Positions 1 to 32,616 of a DNA stretch of 32,616 nucleotides are shown here, one piece after another. The stretch is from Planctomycetia bacterium (GTDB lineage Bacteria > Planctomycetota > Planctomycetia > Pirellulales > Thermoguttaceae): the NCBI GenBank assembly GCA_026401055.1, contig JAPLNP010000066.1, positions 1-32,616 of the forward strand. The letters run 5' to 3'. The stretch's first letter is position 1. Each line of letters begins with the position of its first letter. Under the pieces are notes generated by a model. That model was not told the DNA's origin and ran no database searches. It was given only the letters and a program-made list of their open reading frames with translations. The position numbers and the translations under genes were made by a program.

Positions 1-602
1 AAGACGCGGCACTCGTCGGCACTCCGACCGACGTCGAACTGCCGCTGTAAGTCGCTGATCGGCCTGCCCGTCTTCTCGAATACCTCCAGCGCCCGAATCA
101 GCCGCCGCGTGTCGTTCGGGTGCAGCCGCCCGGCGGCGACGGCGTCCACTTGGGCGAGCCGCCGGTGGAGCCAGTCCGGCGGTTCGTGCTCAGCCTGCCG
201 TCGGAGTTGCTCGCGAAGCGTCGGGTCCGCCGCAGGGCCGTCAAAAACTCCCCGCAAGAGTCCCTTCAGATAAAGCGGCGTTCCGCCCACAAATAGCACC
301 TCGCGACCCCGGCCGCGGATTTCCTCGACGCACCGCCCGGCCGCCTCGATGTACTGAGCCAGGTTATACTCATCATGGGGGGCAATTACATCAATCAAGT
401 GGTGCGGTATCTCTCGGCGCTCGTCGTCGGTGGGTTTCGCCGTCCCGATGTCCATCCCTCGGTACAGGGCCATCGAGTCCATCGAGACAATCTCGGCCCC
501 GATCCGCCGCGCCAACTCCACCCCCACGCGAGTCTTCCCCGACGCCGTCGGCCCGGTGAGAAACCAGCATTGTCGGGCCCATCCGTGTTCATCGGCGTTC
601 AT
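1..602 (-). CDS. miaA: tRNA dimethylallyltransferase (MiaA), 3' end cut off by the window
   Basis: Transfers a dimethylallyl group to N6 of A37 in tRNAs that read UNN codons (family knowledge). The reading frame starts at an ATG at 602 and is open to the window edge, giving about 200 of the usual 300 residues. Visible family motifs are the P-loop GPTASGKT (residues 17-24), then DSMALYRGMDIGTAKP, HHLIDV, VGGTPLYLKGLLRG and DTRRLIRALEV, followed by TGRPIS. The start overlaps the last 14 bases of the upstream amidohydrolase gene, so the two are probably translated from one message. No internal stop or frameshift is visible. The identification is secure; only the C-terminal third is unseen. Confidence 0.95.
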   Translation of the reverse strand, partial: MNADEHGWARQCWFLTGPTASGKTRVGVELARRIGAEIVSMDSMALYRGMDIGTAKPTDDERREIPHHLIDVIAPHDEYNLAQYIEAAGRCVEEIRGRGREVLFVGGTPLYLKGLLRGVFDGPAADPTLREQLRRQAEHEPPDWLHRRLAQVDAVAAGRLHPNDTRRLIRALEVFEKTGRPISDLQRQFDVGRSADECRV

Positions 603-1830
603 TCGCGGTTCCCTCCGTCCTGACGCCCCGACACCACACGGCCACCACGTCCCCGTCTCCCTCGAAGAGCAACTCGTGCGGATCAGCCGCGTCGCGATCA
701 CTCAGGGCCACGGCCACGAGGTCTGCCCGGTTGCCCGGCCGGAGACTCCCCAGCACGTGTGCCCGCCCCAACGCCGCCGCGGCGCGGAGCGTGCCGAGTT
801 CCAGGATCACCGATCGGGCGACCGACGGATGCCGCCGCGCGGCAAAACGCATCTCGGCCAACACGCTCAGGTCGGGCGATGATGCTCGGGAATCGGTCCC
901 CAATGCAACGCTCACTCCGGCGGCGAGCATCTTTTCCAGCGGATAGGCGTCGTGTCCGAAGTAGGCGTGCGTCCGAGGGCAGTAAATCACCATCATCCGC
1001 TCCGACTCGGCCGCGAGCAGGGCAATCGAAGCATCGTCCAGGTAGTTGCCGTGGATCACCAGCGCGCGATGGGCCAGGGCGAGTTGGCGGAGGTAGTCGA
1101 CCAGCTCGATGCCCGTCGGACAAAGCTCCGACGTCCAGGCTCCGAGCCGTTCGAGAAACTCGCGAAACGGCCCGCGGCGGTGGCGGATCAGTTCCAGTTC
1201 CTCGCGCGACTCGGCCATGTGCATGGCCAGCGGCACGTGCCGCTCGGCCGAAAGCGCGACCGTCCGGGTCAAGAGGTCGGGGTGTACGCTGTAGGGGGCG
1301 TGGGGGCTGAGACCGGCGCTCCAGAGGCCCGATGCTCGAGCCGCCTCGACGTGCCGCTCGGCCCGGGCCGCCTGCGACTCGATTCGCTCGGGCGTGGGCG
1401 CGATGAGTTCCAAAAAGCTCGTCAGGTCGACGCCGAGCCGGCCCAGCGGTTCGGCCGGCGGCTCGGTCTGGCTGATGTCGCCCACGGCCGTGGTTCCCAG
1501 CCGCAGACTTTCCTCCAACGCCCGCGTGACGCCGTGGTCGGATGCCGGGGTCATCAGGCGATAGTTGATGACGCATCGAAGCCACTCGACCACGGGCATC
1601 CCGGGCGTTCCGAGCGGCCGGGCCAAGTCGCTCAGGTCGAGATGCGCATGGGCGTTGACCAGTCCCGGCAGCAGGGCAACGTTGCCCAGGTCCTCGACCT
1701 CGCCCGAGGCCATGTGACGTCCCATGGCCACGATTTGCCCTTGGTCGATCGTGACCTCGCCGTCCGGGATCGGGTCACTGCCGACGGGGAAGACGTATCG
1801 GGCTTTGAGGGTCGGGCGCGATGATATCAT
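589..1830 (-). CDS. Amidohydrolase (ATZ/TRZ-type deaminase), possible aminodeoxyfutalosine deaminase
   Basis: A 413-aa metal-dependent hydrolase of the amidohydrolase superfamily. It shows the metal-binding HAHLD (residues 61-65) after LLPGLVN, then LSPHAPYSVH, HMAES, a VIHGNYL histidine, and ALGTDSRASSPDLS with the catalytic aspartate. This is the layout of amino-purine and chlorohydrolase-type deaminases (SsnA/MtaD group). MqnA and MqnC lie 3.3-5.3 kb away. In organisms using the 6-amino-6-deoxyfutalosine branch, the deaminase step is done by an amidohydrolase of this kind, so that role is my preferred inference, not proven. S-adenosylhomocysteine or guanine-type deamination is the alternative. 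ATG start at 1830. The stop overlaps the miaA start. Confidence 0.8.
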   Translation of the reverse strand: MISSRPTLKARYVFPVGSDPIPDGEVTIDQGQIVAMGRHMASGEVEDLGNVALLPGLVNAHAHLDLSDLARPLGTPGMPVVEWLRCVINYRLMTPASDHGVTRALEESLRLGTTAVGDISQTEPPAEPLGRLGVDLTSFLELIAPTPERIESQAARAERHVEAARASGLWSAGLSPHAPYSVHPDLLTRTVALSAERHVPLAMHMAESREELELIRHRRGPFREFLERLGAWTSELCPTGIELVDYLRQLALAHRALVIHGNYLDDASIALLAAESERMMVIYCPRTHAYFGHDAYPLEKMLAAGVSVALGTDSRASSPDLSVLAEMRFAARRHPSVARSVILELGTLRAAAALGRAHVLGSLRPGNRADLVAVALSDRDAADPHELLFEGDGDVVAVWCRGVRTEGTANERR

Positions 1831-1853
1831 TGGATCAATCCGGCGACGGTCGG

Positions 1854-1930
1854 TGGCACGTCCCTGAGCCTAAGCGAAGGGCGTGGTTTGCCAGCCCATC
1901 ACGCCCTTCGTTCCTCAGGGCGTGCCACCC
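1854..1930. repeat. Inverted intergenic repeat, copy shared with position 32160
   Basis: An imperfect palindrome fills the gap between the amidohydrolase start and the ABC permease stop. The left arm reads GTGGCACG..CCCTGAG..GCGAAGGGCGTG; the right arm is its complement, ending GGGCGTGCCAC. The right arm (1900-1930) is an exact 31-base reverse-complement match to 32160-32190. A third partial copy (GGTGGCGTGCCACGCC) follows to about 1960. It behaves like a dispersed REP-type repeat and may also act as a terminator for the ABC operon. Confidence 0.75.
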
Positions 1931-1961
1931 ACGTTCCTTCGTCAGGGTGGCGTGCCACGCC

Positions 1962-4211
1962 TCACGCCGCCAGGGGCTCGTCTTCGGCCTCGAGGCCTTT
2001 GCGGATGGCGTCCTGAAGGGCCTCTTCCTCGGTCTTTTCATACGGCAGCCGGCTGAACCAGGTCAGCAACATCGCCACGCCGCAGGCGGCCAGCGCGACG
2101 ACCGTCCAGTTGTAACCGAAGCCGCCCTCGCCGGCCGGCCGGACCATCCAGCCGAGCACCGGCGATTCGCTCAGCAGCTTCGGCGTGATCTGGCTGAAGG
2201 CCAGCGTCAGCGTGTTGTGGACCATGTGGAAGGCGATGCACGGTAGGAGGCTTCCGGTCTGGACGGCCAGATAGCCGATCACGATGCCGATCAGGCACGC
2301 GATGATCGACTGTTGCACCAGCGCGTGCGTCATGCCGAAGAAGACGGCGGCCAGCACGATCGCCCGCCACTTGTGACCCATGTGCCGCAAGCCCGACAGA
2401 ATAAACCCGCGGAAGGCCAACTCCTCGCAGATCGCCGGAACCACCGCCATAAGCAGCACCATTTCCCAGAAGCCCGGCACAAACTGGAAGAGACCCTCCA
2501 AGGCTTTGAGTTGGTCGCCGATCGGGTAGAGCCGGACGACGATCGACTGCGCGGTCATGGCCAAGGGATTGATCGCCACCGCCAGCAGAATCGCCATGGG
2601 CACGCCCACGACGGCTTGCCACGAGAACCGGTCCAAAAGCAGCGTCCGCGCCGGACGTTTCGTGAGCATGATCGTCATCAAGAGCGCGGGCGTGATGATC
2701 ACGACCAACTGCGTCACCAGGATCATCGTGGCCAGGCCGGCGAATTCCGTGGGCATGGGCATGGCCAGCCCGAGGAAGAACTTGATCATCAGGATCAGCA
2801 CGCCGCAGGAAATCGCCTCGGCCACGCTGGGCGTCGCCTGCCGGTCGCGCCGCAGGTGTTGCAGCCAGAGCCCCATGTCCAGCCGCTCGCTCTCACGAAA
2901 CAGCACCGATTCCTGGTTGAATTGATCCACCGCCCAGCGGATCGCCAACAGGCAGCACAAGAGCGTCACGCCGACGACCGGCACGACGAACCGCAGGGCC
3001 TCGATGTAGTCGCCTTCCATTGTCGCCCGCAATAGCAGCACGACGTTCGTCACCGGGATGAGGCTGTTGCCCAGGGTCAACTCGACGCCGGGCGTCATCG
3101 GCAACACGGCCAGCGGCATCGTGACCAGCAACAGCGGCATCAGGTAGTATTGGCCTTCCTTGGTGCTTCGGGCGAAGGCGGCCAAGGCGAGGCACAGGGC
3201 GCTGAACAGCGCCGACACCGGAACGAGCGCCAGGACAAGCCAAAAGATGGACAACAGCGGCGGCAGCCCGATGCCCGGCAAGTGGCTCAACACCAGCCAG
3301 CCGGTCAGGCCCATGCTGGCCAGGTTCAACACGGCGGTGGCGGCGCTGAAGAGCATGATGGTAACGAGCTTGCCCATCACGATTTCGCTACGCTCGGCGG
3401 GACTGCTCAGCAGGGTCTCGAGCGTGCCGCGTTCCTTCTCGCCCGCGCAGAGATCGACCGCCGGGTAGAACGCGCCGGTCAGCGCCCAGAGCAGGAGCAT
3501 GACGGGCAGGATCTTCGCCCAGAGGGCAATTCCCGCGGTGCCGGTTTGATCGGCGAGATTGGCGGAGTGCAGCTCGAAGGGCCGGGCGGCGGTGGGGGGC
3601 ATACCCGCCGCCGTCAGGTTCAGCTTGCCCACCTCTTCCGCCCAGCGCCGCAACACGTCGTACAGCCGAGCGAACGTGATCTGCGATTCTTCGTTCGCCG
3701 TGGTGTACAGGATTTCCGGCTTGGGCACCTGCGGGATGGCCTCCGCCTCGACGCGCCTGCCCGGGCCACCACCCCGCATCTCGCTCGCCTGGAAGAATCG
3801 CTCGAGTTGTTCGCCGAAATCGGGTGGAAAACACAGCGCGGCGTCGTACTCGCCGGCGAGGATCTTCTCCCGGGCGTAGTCCAATGGGTCCTCGAGCCGC
3901 CCGTCCGGCCCGCGGAGATCCTCCGGCGCGAACGTCAATTCCAGCCGCGCGACGTCCTCGGGCTGGCCGAACAGGTTGGGCGCGAACTGCTTGTTCACCA
4001 CCAACGGCGGTTTCTCCGGCAGTTGCCCCGCCCCGATCACCAGGACCTTGGTCGGATGCTGCCGCCGGAACTGTTGCACCTGGAAGAGACTCATCCCCAA
4101 CAACGGGTACAACAGAATCGGCAACACGGCGATCATGAACAGCGTGCGCCGGTCGCGCAGTTGGTCGCGGATCTCGCGGCCGAGAATCAGCCTGACGTTC
4201 GACCAGCTCAT
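1962..4211 (-). CDS. ABC-2 type permease fused to a CPBP-family intramembrane protease
   Basis: 749 aa. The N-terminal ~440 residues are an ABC-2/NatB-type exporter permease: one membrane helix near residues 25-45, a large extracytoplasmic domain, then a block of helices ([16 protein letters not shown] is typical of this family). The C-terminal ~250 residues form a second membrane bundle with CPBP (CAAX-protease-like) motifs: EELAFRGF near residue 595, FFGMTHA near 625, and HMVHNT. These supply the glutamate and histidine residues of the presumed metal site. The start overlaps the stop of the upstream ATPase gene by 4 bases (ATGA), so they form one transporter. Substrate is unknown. CPBP domains are linked to peptide processing or immunity in other systems. 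Similar fusions are known in planctomycetes. Confidence 0.88.
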
Positions 4212-4966
4212 CCCGCGGCTCCGACTTTCTCATCGTGACGCGAGATCAACTGGAAGAACAGCTCCTCCAGGTCGCGCTCGTGGTGCCGGTCCCGCAACTC
4301 GTCCAACGGCCCTTCGGCCAGGACCTTTCCCCGGTGAATGATCGCGATCCGGTCGCAAAGCTTCTCCGCCTCGCGCATGATGTGCGTCGAAAACAAAATG
4401 CACTTGCCCTGGTCCCGCAACTCGGACACCGTGTTCAACAGCGCCCGGGCGACCAGCACGTCCAGCCCGGCAGTGGCCTCGTCGAAGATCAGCACGGGCG
4501 GGTCGTGAACGATCGACCGCGCGACGGACACCTTTTGCTTCATGCCGGTCGACATCTTCGCCCCCAATAGGTCGCGAATGTCGTTCATCTGCAAGCGTTC
4601 GAAGATCGCCTCCATCCGCTCGCGGAGCGACTCTTCGTCGATGCCGTGCAGCCGGCCGAAATACTCGACCATCTCCCACGCCGTCATGCGGTCGTAGACC
4701 GCCGTGTTGGCCGACATGAAGCCGATCTGATGACGGACCTGGGAGGACTGCGTCACCACGTCGTAGCCGTTGACCATCGCGCGCCCGCCGGTCGGACGCA
4801 ACAGCGTGCTAAGGATCCGCAGCGCCGTCGTCTTTCCCGCCCCATTGGGCCCCAACAGCCCGTAAATCTGGCCGGGCAGCGCGCGGAAACTCACCCCATC
4901 CAACGCCACCAACCGGCCGCGTCGAAGATCGGCATAATGCTTCGTCAGGTTTTCGACGCGAATCAT
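4208..4966 (-). CDS. ABC transporter ATP-binding protein (NatA-like)
   Basis: 252 aa from the chosen ATG at 4966, which begins [11 protein letters not shown]; the frame is open 13 codons further up but that stretch does not look like family sequence. Motifs: Walker [11 protein letters not shown]-loop in HQIGFMS, signature [14 protein letters not shown] in the variant [11 protein letters not shown], Walker [13 protein letters not shown], and the switch histidine in LFSTHIM. It energises the fused permease encoded immediately downstream with a 4-base overlap. The pair matches exporters of the NatAB type. Substrate cannot be told from the sequence. Confidence 0.93.
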
Positions 4967-5111
4967 GACGGCGGGGGGCTTCGACCGACAACCGGCAACG
5001 GACAACCGAACACCTAACCGTATCCTACCTCACGTCAGTCGCAGAGCGGTAGGGTGCGCCGCGACGCACCACCATCGGTAGGGTGGGCCGAGGCCGCCGG
5101 GCGGTCGCTTT

Positions 5112-5174
5112 GTCGCCTTTCGCTCCGCTAAAGTAGCGTGGATACGACGCTACTTTCGCGGAGCGAAAGGCGAC
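5112..5174. repeat. 28-bp near-perfect palindrome downstream of mqnC
   Basis: Two 28-base arms (5112-5139 and 5147-5174) differ at one base and enclose a 7-base loop GGATACG. The arm begins GTCGCCTTTCGCTCCGC and ends AAGTAGCGT. The palindrome ends one base before the mqnC stop codon complement, so the mqnC transcript would fold into a long hairpin right after its stop. There is no T-run, so it is more likely an RNA-stabilising or REP-like element than a classic terminator. Confidence 0.8.
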
Positions 5175-5175
5175 A

Positions 5176-6240
5176 CTACTCGACGAGTCCGTAAAACACG
5201 TTGCGCCGGCGGGGCTGGAAACCGGCTTGTTCGATCGTCCGGCGGAGTTGGCGCTGGGTGGCCTCGAATCGGGTGCCGTCGGCGGCGACTAAGTTCTCTA
5301 CGATCATCATGCTGCCCAGGTCGTTGGCGCGGAACCGCAGGGCGATTTGCCCGACGCGCAGCCCTTGCGTGACCCAACTTGCCTGGAGGTTGGCGAAATT
5401 GTCGAGGAACAAGCGGCTGACGGCGAGCATCTTGAGGTAGCCGTGGGCCCCGACTTTCGCGATGCCCGCCAAATCGGTATTGCCCGGCTGAAACGTCCAA
5501 CCGATAAAGGCGGTAAACCCGCCCGTCTCGTCCTGGAGTCGCCGTAGCCGGTCGAGGTGTTCGATCCGCTCGGCGAGGGTTTCGACGTGGCCGAACATCA
5601 TGGTGGCCGAGCCGCGACCGCCCAGGGCGTGCCACTGGCGACAGACGTCGAGCCAGTCGTCGGCGGAAACCTTCCTGGGGCTGACCTCGCGGCGGACGCG
5701 ATCGACGAGGATTTCGGCCCCGCCGCCCGGCAGACTCCCCAAGCCCGCCGCCCGAAGCCGCCCGAGCACCTCGCCCACCGTGCGGCCGGAAAGCCGGCTG
5801 AGGTGATGCACTTCCGTCGGGCTGAACCCGTGGACGTTCACCTGGGGAAACTCGGCCTTGATGTCGCGCACGAGATTTTCGTACCACTCCAGCGGCAGCC
5901 CCGGGTGCATCCCGCCCTGCAACAGGATCTGGTCGCCGCCCAGGGCGATCGTTTCGCGAATCTTCTCGAAGAGCGTCGGCCGGTCGATGACGTAGGCGTC
6001 CGGGTCGTCGAGCCGGCGTGAGAACGCGCAGAACCGGCAGCCGCTGGTGCAGACGTTGGTGTAGTTGATGTTGCGGTCGATGTTGTAGGTGCGATAGGGC
6101 TCGGGGTGCAGCCGCCGCGACACGGCGTCCGCCGCCTCGCCCAGCGCCGCCAGTTCGTGGCATTCCAACAGCCGCAGCCCCTCGTCCACCCCGAGCCGCC
6201 GCCCGGCAACCGCGCGATCGAGAATAGCGGCAACGGACAT
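5176..6240 (-). CDS. mqnC: Cyclic dehypoxanthinyl futalosine synthase (MqnC), radical SAM
   Basis: 354 aa, full family length. MqnC closes the dehypoxanthine futalosine ring in the futalosine route to menaquinone. The radical SAM cluster motif is CTSGCRFCAF (C-x3-C-x2-C) after NINYTNV. MqnC-type blocks follow: ALGGDQILLQGGMHPGLPLE, SLPGGGAEILVDRVRREVSP and TMMFGHVET. These fit MqnC better than its paralogue MqnE. ATG start at 6240, only 23 bases after the mqnA stop, so it is co-transcribed. The leader is built of a pyrimidine-rich tandem repeat on the coding strand, and no Shine-Dalgarno sequence is visible. Confidence 0.93.
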   Translation of the reverse strand: MSVAAILDRAVAGRRLGVDEGLRLLECHELAALGEAADAVSRRLHPEPYRTYNIDRNINYTNVCTSGCRFCAFSRRLDDPDAYVIDRPTLFEKIRETIALGGDQILLQGGMHPGLPLEWYENLVRDIKAEFPQVNVHGFSPTEVHHLSRLSGRTVGEVLGRLRAAGLGSLPGGGAEILVDRVRREVSPRKVSADDWLDVCRQWHALGGRGSATMMFGHVETLAERIEHLDRLRRLQDETGGFTAFIGWTFQPGNTDLAGIAKVGAHGYLKMLAVSRLFLDNFANLQASWVTQGLRVGQIALRFRANDLGSMMIVENLVAADGTRFEATQRQLRRTIEQAGFQPRRRNVFYGLVE

Positions 6241-6312
6241 GGCTGGGGGCTAGGGATCAGGGACTAGGGATTGGGGATCAAGGATTGGGGATTGGAGGCT
6301 GGAGACTGGGGA
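6241..6312. repeat. G-rich degenerate tandem repeat across the mqnA-mqnC junction
   Basis: About 72 bases of loosely repeated units such as AGGGATTGGGGAT, GGGACTAGGG and GGAGACTGGGG on the + strand. It covers the last ~16 codons of mqnA, its stop codon and the whole mqnA-mqnC spacer. Many GGG/GGGG tracts make a G-quadruplex on the + strand possible. It appears to have expanded into the gene end, since the encoded tail (SPASNPQSLIPNP) is low-complexity. Confidence 0.8.
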
Positions 6313-7094
6313 TTCTCGACCTTCTCAGCCAGCTCGAAGAACCGACGCATGCCTTGACGTTGCCGCGGACCGAGATGGAAGACCAAGTTGTCGCGAAGGT
6401 AACTGAGGCACTCTGCCTCGGGCACTCCGATCTCGGGGGACGCGGCCCGGGCGATCTCCGCGAAACGAAGCACGCCGGCGTCCCGCGCCGCGGCGAACAG
6501 TTCCTCCAGCCCGTCCATTTCGATGCCCGGCCTGGCCACCCACATCGCGAAGACAAACGGCAGCCCGGTCCAGCGCTTCCATTGTTCGCCCAGGTCCCAG
6601 ACGACCTCGAAGGGGCCTTGGGCGGGCAACATGCCGCGGTCGCCGATCAACACGACCGCGTCGGCGTCGCTCTGGTCGGCCGACGCCCCGATCGGCAACG
6701 GCCGCAAGCGCGGCTCGATATGGAACTGCTCTCGCAGCAGGATCCTGGCCAAGACCGCGCTCGTGCGCGAGCCTTCGTCCAGGGCCAGCGTGCCGATCCG
6801 CGCGATCGGCACGCGGCTGTAAAGCATGACGCTGCGGACCGGTCCGTCGCACGACACGCAGGCATCGGAGACGATCCGCGAACCGGGCTGGCGAAGGAAC
6901 TCGATCGACGGGATGATCGCAACGTCGAGTCGGCCTTGGGCAAGACCGTCAGCGAGTCGGCTGGGCAGGTCGACGACGATCTCGGCCTCGGGGGCGAGCC
7001 GGGCCAGTTCGACCGACAGCGGCCGGGCGTTCAGGTACGTCACCGCTCCAATCCGCAACGACGGTCCGATCGGTCTTTCGTTCGACTTTACCAT
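6264..7094 (-). CDS. mqnA: Chorismate dehydratase (MqnA), menaquinone biosynthesis
   Basis: 276 aa from the ATG at 7094, chosen because GGGGAAGGAG precedes it by 6-7 bases. The frame is open 59 codons further upstream but that part is not family-like. MqnA converts chorismate to 3-[(1-carboxyvinyl)oxy]benzoate, the first step of the futalosine pathway. Motifs: IGAVTYLNARPLS at the N-terminus, LADGLAQGRLDVAIIPSIEF, and LDEGSRTSAVLARILL, all characteristic of the periplasmic-binding-protein-like MqnA fold. It heads an operon with mqnC. The last residues (SPASNPQSLIPNP) come from a DNA tandem repeat. Confidence 0.92.
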   Translation of the reverse strand: MVKSNERPIGPSLRIGAVTYLNARPLSVELARLAPEAEIVVDLPSRLADGLAQGRLDVAIIPSIEFLRQPGSRIVSDACVSCDGPVRSVMLYSRVPIARIGTLALDEGSRTSAVLARILLREQFHIEPRLRPLPIGASADQSDADAVVLIGDRGMLPAQGPFEVVWDLGEQWKRWTGLPFVFAMWVARPGIEMDGLEELFAAARDAGVLRFAEIARAASPEIGVPEAECLSYLRDNLVFHLGPRQRQGMRRFFELAEKVENPQSPASNPQSLIPNP

Positions 7095-7127
7095 CGCATA
7101 CTCCTTCCCCTCCCGCCAACAGATCGG

Positions 7128-7133
7128 ATTATA
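7128..7133 (-). promoter_or_regulatory. Candidate -10 box of the mqnA-mqnC operon
   Basis: TATAAT on the minus strand, 34 bases upstream of the mqnA start codon. The -35 region is not well conserved (TTCCCC at the right spacing), so this is a partial promoter call. Confidence 0.45.
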
Positions 7134-7222
7134 GGGGGCTCGCGCCTCACGGGGAAGGCGCCGCAAGAACCCCACTACAGATGCCGATTGCGTGCCTTGT
7201 GCGATGTAACTCGGTCGATCGT

Positions 7223-7251
7223 TTGACCCGACCAATGGTGGAACGTAGAGT
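7223..7251 (+). promoter_or_regulatory. Candidate sigma-70-type promoter for the AAA ATPase gene
   Basis: TTGACC (7223-7228), a 17-base spacer and TAGAGT (7246-7251). Transcription would start near 7258, just upstream of both possible start codons of the following gene. It is divergent from the mqnA promoter. Confidence 0.4.
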
Positions 7252-7314
7252 TTCCATGCCGGGACCTTCACCGTGCCGGAACGTCGGAACTGCTCTCGAT
7301 TCGACGATCATGCC

Positions 7315-8847
7315 ATGAACGATGCCTTCGATAAGGATCTCCTTTCACGGCTCGCCCGGGGCGACCTTGCCGCCGATGGTTCCGACCCATGGGCGTCGGT
7401 GGCGGCGGCCGAGCCGGACCACGACGCCATTGCCGACCCGGCGTCGGAGGCCGTCCCGTCGCCGGTCGACACGGAGGCGAAGCTCGAGGCGATGCTCGAT
7501 CGGCTCCACGGCCTGGTCGATGACCGGCGCGCGCCTCGCGCCTCGTCCGGCGATTCCGCCGGGCAGGACGAGGCCGAGCACCTAGCCAACCCGTTCGTGC
7601 CGTTGGAGCCGACCTCGCTCGGCGAGGCCGACCTGACCGAGAGCAGCGTGGAGGCGCTGATCTTGAAGTACCTCCTTGCCCGGGGCAATGCGACCGGGCG
7701 CGACATCGCCGACCAGGTGAAACTGCCGTTCGTCTTGATCAGCGATCTGCTGTGGCGGATGAAGAACGAGCAACTGGTCGTCCATCGCGGCGCGGCGCCG
7801 ATGAACGACTACGAGTACCAGCCGACCGAGTTCGGCCAGGAGCGTGCTCGGCGGTACGCCATGCACTGCACCTACTTCGGTTCCGCCCCGGTTGCCCTGC
7901 CCGACTACATCGCCAGCGTCCACGCCCAATCGCTCAACAAGCAGCACCCCACGGCCGACGATCTCGGCCGCGCGTTCGACGACCTCGTGCTGAACCGGAA
8001 GATGCTCGACCGACTGGGGCCGGCGGTCAACTCGGGCCGGGGGTTGTTTCTCTACGGTCCGCCGGGCAACGGGAAGACGAGCATCGCCGAGCGGGTGACC
8101 ATCGCGTTCGGCAAGTACATCTGGATTCCCCGCGCGATCTCCATCGACGGCGAGATCATCCGGCTCTTCGATCCGGTCAATCACGTGGTGGCCCCGGTCG
8201 AGGAAACCCGCGGACTGATCGACCAACGGAAGATCGACCGCCGCTGGATCCGCATCCGCCGGCCGACGATCGTCGCCGGCGGCGAACTGACCATGGCGGC
8301 GCTGGAAGTGAGCGTCAACGTCGCGACCGGCATCAACGAGGCGCCGCTGCAACTGAAGAGCAATTGCGGCATCCTGGTGATCGACGATTTCGGGCGCCAG
8401 CGGATCCGGATCGACGAGCTGTTGAACCGGTGGATCGTTCCGCTCGAAAAGCGCTACGACTTCCTCAACCTGCCCAACGGGAAGAAGGTCAGCGTTCCGT
8501 TCGACCAGTTGATCGTGTTCTCGACGAACCTCGAGCCGCGCGAACTGGTCGACGAGGCATTCCTCCGGCGGATCCCGTACAAGATCGAGATCGTCGATCC
8601 GACGGAGGTCGAATTCCGCTACCTTTTCGAGGTGATGGCCGAGAAGCTGGGCTTCACGTTCGATCCGTCGCCGATCGACTACCTGATCGAGGAACACTAC
8701 CGCAAAGTGAACCGGCCGCTGCGCTTCTGCCAGCCCCGCGACCTGCTGTTGCAGATCCGCAACTACTGCGTCTACTTCAAACGCCCCCTGGAAATGACGA
8801 ACGAGTATTTCGACCGGGCCGTCGAGAACTACTTCGCCGTGATGTGA
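7315..8847 (+). CDS. Winged-helix / AAA+ ATPase of unknown role
   Basis: 510 aa from ATG 7315; a GTG at 7273 in the same frame is an alternative start, and neither has a clear ribosome-binding site. The N-terminal ~90 residues are acidic and low-complexity. A winged-helix-like segment follows ([20 protein letters not shown], then [16 protein letters not shown]). An AAA+ core begins near residue 230 with Walker [10 protein letters not shown], Walker B ILVIDDFG, a sensor-like FSTNLEP, and an arginine-rich [12 protein letters not shown] recognise the fold but not the function. It ends 19 bases inside the 3' end of the convergent phosphatase gene, which is a possible functional partner. Confidence 0.85.
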
Positions 8848-10568
8848 GGGCGGATCCGCGCGGCAAGGGGCTCCGTCCCGGTTGGCCCCGACGCCTTTCG
8901 GCCGAAACACGCCAGGCACATGTCGTCGCTCTGCGGCCGGGCGCCGACGAAACGCTTGACGTCGTCGAGAATCCGGCGCCCCAGTCCGGCCACGTCGCCG
9001 CCGTCGGCCGCGCCGAGCTGGGCCAACAACCGCTCTCGCCCGTAAAGCTCGCCGCGATCGTTCATCGCCTCGGTGATCCCGTCGGAATACACCGTCACGC
9101 TCTCGCCCGGCGCCAGCGCGACCGCCGTCTCGGGATAATTCGTGTCGGGGTCGACTCCCAGGGGCAGACCGCTCTGGCGGCGGCGAGTCGCCTCGCGCGT
9201 GGCGCTGTTCCCGCTGAGCAATGGGGCCATGTGCCCGGCATTGACAAACACGACCTCGTGATCCGCCGGATTGAGGACGCCCATAATCATCGTCACGAAC
9301 CGGTCCTCCCACCGGTGCGTGCAGAAGACCCGGTTGACCTGCGCCACCGCTTCGCTCGGCGTCGAACAACTCGCCAGGCCGTACCGGATCTCGGCCGACA
9401 GCCGCGCCACCAGCAGCGCCGCCGAAATCCCCTTGCCCGACACGTCCGCCAACACCACCGCCCAACGCCCGTCCGGCATCGGCACGTAGTCGTAGTAGTC
9501 CCCGCCCAGTTGGCTCGCCGGCTCGTAGAAATCGAAGAAACCGTAGCCCTCCAACTCCGGCTGTGCGTCGGGCAGGAACCCCTGCTGCACCTCGTGGGCG
9601 ATCAGCAACTCGCGCTCCAACGCCCGCTGACGCAGCTTCGCCTCGTGCAACTGGGCATTCTCGACCGCGTAGGCCGCCTGGCTCGCCACGCTGGCCAGCA
9701 CGTCGAGATCCTCCTGCCGAAAGCGGCTCCGCTGATCCAGCGTGTCGATCTGGATCACCCCCAACGCCACCCCGTCGCTGGCCACCAGGGGCGCGCACAT
9801 CATCGAACGGAGTTGAAAATCGACGATGCTCTCGGCCATCTCGAACCGCGCGTCGCTCGCCGCGTCGGCCGACAGAATCGCCTTTCGCGCCGTCATCACC
9901 TCTTTGACGACCGTCCGGCTGATCCGGATCGTCTCGTCGTCCTCCGCGCGGCGATGCTTGACCGCCATGGGCACGAGTCTGCCGGTGTCCGGGTCCAGCA
10001 ACACCACGAAACCCCGGTCCGCCTGCGCAAAGATCGCAAAGAGGCTCTCCAGCAGCTTGGGCAACACCTCGGCCGGCGACAATGCCTTGCCCAGGTTGTG
10101 CCCAATCTCGATCAACGCCTTGAGCTTCGCCTCGGGCCGGACCGTCAACCGCAAGCCCGACGACACGTCCAGCGACGACATGATCGTCGAACGCGTCGTC
10201 ACCCCCTCGCCCTCGTCGTCGACCATCATGGCCGGCCGATCGCGCCGCGCCGCCGCGTCATCCGAACCGTCGCCGGGGGGCCCCTGATGGAAAACGAAGA
10301 CCAGATCGCAGATTCGCACCTGGTCGTCCTCCTGGAGCCGCTGGCGGCCGGCGACCTGCCGCTCATTCAAGAACGTGCCATTGCGGCTGCCGAGGTCCTC
10401 GACGTAATACTCGCCTTGGAGGTTGAGGATCCGCGCGTGCTGACGACTGACGGCCCCGACCTCCAGGACGATGTCGCAGTCGGAGTTCCTTCCGAGCACG
10501 GCGACCCCACTCTCCAGCGGGAAGAGTTGGCCCGGATTCAGCCCTTTCAACGCTCGCAGGATCGCCAT
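8829..10568 (-). CDS. FHA-GAF-SpoIIE/PP2C serine phosphatase
   Basis: 579 aa from ATG 10568; a TTG eight codons upstream is an alternative start. Domains in order: an FHA phosphothreonine-binding domain (about residues 10-95, with [16 protein letters not shown] and [13 protein letters not shown]); a GAF sensor domain (about 180-310); and a PP2C/SpoIIE phosphatase (about 350-560, with [36 protein letters not shown] and a C-terminal GxxxDD-type QSDDMCL). This layout belongs to RsbU-like regulators that dephosphorylate anti-anti-sigma factors, here apparently cytoplasmic and gated by a phosphopeptide and a small ligand. The gene overlaps tail-to-tail with the AAA ATPase by 19 bases. No partner anti-sigma gene is in view. 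Confidence 0.92.
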
Positions 10569-10781
10569 CGCACCAAATCCCAAGCCAACCAAGGTTCCTC
10601 ATTGCCCGGCGACACCCGGCGCATCAAACCGGCGTCTGACGGTCGGCCAGCGCCCCGGGAGCGAATTCTAGGCCCGCGGCCCGACCCCCGTCAACACCCA
10701 CGGTTCCCCTTGACGTCTCAGTGCCGGGGCCTATAAGCTAAAGGGGTCGCACACCCCACGTTCCGCGACTCAACCCACCTT

Positions 10782-10852
10782 TGGGGAATAGTGTAACGGC
10801 AGCACGACTGACTCTGGATCAGTTAGTCAAGGTTCAAATCCTTGTTCCCCAG
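10782..10852 (+). tRNA. tRNA-Gln (CUG anticodon), integration target
   Basis: Folds as a standard tRNA: acceptor TGGGGAA pairing with TTCCCCA, D arm, anticodon stem ACTGA/TCAGT with loop CTCTGGA (anticodon CTG), and T arm CAAGGTTCAAATCCTTG. CCA is not encoded. The 5' part up to 10810 is chromosomal; the 3' part from 10811 is the left copy of the attachment repeat, so integration leaves an intact tRNA gene. Confidence 0.95.
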
Positions 10853-10854
10853 TT
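10811..10854 (+). repeat. attL core (44-bp direct repeat)
   Basis: Identical over 44 bases to 21910-21953, starting ACTCTGGATCAG and ending GTTCCCCAGTT. It comprises the tRNA-Gln sequence from the anticodon arm to the discriminator base plus two bases. With one mismatch the match extends four bases further left. Confidence 0.95.
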
Positions 10855-10859
10855 ACGGA

Positions 10860-10899
10860 AAGCCTTTCACAGCAACGAGTTGTGAAAGGCTTCTTTTTT
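10860..10899 (+). terminator. Element-borne intrinsic terminator after tRNA-Gln
   Basis: A perfect 12-bp stem AAGCCTTTCACA / TGTGAAAGGCTT with loop GCAACGAGT, followed by a T-run (TTCTTTTTT). It lies inside the element yet closely resembles the host-side hairpin at 21961, with compensating base changes in the stem. Confidence 0.9.
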
Positions 10900-10923
10900 A
10901 GTGACGATGGGCCGAAAATGGCC

Positions 10924-11120
10924 GTGCTACCCCGGTGCTACCGGAAACGAGTCGTCCCGCGCGGACCCCGTTTTCCGGTGCTACCCACGGTGCTACCGGT
11001 CCGGTGTCGCCCCAAGAATCACCTGGGGAATGTTCACCAAGTGCTCTCGCGGTGGCACCGCGTCTCAGCAGCACGCCGCCGGCCCGGGGCGACACGGGGT
11101 CGGTAGCACGGCGGTAGCAC
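10924..11120. promoter_or_regulatory. Left cluster of GTGCTACC sites (candidate integrase arm sites)
   Basis: Six copies of the octamer GTGCTACC: forward at 10924, 10935, 10978 and 10990, and reversed (GGTAGCAC) at 11102 and 11113. The same octamer occurs four times near the other end of the element. Position beside the core site at both ends is what arm-type binding sites of lambda-like integrases show. The rest of 10900-11286 holds no gene I can support. Confidence 0.65.
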
Positions 11121-11286
11121 CGGCACGACCGACAACCAGCCGCCGGCCGCCGCCGCCCAGGGCCGACCGGCAGCACGACGCGGTGGGCGTCGTCGAGTGG
11201 TTCGGCCTGGGGCTGATGGTTCACCCTGCCGCCCGGGGGCCCCCTCTATGTGACTTGGGATGGGCACGGACGACCAGGATTCCCCC

Positions 11287-11315
11287 TTGACTTTTTCGCA
11301 TTTTGCGAAGATACT
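11287..11315 (+). promoter_or_regulatory. higBA promoter with operator palindrome inside the spacer
   Basis: TTGACT (11287-11292), 17-base spacer, GATACT (11310-11315). The spacer contains the palindrome TTCGCA-TTT-TGCGAA (11295-11309), so a repressor bound there would block RNA polymerase. HigA-type antitoxins autoregulate in this way. Confidence 0.75.
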
Positions 11316-11351
11316 TGAATAGCGGTGCCGATCCTGAGAACGAGGGCACGG

Positions 11352-11657
11352 ATGCACGTCATCTCGAAGAAGAAGCTCCGAGAGTTCTGGGAGGATCACC
11401 CGGAAGCGGAAGAGCCGCTTCGGGCGTGGTACCGGATCGTCGAGAAAGCCGCGTGGGAGAGTTTCGCCGATGTTCGCGCCACGTTCCCCAGCGCGGACCT
11501 GGTGGGCCACCTCGACGAAGGGCACCGCATCGTGTTCAACATCGGCGGGAACAAGTACCGCTTGGTCGTCGTCGCGTTTTTCGAGTTCGGTCGGGTGTAC
11601 GTCCGGCACGTCCTCACCCACGCCGAATACGACCGGGGCGGATGGAAGGGAGAGTGA
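11352..11657 (+). CDS. higB: HigB-type toxin (mRNA interferase)
   Basis: 101 aa from ATG 11352 (MHVISKKKLREFW); a GTG nine codons upstream is less likely. HigB toxins are RelE-like RNases that cut mRNA at the ribosome. The family pattern is visible: HVISKKKLREFWE at the start, WYRIVEKAAWESFADVR, then FNIGGNKYRLVV and VYVRHVLTHAEYD near the C-terminus. The toxin gene precedes the antitoxin by two bases, the usual higBA order. In this setting it probably stabilises the integrated element. It is one of only two genes in the element on the + strand. Confidence 0.93.
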   Translation: MHVISKKKLREFWEDHPEAEEPLRAWYRIVEKAAWESFADVRATFPSADLVGHLDEGHRIVFNIGGNKYRLVVVAFFEFGRVYVRHVLTHAEYDRGGWKGE

Positions 11658-11659
11658 CC

Positions 11660-12076
11660 ATGGCCACCGTCGACCGACCGGCAAACCGGCAAGACCGCTA
11701 TATGGAATTGGTACGCCAATTCCCCTTGCGCCCCATCCGATCGAAGAAGGCCCTCGACGACGCCGTGCGGATGGTCGACGCGCTTCTGGACAAACCGCAT
11801 CTGACGGCCGCGGAAAGGGATTACCTCGACGTGCTCGGCGGGCTGGTCGAACAGTACGAGTCGAAGGAACATCCGATCGAACCGTTGCCCGATGGCCCCA
11901 TGCTCCGCCAGTTGATCGAGGCCCGGGGCGTGTCGCAAACCGAAGTGGCCCGGGCCACTGGCATCGTCGATTCGACCATTTCGGCCGTCTTGAAGGGTAA
12001 GCGGTCCCTGAACCGCGAGCACATCGGCCGGCTGGCCCAATTCTTCCACGTGAGCCCCGACGTGTTTGCCTTCTGA
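11660..12076 (+). CDS. higA: HigA-type antitoxin, HTH XRE family
   Basis: 138 aa from ATG 11660, two bases after the higB stop, with GGGAGAG as ribosome-binding site. The C-terminal half is a helix-turn-helix of the XRE type: LRQLIEARGVSQTEVARATG, then DSTISAVLKGKRSLNREHIG and LAQFFHVSPDVF. The N-terminal half (LTAAERDYLDVLGGLVEQYE) is typical of HigA partners that wrap the toxin. It should neutralise HigB and repress the promoter at 11287 through the palindrome there. Confidence 0.92.
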   Translation: MATVDRPANRQDRYMELVRQFPLRPIRSKKALDDAVRMVDALLDKPHLTAAERDYLDVLGGLVEQYESKEHPIEPLPDGPMLRQLIEARGVSQTEVARATGIVDSTISAVLKGKRSLNREHIGRLAQFFHVSPDVFAF

Positions 12077-12716
12077 GTGGCGCAGAATCGACCCACCAGA
12101 TTGCCCCAGGATAGACGATCGGGCGTCGGGTCAATGTCTGATACCTGTTGCCCAGCAGGCCGTTAGAATCGCGATGCGGGCCTCGGGCACAGAAAACGCC
12201 CAGCCGAGGCCGTCGTCGGGGGCCGCGGCGCCGGGGCCACGGTGATCGTGCTCACCAGCGGGTAGACCATCTACAACAACTCCTCGGCGTCCAGGTGGAC
12301 GTCCTGCGATGGGCGAACGAGAAAAAGCGGCCGACGGGGGCCGGTTTCGCAGTGGCGGGGAACCACGTCGCCGAAAGTCCGCCCGCCGGCCGCCAACATT
12401 TTCGATTACCGGTCATTCCGCCGACGTTTCCCCACCCGCGGGTTGTTTTCCTACGCGATTTTCCCGAGAAAACTGGCCTAAGACCTCGACTCGCGCACAC
12501 AATTACTTACCGGGGAAAACGCACTTTTCATACATACCGATCGTCCGATAACCGCCCTTTGGGCCGAGGGGCCCCGGCGGAAAGAACCTAGCTACCCCCC
12601 CACCCCCCTGGGGCGGAGGGGAAAGGGAGGGCCGGCACGCTCGTCCAGGGAGGCGGCGCGCCGAGCCCTTCCCAGCCGGCCGGGCCAGTCCACGACCCCA
12701 GTCGGCCAACCACCGA
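12077..12716. other. 640-bp region without a supportable gene
   Basis: Lies between the convergent ends of higA and the capsid gene. Short open frames on both strands lack ribosome-binding sites and have low-complexity, proline/arginine-rich translations. It holds a run of C and G tracts at about 12590-12625 (complementary short C4/G4 arms) that could form a hairpin or G-quadruplex and may end the capsid transcript. Confidence 0.5.
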
Positions 12717-13703
12717 TCAGAGGGTCAGGACGTTGCCCAACAAGTGCCCGCACTCCTTGTGCAGGAGCTTGATGGTGTAGTCACACCGCGCCCGAATCAC
12801 GGCTCCCCGTCGGGCTTCCTCCCTGTATTCCTCCGTGATGACCGCGAGTTCTTGGGCGTTGCCCAAGCCCGCGTTCTCTTGCGACCAAAGCAGCGTTCTG
12901 CCAATGCACGGTTCAGCGGGGTCATCGGTCACCGCCGCACGGCAGAGCATCGAGTATTGGTCCGACCAAATCGGGTCGATGTCGGGCGTGGCCGCCTCGT
13001 TTGCCACGTTCTGGTAGCCGCCGGCGACGACGATGCGGTCCAGGTCCAAGGCCGCGGCCACCGCCGAGGGCGTGATGTTCGCCGGATCGACCTTGCCCGC
13101 GTACTTCACGCGGTCGACGATCTCGTCGGTGTTCTTCAAGTGGTGGAACTGCCGGCGGTTCAGAACCAGGCAGTTCGGAATCATGCCACAGCCGGTGATG
13201 ACCTTCTGTCTGGCGGCCTCGATATTGGCGATGGGCCCGGCCGTATTCGGCTTGTCCCACTCGACCGACAGGTCCGTCTGCAGCGCCGCGCCCGTCCACG
13301 TCGACAGGTCGTAGAGCGCCGTGGCCGCCGCCACCTCGAACGCCCTCAGGATGCCGTCGATCGCACGCGACGAGTGGACGTTTTCGGCGTCCAACAAGTC
13401 GAGATACATTTTCAGTTCCCGGTCGTCGATCGGTTCCTCGACGCCGTGCTCGGCCGTGGCGTAGTTGGTCAGGTCGAACGTGAAGTTGGCGCGGTTGTAC
13501 GCACCCCACGGGGCCCTGCTCGTGTCCCTCGTGGTCAACAGGGCCTTCAGCGGGATGACGGCGATCTGGCCCTGTTGGCTTCCGACCAACCGCGGTCGGA
13601 AAACCTGGGGGCCGATGAATCCGAGTCTCGACAGTTCGAGGTTGAACTCGGCATACGACATTGCAAACTCCGGCCTCGTGATGGCCGTTGTGGGAGAAGC
13701 CAT
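12717..13703 (-). CDS. Phage major capsid protein (HK97-fold, lambda gpE-like)
   Basis: 328 aa, the usual length of gpE-like capsid proteins, with GAGAGG before the ATG at 13703. I recognise family features: an N-terminal arm followed by VFRPRLVG; an acidic helix segment EEPIDDRELKMYLDLLDAE; a P-domain-like part with IPNCLVLNRRQFHHLKN and DRVKYAGKVDP; DLDRIVVAGG; and a C-terminal block with PCIGRTLLW and RARCDYTIKLLHKECGHLLG. The gene lies 67 bases downstream of an S49 protease/scaffold gene, the order found in phage head operons. It should assemble into icosahedral shells. No portal gene accompanies it. Confidence 0.85.
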   Translation of the reverse strand: MASPTTAITRPEFAMSYAEFNLELSRLGFIGPQVFRPRLVGSQQGQIAVIPLKALLTTRDTSRAPWGAYNRANFTFDLTNYATAEHGVEEPIDDRELKMYLDLLDAENVHSSRAIDGILRAFEVAAATALYDLSTWTGAALQTDLSVEWDKPNTAGPIANIEAARQKVITGCGMIPNCLVLNRRQFHHLKNTDEIVDRVKYAGKVDPANITPSAVAAALDLDRIVVAGGYQNVANEAATPDIDPIWSDQYSMLCRAAVTDDPAEPCIGRTLLWSQENAGLGNAQELAVITEEYREEARRGAVIRARCDYTIKLLHKECGHLLGNVLTL

Positions 13704-13770
13704 TGGGTTATCCTCTCAGAAAAAATGTGGTTCAAACAGGAAACGAATGTGGTCCGTCGCGAGGCGGTGA

Positions 13771-14184
13771 TCAGCGGAACCGCTGGGCGATGGCGTCCAG
13801 GGCCGGAACGTTGCGCTCGTTGCTGGCGGTCAAAAGCGAAGCGTGCAAGTCCGGGTGTCGCCGGCAGACACGCACCATGGCCGTGCGTCGGTCGGCGCCG
13901 GTCTGCATTTCCTCGCGGACCAGGTCGTCGAGCTGCTCGGCCACGCCGCTGGTGGCCGTGGATGAGACTCTTTCCTCCAGCGTTTTGACGCCGGACTTTT
14001 GGGTGCCCGTCGCCTTGCTCGCCGCGGTCAACTGCCGATCCTTCTCGGCCAGTGCCGCGCGGGTCGAGTCGGCAACCGTCAACTGCTTGGTCAAGCAGTC
14101 GACGTAGAACTCTGCCGCCATGCCGGGGATGCTCTCCTGGAGTTCCTTCAAGTTGGCCGGCTCGGGGTTCATGTGATGGGACAT
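13771..14184 (-). CDS. Nested scaffold protein from an internal start (Nu3-like)
   Basis: In frame within the protease gene, codon 279 is an ATG (14184-14182) preceded at 7 bases by GAGGA (14192-14196), giving a 137-aa product starting MSHHMNPEPANLKEL. In phage lambda, scaffold Nu3 is made the same way inside gene C. The segment starts exactly where the protease domain ends. The ribosome-binding site is seen directly; its use is inferred. Confidence 0.5.
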   Translation of the reverse strand: MSHHMNPEPANLKELQESIPGMAAEFYVDCLTKQLTVADSTRAALAEKDRQLTAASKATGTQKSGVKTLEERVSSTATSGVAEQLDDLVREEMQTGADRRTAMVRVCRRHPDLHASLLTASNERNVPALDAIAQRFR

Positions 14185-15018
14185 CGGGGTTTCCTCATTG
14201 AAAACTGGGTACTTGGTTGAACCCGCCCCGTCCTGGAGACGGGCGAGCGTTGAATCGAAACTTTGAATGCCGTCGATCAGGCGGAGCTTCAGGGCCTCGC
14301 CGGCGACGAACACGCGACCATCCGCAACCTTGCGGACCGCCGACTCGGGCATCCGCCGGCCGCGGACGATCGACTGGATGAAGTCGCCGAAAAAATGGTC
14401 GACGATGCCCTGGAAATACGCCTCGTGCGCCGGCGTGATTTCCGTCCCGGGCTCGCCAGCCGACTTGTACGGGCCCGTGTCGATCGGCACGGCACGGATC
14501 CCCGCCTCGGTGAACATCTTGGAGAAGTCGTAGAGCATCATCTTGCTACCGATGCACCCGACCAGGTCCATGCGATGGGCGAAGATTTGGCCGGCCTGAC
14601 TGGCCAGCATGTACGCCGCGCTGCAGCACAACCCACAGACGGACGCCACGACCGGCTTGACCGCCCGGGCCGCAAGGATCGCATCGGCGGCTTCCGCCAA
14701 TCCCGCGCTCGATCCGCCCGGCGAGTCGATACGCAAGATGATGCTCTTGACCCGATCGTCCGAGGCGGCCTTGGCGACGGCCTCCGTCACTTGCTCGGTC
14801 GACGTGCCGTCAAACAGCAACGAGAAGGACGACGGCCGCTTGGTCAAGAGGCCGGCGACGTCCACCACCGCCACGCCCCGGATGATTTCCATGGGCAGGG
14901 CCGGCTGAAGGACCGCCGGCAGCCGAAGCGTCTCGGGTGAGAGCGAATTGAGCGCCGCCTCCAACTTGGAGCCGGCCCCCGGTTCGATCGACCAGAAGTT
15001 ATCGAGTGGAATCGTCAT
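13771..15018 (-). CDS. S49-family head maturation protease with C-terminal scaffold region
   Basis: 415 aa from ATG 15018 (AAGGTG upstream); the open frame extends far further up but that part is arginine/proline noise. Residues ~45-255 are a ClpP-fold SppA-like protease: RIDSPGGSSAG (97-106), candidate nucleophile Ser133 in CGLCCSAAYMLAS, and candidate general-base Lys185 in DTGPYKSAGEP. Residues ~280-415 are charged and helical (KQLTVADSTRAALAEKDRQL), as in scaffolding proteins. This is the lambda gpC layout: protease plus scaffold in one chain, next to the capsid gene. It should process the prohead. An internal start at 14184 would make the scaffold alone. Confidence 0.88.
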   Translation of the reverse strand: MTIPLDNFWSIEPGAGSKLEAALNSLSPETLRLPAVLQPALPMEIIRGVAVVDVAGLLTKRPSSFSLLFDGTSTEQVTEAVAKAASDDRVKSIILRIDSPGGSSAGLAEAADAILAARAVKPVVASVCGLCCSAAYMLASQAGQIFAHRMDLVGCIGSKMMLYDFSKMFTEAGIRAVPIDTGPYKSAGEPGTEITPAHEAYFQGIVDHFFGDFIQSIVRGRRMPESAVRKVADGRVFVAGEALKLRLIDGIQSFDSTLARLQDGAGSTKYPVFNEETPMSHHMNPEPANLKELQESIPGMAAEFYVDCLTKQLTVADSTRAALAEKDRQLTAASKATGTQKSGVKTLEERVSSTATSGVAEQLDDLVREEMQTGADRRTAMVRVCRRHPDLHASLLTASNERNVPALDAIAQRFR

Positions 15019-15080
15019 GTGTTCACCTTGCGTCGGAGACGGAACGGGGCGGTCAGAGGTGGGCCGTGGGGTTTTCCGGC

Positions 15081-15374
15081 CTACTCGACGACGTCGCCGT
15101 CGTCCGGGCAGTTTTCTTCGCGGCGGATAGAAGTGATGATGTGCTGGACGGTTTCGATGTCCGCGGAGATCAGCTCTTCGCCCGTGGCCAGCTTCGCCAG
15201 CAAGTCTAGCGCCAGTCTTCGGCGATTCCATGCCGAGGTGATGTCCAGCGGCGTCGATCCGGGGTGGTTCTTGTTCCAAAAATACCGGGCCTGGAGGATG
15301 TGACTCGAATCCGCGAGGATCTCGGCCGTGTGGCCCTCCAGCTCGATTTGCTGGAATTGTTCGCGAGTGAGCAT
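15081..15374 (-). CDS. Small conserved-looking protein of the head operon, unknown
   Basis: 97 aa, starting MLTREQFQQIELEG, with AAAGGAAAG before the ATG at 15374 and 62 bases ahead of the protease gene. It is helical and acidic (pattern RRRLALDLLAKLATGEELIS), with no cysteine motif, signal peptide or membrane segment. I do not recognise a family. Its place directly upstream of protease and capsid suggests a head-related or packaging-related job, for example a small decoration, connector or helper-interference protein, but nothing in the sequence decides this. Confidence 0.7.
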   Translation of the reverse strand: MLTREQFQQIELEGHTAEILADSSHILQARYFWNKNHPGSTPLDITSAWNRRRLALDLLAKLATGEELISADIETVQHIITSIRREENCPDDGDVVE

Positions 15375-15511
15375 CTTCTTTCCTTTCGCGTTTGGGTTGA
15401 ATTTGCCGCAATGTGGTAACGTGTACTGTACTTCTGTGGCGAGGTGATCGAGGCCCCAGGTTCCTAACGGTAGGAAAGAGCCCGCCGGGGACGACTCCGT
15501 CGGTTCCGCAT

Positions 15512-15562
15512 GTTGAAGGTTTAGGGTTGAAGGTTTGGGGCGTTCAACCCTAAACCTTCAAC
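15512..15562. repeat. 20-bp perfect inverted repeat (hairpin) between small genes
   Basis: Arms GTTGAAGGTTTAGGGTTGAA (15512-15531) and its exact complement (15543-15562), loop of 11 bases. The arm itself contains a repeated GTTGAAGGTTT unit, which recurs in the loop. The 3' end of the upstream zinc-ribbon gene, including its stop, lies inside the hairpin. It may be a terminator-like or RNA-processing element separating two parts of the operon. Confidence 0.85.
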
Positions 15563-15875
15563 CTTGACGTGCTCGGCGACGTGGCACCTGGTCGTCGGCG
15601 ATGATGACCTTGGCGGAGAACGTGCAGCCGATCGTCGTGCAGCCCAGATACCGCACGACCCGGGCGCCGTGCCGTTTGCTGGACGTGACGCGGAGCCGGC
15701 CGTCGGGACACCCAGGGCAGGGATCCCCGGACCGACGCAGACCAGCGCCGGCTACGAGGTCGAGGGCCAACTGCCCCGGCGAGACGCCCGCGGCGAGACA
15801 GACACGCTCGATTTCGGCCGCCGGCAGTCGCTCGCCGGATCGTAGCACGCGGATCATGCAGTCGTAGGAGTTCAT
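15558..15875 (-). CDS. Small zinc-ribbon-like protein, unknown function
   Basis: 105 aa from ATG 15875, whose start overlaps the upstream stop (ATGA, 4 bases). The N-terminal half is helical (LPAAEIERVCLAAGVSPGQL). The C-terminal half carries four cysteines, C53-x2-C56 (DPCPGCPDG) and C79-x4-C84 (YLGCTTIGC), spaced like a zinc ribbon, with a basic tail RRRARQG. This points to nucleic-acid binding. The longer open frame upstream is not supported. In phage satellites, small zinc proteins can act as transcription or packaging regulators; the role here is unknown. Confidence 0.75.
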   Translation of the reverse strand: MNSYDCMIRVLRSGERLPAAEIERVCLAAGVSPGQLALDLVAGAGLRRSGDPCPGCPDGRLRVTSSKRHGARVVRYLGCTTIGCTFSAKVIIADDQVPRRRARQG

Positions 15876-16171
15876 GGCAGTAGAACCTTCTCCCAGGGGA
15901 TCCCCGACTCCCAATCCATTGGCCCCGGGTCCGGTGGCCCGGGCCGTTCGCCCGGCCGCCATTCCCAATTTGCCAACCCCTCGGGCGGGTAGCAACCGTG
16001 TTCGCGGACGTAGGCCCCGAGGTCGCCGGGGGGCTCGGCCGAGTCCGGGGGCGAGGTTGGCGCCGCTGCGACAGAGATTACCCCCGAGGGCGATGTCGCC
16101 GTCGTCTGTCCGGCCTGAGTCGGCGGCGCGTTGAATAGGCTTCCAAACAAGTCGCGTACATCAAAGGCCAT
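15872..16171 (-). CDS. Small proline-rich protein, unknown function
   Basis: 99 aa from ATG 16171, preceded by GGGGAGA; the open frame further up consists only of translated tandem repeat and is rejected. It starts MAFDVRDLFGSLFN, has a proline/alanine/serine-rich linker (about residues 15-50), then a conserved-looking C-terminal part (LGAYVREHGCYPPEGLANWEW, shown in part as GAYVREHGCYPPEG). It overlaps the zinc-ribbon gene by 4 bases, so both are co-translated. I do not recognise it. Confidence 0.65.
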   Translation of the reverse strand: MAFDVRDLFGSLFNAPPTQAGQTTATSPSGVISVAAAPTSPPDSAEPPGDLGAYVREHGCYPPEGLANWEWRPGERPGPPDPGPMDWESGIPWEKVLLP

Positions 16172-16200
16172 CTTTTTTTCTCCCCGGGGATACCCTGGAC

Positions 16201-16361
16201 AAGCCCACCCAAGCCCACCCAAGTACACCCAAGTACACCCAAGCCGCATTCCACCGGGCGCATGTACACCCAAAGAAACCCCTGAAAATCCAGGGTAAAA
16301 CGCGCTTTGGGTGGGCTTGGGTGTACATGGGTGGGCTTGTTCAGCCTGGGTGTACTTGGGT
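16201..16361. repeat. Inverted array of 10-bp iterons, candidate replication origin
   Basis: Left half: AAGCCCACCC at 16201 and 16211, AAGTACACCC at 16221 and 16231, and a diverged ATGTACACCC at 16262. Right half, in reverse orientation: GGGTGGGCTT at 16309, GGGTGTACAT at 16319, GGGTGGGCTT at 16329 and GGGTGTACTT at 16348. Between them lies a more A-rich core (about 16272-16300) with a small inverted repeat CCCTG-N6-CAGGG (16280-16295). Two opposed iteron sets around an easily melted centre, beside a replicative ATPase gene, is the plan of satellite origins such as those of SaPIs. It runs 21 bases into the 3' end of the ATPase gene. Confidence 0.7.
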
Positions 16362-17987
16362 TTCCTCTATTCCCAACGAAAGACCGTAGGTCGTCTGGAT
16401 TCTGGCCAGTTCGGCCAGGTCGGTCCGATAGACCTTGCGACCATGCAGCGTGGATGGAGTCACGCCGTAGCGGCGGAATACGGTGGCCACCCCCTTGGGT
16501 GACCATTGCCGGAAACTCACTTGGTCAAGCTCTCGGGCCGCCTCGAGGATTTCCTTGGGTTGGGGCATGTCCAGGGCCGCCCGCCGCTCGGCCAGAATCC
16601 GCAGCAGAGTCTCGTCATGATCGGGCGTGGCGTCGTCCTTCCCGGCGTCGATGCTTGCCAGCGCGTGTTCCTGCAAGAGACCAAGCAGTCCCCGGACCCC
16701 GCGAGATTCGAGCCACGACGCGATGCTCAGAATGGGTTGCCACAGTTCAAAACTGCGACCGCTCATTGCCGGGCAAACGTCGGTTCGGCTCGGCAGGTCC
16801 AACCACGACTCGCCGTGCTCAAGCGCTATGGAGTGGAGGGCATCCCGTAGCACCTGCCACCCCTTGGCGTCGGAGTCGATCCGACGACATGGTTTCTCCG
16901 ACCCCGGTGGGGAGCGGAACATGGTGATTGAGATACATCGACTCGCCAGCGCCGGGGGGAGCCCAGATATGCACGCCAGCGCCTTGGGGGTGAACACGTC
17001 GAAGCTCACTGTCTTGAATCCGTTGTCTCCCATTGGCTCGAGCCGCGTTGCCGTGCCACCCCTTCGGTAGCCGGCAAGGAGCATCGAAAGGATCTCCGCC
17101 GTCGCCGGGTCCTGTGTGTTCCGCAAGCGCTCCGCTTCGTCCAGGAGAAGACAACCACCTTGGGAATGAAGCGTCCGGAACAACGCCGCGCCGGTCATAT
17201 TGCTTGACCCGAGCGGACGGAACACCAGTCGCGAAAGAACCTCGAAAACCCGGCTCTTGCCCGACCCGAGTGGACCACCCACGAACAAATAGGGCACGGC
17301 GTCCCACGTCTGAAAGATGTACGACAGCATCGACCAGCAAACCACGGTTGCAGTAACGCCGCCGGCATGGGCTGGAGGAAGGTCTATGAAGTGGGCGAAC
17401 CGCTCGAACATCGCCTTGAACGTGTCCGCCACGTCCGGGGCCGGCTCGCCGTCCAACCATCGCCGTCGGGCCGCCCCACTCCAGCCGGGCTTTGTGCTCG
17501 GGCTGGGTTCGCTCGGCGTCGGATGAATCCACAAGCGGCGACCGCCGGGCACATCGAGGATGTGGGCCATCGGGACCTTTTCCCGCCGGCCATCCGCCCA
17601 CCGAAGATAGAGTAGCCACCGACCCTGGACACGATCACCCATCGTCGTCATGCTCGGCACAGCCAAGCCCGACGCCTCGGGCACAATGAATCGCTCGGGG
17701 CGAATAAGCGACCCAGCGTCAACCTCGTCCTGCGACCCGGCCGCCGAGTCGCTCGGCACGGGTTGCCGCGCCACGTCTTCGGCCACCGCCAACAGTCGGC
17801 GATCCAGGTCGTCGGCGTCGAGGTCCGGAAAGGACTGCATTACGCGGTTCCGGAACGAGACGCGCTTCTCCCTCTTGGCGATGTCCAGCTTGTCGGCCTC
17901 GATCGTCTGGCCGTCGCGCTTGGCGAAGACGCAGACCGTGCCGTTCCTCCCTGATGGGGTATACTCCAACGTGATATTGTCGTTCAT
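16341..17987 (-). CDS. DUF3631-like AAA+ ATPase / replicative helicase
   Basis: 548 aa. Walker A is GGPLGSGKS (residues 237-245) after PYLFV, Walker B is CLLLDEAERL (279-288), followed by a sensor region FDVFTPKALACI and the arginine-bearing LPPALASRCISI. The segment SFELWQPILSIASWLESRG and the C-terminal winged-helix-like part (SPKGVATVFRRYGV) match the DUF3631/phage-primase C-terminal ATPases found in integrated elements. I see no primase active site in the N-terminal ~200 residues. Likely job: unwinding the element's origin. The last seven codons are formed by the iteron repeat. The start overlaps the upstream gene by 4 bases. Confidence 0.8.
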   Translation of the reverse strand: MNDNITLEYTPSGRNGTVCVFAKRDGQTIEADKLDIAKREKRVSFRNRVMQSFPDLDADDLDRRLLAVAEDVARQPVPSDSAAGSQDEVDAGSLIRPERFIVPEASGLAVPSMTTMGDRVQGRWLLYLRWADGRREKVPMAHILDVPGGRRLWIHPTPSEPSPSTKPGWSGAARRRWLDGEPAPDVADTFKAMFERFAHFIDLPPAHAGGVTATVVCWSMLSYIFQTWDAVPYLFVGGPLGSGKSRVFEVLSRLVFRPLGSSNMTGAALFRTLHSQGGCLLLDEAERLRNTQDPATAEILSMLLAGYRRGGTATRLEPMGDNGFKTVSFDVFTPKALACISGLPPALASRCISITMFRSPPGSEKPCRRIDSDAKGWQVLRDALHSIALEHGESWLDLPSRTDVCPAMSGRSFELWQPILSIASWLESRGVRGLLGLLQEHALASIDAGKDDATPDHDETLLRILAERRAALDMPQPKEILEAARELDQVSFRQWSPKGVATVFRRYGVTPSTLHGRKVYRTDLAELARIQTTYGLSLGIEETQVHPG

Positions 17988-18367
17988 GGCGCGGCCCCCC
18001 GATCACGGAGAACCTGGCCGACCTCTCTCAGTCCGCGCAAAAACGCCAGATCCCATTGTCGATTCGCCTCCCCCTCGATCGTCCGCGGCTTCGTGTTGCC
18101 CATGCCGATGATGCGGCGGGGGTCGTAGAGCGGGCGATGCAAGTGGGACAGTTCAAGCGCGTGGTATTCGTCGATGGTATTGTGGAGTGCCGCGCCGCCG
18201 TCATCCGCGAAGTGGTTGAAAACGACCGCGCGAACATGCGGCGGTCCATAGACCTGGACAAACCCGTCCGCGAACACCTCGACGATGATCGGAATCGGCG
18301 CCAGTCGCGGTTCGGGTTTCGGACGATCGACGGTCCGGAGGGTGATGGTCTTCGTTCGTGTGGTCAT
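17984..18367 (-). CDS. Small hypothetical protein of the replication operon
   Basis: 127 aa, starting MTTRTKTITLRTVDRPKPEP, with 4-base overlaps to both neighbours (ParB-like upstream, ATPase downstream), so it is translated as part of the same unit. It contains IPIIVEVFADGFVQVYGPPH, a beta-rich stretch, and a central HNTIDEYHALELSHLHRPLY. No known motif, signal or membrane segment is visible. Its tight coupling suggests a replication accessory function. Confidence 0.75.
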   Translation of the reverse strand: MTTRTKTITLRTVDRPKPEPRLAPIPIIVEVFADGFVQVYGPPHVRAVVFNHFADDGGAALHNTIDEYHALELSHLHRPLYDPRRIIGMGNTKPRTIEGEANRQWDLAFLRGLREVGQVLRDRGAAP

Positions 18368-19218
18368 CCGCCTGCACCTCCGAACCGCTCGGCCTCGATT
18401 CGGTCCAGCGTCTCGCGCGCGACGGCGATCAGAACGCGGACATCCTCGTCGCTCAAGACGGCCGCGTAGCTAGCGAACCAGTCGCGAACCGTGGAGCCCA
18501 CGCACTCGTCGCCGTCGGCGATATCATCATCACGGACTTCTGGCTCATCGGCTGGCAGGTGCAACTTCAGCGTAGCCGCGTTGGTGGGTTTGCCGGCACG
18601 CTTCGTCTTCGTCGCCTTGCCTGCGACCTTCTCATCAACCCACTCGTCTTGCTCGGCGTGGTCCTTGTTGGTGGCGACCTTAGCCGCGGCGGAAACGGCG
18701 ACCTTGCCGTCCTTGACCGCGGCGGCGAGCTTCTTGGACCCCTGCTTGGTCACCTTGGCGGCATGGTCAACAGACTTGCCAGAGACCTTCATGAGCTTGG
18801 CGGCCTTGTCGCGGGATTTCCCCTTCTCTTTTTGTGGTGGTAAATTTGCCACCACAGATTTCGGCTTCCGCTTCTTCCTGTCCTTGGCATCGGCGGCGAA
18901 AATCTCAGCGAGCTTCGCCGCAACCATCGCCCTCTGCGACTCGTTCAGATGGCGGCGGTGGACATTCAGGGAGACGACGTGCGCGATGGGGTCCTTAATC
19001 GCGAAGTCCACGCCGATCGTCTTGGGCTCGATGCCGAGCTTCATGCAGGCGCGATAGCGGTGCTTGCCGTCGAGTATCTTGCCGTCGTACAGCTCAATGT
19101 CGTTGATCTGGCCGTGTTGCTTGATGTCCTCGACGAGCCGGTCAAACTCGTCACCGCTCATTGACGGGAAGATGTCGGCGGCGGGGTGGACGTCGAGGTT
19201 GTTTCTGATAGAATCCAT
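18364..19218 (-). CDS. ParB/Spo0J-domain DNA-binding protein
   Basis: 284 aa from ATG 19218 with AAGGAGA eight bases upstream. The N-terminal ~95 residues are a ParB N-terminal (sulfiredoxin-like) domain: VHPAADIFPSMSGDEFDRL, DGKILDGKHRYRACMKLGI and the helix NVHRRHLNESQRAMVAAKLAE. A long lysine/alanine-rich middle (about 115-215) is probably flexible and DNA-binding. The C-terminal ~60 residues are acidic and helical. Such proteins may act in partitioning, replication or transcription; no parA gene accompanies it, so classic partitioning is less likely. Confidence 0.82.
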   Translation of the reverse strand: MDSIRNNLDVHPAADIFPSMSGDEFDRLVEDIKQHGQINDIELYDGKILDGKHRYRACMKLGIEPKTIGVDFAIKDPIAHVVSLNVHRRHLNESQRAMVAAKLAEIFAADAKDRKKRKPKSVVANLPPQKEKGKSRDKAAKLMKVSGKSVDHAAKVTKQGSKKLAAAVKDGKVAVSAAAKVATNKDHAEQDEWVDEKVAGKATKTKRAGKPTNAATLKLHLPADEPEVRDDDIADGDECVGSTVRDWFASYAAVLSDEDVRVLIAVARETLDRIEAERFGGAGG

Positions 19219-19284
19219 GGAACATTTCTCCTTTGACCCGGGCGCGAAACGGTCCACGTCGCGTACCGGGTTTTTTGTTGGGGT

Positions 19285-19521
19285 TCACTCGGCACCGTCA
19301 CCGCCGACTGTCCGGCGGCGCAGAAAGTCGTCCAGGTCGCATTTTCGGTAGCGCACGGAGCGACCAATCTTGACCATGGGCAAGTATTTGCCAGTCATCG
19401 CCCAAGCCGCCAGCGTCTGGGTTTTCATCGTCAGGTACGCCGCGGCCTCTTCCCGCGTCTTCAGTTCGCTTTGTTCGTCCTTCGCCCGCGTCTTCAGTTC
19501 CCTCGTGGCTGTGGCAGTCAT
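19285..19521 (-). CDS. Excisionase/AlpA-like helix-turn-helix protein
   Basis: 78 aa from ATG 19521, with GAGGG six bases upstream; a TTG two codons earlier is possible. The C-terminal half is a MerR-like winged helix: LKTREEAAAYLTMKTQTLAAW, shown in part as TREEAAAYLTMKTQTL, then VKIGRSVRYRKCDLDDFLR. AlpA and Xis proteins of satellites have this form: they activate satellite genes or steer excision. It is the first gene after the strong terminator and heads the replication operon, so a regulator role is likely. Confidence 0.85.
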   Translation of the reverse strand: MTATATRELKTRAKDEQSELKTREEAAAYLTMKTQTLAAWAMTGKYLPMVKIGRSVRYRKCDLDDFLRRRTVGGDGAE

Positions 19522-19696
19522 CGTCAACCCTCATTAAAAATAATGGAAACCAAACGTCGAGAAGGAATCCTAGCAGACAACGCTCAATCCACGTTTGCGG
19601 ATCCGCTCGTTTTCGGCCAGATGTCCGCAAATTTCCGGTTCTTGCCGGTTGGGGCCTGTTGGGGCCTGTTGGCCTGCTTTTCAACGTAAGCGCATG

Positions 19697-19722
19697 AAAA
19701 AAGCCCCGACCGGCGGGGCTTT
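19697..19722 (-). terminator. Intrinsic terminator of the int operon
   Basis: On the minus strand, stem GCCCCG/CGGGGC with a 5-base loop followed by six T residues. It separates the int-228-aa gene unit from the HTH gene and replication operon, so those are transcribed independently. Confidence 0.9.
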
Positions 19723-19740
19723 GGTGGGCGATGCGTCGTA

Positions 19741-20427
19741 TCAGTCCTCGGCGTGCTCGTCCTCTTTCTTCTGGCCACTGCGCGCGATCCAGTCGTCATA
19801 GAGCGGATCGCGCGTGTTGACGCGCCACGACCCCTTCGCCGCCCGTTGAACGCGGTTCGATCCGTCCTTGCTCCATTTCATCAACGTTCTCTGTGTGCGC
19901 CCGAGCCGCTTGGCCCACGTCGACAGTGTGGCCGAGTCCGACCAGACCGGAGGATTTCGTTTCTCTGGCGATGCGGCGTCAACTACGCCGTCGGCGCCGG
20001 GCACGACCGGATCGGCTCGCTCCGCGCGGACGCGGGCCTCCAGCCGATGCAGCGCAGTGACCACGGCCGCCCATTGGTCATCGCTCGGCGAATCGAAATA
20101 GTCGTGCAAATTCCACAACGCGGTCGAATTCATTCCCCGGACTTCCATCACGCCGGCCAGGGCCTTCAGCAAGTCAACCACCTCGACCCGGAGGTCGACC
20201 AGGTGCGGTATGTCATCAAATGCTTCCTGAACCGACTTGGGCTTCTTTCGGCTGAGGACCACCAGTTCACCCCACAGCCGCCGGAAGTCAGCAATTCCCC
20301 GCAAAACGTCATCCATCGGACTGGCCTTCTCCGTTTGCTTCGGCATTCGCGCCTGCAGTTCGGCCCACAGCCGTGCGTACTCAACCCACGTCCGCAACAC
20401 GTCATCCAACCGCAACACGTCATCCAT
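19741..20427 (-). CDS. 228-aa protein overlapping int, with N-terminal 37-aa duplication
   Basis: Starts inside the last 8 bases of the integrase gene. The first 37 residues (MDDVLRLDDVLRTWVEYARL...) are followed by a related unit, MDDVLRGIADFRRLWGEL; at DNA level ACGTCATCCATCGG recurs exactly 111 bases apart, so this is an in-frame tandem duplication. The C-terminal ~65 residues look like a helix-turn-helix (LSTWAKRLGRTQRTLMKWSK then KGSWRVNTRDPLYDDW). No known family recognised. Coupling to integrase and the DNA-binding look suggest a recombination directionality factor or an int regulator. Confidence 0.75.
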   Translation of the reverse strand: MDDVLRLDDVLRTWVEYARLWAELQARMPKQTEKASPMDDVLRGIADFRRLWGELVVLSRKKPKSVQEAFDDIPHLVDLRVEVVDLLKALAGVMEVRGMNSTALWNLHDYFDSPSDDQWAAVVTALHRLEARVRAERADPVVPGADGVVDAASPEKRNPPVWSDSATLSTWAKRLGRTQRTLMKWSKDGSNRVQRAAKGSWRVNTRDPLYDDWIARSGQKKEDEHAED

Positions 20428-21751
20428 CGGGCTGGCCCCCCTCGGTCCCGTTGCCCTCGACCAGGCCCGCAGCCGTGCGCATGGCCAGGGTCGCCGCCTC
20501 GACGTCCACGATCACGCCGTTGCCCTCCACGGCGTCGTCGACGATCACGCCGTTGCCCTTCACGCCGCCGGCCTCGCGCATCGCAGACACGGCCGCCTCG
20601 ACGGATGCACGAACCGGATCGAGTTGCAGCCGGCTGTAGATCGCCGTCGCCGATTGGTCGCGATGCCCAAGGGACTTGCCGATGATCGGCAGACTCGACC
20701 CCGCCGCTGCCTGCCAGCTACCGAGCGACCGACGTAGATCATGGGGACGCATCCCCGAGATACCGGCGCGCTCCAAGATGCGGGCCCAAGGTTTGTACGG
20801 GTCGACGACGTGCCCTTGCTTCGCGCGGCGGTTGGCGGGGAATACAAAATCCGACTTCTTCCTGCTCGCCTGCCTGGATTCGAGGATGACCCGCGCCGGC
20901 TCGGCCAACACTATGACCATCGGCTTGCCGTTCTTCATTGCGGAACCCGGCAAATACCACAGCCCCTTCCCCAGGTCCAGTTGCTCCCACCTCATCGCCT
21001 GGACGTTTCCACGCCGGGCCCCGGTAAACAACGCGACGAGGAAGTAGTCTCGCCACAGCGGCTCCTCGACGGCCAGCGCGGCGAAGAACCGCCCCATTTC
21101 GTCCGGCAGCAAGAAGCGTTCCCTCGATTCTTCGGCGAACCGCTTCACGCCGACGCACGGATTCGGCAGACTGACCCCCAGGTCATCGGCTGCTCGCCAC
21201 ATTGCCGATAGCAGCGCTCGAGCCCGGTTCGCCTGGTAGTGACCGTGCTTCTCGCCGAGACGGGCGTGCCAGCGCTGGACGTCGGCCCTGATGATGTCCT
21301 TCAGTCGGCGACCTGCCAAGACGGTGAAGTACTTCTTGAACACCCGCTGATCTTCCTTCCAGGTCTTCTTGCGGGGCTTGGCGTGTACCGTCAGCCAGTG
21401 GCTGAACAGTTCCTTGAGGGTGGGCGACTCCCGCCGCGCCCGTCGCTCGGACGCGGGGTCCTTCCCGGCCGCAATCTCGCCCACCATTTCCCTGACCGCG
21501 GACCGGGCGTCGTCGATCGACACGTTGGGGAACTTCCCCAGCCGGATCCGCTCCGGTCGACCGTCGATCTTGCGGTACAAGTAGTACGACTTGCTGCCGG
21601 CCTCCGTCACAACCAGGCACAGCCCGGGCGTCTTGCTGTCGTAGTGGTAGACCCTCCCCCGTTCGGGCGCAGCCAGCTTCTTCAGTCGCTCCATCGTGAA
21701 CGGAAACCGCGACGTGCCCACCTGTTTGCTCCCCATAACGATGCTCCCCAT
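20420..21751 (-). CDS. int: Tyrosine integrase of the element
   Basis: 443 aa. N-terminal arm-binding domain (DUF4102-type, SKTPGLCLVVTEAGSKSYYL in part), core-binding SAM-like domain (about 110-205), and catalytic domain with the full set R246 (TGARRGNV), K273, H337-x2-R340 (RPHDLRRS), H363 (LGHRD) and Y372 (IYSRL). It catalyses integration into tRNA-Gln and, with help, excision. The C-terminal tail holds a duplicated GNGVIVD segment. The first 15 bases (ATGGGGAGC..) are repeated, creating a second possible ATG at 21736 with GGGGAG ahead of it. It lies 159 bases from attR and reads inward. Confidence 0.95.
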   Translation of the reverse strand: MGSIVMGSKQVGTSRFPFTMERLKKLAAPERGRVYHYDSKTPGLCLVVTEAGSKSYYLYRKIDGRPERIRLGKFPNVSIDDARSAVREMVGEIAAGKDPASERRARRESPTLKELFSHWLTVHAKPRKKTWKEDQRVFKKYFTVLAGRRLKDIIRADVQRWHARLGEKHGHYQANRARALLSAMWRAADDLGVSLPNPCVGVKRFAEESRERFLLPDEMGRFFAALAVEEPLWRDYFLVALFTGARRGNVQAMRWEQLDLGKGLWYLPGSAMKNGKPMVIVLAEPARVILESRQASRKKSDFVFPANRRAKQGHVVDPYKPWARILERAGISGMRPHDLRRSLGSWQAAAGSSLPIIGKSLGHRDQSATAIYSRLQLDPVRASVEAAVSAMREAGGVKGNGVIVDDAVEGNGVIVDVEAATLAMRTAAGLVEGNGTEGGQPDG

Positions 21752-21761
21752 GAAAAATCCC

Positions 21762-21815
21762 GTGCTACCGCCGTGCTACCGGTGCTACCAAAAACAGTCA
21801 AAAACGCGGTAGCAC
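21762..21815. promoter_or_regulatory. Right cluster of GTGCTACC sites (candidate integrase arm sites)
   Basis: Three forward copies (21762, 21773, 21782) and one reversed (21808) of the octamer found six times at the left end. They lie directly upstream of the integrase start, so integrase binding here could also control its own expression. Confidence 0.65.
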
Positions 21816-21825
21816 CGTCAATAGT

Positions 21826-21854
21826 AGCTTAGCCGTAAGTCGTTTTGGGGTCAA
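21826..21854 (-). promoter_or_regulatory. Candidate int promoter
   Basis: On the minus strand, TTGACC (21854-21849), 17-base spacer and TAAGCT (21831-21826). The -10 match is weak. The arm-type octamers lie just downstream, between it and the int start. Confidence 0.3.
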
Positions 21855-21909
21855 CACCTATCAACAAGAACCAAACTGACAAAACGGGCGTCAAAACGCT
21901 CGGAAACTC

Positions 21910-21953
21910 ACTCTGGATCAGTTAGTCAAGGTTCAAATCCTTGTTCCCCAGTT
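21910..21953 (+). repeat. attR core (44-bp direct repeat, tRNA-Gln fragment)
   Basis: Exact copy of 10811-10854. It contains the anticodon loop to the 3' end of tRNA-Gln but no 5' acceptor strand or D arm, so it is a displaced tRNA fragment, not a functional tRNA. Confidence 0.95.
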
Positions 21954-21954
21954 G

Positions 21955-21997
21955 ACGCAAGGCCTTTCGTAGCAATGAGTTACGAAGGGCCTTTTGC
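21955..21997 (+). terminator. Host tRNA-Gln terminator displaced by integration
   Basis: Stem GGCCTTTCGTA / TACGAAGGGCC with loop GCAATGAGT, extended by ACGCAA/TTGCGT, then a short T-rich tail. Before integration this hairpin would have followed the tRNA-Gln gene directly. The element now supplies a diverged version at 10860. Confidence 0.75.
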
Positions 21998-22154
21998 GTT
22001 CAGCGGAACTGGAATCGCATCTGCCGCGAGTCGGGAGACGTCAGCGGTTTGGTGATTTCGCCATTCCCGCGTAGATTGGAGACATCGAAGACACATCGAA
22101 GGCACGCTTCGCAAACTTGCACTCAACAACCCCGGGCTTCAAGGAGGCGAACCC

Positions 22155-24107
22155 GTGACGCCACGCATCATCGGCTCCGACTTGTTTGCCAGGAACGACC
22201 GGGGGCGTCTTCTTTCGCGAATCGCCACCGTTTTTCCTCACGACAACGTGCTGGTGACTCTGCCCGGCATTCACGCCACGCATCGGGGCGCCTATCTGGA
22301 TCTGCTCGACGAGGAGCGACAAGCGGGCGGCCTGGGCCCTTTGACGCCCGAGGAGAGGACGGTCCGGTGGCGCAAGGCCGTGGATCTGATCGTGGACGAA
22401 GACGCCGTCCTGATCCGGCCGGACCCTGACGACATGCCGCTTGCCTTCGCCGCCGATGAGGTTCTGCAGAAGATCGTGCCGAAGCCGCGGATCCGTTTCC
22501 TCAACGTGTTGAATCCAAGCGTGCGCAACGCCGTCAAACGTCGCGGCGAATGCTGGAGGATCACGCCTTTGCCCAGATCGACCGGCGAGATGAAACAGAT
22601 GATCCGCGACTCGCGGCTTGGCATTGGCGGCCGAGACATCTACTACTACAGCAAGGCTGCCGGCACCCACTGGTTGACCTGCCAGGAATTTGCACAACTG
22701 GCTACTCTGGACGATGACGATCTCCGCAAGCACTTGGTCGAGATCCAGCGGTATTGCGCCTGCTGGAACAACCAGGGGACCCGCGAGGTGGACTTCTTCC
22801 TGGCCGAGCCGTCGTTCCGAGCCGAATGGGCCGCCTTCGATTTCGCCGAGATGGCGCCCGTGGCTCTGCGGGCAGCCCACGATACGCTCAAAGGGGAGTT
22901 CAGCAGTTCGGTGTGTCCCGAGTTGCGGCAGGACGACGTGGAGAATGCCGAGTGGCGTTGGCGGATGTTCGCGGTGTTGGTGCCGCATGGCGAAGACGTT
23001 GCCTCCGAAGAGGAGATGCTCGGCCTGGGCGCTGAGTTCTACATGCAGGTTGAGTGGCTGCCGGGCGGCCGGATCGAAGAGGGGGAACTGATCCTGGACC
23101 CGGTGCTCGACGAGATTCGCCGGGCGGGGGGCCACATCAGGCCGACGACCGTCGACTACAGCCAGGCGAGGGGCCTCCTGTTCAACCTGGTTCGGGAGTA
23201 CGGCGATCTGGAATATGTGAATCTCGGGCGCATCAGCGCCTCGATGGCGCGACGGCCCTCCCCGGGCGGACGTCGCGGCGTCTACGTGGTCGAGATGAAG
23301 CGGCGCGACAGTGCGGAAGAAATCCTCAAGATCATCCGCATGCAGAAATGGGGCGTCCGCGAACACTTGGACGAGGGAAAGCCGCTGCTCGAGGCGACTC
23401 TGAACTCGGAAGAGTACACCGAGTACGTCTTGGATCGGCGTCTCGCTTGCCGCCAATTAGGCATGAATCTGCCGGTGCAAGTCGTTACCCGCAAGGTCAG
23501 CGAGACGTACTCGGGCAAGCAGAAACGCTACTGGACGACGCGGATCTGGTCGCCCTATTTCGAACGCGACTACATCCGCGGCCTCGCCACCGACATGGTC
23601 CCCCCTAGCCGGTTTCAAGACTCCGAGTTCGCGATGCGATTCGCCGCGCTCCTGGGCCGGGCGGCCGCGCCGAACATCATTGTCGGCCGACAATCTCGTG
23701 GCGGAATCGTGATCTTCGACAACGGCGACGAAGTGCTCATCGAAGACGAACACGGACTGCCGGCCGACATCCTGGTTGCGGACCACACGGGCGCGTTCGT
23801 CGCCTTCGACGCGGACATCCACCAACTCGCCGCCGTGTACGCCGCGCCGGTCAACCGTCGGGTTGCGCATGTCACCAACCCCAGCGAATTCGCCGACGCC
23901 TACGTGGGAGCCTGTCTGGGCAATTTCGCCCGGATTCAGCGGGAATACCGCGACCGGCGTCGGGCCTTCGATAGCCTGTTCGCCGATCGGCCTCGCGACG
24001 AGGCCGGCAGTCTCGCCTACCGGTGGGAGCGAGTGCTGAGGCGGCTGGACGAAGCCAATCTCAACACACTCGAAGCGGCAATCCGCAAGAACCTCGCGCG
24101 CCCTTAG
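22155..24107 (+). CDS. 650-aa hypothetical protein next to attR
   Basis: GTG start at 22155, chosen for the strong AAGGAGG seven bases upstream. Cytoplasmic by appearance: no signal peptide or membrane helix. Notable stretches are a central GIGGRDIYYYSKAAGTHWLT, PVQVVTRKVSETYSGKQKRY, and a C-terminal beta-rich part GGIVIFDNGDEVLIEDEHG then ADILVADHTGAFVAFDADIH. These last are vaguely like kinase-fold or ATP-grasp-like strands, but no catalytic motif is complete, and I do not recognise the family. It lies outside the att repeat, so it is chromosomal. It has no obvious operon partner; its stop codon overlaps the MITE-like repeat. Confidence 0.85.
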   Translation: MTPRIIGSDLFARNDRGRLLSRIATVFPHDNVLVTLPGIHATHRGAYLDLLDEERQAGGLGPLTPEERTVRWRKAVDLIVDEDAVLIRPDPDDMPLAFAADEVLQKIVPKPRIRFLNVLNPSVRNAVKRRGECWRITPLPRSTGEMKQMIRDSRLGIGGRDIYYYSKAAGTHWLTCQEFAQLATLDDDDLRKHLVEIQRYCACWNNQGTREVDFFLAEPSFRAEWAAFDFAEMAPVALRAAHDTLKGEFSSSVCPELRQDDVENAEWRWRMFAVLVPHGEDVASEEEMLGLGAEFYMQVEWLPGGRIEEGELILDPVLDEIRRAGGHIRPTTVDYSQARGLLFNLVREYGDLEYVNLGRISASMARRPSPGGRRGVYVVEMKRRDSAEEILKIIRMQKWGVREHLDEGKPLLEATLNSEEYTEYVLDRRLACRQLGMNLPVQVVTRKVSETYSGKQKRYWTTRIWSPYFERDYIRGLATDMVPPSRFQDSEFAMRFAALLGRAAAPNIIVGRQSRGGIVIFDNGDEVLIEDEHGLPADILVADHTGAFVAFDADIHQLAAVYAAPVNRRVAHVTNPSEFADAYVGACLGNFARIQREYRDRRRAFDSLFADRPRDEAGSLAYRWERVLRRLDEANLNTLEAAIRKNLARP

Positions 24108-24206
24108 TGCCTGTCCATGAATAAGTTGTGGTGCAGGCGTCTCGCCTGCCCAGGCAGCCGGGACGGCTGCACCACAATACCGCGGAGTTGATCTTGGACA
24201 GGCACT
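24106..24206. mobile_element. MITE-like palindromic element, 101 bp
   Basis: Outer 12-base terminal inverted repeats AGTGCCTGTCCA (24106-24117) and TGGACAGGCACT (24195-24206). Inside, a second pair TTGTGGTGCA (24126-24135) / TGCACCACAA (24168-24177) encloses a GCAGGCG-TCT-CGCCTGC hairpin, giving a nested cruciform. It carries no gene. It lies exactly between two convergent genes, and its ends form part of both stop codons (TAG at 24105-24107; TAA on the minus strand at 24208-24206). Confidence 0.8.
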
Positions 24207-25900
24207 TAGAATAGACCCACAACGTCGCCGTTGGGGTTGATGTCGATCGATTCGGCGGCGGGCACGGCGGGCAGCCCCGGCATGGTCATGATGTCGCCGG
24301 TCAACACGAACACGAAGCCCGCGCCGGCCGACACCCGAACGTCGCGCAGCGGCACGTCGAATTTCTTCGGGCGCCCCTTCAGGCCCGGATCGGTCGACAG
24401 CGAATACTGCGTCTTGGCCATGCAAATCGGAAGCTCGCCGTAGCCCGACTCTTGAAGCTGCTGAAACTTCGCCCGGAGCTTCTTGTCGGCCAGCACGTCG
24501 GTGGCGCCGTAGATTTCGCGGCAGATGATGCCGACTTTGTCCCAGAGGCTGCACGTATTCGGGTACAGCAGGGTGAAGTCGGTCTTGGTGTTCTCGACGA
24601 CGTCGACGACCGCTTCGGCAAGCGATTCCGCGCCGGCGCCGCCCCGGGCCCAATGATCGGCCTTGACGATCTTCACGCTCAGGTACGCGCACTTGTCCTT
24701 GATGAATTCGATCTCGTCGTCGGTGTCGGAAGCGAACGAGTTGATCGCCACGACGACCGGCAGCCCGAAGCGGTGGATGTTCTCGATGTGCTTCTTGAGG
24801 TTTTCGACGCCCTTGTCCAACGCCTCGCGGTTCGGGCCGCACAGGTCGGCCAGGGCAACGCCGCCGTGGTGCTTCAGCGCGCGGACCGTGGCGACGATCA
24901 CGACCGCGTTGGGACGGATGCCGGCCTTGCGGCACTTGATGTTCATGAACTTCTCGGCGCCCAGGTCGGCGCCGAAGCCGGCCTCGGTCACCGTGTACTC
25001 GGACAGCCGCATCGCCAGCTTCGTGGCGATCACGCTGTTGCATCCGTGGGCGATGTTGGCGAAGGGACCGCCGTGGATGAAGACCGGACTGTGTTCGAGC
25101 GTCTGGACCAGGTTCGGCTTCAAGGCGTTCTTCAGAAGCACGGTCATCGCCCCGTGAGCTTTGAGGTCGGCGGCGGTGACGGGGCGGCGGTCGCGAGTGT
25201 GGGCGACGATGATCCGCCCGAGCCGCTCGCGCAGCTCGAGGAGCGACTCGGACAGGCAGAAGACGGCCATCACCTCGGAGGCGACGGTGATGTCGAACGT
25301 GCTTTCGTGGGGCACGGAGTTGTTCACGCCGCCCAGCCCGACCATCACGTTGCGCAGCGCCCGATCGTTCATGTCCACCACCCGGCCCCAGCTCACTCGC
25401 CGCGGATCGATGCCGAGCTTGTTGCCGTGATGCAGGTGATTGTCGAGCATCGCGGCCAGGAGGTTGTGGGCCAGTTCGATGGCGTGGATGTCGCCGGTGA
25501 AGTGGAGGTTGATGTCCTCCATGGGAACCACCTGGGCGTAGCCGCCGCCGGCCGCCCCGCCCTTCATGCCGAAGCACGGTCCCATCGACGGCTCGCGGAG
25601 GCAGACGGTTGCCCGGTGGCCGATCCGGTTCAGCCCGTCGGTCAGGCCGATGCTGGTGGTCGTCTTGCCTTCTCCGGCCGGGGTGGGGGTGATCGCGGTC
25701 ACGAGAACGAGTTTTCCGGTCGGGGCGTCGGCCAGGCGATCGTACAGATCGAGCGACACCTTGGCCTTCACCGGCCCATAGTGCTCCAGATCTTCGGCGC
25801 CGATCCCCAGCTTGGCGGCGATCTCGTCGATCGCCGACATTTTGGTCTGCCGGGCGATTTCAATGTCGGGGGGTAAGGAGCGGGCAGGGGTGTCGGTCAT
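24206..25900 (-). CDS. fhs: Formate-tetrahydrofolate ligase
   Basis: 564 aa, full length. Makes 10-formyl-tetrahydrofolate from formate, THF and ATP in the cytoplasm. Motifs: the P-loop [46 protein letters not shown] and [19 protein letters not shown], and a C-terminal [10 protein letters not shown]. It is divergent from a GntR-type regulator, with a good promoter at 25974-26002 and operator-like repeats at its transcription start, so it is likely controlled by that regulator. A UroD-like gene lies beyond the regulator, suggesting one-carbon metabolism. The stop codon touches the MITE-like repeat. Confidence 0.97.
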
Positions 25901-25946
25901 GGGTGGTTTCCGGTGGAAGACTCGTGCGTCAGGTGGCGTGGTTGAG

Positions 25947-26002
25947 CATCACAGCACATCACAGTATAATCGGAGTATAGGCAGCGCCCGGCGTCCTGTC
26001 AA
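25947..26002 (-). promoter_or_regulatory. fhs promoter with downstream operator
   Basis: On the minus strand: TTGACA (26002-25997), 17-base spacer and TATACT (25979-25974), a near-consensus promoter. Transcription would start near 25967. Two CATCACAG units 10 bases apart (25947 and 25957 on the + strand; CTGTGATG on the transcript strand) lie directly downstream, where a bound repressor would block polymerase. Confidence 0.7.
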
Positions 26003-26014
26003 CAACCCGGCCGC

Positions 26015-26082
26015 TTGACAGGATGCGCACAGCCAGCTACAACAAAAAGTGTGATGTGATGGCCACTCTACTGTGATGTGAT
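26015..26082 (+). promoter_or_regulatory. gntR promoter with downstream operators
   Basis: TTGACA (26015-26020), 17-base spacer, TACAAC (26038-26043); start near 26050. Two copies of TGTGATGTGAT follow at 26050-26060 and 26072-26082, 22 bases apart (two helical turns). These are the same motif, in the opposite strand orientation, as the fhs-side sites. Confidence 0.7.
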
Positions 26083-26091
26083 ACTCGGCCC

Positions 26092-27135
26092 GTGTCCGAC
26101 CTCGCCAATTCCGCCACCCCGATCTACCAAAGGCTCTTCAACGCCTATCGGGCCGATATCCTCAGTCATCGGCTCCGGCCAGGCCAGCGTGTCGATTCGA
26201 TCAGCCAGATTCAGGTTGAGCACGGCGTCGCCCGCGAAACCGCCAAACGCGTCCTCAACCTGCTGGCCCGCGAAGGCTACATCGTCCAACGCCGCGGCAA
26301 GGGCTCCTTTGTCGCGGACCTCCGCCCCAAGGAGAGAATCTGGGGGCTGGTCTTTCCCTTCTATTCGATTCAATACGAAGACCTGATTCTCGAAACGGCC
26401 AATCGCGCGGCCCAGTTGGGACGCGAAATCCGCCACTTCTGCAACTACAACTCGTGGGAAGAGGAAATCCGCCTCGTCGGCATCATGCTCCACCAGCGCT
26501 ACGAGGCGGTGGTCGTCATCCCGACGATGGACGAATCGAAAACCTGGGACTTCTACTCCCACGTCTCGCCCCACGACTCGCCCGTCGTCCTGCTGGACCA
26601 CACCATGTCCAGCAACAGCTTCCGCTACGTCATTCAAACCTACGACCTGGGGGTCACCCGGGCGATCAACTACCTGTTGGGGCAGAAGGACGGCGGCGTC
26701 GCCTTCGTCGAGAACGAGCTCTGGGCCGGACGCAACATGGTCTTGGAGCTGATGCGGGGAACCTACTTCGACCTGCTGCGAAAACGACGCCCGGACTTCG
26801 AGCCCTGCGTCCTGCCGCGAGGCAGCGCGGTCCGGTTGCGGGATCTTCGCGAGCGCGGGATCACGGGCCTGTTCTGCTGCGACGACGTCAGCGCGATCCA
26901 GGCGATCGGGCGTCTCCGCGAGCAGGGTGTCGCCGTTCCGCGCGACTTCGGCGTGGTCAGCTACGGCAACTCGGACCTTGCGCGGTTTTTCACCCCGCCG
27001 ATCAGTTCCGTCGATCCCCGCAACGCCGAGATGGCCTCGATCCTGGTGGACATCCTCCATCCTTCCGTTGCCGCGACGAGCCCGGTCAAGCACGAACACG
27101 TGGTGCTGCCGGAGTTGATCGTCCGCGGCACGTAA
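26092..27135 (+). CDS. GntR-family repressor with LacI/GalR-type ligand-binding domain
   Basis: 347 aa from GTG 26092; no clear ribosome-binding site. Residues ~10-78 form a GntR winged helix: PIYQRLFNAYRADILSHRLR, VARETAKRVLNLLAREGYI and VQRRGKGSFVADL. Residues ~85-347 form a periplasmic-binding-protein-like sensor (WGLVFPFYSIQYEDLI, GVAFVENELWAGRNM, TGLFCCDDVSAIQAIGR, VVSYGNSDLARFFTPPISSV), the AraR-like layout. It likely represses itself and fhs, and perhaps the downstream UroD-like gene 23 bases on. The inducer is probably a small sugar or related metabolite; unknown. Confidence 0.92.
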   Translation: MSDLANSATPIYQRLFNAYRADILSHRLRPGQRVDSISQIQVEHGVARETAKRVLNLLAREGYIVQRRGKGSFVADLRPKERIWGLVFPFYSIQYEDLILETANRAAQLGREIRHFCNYNSWEEEIRLVGIMLHQRYEAVVVIPTMDESKTWDFYSHVSPHDSPVVLLDHTMSSNSFRYVIQTYDLGVTRAINYLLGQKDGGVAFVENELWAGRNMVLELMRGTYFDLLRKRRPDFEPCVLPRGSAVRLRDLRERGITGLFCCDDVSAIQAIGRLREQGVAVPRDFGVVSYGNSDLARFFTPPISSVDPRNAEMASILVDILHPSVAATSPVKHEHVVLPELIVRGT

Positions 27136-27158
27136 CCACCAACCGTCATGGGACGACA

Positions 27159-28358
27159 ATGACCATGGGCGATATCTCCCGTGCATCTTCCGAGTACCGC
27201 AACTTCGAGCGCGTTTTCCCCGGCGACGTGCTCACCAAACGGCAGCGGGTCGAGCGGACGCTCAACCACCGGTCCGTCGATCGCGTCGCGATTCACGAGC
27301 AACTCAGCTACAACGCCGGCGTGATCGCCCTTTACACCGGCAGGCAAATCGACGGATTCGATTTCACGCTCGACGAAATCGGCGCCGCCATCGGCCTGAC
27401 GCTGGATAGCTGCTTTCCGCTGGTTGCGGACAAGGGGACCGACACCGAGACCACCGAGGACGGCTTCGTCTTCAAGAACGAGAACTGGATGACCTGGCGC
27501 GTCGGCCGGCCCTTCGGCGACGAGCGCGGGGCCGCCGAGTGGCTGAAAACGCGGATGCGCCGGATGGAGGCCACCGGGCTGAATATCCATACCGCGGTCG
27601 ACGTCAAACACGACACCGCCGTCGCCGCCTTCCAGCCGGACCTGGTTCGCGACGAGTATCGCCGGTACTTCCTCGACGTGCAGGCGAAGGTGGGAGAAAC
27701 GGTCGTCATCGACTTCAGCTTCACCGGTTTCTGCGACCTCTACGACGCGATGGGGTTGGACCTCTTCACGTTCTTCAGCCTCGACCATCCCGAAATGCTC
27801 CGCGACTACATGGAACTGTCGACGGCCAACGAGATCGCCCGCGTCGACGCCGTGGCCGATCCCGCGCTCTCGCCGGTGATCCTCCTGCCCGAGGATTTCT
27901 CGACCAAGCAGGGCCCCATATTCAGCCCGAAATTCCTCGATGCGTATCATTACCCTTACGTCCAGCGGCTGGTCCGCGCGTGGCACGCCAAGGGCGTCAA
28001 GGTGATCTACCACAGCGACGGCAACTACAAGGCCGCCATTCCCTCGTTGATCGACTGCGGCGTCGACGGGTTCTATTGCCTCGAGCCGAACTGCGGCATG
28101 CACACCATCGAGTTGAAGCGCGAGTGGCCGGCGATGGTTTGGATGGGCGGGATCAACGGCGTCGACACGATGGAGTTCGGCACGCCCGCCGACGTGCGCC
28201 GCGACGTTCGGCGCGACATCCTCGAAACGGACGCCCTGGCGACCGGCGGGCTGTTCATCGCGTCTTCGAGCGAGATCAACCCCCCGATTCCCGCCGAGAA
28301 CTTCAAGGCGATGGTCGACGCCGTCGGCGAACTGGCCAACGCCGAGTTCCGCGGATGA
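27159..28358 (+). CDS. UroD-superfamily protein (methyltransferase-like)
   Basis: 399 aa from ATG 27159 (a second ATG is two codons on), 23 bases after gntR, so probably in its operon. It has the UroD/MtaA TIM-barrel layout: TKRQRVERTLNHRSVDRVAI at the start, VKVIYHSDGNYKAAIPSLID and GVDGFYCLEP in the middle, VWMGGINGVDTMEFGTPADV and TGGLFIASSSEINPPIPAEN near the end. The haem-pathway enzyme's N-terminal arginines are not evident, so a corrinoid-linked methyltransferase or demethylase of the MtaA type is more likely. Pairing with fhs and a sensor repressor supports a one-carbon role (inference). Confidence 0.85.
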   Translation: MTMGDISRASSEYRNFERVFPGDVLTKRQRVERTLNHRSVDRVAIHEQLSYNAGVIALYTGRQIDGFDFTLDEIGAAIGLTLDSCFPLVADKGTDTETTEDGFVFKNENWMTWRVGRPFGDERGAAEWLKTRMRRMEATGLNIHTAVDVKHDTAVAAFQPDLVRDEYRRYFLDVQAKVGETVVIDFSFTGFCDLYDAMGLDLFTFFSLDHPEMLRDYMELSTANEIARVDAVADPALSPVILLPEDFSTKQGPIFSPKFLDAYHYPYVQRLVRAWHAKGVKVIYHSDGNYKAAIPSLIDCGVDGFYCLEPNCGMHTIELKREWPAMVWMGGINGVDTMEFGTPADVRRDVRRDILETDALATGGLFIASSSEINPPIPAENFKAMVDAVGELANAEFRG

Positions 28359-28552
28359 TCCGAGAACGGGAACCGTTCACGCGCGGGAACGGTCGACGGA
28401 TCTCTTGGGATTGTAGGACGCGGCTCCGTCGCCGGACGGGGACAGCCGCGGTTCCAGGGGCTCGAAGATCCGCCGGTTTCGGCCCGGCCGTTTCTGTTTT
28501 GTGGTGCTTCGCATCGGAGTGGTTGCCTATTCTGAATGGCACACTCGGCCGC

Positions 28553-31500
28553 TCATTTCACTTCCACGCCGACGGTGACAATCTCGTTTGGCTTCAGCTT
28601 GAGCCGGACGGACCCGTCCGTCACGGTCAGCGGTTGTTGTTCGACTTCGAGGCAGTTCGCGCGGAACGCTCGGGCGACGGTTCGTCCCCGCGGCGGGTTC
28701 AGCCGCAGGACCGCCTCGGCCGGCTCGCCCCGCATTTCCAGAAGGCGGACGATCAGGCAGTCCTTCGCCTCAGCCATCTTGAGGCAACCGAGGAGGACCG
28801 ACTCGCCCTCGACGGAGGCGAACGACCGCTCGTTCTCGGCGGGCTTGCCGTCGAGCCAGATCGGCAGGATCGGCTGGAAGGGCTGCCAGGCGAACCGGGT
28901 CGCTCGCGCCGGGTCCTGTTCGCCCGCATACGAAGTCAGCCGGTAGCGCAGCGCCGCGCGGCCGCTTTGCCCGTTCTTGAAATTGCAGACCCAATAGTTG
29001 TTCATAACCCAGGAGAAGACGTGGGCCTTGGAAAAGTCGATCTTGTCGGCCCATTGATAGGCGTTCATGCCCCCGGCGGTAACGAGCGGGCACTCCAACG
29101 GCGCCCAGATCACGCCGATCCCGTCGCCGGCCGCGTCGAGCCAGTGCTGGATCGCGTAGAAGTCCTGGCACGAATAGGTCAACTGGTCGACGCCCAGCCG
29201 CATCGAGGCGTCGGCGATCTCGACGCGCATCGTGGACTTGGGGATGTCGAACGGGAAGGCGAAGTAGACGCCCTCGGGCTCGAACACCTCTTGCTTGTCG
29301 AGCAGATTCTCGACGTCGACCATTTTGAGGCCGTGATAGAGCCGGATCGACTGGCGAATGCTCGGCACGGTGGGCAGCGACGTGTCGAGCACGAGTTCGT
29401 CGAACACCGGCCCGGCCGTCCGGCGGACGATCTTGCCCTCGCCGGGCACGACGCGCTCGAATCGCGTGGGGTTCTTCGCGGTAATCGCGTCGCGGCCGTC
29501 GAGCGAGCGCTCGTGGATCGGCTGATTGCCCAGATACTTCGCCTTCCGGTCCAAGAGTTCGCGCCCGAGCAGCTTGTCGCGCCAACTGACCCATCCGGCC
29601 GCCTGGGGCGAGACCTCGATCCGGTAGAAGCGGTTTTCCAACTCCGGCTTGAGATCGAGCGATTTCGGGGCGGCCGCGTCGCCCGGCGAAACCGCGAACA
29701 CGGCGTAGCCCAGCGACGGAAGCTTTTCGGCGACGAAGAAAGCTGTCCGGCCGTCGGCCGACATCTGCACGTCGACGGGCTTGCCGGTCCGCGTGTCGAC
29801 CACCCGAATGCCGCCCGCGCCGGCCAACGGCGAGCCGTCCAGCGGGAGCGAAACGACGTCGCTACGTTCCCACGCGAGCGGATTCACCAGGGCGATGAGC
29901 CGCTCGTTCGTCGGCGCGGGGCTCTTCTCGGCGACGAGGCCCGCGGCCAGCGCGGCGACGGCGTCGCGCCGCAGTTCGTCGCCCATCCGCTTGGCATCGT
30001 CGGCGTATGCCTTCTTGAAGGCCCATTGCCGGAGCGTGTTCTCGCTCTTCGGCTCGGAAATGCTGCCCGAGGCGCCCCAAGTGTGCTCGTCGAAGTGGAG
30101 CATCTTGCTGTAGGCGTTGTCGATCGCCTTGCGGGGATAAGCGACGCCGGGATTGTGCAAGCTGGCCAGGGTCCAAAGCCCCTCGGTCGTCACGAGTTCG
30201 TCGTGCAGCAGGCGGACGATCCCGTTTTCGCGGGCGGCGCTCGCTGGGCCGTCGGCCCACCAACTCGGAATGTCGCCGCGGAACGTCTTGCACTGCCGGC
30301 CGTAGTCGCGCTCCAGCGGCTCGAGGAACTCGCGGTTCGTCGAGACGACCACCCGCGGCCAGAGATACGTTTCGTTCCACGCCTTGGCGTTCTTGCTCGT
30401 GTTCAACTCGGGCGGGAGATTGTCGCCGCCCATGCGAAGCTGCACGTAGTCCATCGCGTAGCCGGTCGCCTCGTTGCGGCGGATGGCATCGAGGAACTCG
30501 TTTTCGTGCAGCCCGGGCTCGCGGAAGAAATTGCCGTCGCGATAGGTGTCCGTGTACCACATGAACACCCTGCCGCCGGCGGGACCTTGCCAGTAGAACG
30601 GGCGTTGCACGGCGCCCTCGCGAAACCAGAGGAAATTGCCTCGGATCGAGTTGGCGCGGAACGAAACCCGATGAATGCCCGCCTCGGGCAACAAATCGGC
30701 CAGCGCCCAAGTGTAGCCGGGCACGTCGTTGATCTGGGCCGTGTCGATCTTCACGCCGTACGCGTCGCGCAGCTTCCGGGCGTCGTAGAGACAGCGGATC
30801 AATTCCTCGTGGCCGACCACTTCGGTCGGCATGTTGAGGTTGAAACCGCAGATCTCGATCCGGTCCTCGCGGACGAGTTTCATCATCTTCTCGACCAACT
30901 CGGGGTAACGCTCGATGAAGTTCTTCATCAGCCCGGTTACCTCGACCGTCCAGCGGTAGCGGCTGTCCGCCGGATAGTCCGCGGTTTCCTCGCAGAAGCG
31001 GATGGCGTCGACCATGTCGTGGGCCAGCCGTTCGATCACCTCCGGCTGCGGATGGGTGAAGCCGATGTCGTAGTGGGTGTGCGGATTCATGAAGATCTGC
31101 CAGTGCCGGACCGGCTTGATCTCGGTCTCGCACTGCATCGTCTTGCCCAGCGCCTCGAATCGCAACGAGAGCTTCTTCGCCGCGTCCGGCTCCGGCAGCC
31201 GCAAGAGATATCCCTGAGCGTGGTAATCCTTCGCGAGAACGTCGAGCGACGATTGCTCGTCGCCAAACGTGACTGCCAGCTTCCCATCGACGGCGTGCAG
31301 ATCCTCGCCGACGCTGGGGCGAACGAAGACCACTCGCCGGGGACCTTCCTTGGCGCGAAGCACCAGCGGCGTCACGGCGATCTTCAGTACCAGGCCGTCG
31401 CGAATCCGCTCGGCGAGGTGCTGACGCTGTTCGTCCAGGTTGCGCTTCAGCGCGGCAACCGCCGGCCCGGAGGAAATGCGAACGTTGCGAAAGCCGACCT

Positions 31501-32116
31501 GCGTGCCATCTTCGCCGTACACGCCGATCTTGCCCGGCGATTGCGAGGCGTAGTGCTCGACCAATTGCCAGCCGGGCTCGGCGACGTCGGCCGGGTAGAG
31601 CTTCGCCAGGATCGTGTCGCCGACGATCGCGGCCTTCAGGCGATAGATCCCGCCGGGCACGAAGGCGACCTTCTCGCCACTGGGGGCCGGAGTAACGCGC
31701 CCCTGGTTGTACTGAAGCACTTCGAGCCGCTTCAGGGCGTCATAGTAGCGGACGGCCACTCCGGTTCGGTCATCCTGCATCCGCAGAAAGAACCCGAAGT
31801 TGTGGCGGCGCTGGGGGGCGGTCACGCGGACGTCGGCTTCGATCATCGCGTCGGCCACCGGCGCGACCGGGGACAATCGCCCCGAGACGGAGTGGTCGCC
31901 GGTCAAGCGAAACTCGCCGTCCTCGACCGCCCAATTTCCGTCCTCGAAAACCGGCTTCCAGCCGAGGGCCCCGGCGTCGAAGCGGTCCTCCAAGAGAACT
32001 CCGGCGTCATCGGCGGCGCGAGCCGAGAAGCACGTCGAAAGCAGGCAGACGACGACCGCTGCGGGGAGAAGAAGGGCCCGACGTCGAATGGGGTTGGAGT
32101 GCAAGTGGCGTAACAT
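28553..32116 (-). CDS. Secreted GH38 alpha-mannosidase-like enzyme with N-terminal lectin-like domain
   Basis: 1187 aa. A signal peptide is clear (basic MLRHLHSNPIRRR, hydrophobic core ALLLPAAVVVCLLS, SARA-A cleavage). Residues ~40-215 look like a concanavalin/LamG or 3-keto-glycoside-hydrolase-type domain (LLEDRFDAGALGWKPVF, GKIGVYGEDGTQVGFRNVRI). The GH38 domain begins near 338 with the metal-binding NPHTHYDIGFTH (H346, D350) and the candidate nucleophile D464 in QINDVPGYTW. A helical bundle follows with FDEHTWGASGS, then the C-terminal beta domains. It should remove alpha-mannosyl residues from glycans outside the cytoplasm. The exact linkage is unknown. The neighbouring DUF4432 gene supports sugar catabolism. 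Confidence 0.93.
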   Translation of the reverse strand: MLRHLHSNPIRRRALLLPAAVVVCLLSTCFSARAADDAGVLLEDRFDAGALGWKPVFEDGNWAVEDGEFRLTGDHSVSGRLSPVAPVADAMIEADVRVTAPQRRHNFGFFLRMQDDRTGVAVRYYDALKRLEVLQYNQGRVTPAPSGEKVAFVPGGIYRLKAAIVGDTILAKLYPADVAEPGWQLVEHYASQSPGKIGVYGEDGTQVGFRNVRISSGPAVAALKRNLDEQRQHLAERIRDGLVLKIAVTPLVLRAKEGPRRVVFVRPSVGEDLHAVDGKLAVTFGDEQSSLDVLAKDYHAQGYLLRLPEPDAAKKLSLRFEALGKTMQCETEIKPVRHWQIFMNPHTHYDIGFTHPQPEVIERLAHDMVDAIRFCEETADYPADSRYRWTVEVTGLMKNFIERYPELVEKMMKLVREDRIEICGFNLNMPTEVVGHEELIRCLYDARKLRDAYGVKIDTAQINDVPGYTWALADLLPEAGIHRVSFRANSIRGNFLWFREGAVQRPFYWQGPAGGRVFMWYTDTYRDGNFFREPGLHENEFLDAIRRNEATGYAMDYVQLRMGGDNLPPELNTSKNAKAWNETYLWPRVVVSTNREFLEPLERDYGRQCKTFRGDIPSWWADGPASAARENGIVRLLHDELVTTEGLWTLASLHNPGVAYPRKAIDNAYSKMLHFDEHTWGASGSISEPKSENTLRQWAFKKAYADDAKRMGDELRRDAVAALAAGLVAEKSPAPTNERLIALVNPLAWERSDVVSLPLDGSPLAGAGGIRVVDTRTGKPVDVQMSADGRTAFFVAEKLPSLGYAVFAVSPGDAAAPKSLDLKPELENRFYRIEVSPQAAGWVSWRDKLLGRELLDRKAKYLGNQPIHERSLDGRDAITAKNPTRFERVVPGEGKIVRRTAGPVFDELVLDTSLPTVPSIRQSIRLYHGLKMVDVENLLDKQEVFEPEGVYFAFPFDIPKSTMRVEIADASMRLGVDQLTYSCQDFYAIQHWLDAAGDGIGVIWAPLECPLVTAGGMNAYQWADKIDFSKAHVFSWVMNNYWVCNFKNGQSGRAALRYRLTSYAGEQDPARATRFAWQPFQPILPIWLDGKPAENERSFASVEGESVLLGCLKMAEAKDCLIVRLLEMRGEPAEAVLRLNPPRGRTVARAFRANCLEVEQQPLTVTDGSVRLKLKPNEIVTVGVEVK

Positions 32117-32159
32117 GATTGAAGGCCCTTTGCCGTGCGCAGAAAAAACGCGGCCCGTT

Positions 32160-32190
32160 GGGTGGCACGCCCTGAGGAACGAAGGGCGTG
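32160..32190. repeat. Dispersed repeat, second copy of the 1900-1930 sequence
   Basis: 31 bases starting GGGTGGCACGCCCTGAGG, the exact reverse complement of 1900-1930. Beyond it GAAGGGCGTGGTTTG also matches 1877-1890. It sits in a 98-base spacer between the GH38 and DUF4432 genes. Confidence 0.85.
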
Positions 32191-32214
32191 GTTTGGCGAT
32201 TCACCCTCCGCATC

Positions 32215-32616
32215 CTACAGCTTTGACTTCTCCATCAGCGCCTTGACGGCGGCGTCCACGGCGGCCGGATCGGAAAGATACTCCAGCGTGAGTTCAAACG
32301 TCTTGGACTGCCGCGGGCCGAGCGTGATGACGCGGCCCTGTTCTTTCTCGACGGTCTTCGTGTTGGGGAGGTTCGTCCCCGGCTCGAATCCCACGACGTA
32401 GCCGTCCGCGCGGCTCTGCGGGTTCTTCCAGAACGTAAAATAGGGCAGTTGCTTGACGTTGAATCGGTAGACCACACCCTGCCGGCCGTCGGGGCTCCGC
32501 AGCATCACGCCGGTCCGACCGTCGTCGGCGGCCTCCAGTTCGCATAGCAGGCAGATTTCGCGGGCACGAGGCTGTTCGGGCCCGATGACGGTCCAGGTGG
32601 GCACGTCCTTGGCGGC
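32215..32616 (-). CDS. DUF4432 family protein (aldose-epimerase-like), 5' end outside the window
   Basis: The last ~133 residues are visible and the frame stays open to the window edge, so the gene starts further right. The segment VVYRFNVKQLPYFTFWKNP, YVVGFEPGTNLPNTK and the end pattern LGPRQSKTFELTLEYLSD match the C-terminus of DUF4432 proteins, which share the aldose 1-epimerase beta-sandwich. Such proteins usually sit in sugar-use clusters. Its neighbour on the same strand is the GH38 enzyme. The function beyond sugar binding or mutarotation is not defined. Confidence 0.85.
   Translation of the reverse strand, partial: AAKDVPTWTVIGPEQPRAREICLLCELEAADDGRTGVMLRSPDGRQGVVYRFNVKQLPYFTFWKNPQSRADGYVVGFEPGTNLPNTKTVEKEQGRVITLGPRQSKTFELTLEYLSDPAAVDAAVKALMEKSKL

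Follow-up and report, generated by a model that had tools for sequence, protein, structure and literature searches.

Several phage satellites carry genes for capsid proteins: SaPIbov5 has Ccm, EcCICFT073 is described as encoding capsid and head decoration proteins, and PmCI172 a major capsid protein (MCP) homologue (PMC5052747, PMC8569155, PMC6092414). According to the account in PMC5052747, Ccm acts at pentamers, giving a smaller shell and blocking the helper phage, and SaPIbov5 is described as retaining the 3' region of terS (PMC5052747, PMC8569155). A preliminary description of the DNA analysed here had stated that satellites making heads usually bring packaging genes too, which is too strong in view of these three islands as their sources present them. 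Our literature search found no paper joining planctomycetes and phage satellites.

The element described here occupies 11.1 kb of a planctomycete genome (GCA_026401055.1, contig JAPLNP010000066.1), between two tRNA-Gln-derived repeats; the window referred to below is the whole stretch of DNA that was analysed, 32,616 nucleotides. It is best explained, with a probability of roughly 0.55, as a satellite that depends on a helper: shell and packaging site would be its own, and everything else would come from the helper. A satellite with a helper had been proposed in the preliminary description, of which the bounded, apparently intact, satellite-like element stands; to it are added a cos-like block adjoining the MCP gene as a putative packaging site, the lack of a middle head gene, and sister loci that encode the small terminase subunit (TerS).

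Boundaries and genes of the element

The host genome contains three further protease-MCP loci (C486, C414 and C631), so the window element is not a lone relic, and a fifth locus (G033) is present in the Pirellulales MAG Zod_Metabat.223, of a different Pirellulales genus. Because the assembly of the host is in 673 contigs, with completeness at 87.2% and contamination at 3.04%, misbinning of the sister contigs is possible. The features of the window element are:

10781–10853, + strand: tRNA-Gln (CTG), the integration target (ARAGORN)
10811–10854: attL core, perfect 44 bp direct repeat
10923–11121: six SGTGCTACC matches inside attL, putative integrase arm-type sites
11325–11657, + strand: HigB-type toxin, 110 aa (PF09907, 2.5e-31)
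11660–12076, + strand: HigA-type antitoxin with HTH, 138 aa (phrog_1373, 1.1e-11, and others)
12328–12389: 62 bp stretch, 79% identical to C631 DNA, marking the site of a missing TerS-94aa gene pair
12476–12719, − strand: putative cos-type packaging site, a conserved non-coding block (conservation highest at 12500–12640)
12717–13703, − strand: lambda-type MCP, 328 aa (phrog_1005, 4.8e-38; profile match to 3bjq, 2.5e-19)
13771–15018, − strand: head maturation protease of family S49, 415 aa, ending in a C-terminal scaffold domain (PF01343, 2.2e-32; phrog_53, 1.8e-55)
13771–14184, − strand: nested scaffold frame (Nu3-like), with an internal ATG and a Shine-Dalgarno-like sequence
15081–15374, − strand: 97-aa protein, three helices predicted (65% identity to a C631 protein in the same place)
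15558–15995, − strand: short ORF listed at 145 aa (58 bp match C631; family scans negative)
15872–16273, − strand: short ORF listed at 133 aa (15895–16028 is 75% identical to C357; family scans negative)
16341–17987, − strand: P-loop ATPase, 548 aa, replication-type by context (50% identity to the C357 ATPase)
17984–18367, − strand: 127-aa protein (no family match; a relative adjoins the ATPase in G037)
18364–19257, − strand: ParB-like protein, 297 aa (phrog_4715, 5.2e-18; phrog_21315)
19285–19527, − strand: AlpA/Xis-like HTH protein, 80 aa (PF12728, 5.5e-8; phrog_66, 4.4e-7)
19741–20427, − strand: 228-aa protein (no confident match)
20420–21751, − strand: tyrosine integrase, 443 aa (PF00589, 4.7e-21; PF13356; phrog_1, 2.6e-61)
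21761–21816: four SGTGCTACC matches inside attR, putative integrase arm-type sites
21910–21953: attR core, perfect 44 bp direct repeat

The tRNA-derived repeat is perfect, as had been claimed. The 9-mer SGTGCTACC occurs ten times in the window where 0.23 occurrences are expected (ten were reached in none of 100 shuffles), and all ten copies lie about 70–270 bp inward of the two repeats; they look like integrase arm sites. The element has its own integrase with a specific att site and, near int, a predicted AlpA-type regulator (19285–19527), both traits of phage-inducible islands (PICIs) of the Gram-negative type. The gene on the right flank is present in 10 of 59 other genomes; the stretches around it (about 1.5 kb per side) contained no att or flank sequence that would mark an empty site, and tRNA-Gln was in none of the nine that were scanned of the ten.

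The terminal integrase, the AlpA/Xis-like protein and the HigBA pair of the preliminary description all agree with the family matches listed, and the reading frames of these genes and of the ParB-like, protease and MCP genes are open, in keeping with its claim that all genes are intact. The ParB-domain protein it named is likewise upheld as ParB-like by phrog_4715, Pfam giving nothing at 0.1. Its DUF3631-like label for the ATPase is not supported: the protein gives no Pfam match to DUF3631 even at an E-value of 10. The 548-aa protein has a P-loop and a Walker B motif by eye and weak PHROG matches (phrog_21086, 6.7e-5; DNA primase family, 0.017), and its predicted model (mean pLDDT 45.6) is too poor to decide by fold whether it is a large terminase subunit (TerL), so its reading rests on context and these weak matches. 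For the 97-aa protein encoded upstream of the protease the predicted model has three helices (pLDDT 85.7); a connector role is unsupported, with no match at E ≤ 0.001 in the PDB or among viral models. P4-like satellites have Sid, Psu and an alpha primase, and no match so named came up when the window proteins were compared with Pfam and PHROG.

Head genes and the adjoining non-coding block

The S49 protease, whose phrog_53 match is annotated 'head maturation protease', contains both the Ser133 and the Lys185 motif; the protease-scaffold originally proposed holds, with the refinement that the protease gene contains the scaffold frame within it. The nested start is also found in C486 and in all four phages examined, and is not flagged in C414, C631 or G033. 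The MCP, too, had been named correctly; it has no Pfam match, and phrog_1005 is annotated 'major head protein'. An own MCP and head maturation protease are a trait of capsid-forming PICIs (cf-PICIs), and an HK97-fold capsid homologue without portal or TerL, as predicted here from phrog_1005 and 3bjq, is a trait of cos-type SaPIs.

Portal, TerL and tail families gave no matches among the window proteins scanned with Pfam and PHROG, and profiles made from relatives (10 portals, 9 TerLs and 3 tape measures) gave none in window frames of at least 40 aa, which bears out the earlier picture of a shell module lacking portal, terminase and tail. A portal or terminase hidden in the small ORFs is rejected, the portal and TerL profiles being without match in the window. 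The unassigned ORFs treated as genes, the ATPase aside, are all of 228 aa or less, below the usual size of a portal or TerL. Of other cf-PICI traits, neither terminase subunit was found in the window (the sister loci have TerS only), nor an HNH endonuclease among the scanned element proteins, and the portal, TerL and tail genes of a complete temperate phage were not found between the att sites. Residues 1–275 of the window and C486 proteases differ with a dN of 0.029 and a dS of 0.286 (NG86), a ratio near 0.1, indicating that purifying selection acts on the protease domain. Between the same two loci the scaffold domain and the MCP both change at one break, at protease amino acids 275–290.

The block at 12476–12719 lies directly after the MCP gene, is 77–82% identical between the window and C631, C414 and C486, and is kept in the window although TerS is missing. 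A profile of the satellite blocks only gave eight matches at E ≤ 1 across 1.45 Mb of other loci, five of them no more than 11 nt from the start of a TerS ORF (E 0.0004 to 0.72); these figures are from the first profile round, the second having been seeded with first-round matches at E < 0.05, among them that in L024, which lies away from TerS. The matches at TerS are individually weak, and 25 of 32 TerS-bearing loci had none in the first round. Such weak but repeated matches to DNA abutting phage TerS suggest that the block is probably a cos-type packaging site, at which cutting is predicted only; it could instead be a TerS promoter or leader. INPHARED contained no convincing match to the block, and an exact-pattern scan of IMG/VR was also empty.

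In each of the three sister loci of the host genome TerS itself has a phrog_57 match, and in the TerS tree the three satellites form one clade (SH-aLRT 98.8). The TerS-94aa pair is present in C631 and missing in the window, and the C631 counterpart of 12328–12389 is the DNA just past this pair; because TerS is missing, the window element is possibly a decaying copy. A search of 396 genomes of the order gave a TerS match in 23. Matches outside the host genome fall at 27 places, 16 of which were examined, and at 13 of these a TerL match directly adjoins TerS. In G014 TerS adjoins a tape-measure-like gene, TerL being absent, on a 3.5 kb contig; G630 has a lone TerS amid host-looking genes; and for the second copy in G753 a TerL match lies on the opposite strand at a distance of about 9 kb.

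Relatives of the head genes and of the ATPase

An att-bounded relative exists, although only in the host genome itself; the preliminary description had counted a lack of such relatives in other genomes as refuting its reading. This relative, C486, is an 11.35 kb element in tRNA-Arg, flanked by a 47 bp repeat (94% identical), with genes for xis, Rep, a tape-measure-like protein (present in two satellite-type loci), protease, MCP, TerS and int. The C631 integrase is split and a search there for an att repeat was negative, and the first 96 residues of the C414 protease are unmatched.

The window, C486 and C631 are called satellite-type from their missing portal and TerL, and C414 and G033, on short contigs, by gene order. 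A gene between protease and MCP is present in none of the five satellite-type loci versus all 57 phage-type loci, a difference that is independent only for the window, C486 and C631, since the other two were classed by gene order; the profile for this gene was trained on 7 of the 57, and 12 duplicate locus names were removed from the counts, in which near-copies remain (the L073 and L118 MCP rows are identical). Where at least 2 kb is available upstream, a portal is found in 0/3 satellite-type versus 46/47 phage-type loci (L085, with more than 2 kb, was negative with the portal profile), and where at least 6 kb is available, TerL is found in 0/2 versus 27/31. All five satellite-type loci group in the protease-domain tree (support 82.6); in the best MCP tree they are not one clade, a single clade not being rejected (p-AU 0.37). 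Identity of the MCP to that of a phage contig bearing portal and TerL genes reaches 52%. A scan of genome contigs was negative when the single MCP served as query and yielded two loci with a six-row alignment. MCP matches in INPHARED are weak: coverage of the query stays below 80% in all 21 records, and the top row has 22.5% identity over 79%. The satellite-type gene order was not seen among viral contigs carrying both genes, so nothing places the satellite in particles.

Relatives of the ATPase occur in 24 of the 396 genomes; a pattern scan of IMG/VR found none. An integrase lies within about 1 kb in 8 of the 14 neighbourhoods examined, and the profiles for lambda-type head protease, MCP, portal and TerL matched in none of the 14 (four are on contigs under 8 kb). 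Full-length prophages with the same backbone, which the preliminary description had named as a possible refutation, were not found in these neighbourhoods, whose gene content points to integrase-tRNA elements, not prophages, as the source of the ATPase backbone. Such elements of the G227 type (L227, L229 and L234, for example) resemble the window element: an ATPase relative adjoins an integrase whose end overlaps a tRNA or tmRNA gene. They differ from it in giving no match to the head profiles, and the portal and terminase profiles do not match them either.

Interpretation and comparison with known satellites

From these genes we infer a helper, shell assembly, packaging and transfer. With a lambda-type helper phage active, the integrase and the AlpA/Xis-like protein would excise the element from tRNA-Gln, and the ATPase and ParB-like protein would replicate it. 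The satellite protease-scaffold and MCP would form a procapsid around the helper portal, and the helper terminase would cut the cos-like site and fill the shell, to which the helper tail would then be joined. Sister-locus TerS would recruit the helper TerL; the window element, without TerS, would use that of the helper or of a sister. Against this reading, the host genome shows no PF05876 TerL and a single portal, a divergent one of the lambda family, whose frame spans about 300 aa of a 4 kb contig. We also suggest, tentatively and at slightly less than even odds, a planctomycete satellite family in which a head-shell cassette (scaffold and MCP, protease, cos-like site) is swappable among unrelated integrase-tRNA backbones, the helper giving portal, motor and tail, and in which co-resident sisters swap scaffold and MCP at the nested scaffold start.

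The head genes might instead act as Ccm does, the satellite MCP co-assembling with that of the helper into a smaller shell and blocking the helper. Ccm is described as a capsid-protein homologue in a cos-type satellite (PMC5052747, PMC8569155), and the cos-like block and sister TerS would suit the same lifestyle. Such redirection nevertheless seems unlikely to us, since the element has kept its own protease and scaffold, with purifying selection on a protease domain for which a mere additive has no obvious use; the MCP is full length, with up to 52% identity to that of a portal- and TerL-bearing phage contig; and scaffold domain and MCP switch at a shared break, as expected if mutual fit is required. 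Deletion of portal, terminase and tail from a lambda-type prophage would leave a cryptic remnant, and the missing TerS-94aa pair, the split C631 integrase and the incomplete C414 protease are what such decay could produce. This history is hard to reconcile with the perfect att repeat, clustered arm-like sites and intact main genes, with five loci that agree in which head genes are present and which are absent (two contigs being short), with two complete 11-kb elements in different tRNAs with different replication modules, or with the single satellite TerS clade and the low protease-domain dN/dS. We consider it quite improbable, the more so because lambda-type head genes are absent beside the ATPase in all 14 other neighbourhoods, a result that lowered our estimate a little. 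HigBA and the blocking of a helper by a satellite capsid homologue elsewhere, as PMC5052747 describes it, would fit an island whose head genes shield the host by disturbing particle assembly in infecting phages, with transfer incidental or absent; with a cos-like block and sister TerS that point to packaging, and an apparently intact integrase and attachment sites, we think this very improbable.

If the helper-dependent satellite is real, the shell of a tailed virus can be a separable unit, carried by parasites that lack the portal from which it is normally seeded, and planctomycetes have seen a diversification of such parasites; a family with a swappable cassette would stand half-way between PICIs that only remodel a helper shell and cf-PICIs, which build complete heads. 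The assembly of a satellite shell on a foreign portal is thereby opened to direct test, and a search for phages in which a matching block precedes TerS would offer a route to helpers.

Lambda-type IMG/VR contigs and Pirellulales prophages (for example IMGVR_UViG_3300018080_005675 and L063) have a protease-scaffold and MCP homologous to those of the window and, unlike it, TerL, a gpW-like protein, a portal and the middle head gene; some such phages have a similar block upstream of TerS. MulchRoom and MiniFlayer, satellites from Streptomyces, likely bring a capsid of their own, as proposed for the window element, but are described as carrying both terminase subunits and a portal (PMC10690885). 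The cf-PICIs share with it an own MCP and head maturation protease and the expectation of a helper tail; the portal, connectors, both terminase subunits and HNH that they are reported to encode (PMC10690885) were not found in the window element. EcCICFT073 and PmCI172 are described as having, like the window, int at one end, an AlpA-type regulator and a capsid-protein gene (PMC6092414); the window differs in having a protease-scaffold, no decoration-type gene, and an ATPase and ParB-like protein as replication genes. The cos-type SaPIbov5 is, in the published accounts, a small chromosomal island with an HK97-fold capsid homologue and a phage cos site (PMC5052747, PMC8569155), to which the predicted capsid protein and the putative cos-like block of the window element would correspond; the latter element further has a head protease and a nested scaffold of its own, lambda-type proteins and a planctomycete host, and TerS is missing. 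The window element is thus best read as sitting between the cos-type SaPIs and the capsid-forming PICIs.

Boundaries and gene content of the element

The proposed satellite is bounded by a perfect 44-bp repeat of the 3' part of a tRNA-Gln gene, and its features in the window are as follows:

10781-10853: tRNA-Gln gene (ARAGORN)
10811-10854 and 21910-21953: the two copies of the repeat
10923-11121 and 21761-21816: six and four copies, respectively, of the 9-mer SGTGCTACC
near the left end, plus strand: HigBA pair
between the repeats, minus strand: integrase, 228-aa protein, AlpA-like HTH protein and ParB-like protein; 127-aa protein, P-loop ATPase, small ORFs and 97-aa protein; S49 head protease and major capsid protein (MCP)
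12476-12719: conserved non-coding block beside the MCP gene

ARAGORN calls only the left tRNA-Gln gene in the window, so the intact tRNA stays at the left side. The 9-mer occurs nowhere else in the 32.6-kb window, its expectation is 0.23 per window, and ten copies were reached in none of 100 shuffles. Tyrosine integrases have arm-type sites that flank both sides of the excised attP, and the two clusters share this layout and are putative arm-type sites. Terminator-like hairpins, alike by eye, follow each att copy (10855-10905 and 21954-22000), from which it seems that the element brings its own terminator for the tRNA.

Head genes and related loci

The protease contains a serine in SAAY (residue 133) and a lysine in YKSAG (residue 185), which we take to be the catalytic residues. 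An internal ATG at 14184, preceded by a Shine-Dalgarno-like GAGGAA, starts a nested frame that corresponds to the protease C-terminal domain, an arrangement that resembles C/Nu3 of lambda. A nested start was also flagged at the matching position in contig C486 of the same assembly and in all four phage proteases examined; the same script flagged none in host contigs C414 and C631 or in the locus of genome G033. The MCP matches phrog_1005, and a profile of ten of its relatives matches the solved phage protein 3bjq.

Among loci with protease and MCP on one strand by profiles (12 duplicate names removed), a head gene lies between the two in all 57 phage-type loci and in none of the five satellites. 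Where at least 2 kb lies upstream, a portal gene was found in 46 of the 47 phage-type loci and in 0/3 satellites, and where at least 6 kb does, the terminase large subunit (TerL) in 27/31 and 0/2, respectively. Two of four example middle genes match phrog_673 (head scaffolding) and also have weak matches to a head decoration family; of the other two, one matches a head fibre family and one has no match. L085 (IMGVR_UViG_3300046514_000747) is the sole phage-type locus with more than 2 kb upstream and no portal by profile. Two distant MCP matches in other genomes of the phylum (L056, L057) had no portal, protease or TerL by profiles.

The host assembly (6.68 Mb, 673 contigs, 87.2% complete, 3.04% contamination), whose binning could mix hosts, has four MCP loci. 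C486 carries a second complete element. The two copies of its 47-bp repeat are 94% identical and lie at 21-67 and within tRNA-Arg at 11366-11412, and it encodes xis, a Rep protein, a tape-measure-type protein (PF10145, 32.0 bits, slightly below the 33.2 cut-off), protease, MCP, terminase small subunit (TerS; phrog_57, 4.6e-7), a 78-aa protein and two integrases. It and the window element are the two repeat-bounded complete elements, known throughout from sequence data. C631 encodes xis, topoisomerase-like and RepO-like proteins, a relative of the 97-aa protein, protease, MCP, TerS and a 94-aa protein; its integrase is broken across two frames, and no att repeat was found on it. The 3.7-kb C414 encodes protease (its first 96 residues unmatched), MCP and TerS. 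The fifth satellite-type locus, the 4-kb contig C48 of G033, is from a different genus of the same family and matches by hits a contig of the Pirellulales MAG Zod_Metabat.223. Five of 119 genomes of the family have an MCP match, two (the host and G033) with the satellite gene order and three (G003, G022 and G006) with the middle head gene. Tape-measure-like proteins are also encoded in satellite-type loci, next to head or TerS genes (L017:2008-3657, L023:1-1548 and L191:345-2129), and some satellites could, judging from these neighbours, also set tail length.

Between the window and C486, protease residues 1-275 are 96% identical, with dN 0.029 and dS 0.286, so the catalytic part is under purifying selection. 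Past residue 290 the identity is 46%, and the downstream MCPs are 53% identical. This drop in identity falls at the nested scaffold start, so scaffold and MCP seem to have been replaced together as one unit. The three satellite TerS proteins form one clade (SH-aLRT 98.8) with the TerS of genome G014 outside it, and a modestly supported branch (82.6) separates the five protease domains from the rest; the MCPs form no clade in the best tree, with a single clade not rejected (p-AU 0.37).

A candidate packaging site

The non-coding block lies between MCP and TerS in the satellites, and the window copy is 77-82% identical in DNA to those of C631, C414 and C486, whereas MCP identity among the four is 37-55%. 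The window has the block and no TerS. A 62-bp match to DNA beyond the C631 pair of TerS and 94-aa genes starts about 90 bp after the window's block, which makes loss of TerS here likelier than its gain in the sister loci. Seven IMG/VR loci encode proteins related to the satellite TerS (38-46% identity), followed directly by a lambda gpA-type TerL in six and about 2.6 kb further on in the seventh. In five Pirellulales loci (L182, L184, L185, L186, L189) TerS adjoins TerL, and over the several kb that follow the profiles found no portal or MCP; these loci may have head families of another kind or be rearranged in other ways. A TerS relative in the two-contig genome G630 (L190, C1, 9691-10314) stands alone among host-looking genes, with no TerL nearby.

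Lambda-type phages keep cos directly upstream of TerS. A profile of the five satellite blocks was searched against 108 further loci (1.45 Mb in all, TerS present in 32) and gave eight matches at E<=1, five of them on the same strand and at most 11 nt from the TerS ORF start (L084, 0.0004; L191, 0.021; L188, 0.06; L089, 0.13; L181, 0.72). Two others lie 273 nt before TerL (L096, 0.0007) and 2.8 kb before TerS (L194, 5e-5), and the last is elsewhere (L024, 0.031); 25 of the 32 TerS loci had no match. The block is a candidate cos because these matches, each weak, fall beside TerS starts, position being the argument. It could alternatively be a TerS promoter or leader, but its retention in the TerS-less window element argues mildly for cos, the parts of which are named cosQ, cosN and cosB (PMC6092414).

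Backbone, helper and known satellites

Relatives of the window ATPase occur in 24 of 396 genomes of the order. In the 14 neighbourhoods fetched (ten contigs or stretches longer than 10 kb), an integrase frame lies within about 1 kb of the ATPase in eight, overlapped in six of these by a tRNA or tmRNA gene, and the profiles found lambda-type MCP, head protease, portal, TerL, TerS or block in none. The window backbone thus has the look of an integrase-tRNA element that gained a head cassette, rather than of a stripped prophage. Eight stretches of these widespread Pirellulales elements (L225, L227, L229, L232-L235, L237) have ATPase and integrase with an end overlapping or adjoining a tRNA or tmRNA gene, and the ATPase is often accompanied by a Toprim protein. 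The same ATPase is found on host contig C357, beside an integrase and tmRNA. This element-like region (L020, 1-13300), different from the window element, also encodes xis-like proteins, a DnaB-like helicase, a PF05065 capsid protein, short tape-measure-like proteins and a Toprim protein, with no portal or TerL seen, and is possibly a second satellite type with a different capsid family.

As for a resident helper, the search for lambda-type TerL (PF05876) was empty in the host genome (the control search was positive in 3 of 14 genomes), and the one divergent lambda-family portal (L196, contig C433, 3075-3983) is in a short frame, about 300 aa where relatives have 520-570, and shares its 4-kb contig with a tape-measure gene on the opposite strand.

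Among the papers available to the search, none treated planctomycetes together with phage satellites, and a second search that took in prophages and integrases gave, judged by titles, only other subjects. Among known satellites, cos-type SaPIs have a capsid homologue, Ccm, that substitutes for the helper protein at pentamers (PMC5052747, PMC8569155), EcCICFT073 has capsid and decoration proteins and PmCI172 an MCP homologue (PMC6092414), and cf-PICIs carry head and packaging genes (PMC10690885). The window element is not a cf-PICI, because portal and terminase were both looked for and not found. In its predicted way of working it comes closest to a cos-type PICI, here with a fuller shell module. 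The window element falls between the cos-type SaPIs, EcCICFT073 and PmCI172, and the cf-PICIs.
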